Assembly (NCBI GenBank): GCA_945931665.1
Contig: CAMEPL010000002.1
Coordinates: 1 to 64,000, forward strand
Length of the DNA stretch: 64,000 bases
Source: an uncultured Clostridium sp.
GTDB lineage: Bacteria > Bacillota > Clostridia > Peptostreptococcales > Peptostreptococcaceae
Direction: 5' to 3'
Within the stretch, counting starts at the first letter, position 1. Each line of letters starts with the position of its first letter. The notes below the pieces were generated by a model that worked only from the letters and a program-made list of their open reading frames with translations, had not been told where the DNA came from and made no database searches. The position numbers and the translations under genes are program-made. Below are positions 1-64,000 of the stretch, one piece after another.

Positions 1-493
1 CAAATAAACCACATATAGATGCTATGATAACTCCTATATATCCTCCAACCCCTGCGTCAGAAGTTTTTGGAGTATCATTACTTTTTGGTTGCCCTATTAA
101 TAATTCATCTTCTTGATTATCTTTCTGTTCCTGATTATTATCTGGCTGGTAACCTTCAGCATAATCCTTTATCGGTGTTGTTTGACTATCGTCTACACCT
201 TCATCTTCATTTTTATCTATATCTTCTGAATTATCTTGACTTTCTTGATTATTATCTGATTGATAATCTTCAACATAATCATTTATTGGTATTATTTCAC
301 TATCGTCTATCTCTTCATTTTCATCTACATCTTCTAGATTATCATCTATATCATAATCTTCCTCTATATCTAAATTTCGTTCTTCAACTTGAGTTGGGTT
401 TATTTCATTAGCAAATATTTGTGTAGACCCAAGTGGAACCATACCTGTTGCTATAAATGCACTTAATCCTAATATTTTTATTTTATTTTTCAT
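1..493 (-). CDS. Secreted/cell-wall-associated acidic repeat protein, C-terminus cut by window edge
   Basis: Minus-strand frame from ATG at 493: MKNKIKILGLSAFIATGMVPLGSTQIFANEINPTQ (signal peptide), two acidic 38-aa repeats, then NDTPKTSDAGVGGYIGVIIASICGLF (LPXTG-like tail plus hydrophobic segment). Absent from the ORF track because it is open at the edge. RBS aggagg upstream. Confidence 0.8.
   Translation of the reverse strand, partial: MKNKIKILGLSAFIATGMVPLGSTQIFANEINPTQVEERNLDIEEDYDIDDNLEDVDENEEIDDSEIIPINDYVEDYQSDNNQESQDNSEDIDKNEDEGVDDSQTTPIKDYAEGYQPDNNQEQKDNQEDELLIGQPKSNDTPKTSDAGVGGYIGVIIASICGLF
133..360 (-). repeat. Two tandem 114-bp (38-aa) imperfect coding repeats
   Basis: gattattatctg... 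recurs at 133 and 247 (+ strand); translations SEIIPINDYVEDYQSDNNQESQDN.. and SQTTPIKDYAEGYQPDNNQEQKDN.. Confidence 0.75.
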
Positions 494-530
494 ATTTTAC
501 CTCCTAAATCCTACTTTTTTTCACTATCAA

Positions 531-1217
531 TTAATTATTTGTTAATTTAATCAATTTATTAAGTTCTGCTTTGTCTATTTTTCCATATATATTTTGGTAT
601 GAATAAGAATATCCTTTATTGCTCCAAATTGTGTAATTTATACTATCCGCGCTGTAGTATGAAATATTTACTCCTTGGATTGTTTCTGTTTTTAAAAATT
701 TTCCATCAGGAATTCCGATTATATCTTTATTCCCTTTTGCTATATCAAATTCAGTACCATCTTTGTATATTATTCGTCCCTGTTTATCTCTATTTTTTTC
801 TCCAATAACAAAATACTTATCAACTTCTTTATCTAAAACCGGAACAGTAAATCCTAAATCTGATTCCATTTTTTTGATTGAACTTACTTCCTTTAATAGA
901 CTTTTTTTTGAATCAGAACCTGATACTTTATTATTTTCATCATTCATAAATTCATTTCCATCTTCTTTTAATACTATATTATCTAGAGTATTTGTTTTTT
1001 GATTGAAAAATACTACACCTATAGCTATAGCAATTATTGAAACTGAAGCAATACTTATAAATTTTTTATGATTTTTTTGTGCTATATTCTGTGCTTTGTT
1101 CAAGTATTTTTCAAACCTTATAATTTTTTTTGACTTATTACAGTTATCATACTCCTCAAGTAAAAACTCGTCATCTATATCTCCAAATGCATCCAGAAAT
1201 TTATTTTCATCAATCAT
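531..1217 (-). CDS. Membrane anti-sigma factor-like protein (DUF4367-like C-terminus)
   Basis: N-term FGDIDDEFLLEEYD, single TM (FISIASVSIIAIAIGVVFF), C-term YKDGTEFDIAKGNKDIIG...YTIWSNKGYSYS; 4-nt ATGA overlap with the upstream sigma gene. Confidence 0.75.
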   Translation of the reverse strand: MIDENKFLDAFGDIDDEFLLEEYDNCNKSKKIIRFEKYLNKAQNIAQKNHKKFISIASVSIIAIAIGVVFFNQKTNTLDNIVLKEDGNEFMNDENNKVSGSDSKKSLLKEVSSIKKMESDLGFTVPVLDKEVDKYFVIGEKNRDKQGRIIYKDGTEFDIAKGNKDIIGIPDGKFLKTETIQGVNISYYSADSINYTIWSNKGYSYSYQNIYGKIDKAELNKLIKLTNN

Positions 1218-1771
1218 ATATATTGACCTCTTTCTTCTAAAAACTCTTTCAATTTTGTTCTAAACCTTGATAATGTCATTTTCACATTGCTTTGGCTTAA
1301 ATTATTTTTTTCAGCAATATCTTTTATAGAATATAAATACCAATATCGCTGAACTATTATTATCCTTTTTTCCCTTGGCAAAGATTTTAAAAATTCATTT
1401 ATATATTTTGTTAGATATTTTTCTTCCATTTCTGTATCAATATCATTTTGACTAGGTATACATTCTTTTAATTCATCCAGAACTAGTGGCACTTCTCCTT
1501 TGCGTTTTTGACAATTCTTGCTTTTATAAATATTTAAAGCTAAATTTCTTGTAATTTTACCTAGAAATGCTTTTAAAATTTTCGGTCTTGTCGGTGGAAT
1601 TGAATTCCATGTTTTTAAATATGTATCATTTACGCATTCTTTTGAATCTTCAAGGTTGTATAGAATATTGTTTGCTATTGTGTTACAATAGCTCCCATAC
1701 TTTTTATCAGTCTCAGATATAGCATTTTCATCTCTAAACCAATATAGATCTACAATATTATGGTCTTCCAA
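1214..1771 (-). CDS. RNA polymerase sigma factor, sigma-70 family ECF type
   Basis: Region 2-like (DTYLKTWNSIPPTRPKILKAFLGKITRNLALNIYK) and region 4 HTH (YSIKDIAEKNNLSQSNVKMTLSRFRTKLKEFLEERG); TTG start with AGGAGG. Confidence 0.88.
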   Translation of the reverse strand: MEDHNIVDLYWFRDENAISETDKKYGSYCNTIANNILYNLEDSKECVNDTYLKTWNSIPPTRPKILKAFLGKITRNLALNIYKSKNCQKRKGEVPLVLDELKECIPSQNDIDTEMEEKYLTKYINEFLKSLPREKRIIIVQRYWYLYSIKDIAEKNNLSQSNVKMTLSRFRTKLKEFLEERGQYI

Positions 1772-1792
1772 GTTTTTCCTCCTTTCATATAA

Positions 1793-1821
1793 TAAGACAA
1801 CAAAAAATTATGTTGGTCACA
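1793..1821 (-). promoter_or_regulatory. Possible ECF-type autoregulatory promoter (TGTGAC-N17-GTCTTA)
   Basis: Minus strand TGTGACcaacataattttttgttGTCTTA just upstream of the sigma gene. Confidence 0.3.
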
Positions 1822-1879
1822 GTTTATATTTAAATTTTAATTATATTTTTTTTAATTTAATATACAATAAATTTATTCA

Positions 1880-1914
1880 AAAAAATAGGGACACTTATTT
1901 CAAGCATCCCTATG
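1880..1914 (-). terminator. Intrinsic terminator after rlmD-like gene
   Basis: Minus strand ATAGGGAtgcttgaaataagtgTCCCTATTTTTTT. Confidence 0.75.
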
Positions 1915-1929
1915 TTCTATAAAGTATTC

Positions 1930-3333
1930 CTATTTGTCTTTTCTTTGTAATAATACTACAGTTTCGCAGTGTGGTGTATTTGGGAACATGTCCATACATC
2001 TAACTTTTTTAACTTCATATCCGTAACTTTCAAATCCTTGTAAATCAACTACTAGAGTTTTTGGGTTACATGATATATAGATTATTTCTTCTGCATTAAA
2101 TTTAGATATATCTCTAACAGCATCTTTGTGTATACCTGGTCTTGGTGGGTCAACTATTATGATGTCAGGTCTTTCTTTTAAGCTGTTTACTGTTTTAGCA
2201 ACGTCACCTGCTATAAATTCGCAGTGAGTTAATCCGTTTAATTTAGCATTTTCGTTTGCAGCTTCAACTGCCTCTTCTACTATTTCTATTCCGTAAACTT
2301 TTCTAGCTTTTTGAGATAAAACTTGTCCTATAGTTCCTGTTCCACTGTATAAATCGTAAAGAACTTTGTCTTTATAGTCTCCAACAAACTCTCTAGCCAT
2401 AGAGTATAATTTCTCAGCTCCTAATGTGTTAGTTTGGAAGAATGAGAATGGAGATATTTTAAATCTAAGACCTAATAATTCTTCGTATATATGATCTCTT
2501 CCGTGTAAAACTCTAAGTTCATCACATTTAACCGCATCTGCTAAGTTGTCGTTTAAGCAGTGTAGTACACTTGCTAAATCCGCATCTAAATCTAATCCTA
2601 GTAACATATCTTTGTACTTATCCATATCGTAATCTAATTGAGTACTTGTTACTATCATAACCATCATTTCATTAGTTTTGATACCTTTTCTAACAACTAA
2701 GTGTCTTAAGTAACCTTTGTGGTCGTTTCCTCTGTAGTATGGTAGCCCTTCCGCTCTGAAGAATTCTTCTGTAGCTGTTAATATTTTTATGAAATCTTGG
2801 TCTATTAACATACATCCATCAACAGTAACTATATCTATATGTCTACCTTTTTTGTGCATACCTATAGTTAATGGTCCATCTTTCATTTCGTTTCCGAAAG
2901 TGAACTCCATTTTATTTCTGTAGCAAGTGTTGTTTGGACTTCCTTCTATTCCTAAGAACTCAAATCCTGTTATATCATGACTTTCGAATAAGTCTAATAT
3001 TTGTTGTTTTTTAAGTTCTAATTGTTTTTCATATGGAAGTGATAATATTGTACATCCTCCACATTGTCCAAAGTGTTTACATGCTTGTTCTGTTTCTAAT
3101 GGAGATTTTTCTAGTACTTCTAATAATTTAACATCTGCTTTTTGGCTATTAGCTTTTTTTACTGATGCTTTTACTTTTTGACCAGTTATTCCGCCCTTCA
3201 TGTTAACATTTCTTTTTCCTATTATAGTAGAAGAAGTTCCACCGAACTCCATTTTGCCTACTTCAAATTCAATAATTTCTCTTCTTTTCACTAAATTATC
3301 CTCCGTCAATATCTTAATTTTCAATATAAACAT
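1930..3333 (-). CDS. rlmD: 23S rRNA (uracil-5-)-methyltransferase RumA/RlmD family
   Basis: CKHFGQCGGC Fe-S motif, YDLYSGTGTIGQ SAM motif, DPPRPG, YISCNPKTL. Confidence 0.9.
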   Translation of the reverse strand: MFILKIKILTEDNLVKRREIIEFEVGKMEFGGTSSTIIGKRNVNMKGGITGQKVKASVKKANSQKADVKLLEVLEKSPLETEQACKHFGQCGGCTILSLPYEKQLELKKQQILDLFESHDITGFEFLGIEGSPNNTCYRNKMEFTFGNEMKDGPLTIGMHKKGRHIDIVTVDGCMLIDQDFIKILTATEEFFRAEGLPYYRGNDHKGYLRHLVVRKGIKTNEMMVMIVTSTQLDYDMDKYKDMLLGLDLDADLASVLHCLNDNLADAVKCDELRVLHGRDHIYEELLGLRFKISPFSFFQTNTLGAEKLYSMAREFVGDYKDKVLYDLYSGTGTIGQVLSQKARKVYGIEIVEEAVEAANENAKLNGLTHCEFIAGDVAKTVNSLKERPDIIIVDPPRPGIHKDAVRDISKFNAEEIIYISCNPKTLVVDLQGFESYGYEVKKVRCMDMFPNTPHCETVVLLQRKDK

Positions 3334-3471
3334 TTATTTTGAATATATAGTCTTTATTAATCTATATAATTATTGTCTTTTTAAATCATACTTACTAATT
3401 ATATTAGATTTTTGCCTTTATATCAAAACCTTTATTATGTAAATTTGCTATATTTAAATTTAAGATTAACT

Positions 3472-4197
3472 TTAGTCTCTTTCTTCTATCATTTTAACTT
3501 CTTCATCAGTTAATTCACGATATTCTCCAAGTGCTAAATTCTCATCTAATTTTAATTTACCCATAGATAATCTCTTTAAGTAAATTACTTTCTTATCTAC
3601 ACTTTCGAACATTCTTTTTACTTGATGGAATTTTCCCTCATGTATAGTAAGCTCTATTTCAGATATTTCATCACTTTTAAGTATTACAAGTTCTGCTGGC
3701 ATAGTTTCGTATCCATCATCTAATGTAACCCCTTTAGCAAAAGCTTTAATATCTTCTTCTGTTACAACACCTTCAATTTTTGCATAATAAGTTTTTGGAA
3801 CATGCTTTTTAGGTGATAATACTCTATGTGCCAACTGGCCATCATTAGTTAAAACCAAAAGTCCCTCAGTATCTTTATCTAATCTTCCAACTGGGAATGG
3901 TTCAAATACTAAATCTTCTTTATCAATTAAATCTAGTACTATTGGGTCCCTTTTATCAAATGTTGCAGAAATATATCCATCTGGTTTATTTAACATTAAA
4001 TATATAAATTCTTTATATGTTACTTTTTCACCATCAAATATTATTTCATCATTTTCCACATCTACTTGTACTCCTGGATTATTTATAACTTTTCCATTTA
4101 CTTTTACTAACCCATTTTTACAAATTTTCTTTAATTCACTTCTACTTCCATAGCCTAAATTAGACAGTACTTTATCAATTCTTTGTTTTTTAGACAA
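3472..4197 (-). CDS. rsuA: Pseudouridine synthase, RsuA family
   Basis: S4 domain start (MSKKQRIDKVLSNLGYGSR), FPVGRLDKDTEGLLVLTNDGQLAHRVLSPKKHVPKTYYAKIEG. Confidence 0.9.
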   Translation of the reverse strand: MSKKQRIDKVLSNLGYGSRSELKKICKNGLVKVNGKVINNPGVQVDVENDEIIFDGEKVTYKEFIYLMLNKPDGYISATFDKRDPIVLDLIDKEDLVFEPFPVGRLDKDTEGLLVLTNDGQLAHRVLSPKKHVPKTYYAKIEGVVTEEDIKAFAKGVTLDDGYETMPAELVILKSDEISEIELTIHEGKFHQVKRMFESVDKKVIYLKRLSMGKLKLDENLALGEYRELTDEEVKMIEERD

Positions 4198-4426
4198 TGC
4201 TTTTCCTCCTTCATTTTGTATATAATATATCTATTTAATCTTTATTAAGTATAGCTTTTTTGATAATTTTACCTCAAAAACGTATATTATATGTATATCT
4301 AGTATCTATTTGTTATTAAAATTTTATCAATTTATGTCTATACGTTTTCACCTTTTAAGTATATAATATTATTGATGGGTAAGTCTTGTAAATTTTTAAC
4401 TATTTTTGAATTTATGGAGGTATAAG

Positions 4427-5290
4427 ATGTTAGTTTCTGCTAAAGAAATGTTAGTAAAAGCAAAAAAAGGAAAATATGCAGTAGGTCAATTTAATATAAA
4501 CAACTTAGAATGGACAAAAGCTATATTATTAACTGCACAAGAAAATAATTCACCAGTTATATTAGGTGTATCTGAAGGTGCAGGAAAATATATGTGTGGA
4601 TATAAAACTATAGTTGGAATGGTTGAAGGTATGTTAGAAGAATTAAACATAACTGTTCCAGTTGCTCTTCACTTAGACCACGGTTCTTTTGAAGGTGCAA
4701 AAGAAACTATAGCTGCTGGATTCTCTTCAGTAATGTTCGATGGTTCTCACTACGGAATCGAAGAAAATATAGAAAAAACTAAAGAAATAGTTGCTTTAGC
4801 TCACTCTAAAGGAATATCTGTTGAAGCAGAAGTTGGTTCTATAGGTGGAGAAGAAGACGGTGTTGTTGGTGCTGGTGAAGTTGCTGATCCTGCTGAGTGT
4901 AAAAGAATAGCTGATTTAGGAATAGACTTCTTAGCTGCTGGTATAGGTAATATACACGGTAAATACCCAGAAAATTGGGCTGGATTAAACTTTGAAGTTT
5001 TAGGAAAAATAAATGAAGCTACTGGAGATATGCCATTAGTATTACATGGTGGTAGTGGTATACCTGATGAAATGATAAAAGAAGCTATATCTTTAGGTGT
5101 TGCTAAAATAAATGTTAATACTGAGTGCCAATTAGTATTTGCTGAAGCAACTCGTAAATATGTTGAAGAAGGAAAAGATCAACAAGGTAAAGGATATGAT
5201 CCTCGTAAATTATTAGCTCCAGGTTTTGAAGCTATCAAAGCTTGTGTTAAAGAAAAAATGGAATTATTCGGTTCTATAGGACAAGCTTAA
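4427..5290 (+). CDS. fba: Class II fructose-1,6-bisphosphate aldolase
   Basis: MLVSAKEMLVKAKKGKYAVGQFNINNLEW...HLDHGS...GSIGGEEDGV...VLHGGSGIP; start moved to 4427 behind GGAGG. Confidence 0.95.
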   Translation: MLVSAKEMLVKAKKGKYAVGQFNINNLEWTKAILLTAQENNSPVILGVSEGAGKYMCGYKTIVGMVEGMLEELNITVPVALHLDHGSFEGAKETIAAGFSSVMFDGSHYGIEENIEKTKEIVALAHSKGISVEAEVGSIGGEEDGVVGAGEVADPAECKRIADLGIDFLAAGIGNIHGKYPENWAGLNFEVLGKINEATGDMPLVLHGGSGIPDEMIKEAISLGVAKINVNTECQLVFAEATRKYVEEGKDQQGKGYDPRKLLAPGFEAIKACVKEKMELFGSIGQA

Positions 5291-5320
5291 TTAAACAGTT
5301 AAAAATGTTAACGATTATAT

Positions 5321-5356
5321 AAGGGTTGAAGATATTATCTTCAACCCTTTTTATTA
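5321..5356 (+). terminator. Intrinsic terminator after fba
   Basis: AAGGGTTGAAGATattATCTTCAACCCTTTTTATT. Confidence 0.85.
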
Positions 5357-5370
5357 TTCTAAAACTTGTC

Positions 5371-6357
5371 TTAAATATTATATAAAGTTAAAATATACTC
5401 TAAATCAATAAATGGTTCCTCGGATATAATTAAATCCTGATCAGATTTAATATGATTTAAATATTCTCCAAAAATTGATTTTCTTATTTCGCTCGGTGAA
5501 AGTTCACCTTCTATATTAAATAATTCTCTTCCTATACATTCAATACCCATTTTCTTAAGATAATTTTCTATATATGGATTATTTTCTTCCACTACATACA
5601 ATTTATCTACACTTGATGCAAATTCTATTATTTTTTCACCTGGCATTGGATTTATTATCTTTAAATCTAAATATGAAACTGTCTCACCTAATACTTCCTT
5701 TGTATAAAAAGTACATATTCCAGAACAGATAAAACCAACCTTCAAGCTACTATATTCACATTTATTAAAATCATCAAGTTCTGAGATGCTACTGCAAATT
5801 TCAAGTTTATTTTCTATACTCATATCAACTTGCTGTGATTTGGAGTTCTTTTGATCATCACATATAACTATTCCAGAGGAACAACCAACTCTTTTAGTCA
5901 TTCTAAAAAGAACTGGCATTTTATATTCTCTACTAATTTCAAATGCTTTTACTAGCATATTTTTTGTATCCCTGCTAGATCCAGGCTCCATAATCAATAG
6001 ATTTGATAATTTTGCTACTTCCCTATTATCATTTATATCTTCCTTAGATATCATCCCAGAATCATCGTTTAATATTACTACCAATCCACCTTCTGTTTTT
6101 ACCTCTATGTTTAAAATATTAGTATCTATTTTATCAGAGAATGTTAGAGTTTTTTTACCTGTATTAGATATATTTATAGCATGTTGTATATTGGCCTTAT
6201 CATTTATTGATTTTTCTATTTGTAAATCATCCTTAAATTTCTTTATACTTTTAAATAAATCTGTCTTTAGAATGTCGGGATACACACATACAACTTCCAC
6301 ACCTGCTTCATATATTCCCCTTGCAATAGATTCGTTCCCAGTTAAAAATTTTTTCAT
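5371..6357 (-). CDS. Short, diverged indolepyruvate/2-oxoacid ferredoxin oxidoreductase alpha-like protein (PYR-like half only)
   Basis: MKKFLTGNESIARGIYEAGVEVVCVYPD matches the IorA N-terminus; no C-terminal TPP or ferredoxin domain. Confidence 0.6.
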   Translation of the reverse strand: MKKFLTGNESIARGIYEAGVEVVCVYPDILKTDLFKSIKKFKDDLQIEKSINDKANIQHAINISNTGKKTLTFSDKIDTNILNIEVKTEGGLVVILNDDSGMISKEDINDNREVAKLSNLLIMEPGSSRDTKNMLVKAFEISREYKMPVLFRMTKRVGCSSGIVICDDQKNSKSQQVDMSIENKLEICSSISELDDFNKCEYSSLKVGFICSGICTFYTKEVLGETVSYLDLKIINPMPGEKIIEFASSVDKLYVVEENNPYIENYLKKMGIECIGRELFNIEGELSPSEIRKSIFGEYLNHIKSDQDLIISEEPFIDLEYILTLYNI

Positions 6358-6471
6358 ATTATTTACCCCTTAATTTGTAAATTTATTTTAAATTATATCA
6401 TTTTTGATACATTTTAAACTTAAATACTATTTTAAATATATAATTCCATTTTTACAATTTTATATAAATTA

Positions 6472-6537
6472 AAAAACGAACCTTTGGATCCTAATAACCT
6501 TGTACAAGTACAAAATTATTATTAACCGAAGATTCGT
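6472..6537 (-). terminator. Long compound hairpin terminator
   Basis: Minus strand ACGAATCTTCGGTTAATAATAATTTTGTACttGTACAAGGTTATTAGGATCCAAAGGTTCGTTTTTT. Confidence 0.7.
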
Positions 6538-6569
6538 AAATTCTTTTTATTTATAAAATTTTAAGCATT

Positions 6570-7055
6570 TTAACTGTAGAATTTAGATGCCCCTACTAAT
6601 TGTCTCTTAGAAACAATCTTTGCAAGATTTTTTAAAGAGGCGATTTTAATATCTTCAAAGCTTACTAAAAATACAAATTTAAAATCAGTAAATTCTTCAT
6701 TTATATTATATATATCAAAATAACATTTTATATTATCCATACAATAAATATCTTGAAGTTCCTCTTCTATTTCATCTGTAGTATCTTTTAAGAAACGTCT
6801 AACATCATCAAACATTATTTCAAAAAATGATTCGTCAACTGATTCTCCTAACTCTTCAATAGCCTCTATTATTTCTTCTTTTGAAAATACTCCCTCTGAT
6901 AATTCACAGTCAAATACCATTATATTATCTTGATTTATTGAATTAGATATATCTTGTAAATAACCAATATCTTGGCGTGCATCAAGAATATCTTTTACCT
7001 CTTTACTATTTACGTGAAAGCTACCTTTTCTGTTTTTTAATTTTAATTCTATCAT
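6570..7055 (-). CDS. Hypothetical protein (161 aa, acidic)
   Basis: ORF MIELKLKNRKGSFHV...; RBS gaggcg upstream; no family recognised. Confidence 0.7.
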   Translation of the reverse strand: MIELKLKNRKGSFHVNSKEVKDILDARQDIGYLQDISNSINQDNIMVFDCELSEGVFSKEEIIEAIEELGESVDESFFEIMFDDVRRFLKDTTDEIEEELQDIYCMDNIKCYFDIYNINEEFTDFKFVFLVSFEDIKIASLKNLAKIVSKRQLVGASKFYS

Positions 7056-7088
7056 TAAACTTCGCCTCCTCTCAGCAAGCTAACTTAA

Positions 7089-7646
7089 TTATAGTCTATC
7101 AATAACACTTCTAATTTCTTTCCAAGAAGAAACTCTAATAATGTTTTTATGATTTATGTCTTTATTATAATTACAGTCAATTAATATTACTTTTATTCCC
7201 CCCTCTGCCAAGTTTAAGGCGTTCATAGGATGGTCTTCTATAAAAATATCACATTTTAGCTCTTTTGCTTTGTTAAGTTTTTTATCTGTTCCAAGTAAAT
7301 AAAGAGGCACATACGATAATTGCTGTTTTTTAAGCCAATTTAATGTTATTTCTTCTAAAGCAGAATTTCTTGCTGTTACAAAGAACAAGTTATTCTCTTT
7401 ATATAATTCATCAACTACTTCTTTAGCTCCTTCAACAACATGTGCTTCTGAATATGAATTTAAATAATTTGAATGAAGTTTATCTAACATACCTTCGAAA
7501 GTATCTCCATATAACTCAGCCCAATATACTGTTGTATAATCTTCTTCAGTCAAATTTTTCTTATAAATACTGTTTAGATACGGTAGATAATGATATGGAC
7601 TTGTAATCGTTCCATCAATATCAATACATATATTTAAATTTTTCAT
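7089..7646 (-). CDS. HAD-superfamily 5'-nucleotidase-like protein (NT5C/YqfW type)
   Basis: ICIDIDGTIT motif I, FFVTARNS motif II, IFIEDHPMNA motif IV. Confidence 0.8.
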   Translation of the reverse strand: MKNLNICIDIDGTITSPYHYLPYLNSIYKKNLTEEDYTTVYWAELYGDTFEGMLDKLHSNYLNSYSEAHVVEGAKEVVDELYKENNLFFVTARNSALEEITLNWLKKQQLSYVPLYLLGTDKKLNKAKELKCDIFIEDHPMNALNLAEGGIKVILIDCNYNKDINHKNIIRVSSWKEIRSVIDRL

Positions 7647-7760
7647 AGTCTTTCTCCTGTTTTTAAGAATTCATTATACCATATACTCTAGTATAATTCA
7701 AAAATATACGTATAGCTATATCTTATTGAAATTTTAACATATAATAACTCTTTCCGCATA

Positions 7761-7813
7761 AAAAATAAGATAACAATTGTATATTTAATTTACAATTGTT
7801 ATCTTATTTTTAA
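7761..7813 (-). terminator. Intrinsic terminator
   Basis: AAAAATAAGATAACAATTGTAtatttaatTTACAATTGTTATCTTATTTTT. Confidence 0.75.
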
Positions 7814-7820
7814 TTGTATT

Positions 7821-8495
7821 TTATTTATTTTTAATTTCCTTTTCTAACTTGGTAATTTCTTTTTTATATTGATCTATTTTCTTATCTGATTCTTTTATAT
7901 ATTTTTTTATATTTGAAATACAAGTAATATCTTTATCATTTACAACCTTATATGTTTCTTCTACTGCTTTGTATTTTAATTCATAAGCTTCCTTCATATA
8001 TTCTGTGCAATCTTTTAATACTTGTGTATAGTCTGACTCTGATAGTTCTGGTGTTTCCATTTCATCATACATTTCTACTACTCTATCACACATATATTTA
8101 GCTTTTTCTATATCTTTTTTAACTTTATCCAAATCTTCTAAAGAAGTTTTTACATTAGTTGAATAATCTACACATTCTTTTATTGGATTTAAAGCAATAT
8201 CTTCTATATCTCTTACATATGTTTTATATTGTTTTATTTTATATAAATCTTCTTCTACATGATTTGTATCCAAACTTGATGTGTATATGTCTCTGTAGTT
8301 CATAACCATTGAATGATTCTCATCATTTTCTATTTGTTTTATGCCACTAATATACATATTGCTTATCACTATTGTTGTTGCAAGCACTACATAAGTACAT
8401 GCATAAATACATGCTCTACTAAATTTTTTATAGTTTTTAAATAAAACTATTAAAGGTATCAAATAAAAAAATATAAATACTAATATCCATCTCAT
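7821..8495 (-). CDS. Hypothetical membrane protein with long coiled-coil C-terminus
   Basis: Start at MRWILVFIFFYL behind AGGAG; two TMs, then Lys/Glu-rich helix. Confidence 0.65.
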   Translation of the reverse strand: MRWILVFIFFYLIPLIVLFKNYKKFSRACIYACTYVVLATTIVISNMYISGIKQIENDENHSMVMNYRDIYTSSLDTNHVEEDLYKIKQYKTYVRDIEDIALNPIKECVDYSTNVKTSLEDLDKVKKDIEKAKYMCDRVVEMYDEMETPELSESDYTQVLKDCTEYMKEAYELKYKAVEETYKVVNDKDITCISNIKKYIKESDKKIDQYKKEITKLEKEIKNK

Positions 8496-8628
8496 AAGCA
8501 CAATCTCCTTTTCCGCACTAAAACTAAACACTCATTATAATGTATTTTTAGTATTTACATTTTTTATAAATATTAATCAATAAATAAGAAATTCTTTGTT
8601 ATAAAAACATATTTTCTCAAATTATCTT

Positions 8629-9351
8629 CTAATCAAGAACTTTAATTAATTTAAAATCAAGATAATCACTTGATGCAAGTACATATTCTATTCCATTTCT
8701 AACACCTTTAAGTCCCATTCCGAATGAGTCTTTTCCATGTAAATGACCATAAATCACTTTTTTTACACTATATTTCTCGTATAACTTTGTAAACTCAGAT
8801 TCTTCTAGTTGATCATTTGTAGGTGGATAATGAGTTATAACAATTAAGTTATTGTATCCATTTTGTATTGCAGACTGTATCGACATCTCTAATCTCAATA
8901 CTTCTCTTTTATATATTTTCATGTCATTGCTGTCAAATTTTACTTGATTAGGACAAAGCCATCCCCTACTTCCACATATAGCATAATCCCCATATGTAAA
9001 GTATCCATTCTGTATAAAATTCATATCATCGCCTTCATATACAGCATTTATTTTTGAAAGAGATGACCACCAATAATCATGATTTCCTTTTATAAAAATC
9101 TTCTTCCCTGGAAGCGACTCGATTATATCTAAGTCAGCCTTAGCTTCATTTAGATTCATAGCCCATGAAGTATCTCCAAGTACTAATACTGTATCATCAT
9201 CTTCCACTGTTTCATTCCAGTTATTGACTATCTTTCTCTCATGATTGTCCCAATTATCACCGAATATATTCATAGGTTTAGGATTTTCCGTTGAAAAATG
9301 TAAGTCACCTATTGCATATAATCCCATAAATTCATCTCCTCTCGCAAACAT
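8629..9351 (-). CDS. Metallophosphoesterase
   Basis: AIGDLHFS, VLGDTSW, KGNHDYWW, THYPP, GHLHG; true start probably MGLYAIGDLH (9327). Confidence 0.9.
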   Translation of the reverse strand: MFARGDEFMGLYAIGDLHFSTENPKPMNIFGDNWDNHERKIVNNWNETVEDDDTVLVLGDTSWAMNLNEAKADLDIIESLPGKKIFIKGNHDYWWSSLSKINAVYEGDDMNFIQNGYFTYGDYAICGSRGWLCPNQVKFDSNDMKIYKREVLRLEMSIQSAIQNGYNNLIVITHYPPTNDQLEESEFTKLYEKYSVKKVIYGHLHGKDSFGMGLKGVRNGIEYVLASSDYLDFKLIKVLD

Positions 9352-9420
9352 CTTATTTTACGATAACCTCATCACTATTAGTATTTTCCAAATATTATTA
9401 TTTTTTATACGTTATAATTT

Positions 9421-9452
9421 AAAAGCTGCCTCAAAATTTAAGACAGCGTAAA
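9421..9452 (-). terminator. Intrinsic terminator
   Basis: Minus strand GCTGTCTTAAATTTTGAGGCAGCTTTTAAATT. Confidence 0.55.
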
Positions 9453-9453
9453 A

Positions 9454-10263
9454 TTATTTTTCTATTCTGTGTGTTTTAAAGTCCTCTAAAATATAATCTA
9501 TTTCCTCTTTAAGTGCAACTATTTCATCGATATCTCTTTCACTATCTATCTTATCAAGTCTCCTCTGATATTTAATAGCGCTACTAATTTCCCCTAAATT
9601 ATATAGTTCCTGTATTTTCTTCAGTACATCCTTTAAAGTTACAGATTTAGCTTGATACATAACCTGAGCCTTCATTATGTCTTCCCTGATTTCACTCATT
9701 TCTTCGTCCAATAAAAATGCCGCATCGGCTGCTTTTCTAAGTCTTAATGCCACATTTTCAGGTATGTAATGCTCATATTTATATTTTAAAGAATGTTCTA
9801 TAGTTGCCCAGAAGTTCATAGCAAGAGTTCTTATTTGTATTTCACAATGTATCTCCTTTGAACCTGCAATTGAATTTATAGGATATTTTATTATTAAATG
9901 ATAACTTCTATATCCACTTTCTTTAAAATTAGTTATATAATCTTTTTCATTTATAACAGTCATGTCTGTTCTATTTTTTATTAATTCAACAATTGTGTAT
10001 ATATCTTCAACAAACTGGCACATTATTCTTATACCAGCGATATCCTCTATTTCACCTTCTATATCATTAGTATCTAATCTATTAGCCTTAGATATTATAG
10101 AAGAAATCTTTTTAGTTCTCCCAGTAACAAATTCAATAGGAGAATATTCACCCTTAGTCAAAAATTCTTTTCTTATATTTTTAAATTTTACCTTAAGTTC
10201 TTCAACTGCATGTTGATAAGGAGCTAATATTTCATCCCACTTTTCGTAATTCATATTATTCAC
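9454..10263 (-). CDS. relQ: Small alarmone synthetase, RelA/SpoT-type GTP pyrophosphokinase (RelQ-like)
   Basis: EGEIEDIAGIRIMCQFVEDIY, GYRSYHLIIKYP, CEIQIRTLAMNFWATIEHSLKYK; no HD or TGS domain. Confidence 0.9.
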   Translation of the reverse strand: MNNMNYEKWDEILAPYQHAVEELKVKFKNIRKEFLTKGEYSPIEFVTGRTKKISSIISKANRLDTNDIEGEIEDIAGIRIMCQFVEDIYTIVELIKNRTDMTVINEKDYITNFKESGYRSYHLIIKYPINSIAGSKEIHCEIQIRTLAMNFWATIEHSLKYKYEHYIPENVALRLRKAADAAFLLDEEMSEIREDIMKAQVMYQAKSVTLKDVLKKIQELYNLGEISSAIKYQRRLDKIDSERDIDEIVALKEEIDYILEDFKTHRIEK

Positions 10264-10306
10264 CTTTCGTCAAATAAATTAACAATCATCATTATTTTAC
10301 CATAAT

Positions 10307-11218
10307 TTATTTTATTTTTGTATAATAAAGCAAGTCAGAGTCTTGTAGTGTATAATCAATATCATCCAAATCGGCTAAATAACTTATACATGATACTAAT
10401 GAAGCTCTAAAAAAATAGTATTCTTTGTAATTATAGGTTAATTCATTTTCTTTTATTATTTTTCTCAATAAAGTTTCTATATTCATAGGCACTTTAAGAT
10501 TTTGTTTTATCTGATTTAAATATTTATATACTGCTTGTCTATGTTTTTCCATTAAAAGTATAGCCTCATTTTTATCTAAAACTTTTCTTCCATGACCTAA
10601 TACTAGAGAATTAAATTCTAAGTATTTAATTCTATCTAATGATTTTAAATATTCCTCTATATCTTGTAAAAATAAAAAATCATATTTACTTAGAACGTCC
10701 TCACTAACTAATAAATCTCCAACAAATAACACATTATCTTTTGTTAATATACCAACACTTGCTAGAGTATGTCCCTTTAAATTTATAATTTTAAAGTCTA
10801 CATTATTTTTATTTAAAGTTCCTTCATCTATTATCGTGTCAACATGTATTTTTTCTAAATCTCTATGAAAAAGCTTTGATGTCAAAAATTTATTATGTCT
10901 CCCACCTAAGATGAAATCTGAAAATAACTCTGGTCTTTCCATAAAAAGCTTAGCATTTTCTGAAGCCATAATCTCTACTTCAGGGTATGCGTGTTTAATT
11001 TGTGTGCAGGCACCAACATGGTCTTCATGTTCATGTGTATTTACTATATATTTTGGTATTATTTTTTCATTTTCAAACATTTTAATCATATTTTTAGGTC
11101 TTAAACCACTAAGACCCGGATCAATTAATAATGCTTCATTATTTTCAAATAAATACACTCCTGTATTTGTACCACCTTTTATAAAGTATGTATTTCCAAA
11201 TACCTTCTGTAATTTCAT
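10307..11218 (-). CDS. MBL-fold metallohydrolase
   Basis: NTHEHEDHVGA (HxHxDH-like), KGHTLASVGIL, FVGDLL, LVLGHG. Confidence 0.88.
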   Translation of the reverse strand: MKLQKVFGNTYFIKGGTNTGVYLFENNEALLIDPGLSGLRPKNMIKMFENEKIIPKYIVNTHEHEDHVGACTQIKHAYPEVEIMASENAKLFMERPELFSDFILGGRHNKFLTSKLFHRDLEKIHVDTIIDEGTLNKNNVDFKIINLKGHTLASVGILTKDNVLFVGDLLVSEDVLSKYDFLFLQDIEEYLKSLDRIKYLEFNSLVLGHGRKVLDKNEAILLMEKHRQAVYKYLNQIKQNLKVPMNIETLLRKIIKENELTYNYKEYYFFRASLVSCISYLADLDDIDYTLQDSDLLYYTKIK

Positions 11219-11389
11219 AAAAGTACACCCCTTGTATAAATTTAAATTTCATTAAACTCCTTATATATTATACCATGTATATTTTTCTTATTTATGAACT
11301 ATTTAGGGCTTATATTATATAATTCGCTTATTTAAGTACATATTTTATAAGTCTTTATTTATTTAATGATGACTGGATTTATCTTATTT

Positions 11390-12124
11390 TTAATACCATT
11401 TAGTAAGTAAAATTCTTTTTATTCTATTTATAACGTTTATATTTTTTTCTTTTGTTATCCTAATTTTAACTTTATATGCAAAGTCAGAATACAACATACT
11501 CTCTATAAAATACTCTACTATACCTCTATCTTTATATGGTATATTTATTAATTCATTTCCTAAAATTCTAGCATCTAAGTTCATTATTTTATCTTCAAAG
11601 TTAAGTCTCTCTTTTTTAGATAAATAATCCTTCTCTGGTTTAAATTTTTCACAGTATTTTATTGAGAAATTTAAAACTTCATCACTTATATCTACACCAT
11701 ATAATTTTTTCATGTCATTCTTATAATTCATATTTTGTTCTATTACTCTATTTAAGTTAGCATTATATTCGTCTTTTTTCCAATGCCCAAATAATCTACA
11801 GTTAAGCGGTCTAACTTCATATATTAAACATCTATTATTTTCATCTCTAAATGGACATGAATTTTTCTTCATTAATTCCATAAAATAATAATCAACTATT
11901 CTCTCGATAGATTCTTTTCTAAGCTCATCTTTGTCTGCTAAATATCTATATATGTTTAAAAACTCTATTAAATTAATACCAACCGACTCCATGCAGCAGT
12001 TTCCGCACCCACTGCAATCACCTTTTGGTAATGTAGCGTATATTTCATTTAATTTTTCAAAATAACCATTTTTCTCACAGAACGCAATACTTTCTAGTAT
12101 TTGTTGTCTTTTTATACTAGCCAT
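11390..12124 (-). CDS. YkgJ family cysteine-cluster protein
   Basis: CSGCGNCCMES ... CPFRDENNRCLIYEVRPLNCRLFGHW. Confidence 0.85.
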   Translation of the reverse strand: MASIKRQQILESIAFCEKNGYFEKLNEIYATLPKGDCSGCGNCCMESVGINLIEFLNIYRYLADKDELRKESIERIVDYYFMELMKKNSCPFRDENNRCLIYEVRPLNCRLFGHWKKDEYNANLNRVIEQNMNYKNDMKKLYGVDISDEVLNFSIKYCEKFKPEKDYLSKKERLNFEDKIMNLDARILGNELINIPYKDRGIVEYFIESMLYSDFAYKVKIRITKEKNINVINRIKRILLTKWY

Positions 12125-12208
12125 AATTTTCTCCTCTTGTTATAATTATTTAGTTAATACAAAAACTTATTATAACATATTTTTGAATATAAATTAGGAG
12201 GTATATAT

Positions 12209-12460
12209 ATGAACAGATATACTAAAATTATTAATATGATGGAAAGTTATTTCACTAAGGATTTTGAAAAAACTAAAAAAGGATTTACTAAAGTAAGAGA
12301 AGTAAAAGAAGAAACAGTAAGAAAAGCCTTCTTAAAAGGAAACTGTGAAGTTTTAGTAATACTTGAAGATTCTGATAGAGAAATATTAATCGATGATTTC
12401 TCTCCTGATGAAGATATAAAAAAATACTTAGGAGCATCTTTTATAAACCCAAGAAGATAG
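12209..12460 (+). CDS. Hypothetical protein (83 aa)
   Basis: ORF with GGAGG upstream; no family recognised. Confidence 0.65.
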   Translation: MNRYTKIINMMESYFTKDFEKTKKGFTKVREVKEETVRKAFLKGNCEVLVILEDSDREILIDDFSPDEDIKKYLGASFINPRR

Positions 12461-12510
12461 TAATCTCTACATTACAAAATAATTACTTTATAATATAAAA
12501 TAAACACAAA

Positions 12511-12558
12511 CCAAAAGAGCTGACTTCAATAATTTTATCGTTGTCAGCTCTTTTGATT
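12511..12558. terminator. Bidirectional intrinsic terminator
   Basis: AAAAGAGCTGAC...GTCAGCTCTTTT between convergent genes. Confidence 0.85.
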
Positions 12559-12598
12559 TTAATTTCATGAAAAACTATGTATTTATTTTTATCGCAGA

Positions 12599-14377
12599 TT
12601 AAAATACTGTGTCACACAATCCACAATATGCATCTACTGGACTTACCCCTGTAAATTCAGAACGTCCTAACATTTTTTCTACTAATAGTTTTAATGTATA
12701 GTCCTTACTGTCGTATGTATTTATATAAGTTTGAACTTGAGGAACATCAGCTAAATGGAATGGTGATAATACTGATACAAATATAGTTGGTATTTCATGT
12801 ACATAGAATGGCATATCTGGAGTTCCTTTTGCCATAGTCCACTCTATACGTTGATGAGTATTTGCACCTACATTAGCTACATTTATTATTAAGTCATATT
12901 TTCCTGTTAATTCTGCAATTGGACGTTTTTGTGAATAAACATCTAATAACTTCATAAGAATTTGTTCTTTTGGAAGTTTCATTATTTTTTCCATAGCAGA
13001 TTCATATATTTCAACTTCAAATCCTTCTTGTTCTAATAATTCTTTTATTTCTTCTATTGGAGTTTTCTTTCCTCCGCCCATTAATTCTGATATACCATTC
13101 GCTATTCCTTTAACATTTACAAGTAATACTCTTTTATGTTTTTCTGGGCTTATTGGAAATATATTTTCTTCATTTTTAACTAATGTTATAGATTTATCTG
13201 ATATTTCTTTTGCTATCTCTTTGTAGCTATCTAAACCTATTTTAGCCATAGCTTCTTCTTTTGGTTGAAGAATTTCTGTTTTTGGTTTATTGTGAAGTCC
13301 TAAAGCAGCTTTTGTTCCTAATATTCTAGTTAAAGCTTCCTCTAATCTTTCATCAGTTATTATTCCCTTTCTATACCCTTCTATCATCCATTCAAAATCT
13401 TCTTCTGGATCATTGAAGAATAAGAACATATCACTACCTGCTGCTATTGCAGTCGGTAACATTTCACTACGTTTCATTGATGAAGTCATAGCAACCATAT
13501 GAGATGCGTCAGTTACAACTAAACCATTGAATCCCATTTTTCCTCTTAATAAATCTGTTAATATATATTTATTTAATGTTGCTGGCATTAATAATTCTTT
13601 TTTAGTTGCATTTGGATTAAAGTAACGTACATACTCTGGTAAGGCTATATGTCCTGCCATTATTGATGGAATACCTGCATCTATTAATCCGCCATATACT
13701 TTTCCGAATGTTTCATCCCATTCTTCTGGTGAAAGTGTATTTGGTGCAAAAGATAAGTGTTGGTCTCTTTCATCTATACCATCCCCAGGGAAATGTTTAG
13801 CCGCTGGTGCAACTCCATTTTCCATCATACCTCTCATAAATTCTAATGATAATTCTAAAGTTTTGTCAGCATCTTTTGAAAATCCTCTATTTGTTGTTAT
13901 AGGATTTCTCCAGTTTATCATTAAGTCTACTACTGGCGCAAAACTCCAGTTACATCCAATTGCTGCAGATTCAATTGCAGAAATTTTACCTAATTCATAA
14001 GCATACTCTTTGTTATCTGCTGCACCTACTTTTATTCCAGCAGCTATATAAGTTCCATCTAAACAAGCTCCATTTCCGCCACCTTCTGTATTTGCAGCTA
14101 TTAATAGAGGTATTTTACTATTTTCTTGAAGTATTTTATTTTGGTCATATACTTGATCAGACATTGCAGGGTTATAACGAACTCCCCCAATATTATAATT
14201 ATCTAATACACTTTTTAAATAATCTTCTTCACGACTAGACCCCATGTTAACAAATAATTGTCCTATTTTTTCTTCTATTGTCATATTTGCGATAGTGTCT
14301 TTTACCCATTTTATACCTTGTTCATCAAGGTTATATGGTTTTTCTTTTAAATTTACCATTATGTTTCCATCCTTCAT
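12599..14377 (-). CDS. Glycoside hydrolase family 3, beta-N-acetylhexosaminidase-like
   Basis: KHFPGDGIDERDQHLS (NagZ-type His/Asp loop), VVTDASHM nucleophile; no signal peptide. Start probably 14359 (MVNLKEKPY). Confidence 0.88.
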   Translation of the reverse strand: MKDGNIMVNLKEKPYNLDEQGIKWVKDTIANMTIEEKIGQLFVNMGSSREEDYLKSVLDNYNIGGVRYNPAMSDQVYDQNKILQENSKIPLLIAANTEGGGNGACLDGTYIAAGIKVGAADNKEYAYELGKISAIESAAIGCNWSFAPVVDLMINWRNPITTNRGFSKDADKTLELSLEFMRGMMENGVAPAAKHFPGDGIDERDQHLSFAPNTLSPEEWDETFGKVYGGLIDAGIPSIMAGHIALPEYVRYFNPNATKKELLMPATLNKYILTDLLRGKMGFNGLVVTDASHMVAMTSSMKRSEMLPTAIAAGSDMFLFFNDPEEDFEWMIEGYRKGIITDERLEEALTRILGTKAALGLHNKPKTEILQPKEEAMAKIGLDSYKEIAKEISDKSITLVKNEENIFPISPEKHKRVLLVNVKGIANGISELMGGGKKTPIEEIKELLEQEGFEVEIYESAMEKIMKLPKEQILMKLLDVYSQKRPIAELTGKYDLIINVANVGANTHQRIEWTMAKGTPDMPFYVHEIPTIFVSVLSPFHLADVPQVQTYINTYDSKDYTLKLLVEKMLGRSEFTGVSPVDAYCGLCDTVF

Positions 14378-14455
14378 TTATTTCTATATTTCTATTTTAT
14401 ATTCATTCTATTTCACTCTCGCCCAAAAACATGTTGAACGAGTTTATTTTAAAAT

Positions 14456-15898
14456 TTATTGCGCATTTTCACGACGAGATTTTAACTCTGCTGTTACCTC
14501 ATCTACTACTTTTTTACTTAATGGGAATGTAAATAACATTACTAATAAAACTCCTAAGTATATAAGTCCTGGTATTAATATATTCACATCATATACTCTA
14601 TTTATTACTTCTGCTGTTTGAACAGTTGCTGCTGATTGATATCCAATTAAAGCTAATACAAATCCACCAAGTCCTGTTGCTAATGCTTGTCCAACTTTTC
14701 TAAAGAATGAATAGATTGCATATACTGTAGCATCATCTCTTTTTCCATTTTTCATTTCTTGATAATCACACACATCTGTTAAATATGCCCAAGAATACAT
14801 ACTATATATTCCGAATCCTATACCATTTACAAACATTAATGCATAATATGTTGTTATATTTGTAACTCTCATAAAGTAAAGAGCAATTAATGTTATAGTT
14901 GCTAATGCTAAACCAACACACCCAACTTCTTTTTTACCGTATTTTTGTGCTAATTTAGAAGCAAATATTGAACTCCCTGCCATAGCAGCTGTATTTACAA
15001 GTGTCGCAAGCATCATTGCTTTTGCGTTTCTAAAATAGTCAATAAATAAGTAACTACGTAATGCTGTTGTCATTGTTGAAGCTACTAATACTAATGTAGT
15101 TGAAAGTATTAAAGAAACTAATGCTTTATTTTTAACTAAACTTTTCATTAATCCAAAGAAACTTTGTTTTGGTACATTTTCTTGTTTTTGTGATACATCA
15201 ACTTTTACACGTTCAGTACTTAAACTGTAGCAAAGTAAGTGACATATTAATCCAAGTACTGAAAATACTATACCTACTATTGTAAATCTTTCCGCTACAA
15301 CTACTTGATTACCAAGTTTATCAGTTGCATATAAGAACATTGGTGCTATCATATTTATTGCTAATCCTGCACATAAAGCCCCCATAGTACGGAACGTAGA
15401 TAAAGATGCTCTATCTTTTGCTTCTGGACTTATTACTGAAGCCATTGATCCATAAGGTATATTTATTCCTGTATAACAAAAACTTCCCCAAACTATATAA
15501 GTAACTGCTATATAAGCTATTTTTGCTGTCATACTCCAATCTTTAATAAAATGCATCCATATAAGTGCATTAGATATTGCTATCGGAAAACTCATTCTTA
15601 AAATCCAAGGACGATACTTTCCTGCTTTAGTTGGTTTTGCTGTATCAACGATTCTACCCATACCTACATCTGTAAAAGCATCTATGAATTTAGATAACAT
15701 GAATATAGTCCCTACTACACCACCATTTATTCCTAAAACCTTTGTACAAAATACTAATAAGAAACTACTTACAAATAAGAATGAAAAGTCATTTCCGAAA
15801 TCTCCAAATAAGTAGGCAACTTTATCTCTTAGACCAAATGGCCTCTGTTGCACTTCTTCATATTGATTAATTTTTTCCGCCGTATTGTTAGCTATCAT
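14456..15898 (-). CDS. MFS sugar transporter, glycoside-pentoside-hexuronide:cation symporter family
   Basis: LRDKVAYLFGDFGNDFSF..., FIDAFTDVGMGRIVD, GKYRPWIL, polytopic. Confidence 0.88.
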   Translation of the reverse strand: MIANNTAEKINQYEEVQQRPFGLRDKVAYLFGDFGNDFSFLFVSSFLLVFCTKVLGINGGVVGTIFMLSKFIDAFTDVGMGRIVDTAKPTKAGKYRPWILRMSFPIAISNALIWMHFIKDWSMTAKIAYIAVTYIVWGSFCYTGINIPYGSMASVISPEAKDRASLSTFRTMGALCAGLAINMIAPMFLYATDKLGNQVVVAERFTIVGIVFSVLGLICHLLCYSLSTERVKVDVSQKQENVPKQSFFGLMKSLVKNKALVSLILSTTLVLVASTMTTALRSYLFIDYFRNAKAMMLATLVNTAAMAGSSIFASKLAQKYGKKEVGCVGLALATITLIALYFMRVTNITTYYALMFVNGIGFGIYSMYSWAYLTDVCDYQEMKNGKRDDATVYAIYSFFRKVGQALATGLGGFVLALIGYQSAATVQTAEVINRVYDVNILIPGLIYLGVLLVMLFTFPLSKKVVDEVTAELKSRRENAQ

Positions 15899-15977
15899 TT
15901 AATACTCTCCTTTTTTAATATATTTTTTATTATTATATAATTGCTATTTTGTGTTATATAATTAACACTTTACATTG

Positions 15978-16022
15978 AAACGTTTTCTTGATTTTATTTC
16001 TTTATCAAATAAACGTTTTCTT
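15978..16022. promoter_or_regulatory. Two direct copies of AAACGTTTTCTT, 33 bp apart
   Basis: 15978-15989 and 16011-16022, in the divergent intergenic region between the symporter and the AraC regulator. Confidence 0.55.
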
Positions 16023-16207
16023 TTTGTCATTTAATGTAATTTAAGCCATAAATAATTAATTTTGTTTCGATAAAGTACTTTATATTCACCACTTGTTAAA
16101 AATTATACAGGAATATGTTGGATGTATGTTATAATAATTTAAAGGTTAATTTGTCTATTTTTTAGGTATATTCTTATAAAATATCGACATTAAATAAGGA
16201 GAGACAC

Positions 16208-17437
16208 ATGCTAAAAACAACTTTTAATTATAATGAGTTCTATAATCTAATGACATCTATATTAAATAGCTCATTAAATTTACCTACTATGAAACTTAAT
16301 GAGACCGATAAATTTATCAATCATCCATATTCTAAATTTAGAAAAATTATTTGGCCAGATTACAATATTTTTAATAACCAAGATATTAATAATTTATATA
16401 GAACTGATAATGGTTACTTAAAAGTAATAAAAAGTTCTATGAAGTTTGTATCAATAGTTTTAACAATGCCTAAAGAAATCTCTGATGATATATTACTTTT
16501 AGGGCCATTTTTAGAAATGCCACCAACTGATAGCTTTATTGAAACCTTAATGAAAGAAAATAATTTAGATGAAAGCATTCGCAATACTATTTTCACTTAT
16601 TATAAATCTCTACCAATAGTTAATTCTATTAATGTTATATCAACCTTAAACGCAATCTTAAGTTCATTTTTAATAGGTTATAATAACTCCCATATATGCC
16701 ATGTTAACTTTGATGAGAAAAAACTCAAAAAAATAGATTATATAAATAGAGATGACTCAGAGTTTAATAATGAATATTATAAAAAATATAGGGAGTACCT
16801 GTCTAATATATCAAATTGTGTTAGTATAGGAAAATTCGATGAAGCTAAAGAATATCTAAAATTATATATACAATTGACAGGATTTTTTAAAGAACACTCT
16901 ATTGATCAAATTAAACATAATTTATATACACTAAATTCAAGATTAGAATCTTCATTATTGAAAACATCTATTCCTGGAAGCCATGTATATCTACTATATA
17001 AAAAAATTGAGGTACAGATAAAAAATGAAGATAATCTATCTACTCTAGAGAAACTTCCTTATAAAATCCTCAAAAAATACTGTCTTCTGAGTACTAATTA
17101 TAATCTAAAAAGTTACTCTCTTACAGTGCGTAATGCAATAGAATACATAAATTTAAACTTAAACATGGAATTGTCTTTATCTAGTGTGTCAGAAATATTA
17201 GATAAAAATCCATCCTTTTTATCTAACCAATTTAAAAAGGAAACAGGAAAAACAATTACAAAATATATACAAGAAACCCGTATTGAAAAAGCAATAAATT
17301 TATTAACTACTACAGAACTAAGTATTCAAGAAATATCTGAAACAGTTGGTATACATGATTTAAGCTGGTTTTCAAAATTATTTAAAAATATCGTAGGAGT
17401 TTCACCTAGCCAATATAGAGCTACTGAATTTAGTTAA
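16208..17437 (+). CDS. AraC-family transcriptional regulator
   Basis: C-terminal double HTH: NLNMELSLSSVSEILDKNPSFLSNQFKKETGKTITKYIQETRIEKAINLLTTTELSIQEISETVGIHDLSWFSKLFKNIVGVSPSQYR. Confidence 0.92.
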   Translation: MLKTTFNYNEFYNLMTSILNSSLNLPTMKLNETDKFINHPYSKFRKIIWPDYNIFNNQDINNLYRTDNGYLKVIKSSMKFVSIVLTMPKEISDDILLLGPFLEMPPTDSFIETLMKENNLDESIRNTIFTYYKSLPIVNSINVISTLNAILSSFLIGYNNSHICHVNFDEKKLKKIDYINRDDSEFNNEYYKKYREYLSNISNCVSIGKFDEAKEYLKLYIQLTGFFKEHSIDQIKHNLYTLNSRLESSLLKTSIPGSHVYLLYKKIEVQIKNEDNLSTLEKLPYKILKKYCLLSTNYNLKSYSLTVRNAIEYINLNLNMELSLSSVSEILDKNPSFLSNQFKKETGKTITKYIQETRIEKAINLLTTTELSIQEISETVGIHDLSWFSKLFKNIVGVSPSQYRATEFS

Positions 17438-17459
17438 TATAATATAAGATAAGATAAAC

Positions 17460-17489
17460 AAGCCATCTGCAATCAGATGGCTCTTTTGA
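17460..17489 (+). terminator. Intrinsic terminator after AraC gene
   Basis: AGCCATCTGcaatCAGATGGCTCTTTT. Confidence 0.85.
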
Positions 17490-17512
17490 AATAAATATAA
17501 TTTTTATAATAA

Positions 17513-17550
17513 AAGAAGGATGTATAATCACTATTATACATCCTTCTTAT
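17513..17550 (-). terminator. Intrinsic terminator after SH3b protein gene
   Basis: AGAAGGATGTATAATcactATTATACATCCTTCT. Confidence 0.8.
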
Positions 17551-17562
17551 ATTTATACTTTA

Positions 17563-18636
17563 TTATTTTACAAAGTGTACTGCTCCAGTTATTCCACTAT
17601 AGTTACTTGAGAAGTAGTTAGTAAATTCGCTTATTGATTTAACTATCATACTACCTTCTGGTTGTCCATTATAATTATAGTTATCAGAATAATATACTTT
17701 TCCATCTTTTATAGCATGTATAAATAAAACATGTCCTACAGTACTAGTTGATCTATAACTTCTTGGGAAAGTAACAACTACGTTGTATACGTCTTTTCCA
17801 CCATTAGCATTTACTAAGTTTGTAAGGCAATTTACACCTGCATATTTCTTTTGAGTATATCCAGTACGAGTTTTTCCGTTAGTTGTTAATTTTGAATACC
17901 ATTGGCTACCATTCCAGTATGTATCTGGTGTTTGATATATGTTTAATGCTTTAAGTTGTGAATAAACATATAAAGAACATTGTTTTGAGAAATTAGTTCT
18001 CCCTGTCATTGCTTTAGCTTGTGCATATGTAGAAGCTATTTGACTTTTTATTTGGCTAACTGTTTTAGTAGCTGTTGTTGTATTATTAGTAGTTCCTGTT
18101 GAAGTTGATTCTGATGTTGAACCACTTGAAGTTGTTCCAGTTGATACATATGTTTTACTTACCCATCCGTATCCACCGTTGTAGCTTATTTTATACCATC
18201 CATTGCTTTCTCCATATATAGTAACCACTTTACCTTTACTTAAAACTCCTAATATACTATATGATGTTGATGCTCCACTTCTAACATTTAATGAATTAGC
18301 TGTTATTGTTCCTGTTTTTGAACTTTGTGCAGTCCCTGCTGAAGTTGAGCCTGATGTTGAACTATCTGAGCTTGATGAGATATATTTTCCACTAACCCAT
18401 CCATCATTGCCCTTGTAGCTTATTTTATGCCATCCATTTTGAGTATCTTTTATTTCAACTTTATTTCCTTTACTTACTGTTCCTAGAATGCTGTGTGATG
18501 TTGATGCACCACTTCTAACATTTAATGAATCAGCTGTTACAGTTCCGCAACTTGCCGCACTAACAGGAGTTGTTACTCCTAACATAGTGATTACTGCTCC
18601 TATAATAGCTGTAGTTTTAACAAATTTCTTTAACAT
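17563..18636 (-). CDS. Secreted protein, two SH3b domains plus C-terminal Cys/His (CHAP/NlpC-like) domain
   Basis: Signal peptide; two copies of ADSLNVRSGASTSHSILGTVSKG...GWHKISYKGNDGWVSGKYIS; NFSKQCSLYVYSQL and GHVLFIHAI. Confidence 0.85.
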   Translation of the reverse strand: MLKKFVKTTAIIGAVITMLGVTTPVSAASCGTVTADSLNVRSGASTSHSILGTVSKGNKVEIKDTQNGWHKISYKGNDGWVSGKYISSSSDSSTSGSTSAGTAQSSKTGTITANSLNVRSGASTSYSILGVLSKGKVVTIYGESNGWYKISYNGGYGWVSKTYVSTGTTSSGSTSESTSTGTTNNTTTATKTVSQIKSQIASTYAQAKAMTGRTNFSKQCSLYVYSQLKALNIYQTPDTYWNGSQWYSKLTTNGKTRTGYTQKKYAGVNCLTNLVNANGGKDVYNVVVTFPRSYRSTSTVGHVLFIHAIKDGKVYYSDNYNYNGQPEGSMIVKSISEFTNYFSSNYSGITGAVHFVK

Positions 18637-18978
18637 AAATTATTTTCCTCCTAAATTCTTTTTTATTAAGAAAATCTTTATTATAAATACTTTTCATTAT
18701 AAATAATTTTGATGTTGATTTCCTTAAAACCTGTTTCTTAAAACTCATTTAAGTAATTTCTATATTTTAAAATTTTTGTTGTTTTTTTCCTTGTCATATA
18801 TATATCATATTACATTTTCGTAATCTTTTAAACCTTTTTTTGAAAAAAAGTTACATATTTGTTACTTTTTTGAATTCAGTTTTTGAATTATTTTTGTTAA
18901 AACCTAGTAATTTCAATGTGTTTGATATTTTTCTATTTTGTAATTTTTTTCTAAATATATTTTTTTATTTTTAATGTA

Positions 18979-19090
18979 TATAATCTATAAATTTGCACAA
19001 TAATACTATTGTAATTTAAATATTTAACTCAATCTCCCCCAATTTAATTGAGCTTTCATTCCCCCAAATGAAAGCTCTTATTTTTTATAA
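18979..19090 (+). ncRNA. Candidate orphan small RNA, two hairpins with C-rich loops and terminator
   Basis: TATAAT at 18979-18984; CTCAAT-ctcccccaattta-ATTGAG then GAGCTTTCAT-tcccccaa-ATGAAAGCTC followed by TTATTTTTT; no ORF explains it. Confidence 0.55.
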
Positions 19091-19183
19091 GATTTATAAA
19101 TAAATATAAACCAAATATGCTTGATAAAATTTATTCTTATATGATAATTTAAATACTAATACTATATAAAATTGGAGGCTGTC

Positions 19184-19525
19184 ATGATTCAAATAGGAAA
19201 AATAAATTTAGATTGTGATTTTGAATGTAGAACAATCCGAGAAGAAGATGATGATTTAGATATATATGTAGATGTAAATTATAGATGTCTTGATATAGAC
19301 CTTGGTGATAATAACTTCTTTAACTCTAGAATTCAATTTCCATTTGTAAGATCTGTACTACTTAGAATAAATAAAAATATGGAAACTATTACTGTTCATT
19401 TAATGAGAGATATTGATTTATTCTCAGCATTCGCTAATTTCGAATTAGATTTAACCAATCAAGTTCTTTGTATAAAAAATGAATATGAAAAAGTAATCAT
19501 GTCTAAAATCATAATAGATAAATAA
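19184..19525 (+). CDS. Hypothetical protein (113 aa)
   Basis: ATG at 19184 behind GGAGG; terminator follows. Confidence 0.7.
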   Translation: MIQIGKINLDCDFECRTIREEDDDLDIYVDVNYRCLDIDLGDNNFFNSRIQFPFVRSVLLRINKNMETITVHLMRDIDLFSAFANFELDLTNQVLCIKNEYEKVIMSKIIIDK

Positions 19526-19530
19526 TTTAT

Positions 19531-19570
19531 CAAAATATAAGAGGGCTCTAGCTTGCCCGCTTATATTTTT
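19531..19570 (+). terminator. Intrinsic terminator
   Basis: AAAATATAAGaGGGCtctagcttGCCCgCTTATATTTTT. Confidence 0.8.
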
Positions 19571-19814
19571 GCAGATTCAAATTTATATTTATTATATTAT
19601 CTATGTTAATATCATTATTTATTGTATAATAAGTATTGCATTATAACAAATATCATACTTAATTTATACATTATTTTTTTTATATGAACAAATATATATG
19701 CCTATTTGTTATAATAAGTTTATTAATGATATATTTTTGAGGATTATCTTAATCCTTAGTCAAAATAAGAATATATTTTTATTATTTTTTAGATAGTTGA
19801 AAGGAGTTATTTAT

Positions 19815-21410
19815 ATGAGTTTATTAGTTTTTGGACATAAAAATCCAGATACAGATAGTATATGCTCTGCTATTTCATTAGCATACTTAAAAAACCAATT
19901 AGGAGTTGAAGCTACTCCTTACGCTTTAGGAGAAGTAAGAAAAGAAGCTAAATATGCTTTAGATTATTTCGGTGTTAAAGCCCCTAAAGTTCTTGAAGAC
20001 GTTAAAATACAAGTTAAAGATTTAAGCTACGATAAAGTTAAACCTTTAAAACCTAGCGATTCTGTTTTAAATGCTTACAATATAATGATAGAAAAAGGAA
20101 CTAAAACTTTACCAGTAGTTTCTACTGATGGGAAATTCGAAGGTATAATAACAATGGTAGAAATAGCTAAAAGCTTAATGTACCAACACTTCAGAAAAGT
20201 TAATATTCCTCTAGAAAATGTTTGTGATAACTTAAAAGGTGAAGTATTAGTAAAATGTGGGGATTCTTTCAGCGGTAGAGTAACTACTTTATCTTATGGA
20301 ATAGAAGAAATAATGAATCTTTTAGGTGAAGGTGACATAGCTATAGTTGGTAACAGATACGATATAATCGAATATGCTATAGATACTAAAGTCGCATTAT
20401 TAATATTAACAGGTAAAGCACAACTTAACGATGAACTAACAGCATTAGCAAAAGCTAACGGTGTTACTGTTATATCTGTTGATTGTGATACATACACTGC
20501 ATCAAATTTAATAAACCAATGTGCAGAAATAGAAGAAATAGTAACTAAAGAAAATTTAGTTTTATTCAATGAAAATGATTATGCTGATGATGTAAAAGAA
20601 ACTATGTTAAATACAAACTTCAGAGCTTATCCGGTTGTTGATAACGATGGACAATTCTTAGGATTAGTTTCTAGAAAACATTTATTAAACCCAACTAAAA
20701 AGAATGTAGTATTAGTTGACCACAATGAGTTTGCTCAAAGTGCTGACGGTATAGAACAAGCAAATATAGTTGAAATAGTTGACCACCATAAAGTAGGTAA
20801 CATATCTACTGATTTACCAATATCAATTAGGGTATCTCCAGTTGGATGTTGTTCTACTATAATATACAACTTATACAAAGAAAATAAAGTAGAAGTTCCT
20901 AAACATATAGCTGGTTTATTATTATCTGCAATATTATCAGATACATTAATATTCAAATCACCAACTACTACTGAATTAGATAAAAAAGCAGTTTTAGAAT
21001 TAGCAGAAATAGCTGGTGTTGATTATGAAGCTTATGGAATGGACATGTTCAAAGCTGGTACTTCTTTAGATGAGTTCTCTATAGAAGAAATAGTAAACAT
21101 GGACTTCAAAGAATTCAACATGAGTGGAAATAAAGTTGGTATAGGACAAGTTATGACTTTAGATATAGATTCTATATTAAACAAAAAAGATGAATACTTA
21201 TCTTATATAAATAGCACTGATTATGATATGTTAGTATTAGCTATAACTGATATAATAAAAGAAGGTTCTTACTTATTATACAAAGCTAATGATTCAGTAA
21301 TATCTGAAGCATTCAACGTTGATGCTGACCAAGGTGTATTTGCTGAAGGTGTAGTTTCTAGAAAGAAACAATTAGTACCTAACTTAACTAATGCAGTTAA
21401 AAATATGTAG
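19815..21410 (+). CDS. Putative Mn-dependent (family II) inorganic pyrophosphatase with CBS and DRTGG domains
   Basis: FGHKNPDTDSICSAISLAYL, VEIVDHHKVGN, SDTLIFKSPTTT; inserted CBS pair; start at 19815 behind AAAGGAG. Confidence 0.92.
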   Translation: MSLLVFGHKNPDTDSICSAISLAYLKNQLGVEATPYALGEVRKEAKYALDYFGVKAPKVLEDVKIQVKDLSYDKVKPLKPSDSVLNAYNIMIEKGTKTLPVVSTDGKFEGIITMVEIAKSLMYQHFRKVNIPLENVCDNLKGEVLVKCGDSFSGRVTTLSYGIEEIMNLLGEGDIAIVGNRYDIIEYAIDTKVALLILTGKAQLNDELTALAKANGVTVISVDCDTYTASNLINQCAEIEEIVTKENLVLFNENDYADDVKETMLNTNFRAYPVVDNDGQFLGLVSRKHLLNPTKKNVVLVDHNEFAQSADGIEQANIVEIVDHHKVGNISTDLPISIRVSPVGCCSTIIYNLYKENKVEVPKHIAGLLLSAILSDTLIFKSPTTTELDKKAVLELAEIAGVDYEAYGMDMFKAGTSLDEFSIEEIVNMDFKEFNMSGNKVGIGQVMTLDIDSILNKKDEYLSYINSTDYDMLVLAITDIIKEGSYLLYKANDSVISEAFNVDADQGVFAEGVVSRKKQLVPNLTNAVKNM

Positions 21411-21447
21411 TAAAATATCTTACTTAGATATTTATAATAAATAAAAA

Positions 21448-21496
21448 ATGAGCGCATAAGATAGATAAATCTTCTATTCTATGTGCTCATTTTTTT
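21448..21496. terminator. Intrinsic terminator between convergent genes
   Basis: AATGAGCgCATAaGATAGAtaaatcttctATTCTATGTGCTCATTTTTTT. Confidence 0.75.
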
Positions 21497-21545
21497 ATTA
21501 AAACTAATTAATAAAATTACTATATTTTAATATTATTATCATTTT

Positions 21546-22160
21546 TTATTCTATATCAATCTTATAATTTTTATTATAATAAATTTCATCTTCTTCTGTA
21601 ATTTCTCGATGTACTTTACAAGGATTCCCAAATGCAACTAAATTTGATGGTATGTCTCTATTAACCACACTCCCTGCACCAATTACTGAGTTATCACCAA
21701 TAGTAACTCCCGGTAGCACAACAGAATTTGCACCAATCCATACTCTATTTCCAATTTTAACAGGTAAATTATACTGTGTACCTTTTTCCCTCAAATTTGG
21801 AGAGATTGGATGTGTAGCAGAACACAAAATTACATTGGGTGCTATCATGACATTGTCCCCTATTATGATTTCACCATCATCTACAAGCATTAAATTGTAG
21901 TTTGAGTAAAAGTGATTACCTATATGTACATTTTTTCCTCCCCAGTTAGCATAAAATGGTGTTTCAATATAACAATCTTCCCCTATTTCAAAAAACATTT
22001 CTTTTAATAATTTTTGTTTTTCTTTTTGTTGGCTTGGCCTCAAATTATTATAATCATATACCATGTCTAGATGTTTTAATTGTTCCTCAACTAAACGCTC
22101 ATCCTCACAACAATATAATTTTCCATTTTGCATTCTATATCTTATTTCATCTAAATTCAT
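21546..22160 (-). CDS. maa: Maltose/galactoside O-acetyltransferase family (left-handed beta-helix)
   Basis: N-terminal domain plus hexapeptide repeats [33 protein letters not shown]-like; [11 protein letters not shown]. Confidence 0.9.
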   Translation of the reverse strand: [204 protein letters not shown]

Positions 22161-22206
22161 ATATCCCCCTATTTATCTTTTTTAATTATTATAGTAGTAC
22201 AAAGCA

Positions 22207-22247
22207 AGAAAAGCTACCGCGAATATATTCGCAATAGCTTTTCTTAT
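22207..22247 (-). terminator. Hairpin/terminator downstream of ppi gene
   Basis: AAGAAAAGCTAccGCGAATATATTCGCaaTAGCTTTTCTT; weak T-tract. Confidence 0.5.
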
Positions 22248-22280
22248 ATTTACAGTTTATATTTTGCCTTGTCACTCAGG

Positions 22281-22322
22281 TGTGTGTTATGTGTTTTGTG
22301 TTTTTGTGTTTTTGTGTTTTTA
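22281..22322. repeat. GTGTTTTT short tandem repeat tract
   Basis: gtgtttt + 3 x gtgttttt, preceded by tgtgtgttat. Confidence 0.8.
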
Positions 22323-22396
22323 AGACTCTTTAAAAAATATTTTAAATGAAGTTTGAAAAAATGTAAATAGTATTTTATTGTCAAAATTAATTATAA

Positions 22397-22921
22397 TTAC
22401 ATTTTTTCAACTTCTGGATATTCAACTCCAAAAGTTTCTACTGTCATAGATTTTATTCTTTGATCTTCAAGTGGTTTATCCATTCTGTTTACTCTAACTG
22501 ATGCTATTTTATCAACAACATCTAATCCTTCTATTACTCTACCGAATGCAGCATATTCTCCATCTAAGTGTGGAGCTCTTTGATGCATTATAAAGAATTG
22601 AGAACCTGCACTATTTGGTTGCATAGTTCTAGCCATTGATAAAACACCTTTTTCATGTTTTAAGTTATTTGTGAATCCATTGCTTGCAAATTCTCCAGCT
22701 ATAGAGTATCCTGGTCCACCCATTCCGTTTCCATTAGGGCATCCACCTTGTATCATAAATCCTTTTATAACTCTGTGGAATATTATTCCATCATAGTATC
22801 CACTTTTTACTAAGCTTATAAAGTTGTTTACTGTATTAGGAGCTATATGTGGGTATAATTCCGCTACCATTTTATCTCCGTTTTCCATTTCTATAGTAAC
22901 TATAGGGTTTTTATTTTCCAT
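22397..22921 (-). CDS. Peptidyl-prolyl cis-trans isomerase (cyclophilin)
   Basis: VNNFISLVKSGYYDGIIFHRVIKGFMIQGG, SAGSQFFIMHQRAPHLDGEYAAFGRV. Confidence 0.95.
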   Translation of the reverse strand: MENKNPIVTIEMENGDKMVAELYPHIAPNTVNNFISLVKSGYYDGIIFHRVIKGFMIQGGCPNGNGMGGPGYSIAGEFASNGFTNNLKHEKGVLSMARTMQPNSAGSQFFIMHQRAPHLDGEYAAFGRVIEGLDVVDKIASVRVNRMDKPLEDQRIKSMTVETFGVEYPEVEKM

Positions 22922-23064
22922 GTTGATTTCTTCCTTTCATTTGTTAATTTTCATATCTTATTATATAACATTTTATTGAAAAATAAATCTTAAATTTATC
23001 CATTTTACCTTATAATAAATTTTCTTTTTTAAGCTGGTATGAACAAATCCATCTATTGTTATAA

Positions 23065-23829
23065 TTAAATTTTCAACAAGTCTAGATTGAATTTTGAACC
23101 TATTTCATAACCTTCTTTATATAATTTTGAACAAAATTCTGTCGAAAAATTCAATAATTCTTTATTGTCTATAGGCTTCTCTGGGGATATGATTATAACT
23201 TTATTTCTATCAATTTTTGATATAACATTTTGGGGCAATTTAAAATTATGCCTTGTGGATATTATTAGTATCTTATCCACATTATCCTCAATTAATGGAT
23301 CTATATATGTATTTCGTGCCATTCCCCCATCTAAATTAAATCCATCAAATTTTCCCTCTTCTATATATTGTTTCACTTCTTGCATCGAAAATAGTCCTTT
23401 TCCTTGGTTATACGGCAATGCACAGCTATATTTTATATAATTCACCCTATTTTTATGGTCAAATTTCGATATATCTACAATAATTTCCTTACCAACTTTA
23501 TTCCTAACTTGAAGGTAGTTAATATAAAAACTCGAATTTTCTCGAATTTTGTAGTTTTTTAGTTCGTATAATTTTTTTATATCCTCACTATTATCAATAA
23601 TATTATCAACAGATTTGAAACGTTTTCCTTTGTTATTTTGACCACTTATCCACACTTTTTTCATTTTATCCACATTTTCTGTGTATAAGTAGTAACCATT
23701 AATTGCTCCTATCGATGTACACGCATATGAATCATATTTTTTAATACCCCTATGATATAGTGATTCCAATACTCCAGCTTGAAATGCTCCCTTTGCACCT
23801 CCACCTGGTAGGCATACCCCTAATCTCAT
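23065..23829 (-). CDS. Patatin-like phospholipase family protein
   Basis: LPGGGAKGAFQAGVLESL oxyanion motif, CTSIGAING nucleophile region, NLDGGMARN DGG motif. Confidence 0.85.
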   Translation of the reverse strand: MRLGVCLPGGGAKGAFQAGVLESLYHRGIKKYDSYACTSIGAINGYYLYTENVDKMKKVWISGQNNKGKRFKSVDNIIDNSEDIKKLYELKNYKIRENSSFYINYLQVRNKVGKEIIVDISKFDHKNRVNYIKYSCALPYNQGKGLFSMQEVKQYIEEGKFDGFNLDGGMARNTYIDPLIEDNVDKILIISTRHNFKLPQNVISKIDRNKVIIISPEKPIDNKELLNFSTEFCSKLYKEGYEIGSKFNLDLLKI

Positions 23830-23875
23830 GTTTTTTCCCCCTATCTTAATTCATAAACTTATTTTTTAACTAATA

Positions 23876-23913
23876 AATTTAAGGGATGATTTATTAACAT
23901 CATCCCTTAAATT
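23876..23913 (-). terminator. Intrinsic terminator after pcrA
   Basis: AATTTAAGGGATGATttattaacATCATCCCTTAAATT. Confidence 0.7.
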
Positions 23914-23915
23914 CC

Positions 23916-26159
23916 TTATTCTTTAATTAAATCTATTGTAGTATATTCCTTGTTTATTGTCTTAATCCCTTGGTTGTCAAATGCTATCGTAACATCTGGA
24001 CCTTTTAAAGCTACTACTGTACCTGTTCCGAATTTTGGATGATGTACTTTGCTTCCCAATTTTATATTATCAATATCTGATATATCAGTTTTTTCTTTTA
24101 TTGTTGCTTGTGCTTTTTTCGCCATTTCTGCCTTATTAACTGAATTCATATATTTCTTAGTATATTTATCAAGCATATTATAACTTGCTTTTGAATATGG
24201 TATTTCTTTTTGAACTCTATTAAGTCTTTCTATACAATCATCTGGTAATTCCTCGATAAATCTAGATGCAACAGAATGATTAGTTCTTCCGTATAAAGTT
24301 CTCTTTCCAGTCATAGTCATAAATAACTCTTCTTTTGCTCTAGTTATACCAACATAGCAAAGTCTTCTCTCTTCTTCAATTTGAGTATCTTGCATAGATG
24401 CAATTGCCCTTGCTATAGGGAATAGTTTTTCTTCCATTCCAGTTAAAAATACAACAGGGAATTCTAGTCCTTTTGCAGAATGTATAGTCATTAATGAAAC
24501 TCTATCAGCATGTTCTTCCTCTTCATTTGGCTCAGATGTTAATGCTACATTTGTTAAGAAAGATTCTAAACTCACATCTTCATTCTTGCTTTCAAACTCC
24601 ATAGCAACAGATATAAATTCTTTTAAGTTTTCTATTCTATCTTGTGATTCTTCACTCTTGTCTTTTTCTAATTCATCTAGATATCCTGTTATATCCATGA
24701 CCTTTTCTATCATTTTACTTGCAGGATATATTTCTTTTAAACTTCTAAAAGTAGACATCATATCTACAAACTCATTTATACTCGCTTTTGCTTTTCTTGA
24801 TATATCTGAGTTTCCATCAATATCTATTAATACTGAATATAAACTTTCTTCTTTTAAGCTGGCTCTATCTTCTATTTTTTCTATAGTTCTAAGCCCAATA
24901 CCTCTTCTCGGCACATTTATAATTCTTTTTAGAGATATATCATCTTGTGGATTTTGGATTACTCTTAAATAAGCTACCATATCCTTTATCTCTTTTCTTT
25001 CATAGAACTTTGTTCCACCATAAATATTATATGGAATTTGGCTTCTGTTTAATGCATCTTCTACTGGTCTTGCTTGAGCATTTGCTCTATATAAAACAGC
25101 AAAATCTCTGTATTGTCTTGCCCCAGATCTAACCATCGCCGAAATTGTATTAGCAACAAATTCTGCTTCATCAACTTCAGTTTCCGCAAGTTGAATTTTT
25201 ATTAATTCTCCTTCTTTCTTTTCACTCCAAAGTCTCTTTCTTTTTCTCTCTATATTGTTTTTAATTAGATAGTTTGCTGCATCAAGTATAATTTGAGTTG
25301 ATCTATAGTTTTGTTCTAGTTTTATTACATGAACATCATCATAATCTCTTTCAAATTCAAGTATATTCCTTATATCTGCACCTCTCCATCCGTATATACT
25401 TTGGTCATCGTCTCCAACTACACAGATGTTTTGGTGTCCTTGTGCAAGTAATCTGACAAGCTCATATTGCGCTCTACTTGTATCCTGATACTCATCCACC
25501 ATTATATATCTAAATCTATTTCTATAGAAATCTAGAACGTCCTCATGTTCTCTAAAAAGTTCTACTGTTTTTGAGATTAAGTCGTCAAAGTCAAGTGCAC
25601 TATTTCTTTTTAGACGGTCTTGATATAGTGCATATACATCCGCAATTCTTGATTTTGCGAAATCCCCTTGATATTTTTCTTTAAATTGCTTTGGATTTAT
25701 AAGCTTATCTTTAGCATTTGAAATAACACTTATTATATATTTAGGGTCCATAGCTTTTTCACTATAATTTAACTCTCTTAAACAGTCTTTTACAAGTGTA
25801 ACTTGGTCTGCACTATCATATATAACGAAACTTCTGTTGTATCCTATTTTATTTATAGATTTTCTAAGTATTCTAACACAACAAGAGTGGAAAGTTGTAA
25901 TCCACATTGCACTAGTATCTTCATCTTTTAGTGTTTCGTCTACCCTTTCCCTCATCTCATTAGCTGCTTTATTTGTAAAAGTTATAGCTAAAATATTTTC
26001 AGCTTTTACCTTTTTTTCTTGCATTAAATATCCTATTCTAGTAGTTAAAACTCTAGTCTTTCCTGAACCTGCTCCAGCAAGGATTAATATCGGTCCTTCT
26101 GTTTGTTCAACGGCTTCCCTCTGTGCAGGGTTCAGCATTTCAATAGTTTCTAAAATCAT
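23916..26159 (-). CDS. pcrA: ATP-dependent DNA helicase PcrA/UvrD
   Basis: LNPAQREAVEQTEGPILILAGAGSGKTRVLTTRIGYL, VDEYQDTS, VVGDDDQSIYGWRGAD, VSLMTIHSAKGLEFPVVF. Confidence 0.97.
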   Translation of the reverse strand: MILETIEMLNPAQREAVEQTEGPILILAGAGSGKTRVLTTRIGYLMQEKKVKAENILAITFTNKAANEMRERVDETLKDEDTSAMWITTFHSCCVRILRKSINKIGYNRSFVIYDSADQVTLVKDCLRELNYSEKAMDPKYIISVISNAKDKLINPKQFKEKYQGDFAKSRIADVYALYQDRLKRNSALDFDDLISKTVELFREHEDVLDFYRNRFRYIMVDEYQDTSRAQYELVRLLAQGHQNICVVGDDDQSIYGWRGADIRNILEFERDYDDVHVIKLEQNYRSTQIILDAANYLIKNNIERKRKRLWSEKKEGELIKIQLAETEVDEAEFVANTISAMVRSGARQYRDFAVLYRANAQARPVEDALNRSQIPYNIYGGTKFYERKEIKDMVAYLRVIQNPQDDISLKRIINVPRRGIGLRTIEKIEDRASLKEESLYSVLIDIDGNSDISRKAKASINEFVDMMSTFRSLKEIYPASKMIEKVMDITGYLDELEKDKSEESQDRIENLKEFISVAMEFESKNEDVSLESFLTNVALTSEPNEEEEHADRVSLMTIHSAKGLEFPVVFLTGMEEKLFPIARAIASMQDTQIEEERRLCYVGITRAKEELFMTMTGKRTLYGRTNHSVASRFIEELPDDCIERLNRVQKEIPYSKASYNMLDKYTKKYMNSVNKAEMAKKAQATIKEKTDISDIDNIKLGSKVHHPKFGTGTVVALKGPDVTIAFDNQGIKTINKEYTTIDLIKE

Positions 26160-26265
26160 TATTTGCCTCCGTTTCTAATAAATCTATTATTTAGAGTATA
26201 GACATATTTTAGACTATCTAATAAAGAATTAAAAGTGATTTACTCTAAAAAATTTAATTTGGGAC

Positions 26266-26322
26266 AAAAAATATACCCTTTTAATAGTAATTTAAAACGA
26301 CTATAAAAAGAGTATATATTTT
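26266..26322 (-). terminator. Intrinsic terminator after ABC permease
   Basis: AAAAATATACccTTTT...AAAAagaGTATATATTTT. Confidence 0.6.
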
Positions 26323-26325
26323 CTA

Positions 26326-27153
26326 TTATTCTAAATTAAGTTTTTTCTCTAACAAAGTAGTTGTTCCAAAGAATAGAGCTACTGCAATAACTATATTTAA
26401 TATAAACATTACAACTTCATAAGTGCCTACTGATAGCATAGTATCAAAAAGTTGGTTTACATTAAAAAATAGTACATCCATATTCTCAATAGCTTGAACT
26501 CTTGAGCTAGTCATAATGCTATCTGCAATACCTCCAATAGTACTTTGTATTATCATTAAAACAATTATTACTGCTAAACCTGATAACACTTTATGTTTAG
26601 AAAACTTAGGTAAATGGCATATTGTTATTGCTAAGTACACTGTTAGTATAAATACTGAATAATCAGCAATACCACTTAATATATAGAATATAATACCGCC
26701 TATATTTCTTGAAAAAATATTACCTGCCTCTTTTAATAAATTTCCTACATCTACAATCCCACTCATTTTATAACAGAACATAGTAGAAACTAGAGAAATA
26801 CAAACTATTGATACTATAGAAGTTAATATTATAAATAGAAGTGAAGTTAAAAATTTAGATAATACTAAAGTTTTTTCACTTACTGGTAATGTAAACATTA
26901 AATATCCTTCTTCTTCTAAAAGACTTTTGCTAAATCTTTGAACTATAAGAAGTATAGTTAATACAATTGCTGATACAAATAATGCAAAAACAACTAACAT
27001 ACCGATTATATAAACCATTGAAAAATCATGTTCATAATTATCAAAATTTATAAATAATGCAGCTATCATAGAAAATACTAGTACCATTATATAAAATGGA
27101 AAAAATATTCTTCCACAAGATTTAACCTCGTATTTCATCAATTTTCCTAACAT
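26326..27153 (-). CDS. ABC transporter permease
   Basis: Six hydrophobic helices; overlaps upstream ATPase gene. Confidence 0.8.
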   Translation of the reverse strand: MLGKLMKYEVKSCGRIFFPFYIMVLVFSMIAALFINFDNYEHDFSMVYIIGMLVVFALFVSAIVLTILLIVQRFSKSLLEEEGYLMFTLPVSEKTLVLSKFLTSLLFIILTSIVSIVCISLVSTMFCYKMSGIVDVGNLLKEAGNIFSRNIGGIIFYILSGIADYSVFILTVYLAITICHLPKFSKHKVLSGLAVIIVLMIIQSTIGGIADSIMTSSRVQAIENMDVLFFNVNQLFDTMLSVGTYEVVMFILNIVIAVALFFGTTTLLEKKLNLE

Positions 27154-27845
27154 CTAAATTCCTCCCTAAATATAGCATCTATAGATTTTTGTTTTTCAGC
27201 TCTAATTTCATCTACATCACCTTGTAGAACAATTTCGCCATATGCTAAAAATATAACTTCATCACATATATTTTCTATTTCACTTATTAAATGTGTTGCA
27301 ATTAGTAAAGTTGAATTTTCATCGAAGTTTTTAAGTATTGTATCTAATATAAAAGTTCTAGCTGCTGGGTCAACTCCACCTATTGGTTCATCTAGTATAT
27401 ATAGATCTGCTTTTCTAGCCATTACTAATATTAATTGTACTTTTTCTTTTGTTCCTTTTGATAGAGTTTTTAATTTTCTATTTTCATCGATATCTAATGT
27501 TCTTAACATTTGAAGGGCTTTAATCTCATCAAAGTCTTCATAAAAATCTTTAAAGAAATCAATTATATCTTTAACTCTCATCCAATCATTAAGATACGTT
27601 CTCTCCGGTAGATATGAAACTATTTTTTTAGTTTCTATACCTGGTTTCATTCCATTTATAAGCACTTCACCTTCAGCTGTAGTAAGCAAGCCATTCATTA
27701 TCTTTATCATAGTTGTCTTTCCACTTCCATTTGGACCTAAAAGTCCAACTATTTTCCCCCTAGGAATTTTTAAATCGATGCCTTTTAATGCTTCTAACTT
27801 GCCGTATTTTTTATAAACATTCTTAAACTCAACTATATTATTCAT
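27147..27845 (-). CDS. ABC transporter ATP-binding protein
   Basis: GLLGPNGSGKTT Walker A, LSKGTKEKVQ signature, LYILDEPIGGVDP Walker B. Confidence 0.95.
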   Translation of the reverse strand: MNNIVEFKNVYKKYGKLEALKGIDLKIPRGKIVGLLGPNGSGKTTMIKIMNGLLTTAEGEVLINGMKPGIETKKIVSYLPERTYLNDWMRVKDIIDFFKDFYEDFDEIKALQMLRTLDIDENRKLKTLSKGTKEKVQLILVMARKADLYILDEPIGGVDPAARTFILDTILKNFDENSTLLIATHLISEIENICDEVIFLAYGEIVLQGDVDEIRAEKQKSIDAIFREEFRC

Positions 27846-28212
27846 TATTATCCTCCCTTAAGATTTCTTGTACCAAGTTGATTATTTCATCATCTGTATA
27901 TCCTAAATTTATCAAAGTCTCCAATGATTTTTTTACATTCTCTTTAACTAGTTTTTTTCTTTGCGTATCTATCAATTCTTTATCATTCGTTACAAATCTT
28001 CCACTAGTTCTCTTAGAATATACAAATCCTTCTCTCTCTAGCTCTGTAAGTGCCTTTTGCATTGTATTTGGATTTACCATAGCTTCTGCTGCCAAACTCC
28101 TAACAGAATCTAATTTAGAGTCTAATTCTATTTCCCCTGAAATTATCTTCATTTTTAATTGTTCTACAAGTTGTATATAAACAGGTTTATTATTATCAAT
28201 CTGCCATTTCAT
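27838..28212 (-). CDS. GntR-family regulator (YtrA-like)
   Basis: PVYIQLVEQLKMKIISGEIELDSKLDSVRSLAAEAMVNPNTMQKALTELEREGFVYSKRTSGRFV. Confidence 0.92.
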   Translation of the reverse strand: MKWQIDNNKPVYIQLVEQLKMKIISGEIELDSKLDSVRSLAAEAMVNPNTMQKALTELEREGFVYSKRTSGRFVTNDKELIDTQRKKLVKENVKKSLETLINLGYTDDEIINLVQEILREDNNE

Positions 28213-28225
28213 ATTAACACCTCCT

Positions 28226-28257
28226 TACCATTGTATTAATACTTTAATACAATGGTA
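28226..28257. promoter_or_regulatory. Perfect 13-bp inverted repeat, probable GntR operator
   Basis: TACCATTGTATTA-atactt-TAATACAATGGTA immediately upstream of the GntR gene RBS. Confidence 0.75.
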
Positions 28258-28360
28258 CAATTATTCATTTTATATGTCAAGCGTTTTAAAAACAATTATT
28301 TTTATTCATATATTTTGCATAAATAGATGCTATAAAAGTATATTAATAATCTAAATTATA

Positions 28361-28404
28361 AAAGGTAGGTATGTTCTATCTAAAACATCCCTACCTTCTT
28401 TTAT
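28361..28404 (-). terminator. Intrinsic terminator after MerR gene
   Basis: AAAGGTAGGtATGTTctatctaaAACATcCCTACCTTctttt. Confidence 0.7.
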
Positions 28405-28425
28405 TATCACATTTAAATTATAAAT

Positions 28426-29241
28426 TTATTTTATTTGAATAGAAACTTTTATTATATAGTCATTTATATCTTGTACTGCAACTAAATCAAGCAGTACATC
28501 TTCATATGAATACCCTATAACCTCTAAATTATGTTCATCTATATATTTTAACATTCTCTTATAAAGAGTATGTACATTTGTATAAGAATCATTTAAATAT
28601 CCTACTAAATATCTTCCTTTTGGTTTTTTTATAATATTATCATTTGTATTTTTATTCACTTTAGCGTAATAGTAAGTATATGAATTTTCATTTTTACTAT
28701 ATAAATCATCAATAGTTTTTATAAAGCCTAATGGATATCCTATATATAGTCCCTGATTATAGCAATAATCTAGATGTTTTGCATACGCTTCACTATCATA
28801 AGGAAATTTATTTTTATCGATTGGATTGCTCAATGCTAAAAATTCTTGATCTTGTTCTTCTATTATTAAATCATTTATATTTGGTAATATTTTTTCAGCT
28901 TGTTTTATCATCTTTATTTTATTAGACATTATTTCTTGTTTTCGTCTCAGTTCCTTAATCTCATTTTCAATTTCATTAGTTTTATATTCAAAAAGTTCAA
29001 CTACATTCTTTGGATTTCTTTTATCCATAAATGATTTTATCTCCTTTAATGGTACACCTAATTCCCTAAGCGTATAAATCATATCAAACATATCTAGTTG
29101 ATAAATAGAATAATATCTATAACCATTTTCTTTAACAATTTCGGGCTTAAAGAGCCCTATCTCATCATAGTGAAAAAGAGTTTTTTTATTTACATTGCAT
29201 AATTTTGCAAATTCACCAGTCGAAAAGTAATTATCTTTCAA
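28426..29241 (-). CDS. MerR-family transcriptional regulator with effector-binding C-terminus
   Basis: [68 protein letters not shown]. Confidence 0.92.
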
Positions 29242-29256
29242 ATTTCCATCCTCCTA

Positions 29257-29287
29257 TTGACTATCCTGTAACCGAATATTTTAGTAT
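29257..29287 (+). promoter_or_regulatory. Putative MerR-type promoter with long spacer for MATE gene
   Basis: TTGACT-N19-TAGTAT with ACTA/TAGT dyad, divergent to merR gene. Confidence 0.4.
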
Positions 29288-29327
29288 ATACTATATAAAA
29301 ACTTAATAAATTTTTCAAGGAGGTTAT

Positions 29328-30695
29328 ATGAACAATACATTACAAAACAGAATAACATTTACATCTTTAATAAAATACACTTTACCAACAGTAATAATGA
29401 TGATATGTTTCTCTTTATATACAATTATCGATGGTGTATTTATTTCAAGGTTTGTAGGTGCTAACGCTTTATCTGCATCAAATATAGTATATCCTATTAT
29501 ATTTTTAGTTCTAGGTGTTGGAACTATGTTTGCCACAGGAGGAAGCGCAATAGTTGCTAAAAAACTTGGAGAAAATAAAATTGACGAAGCACGAGAAAAC
29601 TTCACACTAATTACAATCGGTGCTTTATTAGTAGGTATGATTATAGAAATCATAACTATTATTTTTATGAGAAAAATTATATATCTACTTGGTTCAACTG
29701 ATGTATTGTATTTCTACTGCAAGGAATACTTACTTTATATGATATTATTTACACCGTTTATAATTCTAAAATTCTTTTTTGATTATTTCCTTGTTACTGC
29801 TGGTGCAGCAAAATTAGGATTATTTAGTGGCTTACTTGGAGGTATAGTAAACATAGTACTTGATTATGTATTTATAGTTACTATGAATATGGGAATAAGA
29901 GGTGCTGCACTTGCAACTTGTATCGGATATGCAGTCCCTTCATTTATAGGAATTTACTATTTTTTAAATAAAAAACATACTATACATTTTGTAAAACCAA
30001 AATTAACACTTGATGTAATAGCTAACTCCTGCTCTAATGGTTATTCAGAAATGATTACTCAAATATCAAACTGCGTTACAACATTTGTATACAATATAGT
30101 CTTAATAAAATTACTAGGTGAAGATGGTGTCGCTTCAATTTCAATAATTCTCTATCTACAACTGTTGTTAAATTCAGCATATATGGGATTCATTTCTGGA
30201 GTTCAACCAAGAATAAGCTTTAATTACGGAAGTAGAGATAGTGAACAATTAAAAAATATTATTAAGTATAGTTTAATGATAATTTGTATATTTGCATTAT
30301 TTACTTTTACTTTATCTAGACAAAATGCAAATATACTTATAGGTATATTTACATCAAAAGAAAACTCATTATTTGGTATTACTCATAATGCTTTTATGAT
30401 ATTCTCATTTGGATTTTTATTTAATGGTATAAATATATTTACATCAGGTATGTTTACTGCATTTTCTAATGGAAAGGTATCTGCTATTATTTCATCACTT
30501 AGGACATTTATATTCTTTATAATAGGTATACTTATATTCCCTAACTTATTTGGAGTTAATGGGGTGTGGATGGTAGTTCCTTTCGCTGAAATTGTTACTC
30601 TGATTATATCAGCAATCTATATTTATAAATATAGAAAAGAATATATGTATGAAAATATATTTGCTAAAAAATCATTAAATGACGAAGTAGCATAA
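29328..30695 (+). CDS. MATE family efflux transporter
   Basis: 12-TM MATE-like protein (FISRFVGANALSASNIVYPII, GGSAIVAKKLGE, GVQPRISFNYGS). Confidence 0.9.
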   Translation: MNNTLQNRITFTSLIKYTLPTVIMMICFSLYTIIDGVFISRFVGANALSASNIVYPIIFLVLGVGTMFATGGSAIVAKKLGENKIDEARENFTLITIGALLVGMIIEIITIIFMRKIIYLLGSTDVLYFYCKEYLLYMILFTPFIILKFFFDYFLVTAGAAKLGLFSGLLGGIVNIVLDYVFIVTMNMGIRGAALATCIGYAVPSFIGIYYFLNKKHTIHFVKPKLTLDVIANSCSNGYSEMITQISNCVTTFVYNIVLIKLLGEDGVASISIILYLQLLLNSAYMGFISGVQPRISFNYGSRDSEQLKNIIKYSLMIICIFALFTFTLSRQNANILIGIFTSKENSLFGITHNAFMIFSFGFLFNGINIFTSGMFTAFSNGKVSAIISSLRTFIFFIIGILIFPNLFGVNGVWMVVPFAEIVTLIISAIYIYKYRKEYMYENIFAKKSLNDEVA

Positions 30696-30699
30696 AAAA

Positions 30700-30735
30700 A
30701 ATCCCCAGAGATTTTTGGAGTAATCCTGGGGTACC
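30700..30735 (-). terminator. Intrinsic terminator after cbiO
   Basis: Minus strand CCCCAGGATTACTCCAAAAATCTCTGGGGATTTTTTTT. Confidence 0.7.
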
Positions 30736-30803
30736 TATTATAGGTTAAGGGTTATTTTATTTTCAAACTATTTTGTCATAAAATAGGTTGAGGGCGATTT
30801 TGT

Positions 30804-31619
30804 TTATACAGTCTTTTGTTCTTGTTGATTCCAAAAGCTGTACAGGTCTTCTTCTTTTGAAAACAGAGGTAATCCCATATTCTTGTGAATTTTTACAAGC
30901 CATGGTAACTCAAGACCTGCTTCGTTTATTTTTTCTTCATTTACGAAAACTTCAGCTCGTGTACCTTCGCTTATTACGACTCCTTGATTAAGAACATATA
31001 CATAGTCACATATTTCATAAATTAAATTCATATCATGACTTGATATTATAATCTTTACCCCTCTATCATTGAGACCTTTTATTATATTTACAATAGCTCT
31101 AGTACTTATTGGATCTAAACCTGCTGTGGGTTCGTCTAATAATACTAATTTATTTTCCATAGCTACTACAGATGCTATTGCAACTCTTTTCTTTTGACCA
31201 AAGCTCAAATTGTGAACTGGTCTGTCTATAAATTGTAAACCATTGACTGCTTCTAAAGCAGTATGGATTCTCTCTTTAATTGTCTTTTCATCCATACCTA
31301 TATTTCTAAGTGCAAAAGCAATATCATCATATACCATTGAGTAGAATATTTGCTTTTCTGGATCTTGAAATACAATTCCAACTTCCTTTCTTAGATTATA
31401 TAAGCTTTTCTTGTCATACTTTATTTGTTCTCCATTGTATAGTATTTCTCCTTCTGTGGATTTCAATATTCCCATTAGGTTATTAAATAACGTTGACTTT
31501 CCAGAACCATTTGAACCAATGATTCCAATGATTTCACCTTTATTAAAATCCATACTTACATTATCGAGTGCTTTTCTTGTTTTATCATATTGATATGTTA
31601 AATTATTTATTTTAAACAT
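30804..31619 (-). CDS. cbiO: Cobalt ECF transporter ATPase
   Basis: GIIGSNGSGKSTLF, LSFGQKKRVAIASVVAMENKLVLLDEPTAGLDP. Confidence 0.93.
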   Translation of the reverse strand: MFKINNLTYQYDKTRKALDNVSMDFNKGEIIGIIGSNGSGKSTLFNNLMGILKSTEGEILYNGEQIKYDKKSLYNLRKEVGIVFQDPEKQIFYSMVYDDIAFALRNIGMDEKTIKERIHTALEAVNGLQFIDRPVHNLSFGQKKRVAIASVVAMENKLVLLDEPTAGLDPISTRAIVNIIKGLNDRGVKIIISSHDMNLIYEICDYVYVLNQGVVISEGTRAEVFVNEEKINEAGLELPWLVKIHKNMGLPLFSKEEDLYSFWNQQEQKTV

Positions 31620-32310
31620 CTTTACTATCCCCTACTATATGGAATGTGCCATCAAATAATTTCATATCTAAAGCTATACTCATTTCATCATATCTTATCA
31701 TCATTCGTTTAAACAACATATTTACTAAAAGTCCAAATGAATGGTATCCATTTTTTAAATTTATATATCCAAAACGAAGTTCCTGAGAAGTTCTTATATC
31801 AGATACTTCTTCCATAAATATAAATATGAATCTATACATAAGCATTGATATCTCTAAAACAATATCTGGTAAGTGTAATTTTTTGAATATAAATATAAGT
31901 TGATTAAAAGGTGTCGTCAACATTATGAAATATATACATGTTAGGCAAGATAATGCTCTGAAAAACAAGTGTATAGATGTATCTATAGATGTTTTTGAAA
32001 CTCCTATATATAAATTACCGACTTTTATGTAATTAAGTAAAATTGATTTATCTCCTGAGAAATTTATTAAAATCATAATTATACTTATTACTAAAAAAGT
32101 AAATGGTATTTTTATAAAATGTATATAGTCTTTTATCTCTATTTTGGCAATTCCCACTATTGTAATACTCATACCTAATATTATCAATACTGATAATATG
32201 TTGTAAGGACTAATTAATGATATTATTAAAAATAACATACCTATACTAAATTTTATATTAGGATTTACCTTAAATAATTTATTCTTATAAGCATAATCAT
32301 CTATTATCAT
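31612..32310 (-). CDS. cbiQ: Cobalt ECF transporter T component
   Basis: Polytopic; position in cbiMNQO order; SQELRFGYINLKNGYHSFGLLVNMLFKRMMIRYDEMSIALDMKLFDG. Confidence 0.92.
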   Translation of the reverse strand: MIIDDYAYKNKLFKVNPNIKFSIGMLFLIISLISPYNILSVLIILGMSITIVGIAKIEIKDYIHFIKIPFTFLVISIIMILINFSGDKSILLNYIKVGNLYIGVSKTSIDTSIHLFFRALSCLTCIYFIMLTTPFNQLIFIFKKLHLPDIVLEISMLMYRFIFIFMEEVSDIRTSQELRFGYINLKNGYHSFGLLVNMLFKRMMIRYDEMSIALDMKLFDGTFHIVGDSKDV

Positions 32311-32369
32311 TAATTTATCTTCTTTCTAAGTTTATTTTAATTCACTAATACAATAATTTATGTTATAAA

Positions 32370-32690
32370 TTATTTTTCTTCCCTCATTTTATGTTTAGTT
32401 CTAGTAGCTCCTATATAGTAACCTACTATCCCAGCTCCTAATGCTGCTTGAGATGCAAATAGTAAACTTTCTATTTCTCCACTAGCTGGTTCAAAGAAAC
32501 TGCTAAACCATGGTTGATAATCTGGATTTATTTCTGTGATAGCTGCTTCAGCTTCACCATCTGCTCCACCAAATTCTGCATCACTTTGTATTACTTGAGG
32601 CACTACTATTATAGCTAATACTAATAGTAATAGTATTATATTTAATTTTGTACTATTACCTTTTTTTGATTTTGTTTCATGAGTTGTCAT
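32370..32690 (-). CDS. cbiN: Cobalt transport protein CbiN
   Basis: N-TM, FGGADGEAEAAITEINPDYQPWFSSFFEPASGEIESLLFASQAALGAGIVGYYIG. Confidence 0.93.
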   Translation of the reverse strand: MTTHETKSKKGNSTKLNIILLLLVLAIIVVPQVIQSDAEFGGADGEAEAAITEINPDYQPWFSSFFEPASGEIESLLFASQAALGAGIVGYYIGATRTKHKMREEK

Positions 32691-33412
32691 TATGCTAGTA
32701 CCTCCTTATCTTCATTTTCAGTTATAAAGTTATAGATTATTGTTGTTAATAATCCCTCTGCTATTGCTATAGGAATTTGAGTTATAAAGAATATTCCTAA
32801 GAACTTAATAGCAGATACTGCAAATCCACCAACTGGATCAGGAAATGCTAATCCTAATTGTAATGAAGTTAAAGTATATGTAGCTAAATCTCCTATTGAT
32901 GCAGCTAAAAATACAGCTACATTTTTATTAATTTTATCTTTACATAATTTCCAAATTAAATATGATATAATTGGTCCAAATATGGCCATTGAAAATGCAT
33001 TTGCACCTAAAGTTGTTATTCCTCCATGGGCTAACAATAAAGCTTGGAATAATAATACTATTGTTCCTAAAACAACTGTAACACTAGGCCCAAATAATAT
33101 TGATGCAAGTCCTACCCCTGTTGGATGTGAGCAACTTCCTGTTACTGAAGGTATTTTTAATGCAGAAAGCACAAATACAAACGCCCCACATAAAGCTAAT
33201 AATAATTTTTTCTTTGGATGTTCTTTTACTATCTTTGTTATATTTTTTAGACCTACAACAAAGAATGGTATAAATAATACATACCAAATTACAGCCCATT
33301 TTACTGGTAAGAAACCTTCCATAATATGCATAGCTCCTGAAACAGTTGGAGCTAATACTAGCATAAATGCTGCTAATAAACACCATTTTACATTAGTTTT
33401 TTCTAATCTCAT
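32690..33412 (-). CDS. cbiM: Cobalt transport protein CbiM (S component)
   Basis: [53 protein letters not shown]. Confidence 0.95.
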
Positions 33413-33535
33413 TTAACTACCCCTTAAAAATTAATATATTTGAAAATGTTGTGTATTAAATATAAAATATATACAATTTTAATCAGTAAGTTGTTAATTC
33501 AAAGCCCATCATTTAAATTTCATTTCTAAATATAA

Positions 33536-33562
33536 AAAACCTAACTATCATGGGTTAGGTTA
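33536..33562 (-). terminator. Riboswitch-associated intrinsic terminator
   Basis: Minus strand CCTAACCCATGATAGTTAGGTTTTTTAT between the B12 riboswitch and cbiM. Confidence 0.7.
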
Positions 33563-33599
33563 ATATACTTAATATAAGTTTTGAAAATTATTCCTTATT

Positions 33600-33815
33600 T
33601 AAGATATTCTCTCCAACCCCGAAGAAGCGTATCGATTATTTATTAGGCAGGTCTCCTGACTTAGTATCACTCTATCCCTCCCTTCCCATGATATGTATCA
33701 CAGTGGTAATTGAGAGACTCGTCAACATTACAGTAGCGGGGGCTGTAGAGGAATTGCACCTCTTTCCCTATTAATCTAATTTAGAACCTAAAATATATTT
33801 TCATTAATACCAACA
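33600..33815 (-). ncRNA. Cobalamin riboswitch
   Basis: Minus strand GGGAAagaGGTGCAATtCCtcTACAGCCCCCGCTACTGTAA ... AAGTCAGGAGACCTGCCT (B12 box). Confidence 0.93.
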
Positions 33816-34069
33816 TATTCCATCTAAAGAATATAGTTAAAGTATATCATAAACAGACAAAATATGAGGCTTTTCACAATTCCAATTTGTTATGCTTTCT
33901 AATCTTTTTTATTTGAACTTAATATTACACTGTAAATTTATATGCATGTAATACTAGCTATATATATGTTCTTTTTCAAAATATGGATTATGATTTAATT
34001 TTTTATTTATATTTAGTAACTTATTTTTCTGCTTATTAATTCCGTTTGGTTATCTATCAATGTTTTATA

Positions 34070-35869
34070 TTAATTTCTAATTACCTTTTTCAGATATGTA
34101 GATACAATATCAGAAAATCGTTGTATATCTTTTATATAAATAAAGTCTTTCCCATAGATTTTCTTTTCTGCTTCTAAATCTGCTTCTTTTCCAGTGAAAA
34201 CACCCAATACCATTATTCCTCTTTTTCTAGCTCTTCTAACTTCTGTTGCAGTATCCTTAATTCCAACTACACCTTTATAAGACATTTCACCTCTTATACT
34301 TCTTGAACTATCTTTTCCTATTTTTACGTCATTCGGTTTTCCATCACTAAGCACAATTAAAATTTTATTTTCTTCATCTCGTTCTAACAAACCATCACAA
34401 GTCGCTTTTATTGCAAGTCCGTCTCTATTGTTGCCAGAACAATAATATTCAAATATGTCCTCACATTTTCTGACATTATCATTATAATCTCTGAATCGTT
34501 TAAGTATTGTATAATCTAAAAAACTTTGAAATCCCATTACCCTATTTGGTATACCTGCCAATGTAAGTGCTGTAGATAATATATATGCTTGAATAGCTAC
34601 CATAAATTGTTTAGATGTTTGTGACCCACTTGAATCAAGCAGTATATCTATAACATATCTACCCTTTCCATTGTCAACATCCTTATAAAATATTTTGTTG
34701 TTACTACTTCTTCCTATTCGCCATGCCTTATTTGCATATATTGTTCCACAATCAGAATAAATTCTATCTGATGAACTTTCCTCTATTAATAATCTAGAAA
34801 AGCATTCTCTAAGTTTATTTATTTGTCTTCTATAAACCTTCATTTTATATTGGAATTCAAATAAGTTATTATCCTTTTGCCTAGTTACATATTTTAATTG
34901 GAACGCATTGTCACAAGGAGATCTTAAAACTCCATCTGTAAAATGAAGTCTACATCCTTCATGAACATTTCTACAGTTTCTAGCTTCTATTTTCCTTCTA
35001 TCTCCTTCATTCAAATAAGACTTACCATAATAATATTCTACTCTTTTGTATATCTTATTTAACATTTCTTCATCTACATATAATATTCTATGAGGTGTTG
35101 ATTCTAAGTCTACATCTTCTCTTTCATCACCTAAACCATCTACCAGCATTCCTCCAGTAAAGTTATTAATTTCCGTTTCCACATTTTCAGTCTCTTGGTT
35201 GTCATATAATTCTTCAAGCATAAAATCTGAAAATGTATCAAAATCAACCTCTACATTTTTAATATTTTCTTCTGCAAATTCTACATTTTGATTTTGACTG
35301 TCGATTATATATTGAAAATATGTAAGATATATTTCATCTACTTTTTTTAAAATATCCATTATGTCTCCATTAACATCGATACTATTAATTTCTCTAAGTA
35401 TTTTTCTAACCAATCTATCCATAACGGGATGTCTATCCATTCGCTGAAGTACATATGTATATTTTAATAATTTTAAAATATCTTCTTTATGTATTTTGGA
35501 ATAATTTTTTAAAATATCGTCATATGCTTTATTTCTAATATCTACTACTCCTGGTCTTTCTTCTATTACTTTTTTCTCTGCAACATCATTTAATACTATT
35601 TGAATAATTGTGCATAATATATCCTTGTTATATCCAGTTTTTATTCTATTAGCTAGATATTTCTTCACAACGTCCCAATCTATATATTTTCTCATAGCAC
35701 CTGCAATTATTGCATAATACATAGATGCATCTTTTGAACTGTAGTCCTTTTCTGATATATCTATATCTTCGTTATACTTTCCTGCAACTGTCCAAGCTAA
35801 ATTATTTACTCTATTATCAAACTCATATTCATTAAATATCCATTTTAAACTGTTTGTCATATTCATCAC
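34070..35869 (-). CDS. VWA-domain protein (CobT/NorD-like)
   Basis: MIDAS ILLDSSGSQ, VLSDGKPND; acidic middle region; downstream of a MoxR-like gene. Confidence 0.82.
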   Translation of the reverse strand: MMNMTNSLKWIFNEYEFDNRVNNLAWTVAGKYNEDIDISEKDYSSKDASMYYAIIAGAMRKYIDWDVVKKYLANRIKTGYNKDILCTIIQIVLNDVAEKKVIEERPGVVDIRNKAYDDILKNYSKIHKEDILKLLKYTYVLQRMDRHPVMDRLVRKILREINSIDVNGDIMDILKKVDEIYLTYFQYIIDSQNQNVEFAEENIKNVEVDFDTFSDFMLEELYDNQETENVETEINNFTGGMLVDGLGDEREDVDLESTPHRILYVDEEMLNKIYKRVEYYYGKSYLNEGDRRKIEARNCRNVHEGCRLHFTDGVLRSPCDNAFQLKYVTRQKDNNLFEFQYKMKVYRRQINKLRECFSRLLIEESSSDRIYSDCGTIYANKAWRIGRSSNNKIFYKDVDNGKGRYVIDILLDSSGSQTSKQFMVAIQAYILSTALTLAGIPNRVMGFQSFLDYTILKRFRDYNDNVRKCEDIFEYYCSGNNRDGLAIKATCDGLLERDEENKILIVLSDGKPNDVKIGKDSSRSIRGEMSYKGVVGIKDTATEVRRARKRGIMVLGVFTGKEADLEAEKKIYGKDFIYIKDIQRFSDIVSTYLKKVIRN

Positions 35870-35909
35870 CCTTTAATTAATTATTTAAGCATTTGAAAAT
35901 CTGCATAAA

Positions 35910-36833
35910 CTAATCATTCGGGAATATATCATGACTTTCCCATCCTTCTGGAATTCTAGTTCTTATAATATCTGATACCATTTCCTTTTCATAAATATCG
36001 AAAGTTTTTCCGGTAATCCCCATGTTAATTGCTAAAGTCGGTTTTAATCCTCTTTTTATAGTTTTTAATGCTCCTATCATACCTCTTAAATCAATGGCTT
36101 TTGTTGATATTTCACCATTTTCTGCTTTTAGCTGTAAATCTAAGAATATTCCTATAAATTGAATTAATTTCTCATCATCTACAGTAGGGAATTCTCTCTT
36201 TAATATCATTTTTAATTTTTCTTCATCTACAGCAGGCATGTCGATTACTAAAAATCTTGAAACTAATGCCTCGTTTAATTCCTTTGTACCTGCATATTCA
36301 TAATTCATCGTTCCTATAAATCTAGTAGCTGGATGAAGATTTATTCTTTCATATCCTGGAACATCTATAACTCTTCTATAATCAAGTGCTGAATGAAGTA
36401 CTACAATTGCATCATTTTTAGCCATATTTATCTCATCAAATATTCCAAATCCACCATTCACAGCACATTCATATACTGACCCTCGTCTAAGCTTAACTTC
36501 ATTGTCTATGAAAGTATCTGTACCTATTAAAGATGCACTGTCAGTATTTATATGGAATGAAGTATTCCATTGTGGTCTACCAAATATCTCTGATAAATTA
36601 TCAGAAAGTAGATTCTTCCCTGTAGCTTTTGGCCCTGATAACAATATATTTTCTTCTTCTAAAATTCCTGTTATACACATTTCTAAGATATCTTTTCCTA
36701 TAAAAAATGCTGGTGATTTAGTAACTCTCTCTTTTAATTCTTCTTTCACATCATATTCTTTTCTAAAATGTTCAATATCTTTTATCAATGATTCCCTAAC
36801 ACCTTGTTCCCTTAAATTATCTAATATATTCAT
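35910..36833 (-). CDS. MoxR/CbbQ/CobS-like AAA+ ATPase
   Basis: LLSGPKATGKNLLSDNLSE, GGFGIFDEINMAKNDAIVVLHSALDYRR, RFIGTMN, LVSRFLVIDMP. Confidence 0.85.
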   Translation of the reverse strand: MNILDNLREQGVRESLIKDIEHFRKEYDVKEELKERVTKSPAFFIGKDILEMCITGILEEENILLSGPKATGKNLLSDNLSEIFGRPQWNTSFHINTDSASLIGTDTFIDNEVKLRRGSVYECAVNGGFGIFDEINMAKNDAIVVLHSALDYRRVIDVPGYERINLHPATRFIGTMNYEYAGTKELNEALVSRFLVIDMPAVDEEKLKMILKREFPTVDDEKLIQFIGIFLDLQLKAENGEISTKAIDLRGMIGALKTIKRGLKPTLAINMGITGKTFDIYEKEMVSDIIRTRIPEGWESHDIFPND

Positions 36834-37206
36834 TTTTTCTCCTTTTACCTTCCCCTATATCAATTATTTTTATATTATTTTGTATAATTGCCAAATTTAT
36901 ATGTAACTATAATATAGACAATCTTTATAACCATATATTGTAAATTATATCATTTATCACTAATGTATTCCGTAATAAAAATAACTAATGTTATATTTTT
37001 TTAACATATAACATCCAAAACTATCTATTTTTAGATATCTAATAATGTTACAAATTACCTATTTATAGCTATTTTTATATAAATTTGAATAATGTTAAAT
37101 TTGTATGTAAAACGCTGTCGCAAATTTCCAACTTGTGTTATAATAAGCAGGTATATATTGCCACACACGGTAATTAAAATATTTTATATATTGGGAGGGG
37201 ATTAAA

Positions 37207-38610
37207 ATAGTATTTTCAAATTTATTATTTATGTTTGCTTTTTTACCAGCAAATATAATATGTTATTTTCTAGCAAGAAATTTAAAAACCAAAAATATTA
37301 TACTTATAATTTTTTCGCTATTATTCTATGCTTGGGGAGAACCTGTATGCGTAGCTTTATTGATATTTAGTTCATTTATAGGTTATATCTTTGCTATTGC
37401 AATAGATAAAAGTGATACTAAACAAAAGAAAAAATTATATCTAATTATTTCATTAATAATTAATCTTGGTTTATTAGGTATATTTAAATATGCCGGTTTC
37501 TTTGTAAGTAATATTAATTATTTACTTCATATCAATTTACCTGTACCACAGATTTCTTTACCAATAGGAATCTCATTCTATACATTCCAAATAGTTTCAT
37601 ATGTTGTGGATGTATACTGCAATAGAGTTGATTCTCAAAAGAGTTTCCCTAAATTCTTAATGTATGTATCTTTATATCCACAATTAATTGCTGGACCTAT
37701 TGTTAGATATATAGATATAGAAAGAGAAATCGATAATAGGGAAGTTAATATCGTTAATATCTCTCAAGGTATCAACAGATTTATTGTAGGTTTAGCTAAA
37801 AAAGTTGTAATAGCTAATACAGCTGCTGCATTAGTTTCAACTTTCTTAGATGGTAAGTTAGCAACAATAGGTGTATTAGATGCTTGGTTCGGACTTTTCA
37901 TGTACACTATTCAAATATACTTTGACTTCTCAGGATATTCAGATATGGCGATTGGTCTTGGTAAAATATTTGGATTTACATACTGTGAAAACTTTAATTA
38001 TCCATACATATCTAAATCAGCAACTGAGTTCTGGAGAAGATGGCATATGTCTTTAGGTTCATTCTTTAGAGATTATGTATACATACCTCTTGGAGGAAAT
38101 CGTAAAAGACAACTATTAAATATATTTGTTGTTTGGTTCTTAACTGGATTTTGGCACGGGGCTAGTTGGAACTTTATAATATGGGGATTATATTTTGGTA
38201 CAATAATCTACTTAGAGAAAAAAGTATTCTTCAAATTTACAAAAAAATTACCACAAGTTATTCAATGGTTCTTTGCAATGATTGTTATAATGATAGGTTG
38301 GGCAATATTCTACTATGTTGACTTAAATAGTCTTGGAACTTTCCTAAAAGCATTAGTAGGCTTAAACAATAACCCACTTTACTCTGATACACTTCCAATA
38401 ACATTTATGAGTAATGTAACATTTGTAGTGCTTTGTATAATTGCTTCTACTCCTGTTCCAAAAATGTTATTCCAGAAGTTAAACAATAATACTGTAGTAA
38501 ATGGTAATTTAGATTTTGTACAAATCATTTTTAATGTATCATTAATATTCTGTATAATATCTATGTTAGTTGGAGAAAGCTATAATCCATTCTTATATTA
38601 TAGATTCTAG
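37207..38610 (+). CDS. MBOAT family O-acyltransferase (AlgI/DltB-like)
   Basis: WRRWHMSLGSFFRDYVYIPLGGNRK, FLTGFWHGASWNFIIWG; N-terminus read as (ATA)VFSNLLFMFAFLPAN from 37207; ORF track start is 37231. Confidence 0.85.
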   Translation: MVFSNLLFMFAFLPANIICYFLARNLKTKNIILIIFSLLFYAWGEPVCVALLIFSSFIGYIFAIAIDKSDTKQKKKLYLIISLIINLGLLGIFKYAGFFVSNINYLLHINLPVPQISLPIGISFYTFQIVSYVVDVYCNRVDSQKSFPKFLMYVSLYPQLIAGPIVRYIDIEREIDNREVNIVNISQGINRFIVGLAKKVVIANTAAALVSTFLDGKLATIGVLDAWFGLFMYTIQIYFDFSGYSDMAIGLGKIFGFTYCENFNYPYISKSATEFWRRWHMSLGSFFRDYVYIPLGGNRKRQLLNIFVVWFLTGFWHGASWNFIIWGLYFGTIIYLEKKVFFKFTKKLPQVIQWFFAMIVIMIGWAIFYYVDLNSLGTFLKALVGLNNNPLYSDTLPITFMSNVTFVVLCIIASTPVPKMLFQKLNNNTVVNGNLDFVQIIFNVSLIFCIISMLVGESYNPFLYYRF

Positions 38611-38620
38611 GAGGTATAAC

Positions 38621-39931
38621 ATGAATAATACAGTAAAAAAATATGATAATTTAAAAGATAATAACACTACTAGAAAACCAAAACTTAGTGATTATTTAAA
38701 TGTTGGCATATGCTCTTTAATTATGATGTTCTTCTTTGTATCTATGTTCTTTACAACTAATGGTGGTGTATCTCAACAAGAAAAAAGAAAGTTAGCAAGT
38801 TTTCCAAAATTATCAGAGATGACATCAGAGGATTTACTTAGTGGAACATACTTCTCAAAAATAGATGAATTCTACAAAGATAACTTTGTACATAGAGATC
38901 AATTCCTTGCTTTATCAGATTCTATAGATAGTCTTAAAGGAGTTGAAAGTGAGATAAAAATGACAGTTGTATCTAATAGTGCTACTAATCAAAGTGCAAC
39001 TGCTAAAGACAATGATGATAGTGATTCAGATAAAGATATGTATGAAAATGTTGAGCAAATTGGTACATTATTAAGTATTGATAATATAGTTTGTGAAGCA
39101 TATGGTTTCAATGAACCAACTATCAATGATTATGCTGAAACAATAAAAAAATTCGGCGATACTTTGAAAGATGCAAATGTATATAACATATTAGTACCTA
39201 CACATGTTGAATTTGCATTACCTTCTAAGTATAAAAACTTATCAGCTAAAGAAAAACCAGCAATTGATTTAGTTAATAGTAAAATAGGTAATAATGTAAC
39301 TCCAGTAGATGCTTATTCTATTCTAAAAAAACACAAAACAGAATATATCTACTTTAAATCAGACCATCACTGGACACAACTTGGTGCTTATTACGCCTAT
39401 ACTAAATATTGTGAAGCAGCAGACTTAAAACCATTTAAGTTAAAAGATTATCCTCTGAAAAAGGTTGAAGGATTTTTAGGTACTTACTACTCTGCTTCTA
39501 AGGATCAAAAATTAGCTGATGACCCAGATGTTGTTGAGTATCGTCCTGTTGGTGCTGATTTAACCGCAACAATTTATGAAGATAGTGCATTAACAAAGAG
39601 CTTTGAAGCTTCTCCTTATTCAGATTACTCTACAGGTTCAAATGCATATGGTACGTTCCTTCATGGTGATAACCCTCTTACTATAATCAAAAATCCTGAT
39701 ATTGATAGTAGTAAAAAGGTTGTTGTTCTGAAAGAATCTTATGGTAACGCATTTGCGCCTTTATTAACTCAAAATTATGGAGAAGTTTATGTAATAGACC
39801 CAAGATATTTTAATGGTAATCTTAATGACTTTATAAAAGAACATGAAATTAAAGATGTTATATTTATAAATAATATGGTTGCTGTTGGATCTCAAAGTCG
39901 TGTAGATGAATTAAAAAAATTACTTAACTAA
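38621..39931 (+). CDS. AlgX/AlgJ-like SGNH (DHHW) protein, O-acetylation partner
   Basis: YFKSDHHWTQLGAYYAYTKYCEA motif, KESYGNAFAPLL; start at 38621 behind GGAGG. Confidence 0.85.
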   Translation: MNNTVKKYDNLKDNNTTRKPKLSDYLNVGICSLIMMFFFVSMFFTTNGGVSQQEKRKLASFPKLSEMTSEDLLSGTYFSKIDEFYKDNFVHRDQFLALSDSIDSLKGVESEIKMTVVSNSATNQSATAKDNDDSDSDKDMYENVEQIGTLLSIDNIVCEAYGFNEPTINDYAETIKKFGDTLKDANVYNILVPTHVEFALPSKYKNLSAKEKPAIDLVNSKIGNNVTPVDAYSILKKHKTEYIYFKSDHHWTQLGAYYAYTKYCEAADLKPFKLKDYPLKKVEGFLGTYYSASKDQKLADDPDVVEYRPVGADLTATIYEDSALTKSFEASPYSDYSTGSNAYGTFLHGDNPLTIIKNPDIDSSKKVVVLKESYGNAFAPLLTQNYGEVYVIDPRYFNGNLNDFIKEHEIKDVIFINNMVAVGSQSRVDELKKLLN

Positions 39932-39950
39932 AAATTTCATAATATAATAA

Positions 39951-39991
39951 AAAAGAAGATAGCAATTAATTTTGCTATCTTCTTTTTTTTA
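39951..39991. terminator. Bidirectional intrinsic terminator
   Basis: AAAAGAAGATAGCAAttaattTTGCTATCTTCTTTTTTTT. Confidence 0.88.
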
Positions 39992-39994
39992 TAT

Positions 39995-40870
39995 TTAATC
40001 TTCTCTATTATTTCCTAAATAGGCAACTACTAGAGCTCCTTGTGCGGTATGTGCACCTATAGTTGGACATATATCTGATATTAATATGTCCTCAATTCCG
40101 TATTGTTGTTTTATCTTATCTGCTACATATTTAGCATCTTCAATACAATCTCCATGAGATATAAATACTTGTTTTAAAGTTTTTATATCTGATTTCTTTT
40201 CAATATTATCAACTAATGTATTTAGTGCTTTTTTACGTCCCCTAACTTTTCCTATTGGTGCTAATCCTCCTCTATTGTCCATATGTAATATTGGCTGTAT
40301 ATTTAGCATGCTGCCTAACACTGCACTTGCTTTTGAAAGTCTACCACCTCTATATAAGTGGTTTAAATCAGAAACTGTAAATTCATGTATTAAATGTTTT
40401 TTATTATCATTTAACCACTCAGCTATCTCCTCTATTGTTTTCCCCTGCTTTTTCATGTCTACAGCCTTCATAAGTAAAATTCCTTGACCGACTGTACCAG
40501 ATAGAGTATCTACTACTATTATTTTAAATTCTGGTTCTTCTTCCATTATTTTTTCTGCACACATTTGAGCATTATTATAACTTGAACTTAAACCTGACGA
40601 AAAACTCAAATGAAGTATATTATGCCCCTCATTTATTTCTTTTTGAAACCTAGAAATTATATTTATAGGGTTTGATGCACTTGTTGTCGGCATTTTTCCA
40701 TCTCTTAATGCTTGGTAAAAATCTTTAACTGTCATATCATCTATCCCTGGTATATACTCCTTTCCATCTACTATATAGTATAGTGGATGAACTGATACGT
40801 TATTTTCCTCTAAATATTTAACTGGTAAATCTGCTGTAGAATCTGTTGAAATAATAAAATCTCTCATCAT
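39995..40870 (-). CDS. DegV family fatty-acid-binding protein
   Basis: ISTDSTADLPVKYLEENNVSVHPLYYIVDGKEY, TTSASNP, LSFSSGLSSSYNNA. Confidence 0.93.
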   Translation of the reverse strand: MMRDFIISTDSTADLPVKYLEENNVSVHPLYYIVDGKEYIPGIDDMTVKDFYQALRDGKMPTTSASNPINIISRFQKEINEGHNILHLSFSSGLSSSYNNAQMCAEKIMEEEPEFKIIVVDTLSGTVGQGILLMKAVDMKKQGKTIEEIAEWLNDNKKHLIHEFTVSDLNHLYRGGRLSKASAVLGSMLNIQPILHMDNRGGLAPIGKVRGRKKALNTLVDNIEKKSDIKTLKQVFISHGDCIEDAKYVADKIKQQYGIEDILISDICPTIGAHTAQGALVVAYLGNNRED

Positions 40871-41035
40871 TTATCCCCCCTGTAATTTAAAGAAACACTT
40901 TTATTAGTTTCAATAAATATTATATATTTACATCTAATTCCCCTATATATTTTATTTCTAAATACTTTATTTATAACTACATTATAATTATATTAGATTT
41001 TCATTAGTTTTGGGGTTTTAAAAATATATAAAAAA

Positions 41036-41071
41036 ACTGCAATAAGTGACAATAATCACTTATTGCAGTTA
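41036..41071 (-). terminator. Intrinsic terminator after gltD
   Basis: AACTGCAATAAGTGAcaataaTCACTTATTGCAGTT. Confidence 0.7.
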
Positions 41072-41075
41072 TAAT

Positions 41076-42488
41076 TTATCTTAAATTGGTTTGTGACATA
41101 ATATCTAAATCGATTGTTTTAGCTGCTTTTCTACCATCGGCAATTGATTTACAGACTAATGATTGCCCACTTCTCATATCACCTGCTGCATATATTCCTT
41201 TAATAGAGGTTCTTCTAAATTCGTCAGTTTTTACATTTCCTCTTTCATCAAGCTCTACCCCTAAGTCTTTTAATAAAGTTTCATGTTCTGGGTGTAAAAA
41301 TCCTAATGCAAACAATACTAAATCACATTCTATTTCAAAGTCTGAATCAGGTATTTCTTGTCTATTTTCATCCAATTTGATTGCATGGAGTTTGTGAACC
41401 ACTCCACCTTCACCACTAAATGCTGTTGGTTTAACAGAATATTCTCTTATTCCACCTTCTTCAAATACTGGATTTTTAGTCATTGCTGAGATTTTTCCCC
41501 AAAAACTTGCTCCTTTTGAATCCCTTTCGCTTTCAGAAGAACGTTGAAGTTGATAGACATTTTTTGCTCCTTGTCTTATTGCTGTTCCAACACAGTCGTT
41601 AGCAGTATCTCCTCCACCAATTACTATAACATTTTTATCAGTAGCTATAATTTCTTCTTCCTCAACTTCTAGTCCTCTATTTCGTCTATTTTGTTGTTTT
41701 AAATAATCAACTGCAAAGTGAAGTCCTTTTAATGAACGACCTGGAATAGGTAAGTCCCTAGCTTGAGTCGCCCCACCAGCTAAAACAATTATATCGTAAT
41801 CTTTCTTTAAAATTCTAGCTGGATAATCTCGTCCTACCAATATATTTGTTTTAAATTTTATTCCCTCTTGTTTTAATAAATCAACTCTTCTATCTACAAC
41901 CCATTTTTCTAATTTAAAATCTGGAATTCCGTATACTAAAAGTCCACCGATTACATCGTCCCTTTCAAATACTGTTACATCATAGCCAGCTTTGTTTAAT
42001 TGATCTGCACAAGCAAGGCCAGCAGGTCCAGACCCTATAACTGCAACAGTTTTTCCTACCCTTACTAGTGGTGGTTTTGGAGTTATCCATCCTTCTTCAA
42101 AAGCCTTGTTTATTATGCTAAGCTCCATATTTTTGCATCCAACAGGTTCTTTTATAGTTCCTAATACACAGGCCTTTTCGCATAATCCTGGACATACAGT
42201 CCCTGTAAATTCAGGAAAGTTATTTGTTTGTAATAATCTATCTAAAGCTTCTTTCCATTGTCCTCTATATACTAAATCATTTATTTCTGGTGCTGTATTT
42301 CCAAGCGGACACCCATATTCAGATGTGCAAAATGGTACTCCGCAATCCATACATCTAGCTGCTTGTATTCTTACTTTTTCATAATTCATTGGTATATATA
42401 TTTGATTAAAGTCTCTAATACGTTCTTCTACTGGACGCTTACTCTGATTCTCACGTTCATATTCCATAAAACCAGTTTCTTTTCCCAT
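41076..42488 (-). CDS. gltD: Glutamate synthase small subunit
   Basis: CMDCGVPFC..GCPLGN, VAVIGSGPAGLACADQLNKAGYDVTVFE, VIGGGDTANDC. Confidence 0.95.
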   Translation of the reverse strand: MGKETGFMEYERENQSKRPVEERIRDFNQIYIPMNYEKVRIQAARCMDCGVPFCTSEYGCPLGNTAPEINDLVYRGQWKEALDRLLQTNNFPEFTGTVCPGLCEKACVLGTIKEPVGCKNMELSIINKAFEEGWITPKPPLVRVGKTVAVIGSGPAGLACADQLNKAGYDVTVFERDDVIGGLLVYGIPDFKLEKWVVDRRVDLLKQEGIKFKTNILVGRDYPARILKKDYDIIVLAGGATQARDLPIPGRSLKGLHFAVDYLKQQNRRNRGLEVEEEEIIATDKNVIVIGGGDTANDCVGTAIRQGAKNVYQLQRSSESERDSKGASFWGKISAMTKNPVFEEGGIREYSVKPTAFSGEGGVVHKLHAIKLDENRQEIPDSDFEIECDLVLFALGFLHPEHETLLKDLGVELDERGNVKTDEFRRTSIKGIYAAGDMRSGQSLVCKSIADGRKAAKTIDLDIMSQTNLR

Positions 42489-42500
42489 TTTTGTCCCCCC

Positions 42501-45500
42501 TTATACAGCTTTATACTCACTTATTAATTTTTTATACATTTTAGGTATAACTCTAACTATATTGAGTTTTTCTTTGTCCCAATTATCTAATATAGCTTTT
42601 GATTTTTTGCTATCTGTATATTCATAGTGTTTTTCAATTAAATCTTTTAATCTTGCTTCATCTTTTGTATCTATTAAGCTTTCGATGTCTGAACTATTTA
42701 TAACACCATGATTTATTTTTATTCCTAATTGTTTTTGTGGGTCATAAACGAAAACTTTACCTCCACTCATACCTGCTGCAAAGTTTCTACCTATATCCCC
42801 TAATATTACTACTGTTCCACCAGTCATATATTCACAACCATGGTCTCCAACACCTTCCACAACTGCTGTTGCACCTGAATTTCTAACTGCGAATCTTTCG
42901 CCTGCTTTTCCATTAGCGTAAAATTCACCACTAGTTGCACCATATAAAACAGTATTTCCAACGATTATATTTTCATCTGATTTTACAGTACATTCTTTAG
43001 AAAGTTTAACTTTTATTTTTGCTCCAGAAAGTCCTTTTCCAACATAATCATTGCAGTCCCCTGTTAAGTTTATTGTTATACCTTTCATTCCAAATGCCAT
43101 AAAACTTTGTCCTGTACTACCTGTTAAATTTAAAGTAATCGTATCATCAGGCAATCCCTCAGCTCCATAACGTTTAGCAATTTCGCCACTTAGCATTGTT
43201 CCAACTGTACGATTTATATTTTTTATTTTAAAATCACCAGTTACTTTAGTTTTATTTTCTAAACTTGGTTTTGCAAATTCTATTAATTTCAAATCATAAG
43301 CAGTATCTATTCCATGGTCTTGTTCCATGATTTTTCTGCCAACTATTCTCTGTGGTAAATTAGGTCTATAAAGTATTGATGAAAAATCTAAGTCTTTTGT
43401 TTTTTCATTTCTCAAAAGTTCATTTATTTCTAGTTTGTCAACTCTACCTATCATCTCATCCATAGTTCTAAATCCAAGCTGTGCCATTATTTCTCGTACT
43501 TCATTTGCCACAAATGTAAAATAATTTATAACATGTTCTACTTTACCTTTAAACTTCTTTCTAAGCTCTGGATTTTGTGTTGCAACACCCATTGGACAAG
43601 TATTTGAGTGACACTTTCTCATCATCATACATCCCATAACTACAAGTGGTGTTGTAGCAAATCCAAATTCTTCGGCACCAAGTAATGCTGCAACTACTAC
43701 ATCTTTACCAGTTCTCATTTGGCCATCTGTTTCTAGTTTAACCCTACTTCTCAAGTTATTCATAAGAAGTACTTGATGTGCTTCTGAAAGACCTAATTCC
43801 CAAGGTCCACCTGTATATCTTATTGATGTATAAGGAGCTGCACCTGTACCACCGTCATATCCAGATATTAATATAAGATCTGCTTTTGCCTTTGCAACAC
43901 CTGCTGCTACTGTACCAACTCCTACTTCTGAAACTAATTTTACTGATATATTAGCCTCTGGATTTACACTTTTTAAATCGTGTATTAATTGTTCTAAGTC
44001 TTCTATTGAATATATATCATGATGTGGTGGTGGTGATATTAAATCTATTCCTGGAATAGCATGACGAACTTGTCCTATTTTTCCATTCACTTTTTTGTAA
44101 AGTAGTTATTGTATAAGGATTAAACATATGTCTTTCTTCATTTCTTCTGTAATTATATTTTCCACCAAGTTCTAATGTATCTATTGGATTTCTGAGTTTG
44201 TTATATGCTATATTGTGTCTTGCTAAAGTTTCTTTTGCGATTATATCAAGACCTATCCCCTCAATTCTTGTTGGAGTTCCTGTAAAGTATTTTTCTACAA
44301 CATCACTGTTAATACCAATACATTCGAATATCTGCGCACTTCTGTAACTTTGTATTGTCGATATACCCATTTTTGATATTATCTTCAACAAGCCATGGCA
44401 AACTGCTTCATTGTAATTTTCCTTTAATTGCTCTGCACTTTTATGTCCCACATATAATTCCTTTTTGGCCAATTGGTCTATAGTTTCATAAGCTAAGTAA
44501 GGGTTAATTGCTGTTGCTCCATATCCTATCAATAATGCAAAATGCATTACTTCTTTCGCTTCTCCAGTTTCCAAAATTATATTTACATTAGTTCTCAATT
44601 TATTATTTATTAGATAATGTTGTAATGCACTAGTTGCTAGTAATGCTGGTATTGGTGCTTGTTGTTTGTTTATATTTCTATCAGATAAAATTATTACATT
44701 ATATCCTTCCAATATCGCATCTTTAGCCCTTTGACATAATAAATCTAATGCTTCAACCAAATCCTCTCCTGTTCCTGGTGATCTAAATAACATAGGTATC
44801 TTTACAGCTCTTAAACTTTGACTATTTATCTTGCTTATTTTTTCTAAGTCTACATCTGACAATATTGGACTATCTAATTGTATAAATTTATAATCTTTTT
44901 TATCATTATCAAGCAAATTAGCCTTTTGACCTATTATTGTAACTAAACTCATTATAGATTCTTCTCTGATTGGATCTATTGGTGGATTTGTTACTTGTGC
45001 AAATAATTGTTTAAAATAGTTGTAAAGCAGCTGTGGTTTTTTAGATAAAACAGCAAGAGGTGTGTCATCTCCCATAGAACCCTGAGGTTCTTTTCCGTCT
45101 CTAGCCATTTGTGCTAAAACCATTTTTATATCTTCATAAGTATATCCAAAAGCCTGTTGTCTTTGTAATAAAGTGTCTTCATCACCTTTTGGTAAATATG
45201 ATGGTTTTGCAATCATATCCATAGTTATTTTATTTCTTTGAATCCAACCTTCATAATCATATGCTTCAAATAATTCTTTTTTGACCTCTTCATCAGGAAT
45301 TATTCTTCCTTGTTCTAAATCAAGCATAAATATTTTACCTGGCTCTAAACGGCCGCTATATTCAACATTTGATGGTTCAGTTTCTAATACACCCGTTTCT
45401 GATGCTAATATTACAAATCCATCTTTAGTTATTGTATATCTTGATGGTCTAAGGCCATTTCTATCTAACATTGCCCCTAGTTGCACACCATTTGTAAATG

Positions 45501-46587
45501 CTATAGCCGCTGGACCATCCCAAGGTTCCATTATTGTCGCATGGTAGTTATAATATGCTTTTTCCTTTTCATCCATAAGCTCATTGCCATTCCATGCTTG
45601 CGGAATAAGCATCGTCATTGCTTCAGTTAATGACTTTCCTGTTGATATTAAAAGTTCAAATGCATTATCTAAAGTAGCAGAGTCGGAACAGTTTGGAGTT
45701 AATATTGGGAATAATTCTTCTAATCCATCTTTAAATTTATCTGATTTAAGCACTCCTTCTCTAGCATTCATCCAGTTTCTATTTCCCATGATAGTATTTA
45801 TCTCACCATTATGAGCTAAATATCTAAATGGTTGCGCTAAGTCCCAAGTTGGAAATGTATTAGTTGAATAACGTTGATGTATTAAAGCTAATGCAGATTT
45901 AAAGTCTTTATCTTCTAAATCTTTATAAAAACTACCTATTTGTCTAGCCAAAAGTAAACCCTTATAAATTATTGTTCTACTAGATAAACTAGGTATATAA
46001 AAATATCCCTTATTATGCATATTAGAATTTCGAATAGCTATCTCTGCCTTTTTTCTAACTATGAATAATTTTCTTTCAAACTCCTCTGTTGTATAATCTT
46101 CCTTATCTATAAATACTTGCTTTATTAAAGGTTCACTACCTTTTGCTATCTCACCAATAGCATTACGGTCAACTTCAACATCTCTCCAGCCTAAAAGTTT
46201 TAAACCTTCTTCTCTCAATATTGTTTCAAAAATACCTTCACATTCTAAATCTTCATCAGATTCACGAGGTAAAAATACCATCCCTACTGCATATTGTCCC
46301 TCATCTGGTAAATAAATTTTATTCTCTTTACATTTCTTTTTGAAAAATTCGTGAGGTATTTGAATCATTATACCTGCGCCATCTCCTGTAGTTTCGTCAC
46401 ACCCAGTTGCACCCCTATGAGATAAATTTTTTAAAATCAGCAATCCTTTTTCAACTATTTCATGTGATTTCTCGCCCTTTATATTTGCAATAAAACCTAT
46501 ACCACAATTATCTTTTTCAAATTTAGGATCATACAGCCCCTGTTTCTCTGGCAATCCAATAGTTGCTATACTTTGTTTTGCTTCCAT
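42501..46587 (-). pseudogene. gltB: Glutamate synthase large subunit, disrupted by internal deletion plus frameshift
   Basis: ORF 46587-44017 carries the N-terminal amidotransferase and central domains up to NPYTITTLQK; ORF 44090-42501 carries ..VRHAIPGIDLISPPPHHDIYS to the C-terminus. They are in different frames and the intervening conserved segment is missing. Confidence 0.8.
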
Positions 46588-46840
46588 ACTAATTCCCCCT
46601 TAAGTATATTGAATATACATATCTCAAATAAAATTACTCTATAATCAAAATCTCATATATAAATATAGTCTTTATTATAGAGAACTTTTCAGAATTATAC
46701 AATTTTTTTAAAAATTATTTCATTTTTATTTTTTAATATCTCACCTTTTTGTTTTATATAAAGTCGAATTTGGATGTAATTATTTTCTTTTAGATATTTT
46801 TTATAATTTATATTTTAATAAACCAAATTTAAATTATAAA

Positions 46841-46896
46841 AAATAGTAAATATAAAACATCCATCATTCGATAGCCTTACATTTACTATTTTTTAT
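46841..46896 (-). terminator. Probable terminator after MATE gene
   Basis: AAATAGTAAATataaaacatcc...ttacATTTACTATTTTTT stem with large loop. Confidence 0.45.
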
Positions 46897-46914
46897 TAAT
46901 AACATTTTTAAGAT

Positions 46915-48282
46915 TTAATTAATATCAATTGCTTCTGATTTATTAAAGTATTTTTTGCAGATATGTCTTTTATAAGATGTGTAAAATAGAATAAACATAA
47001 GGACGATACTGACAGAATAACTACTATAAATAACTTTCATATCATGGAAGTATTGAAGTAAAACAGAACACCACACTACTCTAAAGATACAGTGTGCAAA
47101 TAGTGAAATTACCATTGGTTCAAAAGTTTTCTCTATTCCTCTCAAACTTCCAATATATATCTGATTCATAGCATATAACACGTATGAAGGGAATACTATC
47201 CTAATGCATTCAAGCCCAACTTTTATAACAGCCGCATCATTTGTAAATAATTTCAATATATATGGTGCAAAAATATTTAAAACTATAATAAAAATAAGTG
47301 AAATATAAACACTTATTTTCAAACTTATATTTATTCCTTTTTTTACTCTGTCATATTCCTTTGCACCAAAGTTTTGTCCCACAAATCCTGTAACAGCTAA
47401 TCCTAAAGAGAATAATGGGAAATATAAAAATCCCTCTACCTTAGAGAATACCGCCATCCCTGCCATGGCTTCTGCCCCAAATGAATTTATACTAGATTGA
47501 ATTATTAAAGATGAAATGCTCATGAAAATTGCTTGTAAACCCGCTGGTATACCTACTAAAAATATATCTTGTGTATATCCACTATAAATTTTTATCTGTT
47601 TTAAACTTATCTTACATTCATCATCTAAACACATTATCTTATACAAAACTAAAAGTGTGGCTAATATTTGAGAAATTAATGTTGCAATTGCTGCCCCTTT
47701 TACTCCCCAGCCAAAATATACGATAAATAAAATATCTAATATTAAGTTTAATATACACGAAAATACTAAAAAATATAATGGATCTTTTGTATTTCCAAGG
47801 GACCTTAATATTGCCGTTCCTATGTTATATAATAATTGAAATGTTATCCCTAAAAAGCATATTTTCAAATAGTCTACAGCTAAATAATATACTTCTTTAG
47901 GAGTTTGAAGTGCGGTGATAATCTGCTCCATAAACATAAGGCTTCCTATTGTAAAAATTATTCCTAAAATAAGACTTACTACAAGTGATGTCGATATACT
48001 TTTTTTAAGTTTATCATATTCATGTGCACCAAATTGATTAGCTATAACTGCACTTACACCTGTTGATAATCCGATAAAAAAATTAACTATAACCGATATT
48101 AACAATCCTGTAGAACCAATCGCCGCTAAAGCATCTGTGCCTATATATCTGCCTATGATTGCTGTATCAGCTATATTATAAAATTGTTGTAAGATTTGCG
48201 ATAAAAGAATTGGCATTGTGAACATGAATAGTTGCTTTGGAATATCACCATAAGTCATATCTACTTGACACTTTGCCTGCAT
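46915..48282 (-). CDS. MATE family efflux transporter
   Basis: YGDIPKQLFMFTMPILLSQILQQFYNIADTAIIGRYIGTDALAAIGSTG; start at 48282 behind AAAGGAGG. Confidence 0.93.
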   Translation of the reverse strand: MQAKCQVDMTYGDIPKQLFMFTMPILLSQILQQFYNIADTAIIGRYIGTDALAAIGSTGLLISVIVNFFIGLSTGVSAVIANQFGAHEYDKLKKSISTSLVVSLILGIIFTIGSLMFMEQIITALQTPKEVYYLAVDYLKICFLGITFQLLYNIGTAILRSLGNTKDPLYFLVFSCILNLILDILFIVYFGWGVKGAAIATLISQILATLLVLYKIMCLDDECKISLKQIKIYSGYTQDIFLVGIPAGLQAIFMSISSLIIQSSINSFGAEAMAGMAVFSKVEGFLYFPLFSLGLAVTGFVGQNFGAKEYDRVKKGINISLKISVYISLIFIIVLNIFAPYILKLFTNDAAVIKVGLECIRIVFPSYVLYAMNQIYIGSLRGIEKTFEPMVISLFAHCIFRVVWCSVLLQYFHDMKVIYSSYSVSIVLMFILFYTSYKRHICKKYFNKSEAIDIN

Positions 48283-48392
48283 AAAAAAACCTCCTTTATA
48301 TTTAATGTTATTCTCGCTAAAGAATATCATTACTATATAATAGGAAGCATTTTAAAGACTTATGACATAAAGATAGTCAAAAGCATATAGCC

Positions 48393-48410
48393 TAATAACA
48401 AATGTTATTA
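48393..48410. promoter_or_regulatory. Perfect palindrome TAATAACA-aa-TGTTATTA upstream of MATE gene
   Basis: 8-bp arms, 2-bp centre, ~110 bp upstream of MATE start. Confidence 0.4.
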
Positions 48411-48480
48411 ATTTGATTTTTCTATATCAGAAATTACAATTAAAGTTCCCTTAAATTTCAAGTAAATCCCCCCATAACAA

Positions 48481-48738
48481 TTACTTTTTATGTTGATTAA
48501 AAAATGTCTTTAATTCCTCTTTTCTAGATTTAGATAAATCAGATTTTTTTACCCCCAATATCGCGCCTTCCAAAGCCATTAATCTGTGAATACATGCTGA
48601 TTCATCTATTGATTGAATTTTTAACCATGCTTTTTCGGCTCCATAATTTTTTAAATCTTCATACGTATATATTCCTACTTTATTAAGTTGACTTTCTACT
48701 ACCTTACCTATATTAGGTAACTTTGATAGTTCTCCCAA
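48481..48738 (-). CDS. TfoX C-terminal domain protein
   Basis: LSKLPNIGKVVESQLNKVGIYTYEDLKNYGAEKAWLKIQSIDESACIHRLMALEGAILGV. Confidence 0.85.
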   Translation of the reverse strand: MGELSKLPNIGKVVESQLNKVGIYTYEDLKNYGAEKAWLKIQSIDESACIHRLMALEGAILGVKKSDLSKSRKEELKTFFNQHKK

Positions 48739-48809
48739 TTCTACTCCCCCTTTTTATATAAATCTATCACAGGCAATTTTTTATTATTTAAAATATTGAT
48801 TAGATTTGA

Positions 48810-49616
48810 TTATAATTTTTCCACTGTAACCTTATATTTTACTGGTTGATATTTTTTCAAAACCTCCCAATATGAATTTTCATTTCTGACTATTTTAAAG
48901 AAATCATCAAATTTATCAGAGTCATAATTAGAATGAATATTATATAGTTTATTTATAACTTCATTTGATTTGTAATATACCTGTATATATATTCGTTCAA
49001 TAACTAATTCTCCACCTGCATTACGAGTTTCAAACTGACGAACTAAAGTACAACAACACAAATCTGTATATATAAAATCTTGTGGACGAATATTATATAT
49101 TATCGAATCATGATAGCAATTAAATTTTTCATGTAAAAATTCCTCAAATGAATCTATTATAATATCTAGTTTTATATTTTTTTCATCAAATCCATTTTTA
49201 TTTAAAATGTTGTTGAATATCTTTTCTGCTTGACTAGTTTTATGTTTGTCTAAAGACTTTCCATTTTGTAAATTCTGTTCTAAATCATACCCCTCAATAA
49301 TTACCTCATATCCAAGAAAATAAGACATGGCTATATTCCAGATTACGTAGAAAACTGATGATAAAAATACTACTATTGATATCCTAATTATTTTATTTAC
49401 ACCCATAAAATTAAGAAAATAATAAATTAAATAAAATATCATAAAAAATGATAATAAATTAATTATTTTCACTACATCTTTGGATTTAATTTGGTAAACG
49501 GTTCCACAGTTGTCACATTTCATACGTACACATTCATTCCCTAAGGTTTTAAATCTTGTAGATAAATTAATTTTGCAATTACATTTGTCACAGTATTTCA
49601 TTAACCTCACCCCCAC
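48810..49616 (-). CDS. Membrane protein with N-terminal zinc-ribbon-like motif
   Basis: YCDKCNCKIN...CVRMKCDNCGTVYQIK followed by two TMs; start probably 49601. Confidence 0.65.
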   Translation of the reverse strand: MGVRLMKYCDKCNCKINLSTRFKTLGNECVRMKCDNCGTVYQIKSKDVVKIINLLSFFMIFYLIYYFLNFMGVNKIIRISIVVFLSSVFYVIWNIAMSYFLGYEVIIEGYDLEQNLQNGKSLDKHKTSQAEKIFNNILNKNGFDEKNIKLDIIIDSFEEFLHEKFNCYHDSIIYNIRPQDFIYTDLCCCTLVRQFETRNAGGELVIERIYIQVYYKSNEVINKLYNIHSNYDSDKFDDFFKIVRNENSYWEVLKKYQPVKYKVTVEKL

Positions 49617-49703
49617 TGATTTGTAGCATTTATTTCTTATTCTAATTTTATTATAGCATTGAAAAAGTTTATTTTGTCTTTTATATATGCTTTTTCTATT
49701 TAT

Positions 49704-49753
49704 AAAAGAAGATGTCTTTAATAAATCTAATTATCAAAGACATCTTCTTTTAT
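49704..49753 (-). terminator. Intrinsic terminator after argD
   Basis: AAAAGAAGATGTCTTTaataaatctaattatcAAAGACATCTTCTTTT. Confidence 0.75.
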
Positions 49754-49774
49754 TTCAAAAATATTTTTTAATTC

Positions 49775-50965
49775 TTATAAACATTGTTTTAATATTTCTA
49801 ACCCTTTATTTATTTCATCTATTGTTATTACAAGTGGAGGTAATAATCTTATTACATGTTCTCCTGCAGTTAATATTAATAATCCTTTTTGTGCAGCTAT
49901 TTTTTCAATTTCTGCAGAACTTCCCTTTATTTCAATACCTATCATTAATCCCTTACCTCTGACTTCGACTATTTCATCTAAGCCCCAAGATTTTACTGTA
50001 TCCATTATATAGTTTCCTTTTTTAGCTACATCATCTAAAAAACCTGGTTTAGCTAATTCGTCTAAAACAACATTTGCTGCAGCCATTGCTAGTGCATTTC
50101 CACCAAATGTTGTTCCATGATCACCAGGGACTAAGACATTTGACAATTTTTCATTTGCTAATATTGCACCAACAGGAATACCACCTGCTAGACCTTTTGC
50201 CATTGTAACTAAGTCTGGTTTTATATCGAATTCTTGGAATCCAAATAATTTGCCGGTTCTACCCATTCCAGCTTGGACTTCATCACATATTACAACTATA
50301 TCTTTTTCTTGGCAAAGTTTCACTGCTTCTTCTATAAATTCTTTATCTATTGGATATACTCCCCCTTCACCTTGCACTGCCTCAAAAATAAATGCACATA
50401 TTGTTTCATCTTTTAATGCTTCTTTAAATGCTTCTATATCATTTTTTTCTACATATTTATATCCAGTTGGTAGTGGATAGAAATATTTATGATATGCATC
50501 TTTACCAGTCGCCATCAATGATGCCATTGTTCTACCGTGGAAAGATTTATTTAAACTCAATACTGTACCTCTATCTTTTTCGTATTTTATATCGCTATAT
50601 TTTCTAGCAATTTTCATAGCGCCCTCATTTGCTTCCGTTCCTGAGTTACAAAAAAATACTTTATCGTATCCACTTAATGAAACTAATTTTGCCCCAGCTT
50701 CTACATGTGGTTGATTGAAAAATATATTTGAGCTATGAAGTAGTTTTGCAGCTTGATATTGTATTGCCTCTACTAAACCTTCATGACCATATCCCAAAGA
50801 AGAAACACCTATCCCACTACTGAAATCTACGTATTCTTTTCCATCTATGTCTGTTATTGTTGCCCCCTGCCCCTTATCCATTACAACAGGAATTTGAGCA
50901 TAAGTGTTCATAAAGTTTGCATTCCATTTTTCTTGTATATTTTTCACATTTTGTGTTAATTCCAT
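49775..50965 (-). CDS. argD: Acetylornithine aminotransferase
   Basis: DGKEYVDFSSGIGVSSLGYGH, NSGTEANEGAMKIARKY, CDEVQAGMGRTGKLFG, TMAKGLAGGIPVGA. Confidence 0.95.
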   Translation of the reverse strand: MELTQNVKNIQEKWNANFMNTYAQIPVVMDKGQGATITDIDGKEYVDFSSGIGVSSLGYGHEGLVEAIQYQAAKLLHSSNIFFNQPHVEAGAKLVSLSGYDKVFFCNSGTEANEGAMKIARKYSDIKYEKDRGTVLSLNKSFHGRTMASLMATGKDAYHKYFYPLPTGYKYVEKNDIEAFKEALKDETICAFIFEAVQGEGGVYPIDKEFIEEAVKLCQEKDIVVICDEVQAGMGRTGKLFGFQEFDIKPDLVTMAKGLAGGIPVGAILANEKLSNVLVPGDHGTTFGGNALAMAAANVVLDELAKPGFLDDVAKKGNYIMDTVKSWGLDEIVEVRGKGLMIGIEIKGSSAEIEKIAAQKGLLILTAGEHVIRLLPPLVITIDEINKGLEILKQCL

Positions 50966-51040
50966 CTAAAATCTCCCTCTTTCAATATATTATTTATTCT
51001 CTATATAATTTGTATCATCCCTAAATAGCCTTGTATTTAA

Positions 51041-51889
51041 TTAATCAATTAAAGTACCTACACCTGCATCAGTAAATAATTCAGTTATGATTGAGTGTCT
51101 TACTCTACCATCTAAAATATGAACTTTCTTAACCCCTTGATTTAATGCATCTATACAGCTATTTATTTTCGGAATCATTCCACCTGTTATAACCCCATTT
51201 TCAAATAATATTGGTAAGTCTTCTTTATATACATGAGATATTAAGCTATCATCCATTGATGGTTCTTCTAGTAATCCTGGAACATCTGTTAAAAGAATGT
51301 ATTTTTCTGCTTTAAGTGCTCCAGCTATTGCAGAACCAGCTATATCACCATTTATATTGTATATATTTCCTTCTCTATCAGCCCCAACTGTCGCTACCAT
51401 AGAAATATATCCGGCATTAAGGTTATCTTGTATTATTTGTGGATTTACTTCAACAATTTTTCCCACATATCCTAAGTCTTCTTTTGTAGGTTCACAGATT
51501 AACATATTTCCATCTATGCCACAAAGTCCGACTGCTTTGCCGCCTCTTTCGTTTATTTTTAGAACTAATTCTTTGTTAACTTTTCCGGCAAGAACCATTT
51601 GCACAACTTCCATTGTGTCTTCATCCGTATATCTTAATCCATTTATAAATTCACTTTGGATTTTTAGTCTGTCTAGCATTTTGTTAATCTCTGGTCCGCC
51701 GCCATGTACAACAACTATATTAATCCCAACATAGCTCATAAGGATTATATCTTCCATTACTGCTTCTTTCAGTCTTTCATTTTTCATGGCATTTCCACCG
51801 TATTTTATTACCATAGTTTTTCCACTATGTTTCTCGATATATGGAAGCATCTCTATCAACATTTTTGCCTTATCATCGTTAAATACCAT
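51041..51889 (-). CDS. argB: Acetylglutamate kinase
   Basis: MVIKYGGNAM, VVVHGGGPEINKML, LTDVPGLL, GGMIPKINSC. Confidence 0.96.
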   Translation of the reverse strand: MVFNDDKAKMLIEMLPYIEKHSGKTMVIKYGGNAMKNERLKEAVMEDIILMSYVGINIVVVHGGGPEINKMLDRLKIQSEFINGLRYTDEDTMEVVQMVLAGKVNKELVLKINERGGKAVGLCGIDGNMLICEPTKEDLGYVGKIVEVNPQIIQDNLNAGYISMVATVGADREGNIYNINGDIAGSAIAGALKAEKYILLTDVPGLLEEPSMDDSLISHVYKEDLPILFENGVITGGMIPKINSCIDALNQGVKKVHILDGRVRHSIITELFTDAGVGTLID

Positions 51890-51929
51890 AACTATTCATC
51901 CCCCATTTCAACCTTATATTATTCCTATA

Positions 51930-53150
51930 CTAACTTCTATAACTACCATTAATTCTAACATATTCGTATGTCAAATCGCATCCCCATGCGTTCGCCATAG
52001 CATCTCCCATTTTAAGATCCACAATAATAGTTATTTCATCATCTTCTAATATACTTCTAGCTTTCTTTTCGCTAAATTGTAGTGGTATTCCATCTTTACA
52101 AACTTCGATATATCCTTTTTTACTTTCAAAAATTATATCTATTTTATCAGGATCAAACTCAGAACCTTCACATCCTATTGCACATAAAATTCTACCCCAG
52201 TTTGCATCAGAGCCGAATACTGCTGCTTTTACCATTGTTGATGTTATAACTGCCTTTGATAATCTTGCTGCTGTTTCTTCTGTTAATGCACCTTCTACAA
52301 CACACTCAATTAGCTTAGTTGCTCCTTCGCCATCTCTCGCTACTAATTTTGCAAGTTCTGTACATATATAAACTAACGCTTGTAAAAATGTATCATAATT
52401 TCTATCTTTCTCAGTAATTTTCTCATTACCAGCTTTTCCATTTGCTAATACTATCGCCATATCATTTGTGCTCGTTTGACCATCAACACTTATTCTATTA
52501 AAACTCTTGTTGGTTGCATATCTCAATGCATCTTGTAATAAACTTTGGTCTATATCTATGTCTGATGTTATAAAGGCAAGCACAGTTCCCATATTTGGAT
52601 GTATCATTCCAGAGCCTTTTGCCATCCCGCCGACAACTACTTTTTTACCGTCTATGTCGATTGAAACTGTTATTTCTTTTTTAATCATATCAGTTGTCAT
52701 AATTCCTTCCCTAGCAGCCATATGCCCCCTTTTACTAAGCTGACTAGCAAGTTTGCCCATATTATTCTCGATTAAATCTATTTTTAATGGTTCACCTATA
52801 ACACCTGTTGATGCAACTAAAACATTCTCTGGTTTCAAATTCAATACCTCAGCAGTTGCATTAGCCATCCTAAATGCATGTTCTAATCCTTCTTTTCCGT
52901 TAAAAGTATTGGCATTTGCGCTATTTATTATTATTGCTTGTGCCTTGCCATCTTGGATATGTTTGCTTGTAACATATATTGGATTTGCCTTTATTTTATT
53001 TTGGGTGAATACTGCTGCTGCATTACATATTGTATCTGAATATATAAGTGCAATATCTTTCTTTTCTACATTTCTTCTAAGACCTACATGCATACCAGAT
53101 GCAGTAAATCCTTTTGCTGCTGTTACTCCTCCTTTAATAATTTCCATCAA
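51930..53150 (-). CDS. argJ: Bifunctional ornithine acetyltransferase/N-acetylglutamate synthase
   Basis: GMHVGLRRNVEKKDIALIYSD, MAKGSGMIHPNMGTVLAFITSD, ANWGRILCAIG. Confidence 0.96.
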   Translation of the reverse strand: MMEIIKGGVTAAKGFTASGMHVGLRRNVEKKDIALIYSDTICNAAAVFTQNKIKANPIYVTSKHIQDGKAQAIIINSANANTFNGKEGLEHAFRMANATAEVLNLKPENVLVASTGVIGEPLKIDLIENNMGKLASQLSKRGHMAAREGIMTTDMIKKEITVSIDIDGKKVVVGGMAKGSGMIHPNMGTVLAFITSDIDIDQSLLQDALRYATNKSFNRISVDGQTSTNDMAIVLANGKAGNEKITEKDRNYDTFLQALVYICTELAKLVARDGEGATKLIECVVEGALTEETAARLSKAVITSTMVKAAVFGSDANWGRILCAIGCEGSEFDPDKIDIIFESKKGYIEVCKDGIPLQFSEKKARSILEDDEITIIVDLKMGDAMANAWGCDLTYEYVRINGSYRS

Positions 53151-53165
53151 TGTTATCGCCCCCTT

Positions 53166-54200
53166 TTAAAATGCTGTTGCTACTGTGCTTAAACCTTCAC
53201 ATTCATCAAATCCAAGCATTAAGTTCATATTTTGTATCGCTTGGCCTGCTGACCCCTTAACCATATTATCTATAGCAGAACATATAATTATCTTTGATTT
53301 ATTTTCATGCACTGATATAGCACATTTATTTGATAATCTAACGTGTTTTACGGTAGCCACTTGACCAAGTGGTAATACATCTACAAATGGTTTGTCCTTA
53401 TAAAATTCTTCTAGTTCTTTTTGTATCTTTTCTATTGTAACGCCTTCAGCTTTATCGCAGTAAATTGTTGATAATATTCCCCTATTCATAGGTGACAAAA
53501 TAGGAGTAAATATTATTTCTACTTGCTCTCCTGCTGCCTCTGTTAAATTTTGTTCTATTTCTGGTGTATGTCTGTGGTTTCCTATTTTATAAGGAACCAT
53601 ATTTTCATTTATTTCTGGATAATGACTAAGTAATGTAAGTCCTCTTCCTGCACCTGTTACTCCTGATTTTGAGTCAGCTACTATTCCATCCTTTTTAATT
53701 AGTTTGCCTTTTAATAATGGCATAAGAGGCAATGATATACTAGTTACATAACAACCTGGATTAGCTATAACTTTTGCATTTTTTATTTGATCTTGATAGT
53801 GCTCACAAAGCCCATAAACTGCTTCTTCATGTAATTTTTTATCTATAAATGATACGTTATACCATTCTTTAAAAGTTTGTTCATCTTTTAATCTAAAGTC
53901 TGCACCCAAATCGACAACTTTTTTACCTTCTTTAACTGCTTGTAATACAAATTCTTCGCTAACCCCATGTGGTAAAGCTGTAAATATAAAATCGCTGTTT
54001 TTTATTACATCTTCATTTTTCATACATTTCATGTCATTTGCTATCCCTACACTTGGATAAACTTCTGTAATACTTTTATCTACAAAAGAATTTGAGCCTA
54101 TTGCAGATAATTCTATTTTAGGATGTAAATTTAATAATCTTATTAATTCTACACCTACATAACCTGTAGCCCCTATTATTCCTACTTTAACTTTACTCAT
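53166..54200 (-). CDS. argC: N-acetyl-gamma-glutamyl-phosphate reductase
   Basis: GIIGATGYVGVELIRLL, ANPGCYVTSISLPLMPL, SGVTGAGRG, HRHTPEIEQ. Confidence 0.96.
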   Translation of the reverse strand: MSKVKVGIIGATGYVGVELIRLLNLHPKIELSAIGSNSFVDKSITEVYPSVGIANDMKCMKNEDVIKNSDFIFTALPHGVSEEFVLQAVKEGKKVVDLGADFRLKDEQTFKEWYNVSFIDKKLHEEAVYGLCEHYQDQIKNAKVIANPGCYVTSISLPLMPLLKGKLIKKDGIVADSKSGVTGAGRGLTLLSHYPEINENMVPYKIGNHRHTPEIEQNLTEAAGEQVEIIFTPILSPMNRGILSTIYCDKAEGVTIEKIQKELEEFYKDKPFVDVLPLGQVATVKHVRLSNKCAISVHENKSKIIICSAIDNMVKGSAGQAIQNMNLMLGFDECEGLSTVATAF

Positions 54201-54229
54201 ATTATTTCAATCCCCTTTTAATATTTTTT

Positions 54230-54302
54230 ATCAAAAAAGCCCCTTGAAATAAATTCAAGAGGCGAAATTCCGCGGTACCACTCTTATTAATAAATTTCCT
54301 TA
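54230..54302 (-). promoter_or_regulatory. Second T-box antiterminator/terminator module, no Stem I
   Basis: Minus strand GGAAATTTATTAATAAGAGTGGTACCGCGGAATTTCGCC then GCCTCTTGAAtttaTTTCAAGGGGCTTTTTT. Confidence 0.8.
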
Positions 54303-54334
54303 ATCTAAGTAACATATATAAATTCTGTATATTA

Positions 54335-54585
54335 AAAAAGTCTCTCGGTTAAAAAACCAAGAGACGAATATACCGCGTTACCACTCTCATTGATAAGAAA
54401 CTTATCCACTCTATTCTTTTAAGGCAAGATTACCTGTTTTCCTACTTAATTCAAAAAACATTCTCCAAAGTTCTCTTCACAACAGGTTTCTTTACCTAGC
54501 TTCCACCATCCCAGGCTCTCTATAAATTCTTCCTATGCTACTGTCTTTATCATCGAATCTATCTTTCTTCAATTTTAGTAAGTTT
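54335..54585 (-). promoter_or_regulatory. T-box leader with Stem I, T-box AGAGTGGTAACGCGG and terminator
   Basis: Minus strand AGTAGCATAGG...AGCCTGGGATGGTGGAAGCTAGG...GTGAAGAGAAC...AATGAGAGTGGTAACGCGG, terminator GTCTCTTGGTtttttAACCGAGAGACTTTTTT. Confidence 0.88.
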
Positions 54586-54652
54586 TCATATTATATATAA
54601 AATAGTATAAAACTTTTAATATCCTGTCAATAAATTAATTTTATTTTATAAA

Positions 54653-55237
54653 TTAAATTTTTTCTTTAAGTTCATCGACTGATAAATTAATTAAAGTTTT
54701 TATTTCTTTCCTTCTTTCCTTTATATCTTTATTTTCTTTTATTATCTTTTTTCTGGCCAAACCTAGAAGTTCTATATATTCCCCATATGATTCGTCATAT
54801 GTTTCTTCTAATTCTCTTTTTATTTTTGCTGATAAAGATGGACTGTTCCCACCTGTCGATATGCTTAATAATAATTCTCCTCGTTTCACATACGATGGAA
54901 CAGTAAAGTTAGAAAGTTCTTTGTCATCTACAACGTTTACTAATTTACCATTTTTATTGCAGTAAGTTCCAATCTTGTAGTTTACATCTTTATTATTAGT
55001 AGCTGCTACTACTACAAACGAATCTTGTATATATTTTTCATTATAAACATCATAAATCATATCTATTTCATTTTTTATTTTATCAAATTCATCAATAAAT
55101 TCTTTTGAAACTACAGTTACCTTTTTCCCAAAATCTAAAAAATTTGTAGCCTTTCTATAAGCTACCTTTCCACCACCTATTATGGTAATTTTTATATTCT
55201 CTATATCTAAATTTATTGGATAAAGCATTTTATACAC
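54653..55237 (-). CDS. Precorrin-2 dehydrogenase / siroheme synthase N-terminal-like
   Basis: YPINLDIENIKITIIGGGKVAYRKATNFLDFGKKVTVVS, VVAATNNKDVN, STGGNSPSLSAKIKRELEE. Confidence 0.92.
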   Translation of the reverse strand: MYKMLYPINLDIENIKITIIGGGKVAYRKATNFLDFGKKVTVVSKEFIDEFDKIKNEIDMIYDVYNEKYIQDSFVVVAATNNKDVNYKIGTYCNKNGKLVNVVDDKELSNFTVPSYVKRGELLLSISTGGNSPSLSAKIKRELEETYDESYGEYIELLGLARKKIIKENKDIKERRKEIKTLINLSVDELKEKI

Positions 55238-55302
55238 CTTTCTATTATTTATTTTAGTTATTATAAAGTATATAATCTAAAATTATTATATCACAGCATT
55301 AT

Positions 55303-55350
55303 AAAAGGCTACTACAAAGTCCCTTTCTACTTTATAATAGCCTTTTTAGT
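55303..55350 (-). terminator. Intrinsic terminator after sstT-like gene
   Basis: AAAAGGCTAcTACAAAGTccctttctACTTTATAATAGCCTTTTTA. Confidence 0.75.
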
Positions 55351-55384
55351 ATTATATCCTAATTTAATTAATTTTAACCTTTAA

Positions 55385-56614
55385 TTATACAGGAAGTTTT
55401 CTTCCTTCTTTTCTCCATTCTTTAAACTCTGCTGCCGCAGTAAATAAAGCATCTGTTGAAGAGTTAAGTCCAGTTTCACAAGAGTCTTGTATAACCCCTA
55501 TTATAAATCCTATACCAACCATTTGCATTGCTACATCATTTGATATACCAAATAAACTACAAGCTAATGGTATAAGTAAAAGTGATCCCCCAGCTACTCC
55601 TGATGCACCACATGCAGAAACTGCAGCTAATAGACTAAGAACTACAGCTGTTGGGATATCAACTTCTATTCCTAATGTATGAACAGCTGCTAATGATAGT
55701 ACAGTTATTGTAACTGCTGCACCACCCATGTTTATAGTAGCTCCTAAAGGAATTGATACTGAATAGTTGTCTTCATTTAACCCTAAATCTTCACATAATT
55801 CCATATTAACTGGTATGTTTGCTGCTGAACTACGAGTAAAAAATGCAGTTATACCACTTTCTCTTAAACATTTAAATACTAATGGATATGGGTTTTTTCT
55901 TATATTTAAATATACTATTATTGGATTTACTACAAATGCAACAAATGCCATACATCCTAATAATAATGCTAATAATGAACCATAATCTTTAAATATACCA
56001 ATACCATTTGTTGATATAGCAGTGAAAACTAATCCTAATATACCAAATGGTGCAAAGCTTATAACCCATCTTACTGCTTGTGTAACTGCATTTGAAACAT
56101 CAGCTAAAAATTCTTTTGTTTTATCTGATGATTGTCTTAATGCTAGACCAAATACTACTGCCCAAGCTAGTATACCAACATAGTTTGCATCTACTATAGA
56201 TCCAACTGGATTACTAACTACATTAAGTAGTAATGTTTTTAAAACTTCACCTATTCCACCAGGTGCTGTTGCCCCTTCTGCAGCAGCTGCTGAACCTAAG
56301 TTAACTGTAACTGGGAATATAAAACTTGCTACAACTGCTACTAATGCAGCGCAGAAAGTACCAATTAAATATAATGATATAACTGATCCCATGTTGTTCT
56401 TTTTACCTTCTTTATGTTGCGCTAAAGCACCCATAACTAAGAAAAATACTAATACTGGAGCTACTGCTTTTAATGCTCCAACAAATAATTCCCCTAAAAG
56501 TCCTATTACTGTCACTTTTGGAACAGTTAAAGCTAAAATAATACCTATTATCATACCTACTAATATACGCTTAACTAAGCTGATACTGTTCCATTTTTCT
56601 AAAAGTCCCTTCAT
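55385..56614 (-). CDS. sstT: Serine/threonine:Na+ symporter SstT-like (DAACS family)
   Basis: [69 protein letters not shown]. Confidence 0.93.
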
Positions 56615-56855
56615 AAACCCTATTCCTCCTTATATTATTTTGTGCATACGATAAAAAGAAAAAAACATTCCATTTATCTTTTGTTAATTTTTACCTATGT
56701 TTTATTATATGATACAATATTTCTCCATTAATTGCCATAAAAAAACAAAAAGTCTAAATTTTCCGATACAATTTTATTTTTTTAATATTAAATAAATTAA
56801 TTTTTATCTTATTTTAAATTTCATTTTTATTATTATTTTTATATAAAATCAATAA

Positions 56856-56896
56856 AAAAATCTCATCTTTTAAAAGTTTAAAAGATGAGATTTCAT
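56856..56896 (-). terminator. Intrinsic terminator at end of heme/cobalamin operon
   Basis: AAATCTCATCTTTTaaaagtttAAAAGATGAGATTT. Confidence 0.75.
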
Positions 56897-56928
56897 TATC
56901 TCCATATAATTTTTTTTATATAAAAAAA

Positions 56929-57906
56929 TCATTTATTTGAATTAATTAATTTTGCTATATCTTTTGCAAAATAAGTAATTATAATTGTGGCTCCTGCTCT
57001 TTTTATAGACATTACAGCTTCATATATAGCATCTTCACTTAATAGACCTTTTTTAACAGCTTCTTTTAACATAGAATATTCACCACTTACATTATAAGCT
57101 GCAATAGGTAAATCGTAATTTTCTTTAAATCTTCTTATTATATCTAAATAAGAAAGAGCTGGTTTTACCATTATTATATCCGCACCTTCTGCAATATCCA
57201 AATCTGCTTCTATCATAGCTTCATTAGAATTTGCTGGATCCATTTGATATGTTTTTCTATCCCCAAAAGCTGGTGCTGAGTTTGCTGCATCTCTAAATGG
57301 TCCATAGAATGCTGATGCATATTTTGCACTATATGCCATTATTGCAACAGTTTCATATCCATTTTCATCTAATGCATTTCTAATTGCTCCTATTCTTCCA
57401 TCCATCATATCAGAAGGGGCAACCATATCTGCACCTGCTTTTGCATAACTAACAGCTATTTTTGATAAATATTCTAATGTTTTATCATTATCTACATATC
57501 CGTCTTCAGTTAGTATTCCACAATGTCCATGGCTAGTATATTCACACATACAAACATCACATATTACATCCATCTCTGGTGCAACTTCTTTTATCTTTCT
57601 TATACCTTGTTGCAGTGACCCATTATCATTATATGCTTCACTACCACAGCAGTCTTTTTTATTGTTATCAGGAACACCAAATAATATTACATGTTCTATT
57701 CCCAATTCTACTAATTCTTTTATTTCATCTTCTAACATATCTACAGAGAAGTGATAAACGCCTTCCATAGAAGGTATTTCTCTTTTTATATTTTCACCAT
57801 CTACTATAAATAAAGGATAGATTAAATCTTCTTTTTCTAATTTTGTTTCTCTTACTAAATTTCTTAAAGCTTTTGTAGCTCTAAGTCTTCTTGGTCTTCT
57901 TAACAT
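56929..57906 (-). CDS. hemB: Delta-aminolevulinic acid dehydratase
   Basis: [60 protein letters not shown]. Confidence 0.97.
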
Positions 57907-57935
57907 TTTTTGCTCCTTTCATATTAATCGGTAGC

Positions 57936-59438
57936 CTACTGTGCCATTGCATCTATCATACTTTCAATAGATGCATTTTCTGCTTGTTTATAAACTTCTA
58001 AACTATTATCTAAAATAGTTTTTGTAGTTATATTTCCTATTGATATTATTTTAGTATTAGATAGTTTATTCTTATTCTCTTCCCCAATTAAATTGATAAA
58101 GTTAGTAACAGTTGATGAACTAGCAAATGTTATATAGTCTAGATTTCCTTTTTCTAATGCATTTATAGCTTCTTCTCTTTTACTATCATCAATAACACTT
58201 TCATATGTTATAACTTCTGTTACATTAGATATTTCATTTAATTTTTTAACTAGGAATTCTCTAGCATTTTTAGCTCTAGGAATTAATATTTTATCATCTT
58301 TAGTCACAATATCTTTTAATTCATCATATAAAGATTCTCCAACAGCTTTTTTAGGTTGTATATCCGGTTTAATTCCTCTTCTTTCAATAGCTTTAGATGT
58401 TGCAGCACCTATTGAGCAAACTTTTATATTGGCAAGTGCTCTACAGTCTAGTCCCATTTCATCTAATTTATCAAAGAATATATCTACTCCATTTTTACTA
58501 GTTAAAACTAAGTATGTATAATCTTTAAGATTTTTAATCTCATTTTCTAATTCTTTGTTATCTTCAACTTTTTCAATTTTTATTGTTGGTATTTCAATAG
58601 GGTTTCCACCTAAGTCCATTATTCTCTCTACTAGTTTGCTATTTTGACTTCTTGATCTAGTAACCATTATACTTTTCCCAAACAGAGGTTTATTCTCAAA
58701 GAAGTTTAGCTTTTCTCTAAGGTTTACAACTGTTCCAATTACTATCAATGTTGGTGGTTTTACACCTTCTCTAACTGCAACTTCATAAGCATCTTTAAGA
58801 GTTGCTGTAACAACACTTTGGTTGTAACGAGTTGCCCAGCTTATAAATGCTACAGGAGTATCCTTATCCATACCTTCTTTAATTAAATTTTCGCTTATAT
58901 TTTTTAAATTCGCTACACCCATTAAAAATACAAGTGTCCCCCTCATATTTGCTAGCGCATTCCAGTTTATTTCAGGGTTTTCTTTTCCATCTTTTCTAAG
59001 ATGACCTGTTATAACATGAAATGATGATGCATGGTCCCTATGAGTTATTGGAATTCCAGCATAACAAAGCCCACCGATTGCTGAAGTTATTCCTGGAACA
59101 ACCTCAAAATCAATTCCCTCTGCTTCAAGAAGTTCACCTTCTTCTCCACCTCTACCAAATACATATGGATCTCCACCTTTAAGTCTTGTTACTATTTTTC
59201 CTTCTAAGGCTTTATCTGCTATTATTCTATTTATTTGATCTTGAGGTACTAAATGGTCACTTGATGCTTTTCCAACATTTATAAACTCGCAGCCTTTTTT
59301 AGCTTCTTTTAAATAATTTATATTAGCAAGTCTGTCATAAACTATAACATCTGCTTTTCTTATGCATTCTAACCCTTTTAATGTTAATAGTTTATAATCG
59401 CCAGGTCCTGCCCCCACTAAGTAAACTTTCCCCTTCAT
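57936..59438 (-). CDS. cobA/hemD: Fusion uroporphyrinogen-III C-methyltransferase / uroporphyrinogen-III synthase
   Basis: VYLVGAGPGDYKLLTLKGLECIRKADVIVYDRL, RLKGGDPYVFGRGGEE; C-terminal HemD domain (SIMVTRSRSQNSKLVERI...). Confidence 0.94.
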   Translation of the reverse strand: MKGKVYLVGAGPGDYKLLTLKGLECIRKADVIVYDRLANINYLKEAKKGCEFINVGKASSDHLVPQDQINRIIADKALEGKIVTRLKGGDPYVFGRGGEEGELLEAEGIDFEVVPGITSAIGGLCYAGIPITHRDHASSFHVITGHLRKDGKENPEINWNALANMRGTLVFLMGVANLKNISENLIKEGMDKDTPVAFISWATRYNQSVVTATLKDAYEVAVREGVKPPTLIVIGTVVNLREKLNFFENKPLFGKSIMVTRSRSQNSKLVERIMDLGGNPIEIPTIKIEKVEDNKELENEIKNLKDYTYLVLTSKNGVDIFFDKLDEMGLDCRALANIKVCSIGAATSKAIERRGIKPDIQPKKAVGESLYDELKDIVTKDDKILIPRAKNAREFLVKKLNEISNVTEVITYESVIDDSKREEAINALEKGNLDYITFASSSTVTNFINLIGEENKNKLSNTKIISIGNITTKTILDNSLEVYKQAENASIESMIDAMAQ

Positions 59439-60334
59439 TATTTTTCATACTCCTTTAATACACTTTTTGCTAATTCATATCCTATTTTTTGTGCATCAGC
59501 TAGAGTTCCTTCTTTAGATTTAATTACTATTTTCTTTCCGTCTCCATCTCCATAAAGTCCAGTCAGAGTAATTTTTTCTCCATCTACTTCACAATAAGCT
59601 CCCATAGGTATATGACAACTTCCATTAACACCTATTAAGAAACCCCTTTCTGCATCTATTTGTACTTTTGTAATATTATCTTTTATAGAATCTATTATTT
59701 TTTCAGTCTCTTTATCATCTTCTCTAATTTCAAGAGCTAATATTCCTTGTGCAGGAGCAGGTAACATAATATCTGTCGGTATATAATAATCTATTTTATC
59801 TTGTAGACCAGCCCTTTTTAATCCAGATGCTGCTAGTACTACACCATCAAGATTTTCAGTTTCTATTTTTTTTATTCTTGTTTCGATATTACCTCTTATA
59901 GGTACTATTTCTAAATCTGGTCTATGCTTTAATAATTGATATTTTCTTCTCTTGCTTCCAGTACCTATTCTTGCACCTTTAGGTAAATCCTCTATACTTT
60001 TATATCCTTCTCTGAAAATAAGAGCATCTCTTGGATCTTCCCTTTTAGGAGAAGGTGCAAATTTAAGTCCCTCTGGAAGATTTGATGGCATATCTTTCAT
60101 ACTGTGTACTGCCATATCTATTTCTCTATCTAAAAGGCTTTTTTCGATTTCTTTTACGAATAATCCTTTATCACCTATTTTATCTAGTGGTAAGTCTTTT
60201 ATTAAATCACCCTTTGTTTTTATAATTTTTATCTCAAATTCAACATGTGGATTTGCTTTTTTTAATTGCTCTACAACCCAATTTGTTTGAACAAGGGCTA
60301 AATTACTACCTCTAGTTCCTACTACTAATTTCAT
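59438..60334 (-). CDS. hemC: Hydroxymethylbilane synthase
   Basis: VVGTRGSNLALVQTNWVVEQL, DMAVHSMKDMP, GARIGTGSKRRKYQLL, NGSCHIPMGAYC. Confidence 0.96.
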   Translation of the reverse strand: MKLVVGTRGSNLALVQTNWVVEQLKKANPHVEFEIKIIKTKGDLIKDLPLDKIGDKGLFVKEIEKSLLDREIDMAVHSMKDMPSNLPEGLKFAPSPKREDPRDALIFREGYKSIEDLPKGARIGTGSKRRKYQLLKHRPDLEIVPIRGNIETRIKKIETENLDGVVLAASGLKRAGLQDKIDYYIPTDIMLPAPAQGILALEIREDDKETEKIIDSIKDNITKVQIDAERGFLIGVNGSCHIPMGAYCEVDGEKITLTGLYGDGDGKKIVIKSKEGTLADAQKIGYELAKSVLKEYEK

Positions 60335-60361
60335 ATTTATCTCCTTAAATGTTTTTCAAGA

Positions 60362-61069
60362 TTATTTTCTTTTATTATTTTTATTAACTAATATTGTAGA
60401 AAAATATGATATTTTTTCTTGTAGATGGACATCTCTTAAATCTTTGTAAACTACTTCTGTATCTTGAGATGAGTTACTTACTAAAATAGCACTATCTATT
60501 AAATCGTATTTTTCTAGTTTTTGAACGATTTCTTTAAAATTCTTATATACTTTCATAAGAACAAAACAATCATATGTTTGTAATGCTGAATCTATTTTCT
60601 CATCCTCCATAGTACATGGTATAACCATAAGTGGGTCTGTATCCATTACTAGTGGGAAATTTTGATTTGATGCTATGTTTGAGAAAGATGATATTCCAGG
60701 AATAGTTTCTACTTCTATTTCGTCTATTAATCTTTCCATAACATATACATAAGTACTGTATACCATTGGATCTCCTAAAGTTATAAATCCTACTTCTTTT
60801 CCATCTTGTACGTCAGCTTTAATTTCAGCTGCCACCTTATCCCATGCTGCCATTTTTTCAACACTATCATTGCTCATTGGGAAATGTCTTTGTTTTATTT
60901 CAACATTCTCTGGTACATATTCTTTTACTATTGATAGTGCTAAACTATCTCCACCTTTTTTGGGTTCTGGTGTATATAATATATCTAGTCTTTTTATTGT
61001 ATTTACTGCCTTTACTGTTACCAGTTCACTATCTCCTGGTCCAGTTCCTATTCCATAAAATTTTGCCAT
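60362..61069 (-). CDS. cbiL: Precorrin-2/cobalt-factor-2 C20-methyltransferase
   Basis: FYGIGTGPGDSELVTVKAVNTIKRLDILYTP, GFITLGDPMVYSTYVYVME. Confidence 0.93.
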   Translation of the reverse strand: MAKFYGIGTGPGDSELVTVKAVNTIKRLDILYTPEPKKGGDSLALSIVKEYVPENVEIKQRHFPMSNDSVEKMAAWDKVAAEIKADVQDGKEVGFITLGDPMVYSTYVYVMERLIDEIEVETIPGISSFSNIASNQNFPLVMDTDPLMVIPCTMEDEKIDSALQTYDCFVLMKVYKNFKEIVQKLEKYDLIDSAILVSNSSQDTEVVYKDLRDVHLQEKISYFSTILVNKNNKRK

Positions 61070-61102
61070 TTATATTTCCTCCATTTAGTCTCGTTCGTTA
61101 AT

Positions 61103-61933
61103 TTATGCTAACTCTTTTTCTAATTCTTTCGCGCAATCTAATACATGATTAACAAATTTATCTTGGATTGCAGGGTATTCTCCTAAACCTTGTAAATGTA
61201 CATTTACATTAAATCCTTCTTTTTCTAATATAGATTTCCATGAATCTTCTTCATCACTGGCCATATCATTAGTAGCATGGTCTCCTGCGACTAACATGAA
61301 AGGTAATACATCAACTGTTTTTATATTGTCTGCTTTTAGTTTTTTAACTACTTGTTCTATTTCAGGATATCCCTCAACTGTTCCTATATATACATTCATG
61401 TCATTATCTCTAAACATATATTCTAAAGCTGGATAAGCTGCATGGCTTTCGTGCGTAGTTCCGTGTCCCATAAATACAATCGCTTCATCCGGTTTAATTA
61501 CTTCAAGCTGTTTTCTTACAGCTTCAACTGTTTCTTTATAGTCTTCTATTGAAGTTAAAAGAGGTCTACCTAAACCTATCTTTTTAAATTTAGATTTAAA
61601 GCTTTCCACTTGTTCTTTTAACTTATTGTATTCTTCACCACATATTATGTGTAATGTTTGAACTATTACTTCTTCATAACCTGCATCTGCTAATTTTTGT
61701 AGAGCCTCTACTGGATTATCGATAAACATATTATCTCTCTTTTTTAATTTTCTAATTATCATATTTGAAGTAAATGCTCTATAAAAATCATATCCTTTTA
61801 AGTTTTCACTTATTTTTCTCTCGCATACCTCTATTGTCTTTTTTCTAGTTTCATGATAGCTTGTACCAAAGCTTACTACTAATACTGCTTTTTTCATCTT
61901 TACTTTCTCCTTAATATTTACATACTCCTCCAA
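61103..61933 (-). CDS. cbiK: Sirohydrochlorin cobaltochelatase
   Basis: KKAVLVVSFGTSYHETRKKTIEVCERKI, FMGHGTTHESHAAYPALEYM, MLVAGDHATNDMASDEEDSWKS; probable start 61897. Confidence 0.94.
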   Translation of the reverse strand: MEEYVNIKEKVKMKKAVLVVSFGTSYHETRKKTIEVCERKISENLKGYDFYRAFTSNMIIRKLKKRDNMFIDNPVEALQKLADAGYEEVIVQTLHIICGEEYNKLKEQVESFKSKFKKIGLGRPLLTSIEDYKETVEAVRKQLEVIKPDEAIVFMGHGTTHESHAAYPALEYMFRDNDMNVYIGTVEGYPEIEQVVKKLKADNIKTVDVLPFMLVAGDHATNDMASDEEDSWKSILEKEGFNVNVHLQGLGEYPAIQDKFVNHVLDCAKELEKELA

Positions 61934-61959
61934 TTTAAAAATAAAAATAACCCATAAAA

Positions 61960-62706
61960 CTATACTATTTTTTCTATATCTTCAATTCTATTTATTACTT
62001 TTGGATAATCAATTTGTTTTCTAGTTATGATTACCGCTGGTATATTTAAAGCTTTGCATGCATTAATTTTTTCTAAAAATCCTCCTGCAATTCCACTTTC
62101 TTTAGTAATTAATAAATCTACGTCGTATTGTCTATAAGTAGCTATATTTATTTCTTCAGAAAAAGGCCCTTTCATAGCTATAATATTATCTGCATTAAGT
62201 CCTAATTCTTCACAGCTTTTAAGAACATCACTTGTAGGCAATACGCGCGCAATTAGTTTTTTTCCCTTTATAAGTTCTATATATTTATCTAAATTTTTAC
62301 TTCCTGTTCCAATAAATATGTTGTTCCCCCTTTCGCTCGCAATTTTGCATGCTTCCTCTATATCTTCAACAACATATACATTGTCATAATCTATTTGTTT
62401 TATAAGAGATTCTCTTTCAAATCTCACGTAATCAATGTTTGATATCTTTGAACATTCAATTGCATTACTAGACACAATTGTCGCATAAGGATGTGTTGCA
62501 TCTATTATTTGAGTTATGTTCTTTTCTTTTATTAAAGATATCATATCTTCTATTGTCAATTTTCCTAAGAATACATTATCTGTCGCTTTTTTTGCAATAT
62601 CTCTCCCATATTCTGTTGTTACTGAAACCATATATGGTAAATTCATCTCATTTAATTTATTGCAAATATTTATACTATCGGATGTTCCACCTAATATTAA
62701 AATCAT
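61960..62706 (-). CDS. cbiJ: Precorrin-6A/cobalt-precorrin-6A reductase
   Basis: ILGGTSDSINICNKL, IIDATHPYATIVSSNAIECS, FIGTGSKNL, KGPFSEEIN. Confidence 0.92.
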   Translation of the reverse strand: MILILGGTSDSINICNKLNEMNLPYMVSVTTEYGRDIAKKATDNVFLGKLTIEDMISLIKEKNITQIIDATHPYATIVSSNAIECSKISNIDYVRFERESLIKQIDYDNVYVVEDIEEACKIASERGNNIFIGTGSKNLDKYIELIKGKKLIARVLPTSDVLKSCEELGLNADNIIAMKGPFSEEINIATYRQYDVDLLITKESGIAGGFLEKINACKALNIPAVIITRKQIDYPKVINRIEDIEKIV

Positions 62707-62758
62707 GGTATGTATCCTTTCCTTTAATGCTTAATAATTTTATTTTTATAATCTTTAA

Positions 62759-63484
62759 TTATACAGTATATCCTCTTGGAGTTATCATTAAATCATCGTG
62801 GATATATGTTGATTTGTTTCCGATTATAACCATAGTAGTCATATCGACTCTTTCAAAATCCATTGTATCGAAAGTGCATATGAATTTTTCTTCATCTGCT
62901 CTTCCTACGTCTTTTACTATTCCAACAGGTGTTGAACCATCTTTAAATTCACTCATTATTTTAAACGCAGTTGCTAAATGTTCGCTTCTACCTTTACTTC
63001 TTGGATTGTATAAGCATATTACAAAATCAGCTTCTGCTGCTAATCTTAATCTTTTTTCTATAACTTCCCACGGAGTCATTAAATCACTTAAACTTATATG
63101 ACAGAAGTCATGCATTATAGGTGCTCCTAATACAGCAGCTGCTCCTATACTTGCTGTAACTCCTGGTACTACTTTAACTGGTATATCTACACCTTGTTTA
63201 GTTACTAGTTCAAGTATAAGTCCTGCCATTCCGTATATTCCAGCATCTCCGCTACTTATAACAGCTACTTTTTTACCTGTTTTAGCTATTTCAATAGCTT
63301 CTTGGCATCTATCTACTTCTTTTCTCATACCATTTTGAACTACTTCTTTATCTTGTATAAATTCCTCAACTAACTTTATATATGTTTTGTAACCTACAAT
63401 TACTTCAGCATCTTCCATTGCTGCTATTGCTTCTTGTGTCATTAAGTCCCTGCATCCAGGACCTATTCCTATAACGTATATCAT
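62759..63484 (-). CDS. cbiH: Precorrin-3B/cobalt-factor III C17-methyltransferase
   Basis: IYVIGIGPGCRDLMTQEAIAAMEDAEVIVGYKTY, VISSGDAGIYGMAGLI, PIMHDFCHISLSDLMTPWEVIEKRL. Confidence 0.94.
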   Translation of the reverse strand: MIYVIGIGPGCRDLMTQEAIAAMEDAEVIVGYKTYIKLVEEFIQDKEVVQNGMRKEVDRCQEAIEIAKTGKKVAVISSGDAGIYGMAGLILELVTKQGVDIPVKVVPGVTASIGAAAVLGAPIMHDFCHISLSDLMTPWEVIEKRLRLAAEADFVICLYNPRSKGRSEHLATAFKIMSEFKDGSTPVGIVKDVGRADEEKFICTFDTMDFERVDMTTMVIIGNKSTYIHDDLMITPRGYTV

Positions 63485-64000
63485 TTGTTCACTCTCCCTG
63501 CCGAAAATGTTATTCCAGTGTATTTTTGTTTTTCAATAATAATATTTCCATTGCTAAGTAAATGTGCACATGGTTCTGCTACAGAATATACTCCTACATT
63601 CTTTTTAACCCATTCTGATTTACCATATAGATAATCTACTTGTGATATTTGTTGTACGGTAAATGTTTTAAAATCCACATCTAAATAATTAGCTAGGTCT
63701 ATTATTGCTTGTTCATCTTTTTTTATTTCTATACTACCTATTGTTTTTATAGAATTTATATCTATATTATTAATTTCTAAAAACTCTTGTAGTGATTCTC
63801 TCATATGTTGACTATCAGTATTCCTCTTACATCCAACTCCTAAGACAATGTCTTTTGGAACTAATTTTATTATTTTTTTGCTTTGGAAATTCAGTCTTCG
63901 TTTATTACTTACTACAACTACTGTTTCTATATTTTCTAAATCCTTATTATTAGTATGATTTAGATTCAACATATCATCATATGTTAAAAGTGTAAAACCT
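63481..64000 (-). CDS. cbiG: Cobalt-precorrin-5A hydrolase CbiG, N-terminus beyond window
   Basis: C-terminal CbiG domain (PKDIVLGVGCKRNT...YSVAEPCAHLLSNG); the frame stays open to 64000 upstream of the listed ORF start. Confidence 0.85.
   Translation of the reverse strand, partial: GFTLLTYDDMLNLNHTNNKDLENIETVVVVSNKRRLNFQSKKIIKLVPKDIVLGVGCKRNTDSQHMRESLQEFLEINNIDINSIKTIGSIEIKKDEQAIIDLANYLDVDFKTFTVQQISQVDYLYGKSEWVKKNVGVYSVAEPCAHLLSNGNIIIEKQKYTGITFSAGRVNK

Follow-up and report, generated by a model that had tools for sequence, protein, structure and literature searches.

The LhrC sRNAs of Listeria are C-rich and encoded in multiple copies, and their paralogs carry UCCC-type seeds. In the Bacillales, RsaE/RoxS and FsrA pair with Shine-Dalgarno regions through C-rich single-stranded seeds (PMC4409812, PMC8216469). 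SpoY (nc020) of C. difficile recognizes targets with a G-rich motif that resembles a ribosome-binding site and acts on spo0A (PMC10267692). A further group are the CsfG-type forespore RNAs, for which no mRNA target has been identified since their discovery in 2011 (PMC8216469, PMC9147052); CsfG corresponds to the opposite strand of the Rfam family RF00516 'ylbH' (PMC3574147). Here, we analyze a locus in 64,000 nucleotides of DNA from an uncultured Clostridium sp. (the whole stretch is termed the window). The locus probably represents a family of forespore anti-Shine-Dalgarno sRNAs, confined to the bacterial family of the window, that would silence sigH and other messages with GGGGG-type sites. 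A description of this sRNA family was not found in the papers searched; single copies may already figure as unnamed transcripts in the supplementary sRNA tables of C. difficile studies.

The sequence-only reading of the locus had likened it to the RsaE/RoxS design. The general plan of that comparison holds, while the closer counterpart is the forespore sRNA CsfG. RsaE/RoxS and FsrA differ from the window's family of sRNAs in promoter type, seed and taxonomic range, give no Rfam match, and serve NO and iron control, whereas the sRNA described here probably acts in the forespore. Compared by description and not by sequence, SpoY is similar in its G-rich, ribosome-binding-site-like targets and in hitting a sporulation regulator; unlike the window sRNA it is derived from a 5'UTR, peaks in exponential phase and lies at another locus. 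LhrC differs in being stress-induced via LisRK, in its sequence and in its taxon.

CsfG and the sRNAs described here are both small, have C-rich single-stranded stretches, a sigmaF/sigmaG-type promoter and a short terminator hairpin at the 3' end, and occur in endospore formers, in the window's family not exclusively. The window's sRNA family is set apart by a different core, by several paralogs instead of one and by its neighbours: CsfG is placed between ylbG and ylbH, while here a 113-aa orphan gene, an HMA-domain gene, a 206-aa orphan gene, 5S rRNA and uvrB are found. B. subtilis and other Bacillota do match RF00516: of 149 Bacillota genomes from across the phylum, 70 gave a match, in only two cases above threshold. 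CsfG is thus far commoner than the Rfam cut-off admits (L169-L190). The 12 best RF00516 loci, which were read individually, carry the core TTTCTCCTCTCCCA just before the terminator, and several have a GTATA...CATAATA promoter. RF00516 gave no match in the window's own genome and three weak matches in the 72 genomes of its family, which were inspected and rejected, none having the CsfG core. Within the same order, CsfG occurs in family f11 and in one f4 genome and is not found in the window's family. Given this complementary distribution the two RNAs look like counterparts, and homology between them is possible.

On the plus strand, positions 18976-19087 of the window hold, in this order, GTATA, AATAATA, the segment ACTCAATCTCCCCCAA, a perfect stem with a CCCCC loop and TTATTTTTT. 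The sequence-only reading had listed a TATAAT box together with the last three of these elements, and all four are present as described. The predicted type A transcript spans 19012-19087 (+) and is about 70-75 nt long; its start was placed by the spacing from the -10 element, and its limits are predicted from the conserved promoter and terminator. The match of the covariance model (R1) to this copy covers 19002-19088. Within ACTCAATCTCCCCCAA lies the 5' seed ACUCAAUCUCCCCCAA (19027-19042, +), which is single-stranded and has a core, AAUCUCCCC, that is nearly invariant in the alignments (A2, A4). In RNA folding the seed has an unpaired probability of 0.99 in the window copy and a mean of 0.96 across 60 copies. 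The terminator stem-loop follows at 19050-19077 (+), with a perfect stem of 19050-19059/19068-19077 and CCCCC in its loop, and is supported by covariation and by a terminator scan. Its U-tract TTATTTTTT occupies 19078-19086 (+), as seen both in the sequence and in the scan. The scan returned a single site in the region, where shuffles lead one to expect none, and folding of the locus gave -17.1 kcal/mol versus -4.8 in shuffles (z = -5.8), with one dominant hairpin that is the terminator. The proposal that the second hairpin doubles as terminator is strongly supported by this single, covarying site. The other proposed hairpin, in which CTCAAT (19028-19033) pairs with ATTGAG (19047-19052), reaches alone -3.1 kcal/mol versus -14.3 for the terminator, and the two cannot both form in full because GAG at 19050-19052 is common to both. 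We rejected it as a structural element, as it is weak, overlaps the terminator stem and is absent from the other types; the first C-run is about 99% unpaired. Of the two C-runs that had been placed in loops, the CCCCC of the terminator is indeed in one, and the first is single-stranded instead.

The divergent upstream gene (17563-18636, -) encodes a secreted SH3-domain protein; its presence at this place is genus-specific, and elsewhere it is not part of the sRNA locus. Downstream lies a conserved orphan gene of 113 aa without Pfam match (19184-19525, +), and the gap between it and the terminator contains a sigmaA-like match, TTGATA-16-GATAAT (19121-19148). Rfam has no family at the sRNA locus (18600-19250 at E<=5; whole window at gathering threshold) or at the paralog loci. 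Elsewhere in the window, positions 24304-24404 (-) match Rfam n00280 with 72.2 bits; n00280 is an sRNA of C. difficile that lies within a helicase gene, and the match speaks for a position of the window close to Clostridioides. A T-box leader (54357-54562, -) and a cobalamin riboswitch (33629-33806, -) both exceed the gathering score.

With a covariance model derived from type A copies, the sRNA was found in 63 of the 72 genomes of the window's family, at one to five copies per genome; about 325 further genomes of the order gave no match at E<=1e-3. Four weak matches among class-level relatives were discarded as chance terminators without the seed. Orthologs found by a DNA search are 94-97% identical within the genus and 78-86% identical in the family's other genera. 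The copies fall into at least three paralog types of one anatomy, which combines seed, terminator and promoter. The window copy is of type A, type B reads ...AACATACTCAATCTCCCCCATTTAGACTTCTATT...CCCCC and type C reads ...TTACTCAATCTCCCCCATTT...CTATCCCCCATAG. The window's own genome also carries, on contig C21 (5740-5818, -), a type B copy with an intact seed and a terminator loop from which the C-run has been lost. The predicted conservation of the C-runs in relatives was confirmed, as the seed is nearly invariant and 54 of 60 copies have the C4 of the terminator loop. In the terminator, every one of the 11 base pairs of the stem has varied on both sides among 61 copies, 97.8% of the cells are paired and none of 500 shuffles equals this, a count that leans toward the model because the alignment had been fitted to its structure. 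An unfitted alignment of type A copies gives the same picture, with five pairs changed on both sides. Since it is conserved, the locus is not a chance occurrence, and the sRNA almost certainly exists as a conserved unit. The original suggestion of an orphan sRNA of less than 110 nt with C-runs complementary to Shine-Dalgarno sequences is strongly supported by conservation, by covariation and by the target analysis described below.

The promoter had to be reassigned. The TATAAT at 18979-18984 (+), formerly taken as the promoter, is not conserved in relatives and was rejected; they keep only the overlapping GTATA, and TATAAT is probably not a -10 box. The conserved boxes are sigmaF/sigmaG-like, namely the -35-like GTATA (18976-18980, +), kept in nearly all copies, and, after an 18-nt spacer, the -10-like AATAATA (18999-19005, +), which was recognized by its conservation across copies and reads CATAATA in most other genera. 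Across copies GTATA is followed 15-18 nt on by CATAATA, CATACTA or AATAATA, and the second box is often preceded by GG. Promoters of sigmaF and sigmaG have the layouts GYWTA...GGnrAnAnTw and gHATR...CATnhTA. By motif match, a sigmaF/sigmaG pattern fits 33 of 44 upstream regions against 0.6 expected from shuffles, a contrast somewhat flattered because the pattern was partly adjusted after the copies had been seen, while a sigmaA motif fits none of the 44. SASP genes in the same genomes are preceded by the same layout. The promoter is therefore very probably of the forespore type; the consensus sequences of sigmaF and sigmaG overlap in C. difficile (PMC7438776).

The distribution of the sRNA points in the same direction. 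Of the 72 family genomes, 54 have a true sigG, and 53 of these carry the sRNA, the one exception being an assembly that is 84% complete. Seven of the 17 sigG-negative genomes, from four genera, lack the sRNA, and nine, all of genus g6, have it; one further sigG-negative genome (75% complete) was left out of this count. Genus g6 comprises 10 genomes of about 2 Mb without sigG, and the nine copies, one per genome, have a TATAAT-like promoter region; none fits the sigmaF/sigmaG motif, and the sigH site does not match. With this exception, the link between sRNA and sporulation appears strong, yet not exclusive. In the loci L077-L080, from a genus without sigG, the seed is shortened to CUCCCC, and three of four inspected copies have a TATAAT box instead of the sigmaF/sigmaG boxes; this may possibly be a promoter switch after loss of sporulation.

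In 12 genomes, the exact complement of the seed core in front of a start codon (GGGGGAGAT-N1-8-ATG) was found 115 times, compared to 16 times for the reversed control, and this C-rich complementarity to Shine-Dalgarno sequences is the trait held in common with RsaE/RoxS. It is quite likely that the sRNA acts on Shine-Dalgarno sequences. The exact complement is carried by 82 genes with a readable start and of mixed function; only sigH recurs in more than two genomes, in eight of the 12, while the next best recurs in two. The sigH site of sister genomes within the window's genus is GTAAATGGGGGAGATTTCATG, which forms 15 perfect base pairs with the type B copy (-26.8 kcal/mol); this pairing was taken from three sister genomes because the window's own assembly (86% complete) has no sigH. 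The longest perfect pairing in the background is 11 bp, and the energy at sigH beats all 193 background gene starts. The sigH pairing in this genus is also stronger than that of 1000 shuffled seeds. In C. difficile-like genomes the site is TATATGGGGGAGATTTACATG, with 12 perfect base pairs, and a match of 11-15 perfect base pairs between seed and sigH is found in 12 of the 18 sRNA-bearing genera checked; in the other six (g3, g7, g8, g15, g20 and g22) the pairing is weak. In g15 and g22 a seed CUCCCCU is accompanied by AGGGGAG at sigH. This is suggestive of covariation, which we do not claim because the pairing comprises only 7 bp and is no better than background. Outside the family the sigH site is mostly GGAGGAG-like. 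In genus g37, where the sRNA was not detected, sigH retains GGGGGAGAU in two of three genomes, and the site, being itself a Shine-Dalgarno sequence, may be conserved for that alone. On balance, we favour sigH as a main target.

GGGGG Shine-Dalgarno sequences precede about 14% of the gene starts sampled (26 of 180; window and family loci), which implies two classes of ribosome-binding sites that such an sRNA could tell apart. Many genera have conserved GGGGGG-type gene starts, such as AAGGGGGGAGT, in their type B loci (L019, L031-L034, L037, L043, L044). Apparently these are starts of the 206-aa orphan next to the sRNA, a gene that may be a local target. These numbers could also suit an sRNA of RsaE/RoxS design that is made by sigmaA, responds to growth phase or stress and tunes metabolism through many GGGGG-type sites, with sporulation being incidental. 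Its Shine-Dalgarno-type seed and C-rich loops, the share of GGGGG gene starts, the 82 genes of mixed function and the retention of a copy with a TATAAT-like promoter in the non-sporulating g6 are all in keeping with such a role. We nevertheless consider it unlikely, as the sigmaA motif is found in none of the 44 upstream regions and sigmaF/sigmaG in 33, the copy was lost in four other genera without sigG, and the only perfect target to recur is a regulator of sporulation.

Slightly less likely still is an sRNA that is made in the forespore and has a late role, either stored in the dormant spore or acting on GGGGG-type mRNAs of the mother cell or of germination, such as sigE, with sigH not being key. 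The Shine-Dalgarno sequence of sigE is of the GGGGG type in most genera of the family (L231-L270), its median pairing percentile is about 7%, and sigE belongs to the genes found enriched by RIL-seq in C. difficile (PMC10267692). In the window's genus, however, the sigE site is GGAGGAC, with a pairing no better than that of the median gene, and the pairing at sigH is stronger and more consistent. As the window's own genus does not match, sigE was demoted from a candidate main target to a secondary lead.

The gene contexts bear on whether the RNA acts in trans or in cis. Without exception, the 21 type A copies immediately precede the 113-aa orphan gene, which runs in their direction. Type B is found in antisense orientation between the HMA-domain gene and the 206-aa orphan. 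Type C follows the 5S rRNA of an rRNA operon, and in most genera its other neighbour is uvrB. Types B and C share the seed of type A and lack the 113-aa gene, and in most cases no neighbouring gene runs in their direction. Type C copies directly behind the rRNA operon, after 5S, were seen at L036, L046, L083, L087 and L089, with L083 and L087 being divergent. Conservation is highest in the single-stranded seed 5' of the hairpin; this seed is invariant across paralogs and contexts, and its occurrence in three unrelated, ancient contexts favours action in trans over a role as leader of one gene. By their placement, types B and C appear to be independent transcription units. A cis-acting leader or attenuator of the 113-aa gene, in which CUCAA/UUGAG pairing competes with the terminator, would account for the invariant neighbourhood of type A, and CUCAAU can pair with an AUUGAG that overlaps the terminator stem. 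This is very improbable, given the other two types, in which the alternative hairpin (-3.1 vs -14.3 kcal/mol) is missing as well, and the promoter-like site after the terminator. A plain terminator, or a decoy of helix 89 of the 23S rRNA (AUCUCCCCCAA), can practically be dismissed: the terminator hairpin is good and the seed string also occurs in the 23S rRNA of some family genomes (L035, L036), but the best-conserved part is the seed upstream of the hairpin, which also answers the earlier reservation that the hairpin might be a mere terminator, and mimicry of 23S rRNA was rejected because a C. difficile-like genome has four C in its 23S rRNA and five in its sRNAs.

We thus return to the forespore anti-Shine-Dalgarno sRNA as the preferred reading; its transcription, forespore timing, translational block and physiological effect are what we infer in this model. 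Forespore RNA polymerase with sigmaF and/or sigmaG would transcribe positions 19012-19087 (+) of the window into a short trans-acting sRNA. Its unstructured 5' segment AAUCUCCCCCA(A) would serve as anti-Shine-Dalgarno seed, and the 3' hairpin would be the terminator and also offer a second C-rich loop. Pairing of the seed with Shine-Dalgarno sequences of the GGGGGA(G) type would block ribosome binding and lower translation. With sigH (spo0H), the early sporulation sigma factor, as best candidate target, the early programme would be shut off in the forespore. It is conceivable, if somewhat short of probable, that this private multicopy family replaces CsfG in the forespore, with sigH as conserved target and the GGGGG-type messages as a wider regulon.

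The ribosome-binding site of sigH offers a specific, conserved and strong target candidate for a kind of spore RNA without known target, and paralogs, seeds and target sites are supplied here in testable form. The family bearing the sRNA, presumably the Peptostreptococcaceae, probably includes Clostridioides difficile. If the model is true, the sigma-factor cascade of sporulation would gain a post-transcriptional step, in which a small RNA, and not a protein, silences the preceding sigma factor so that the forespore programme takes over.
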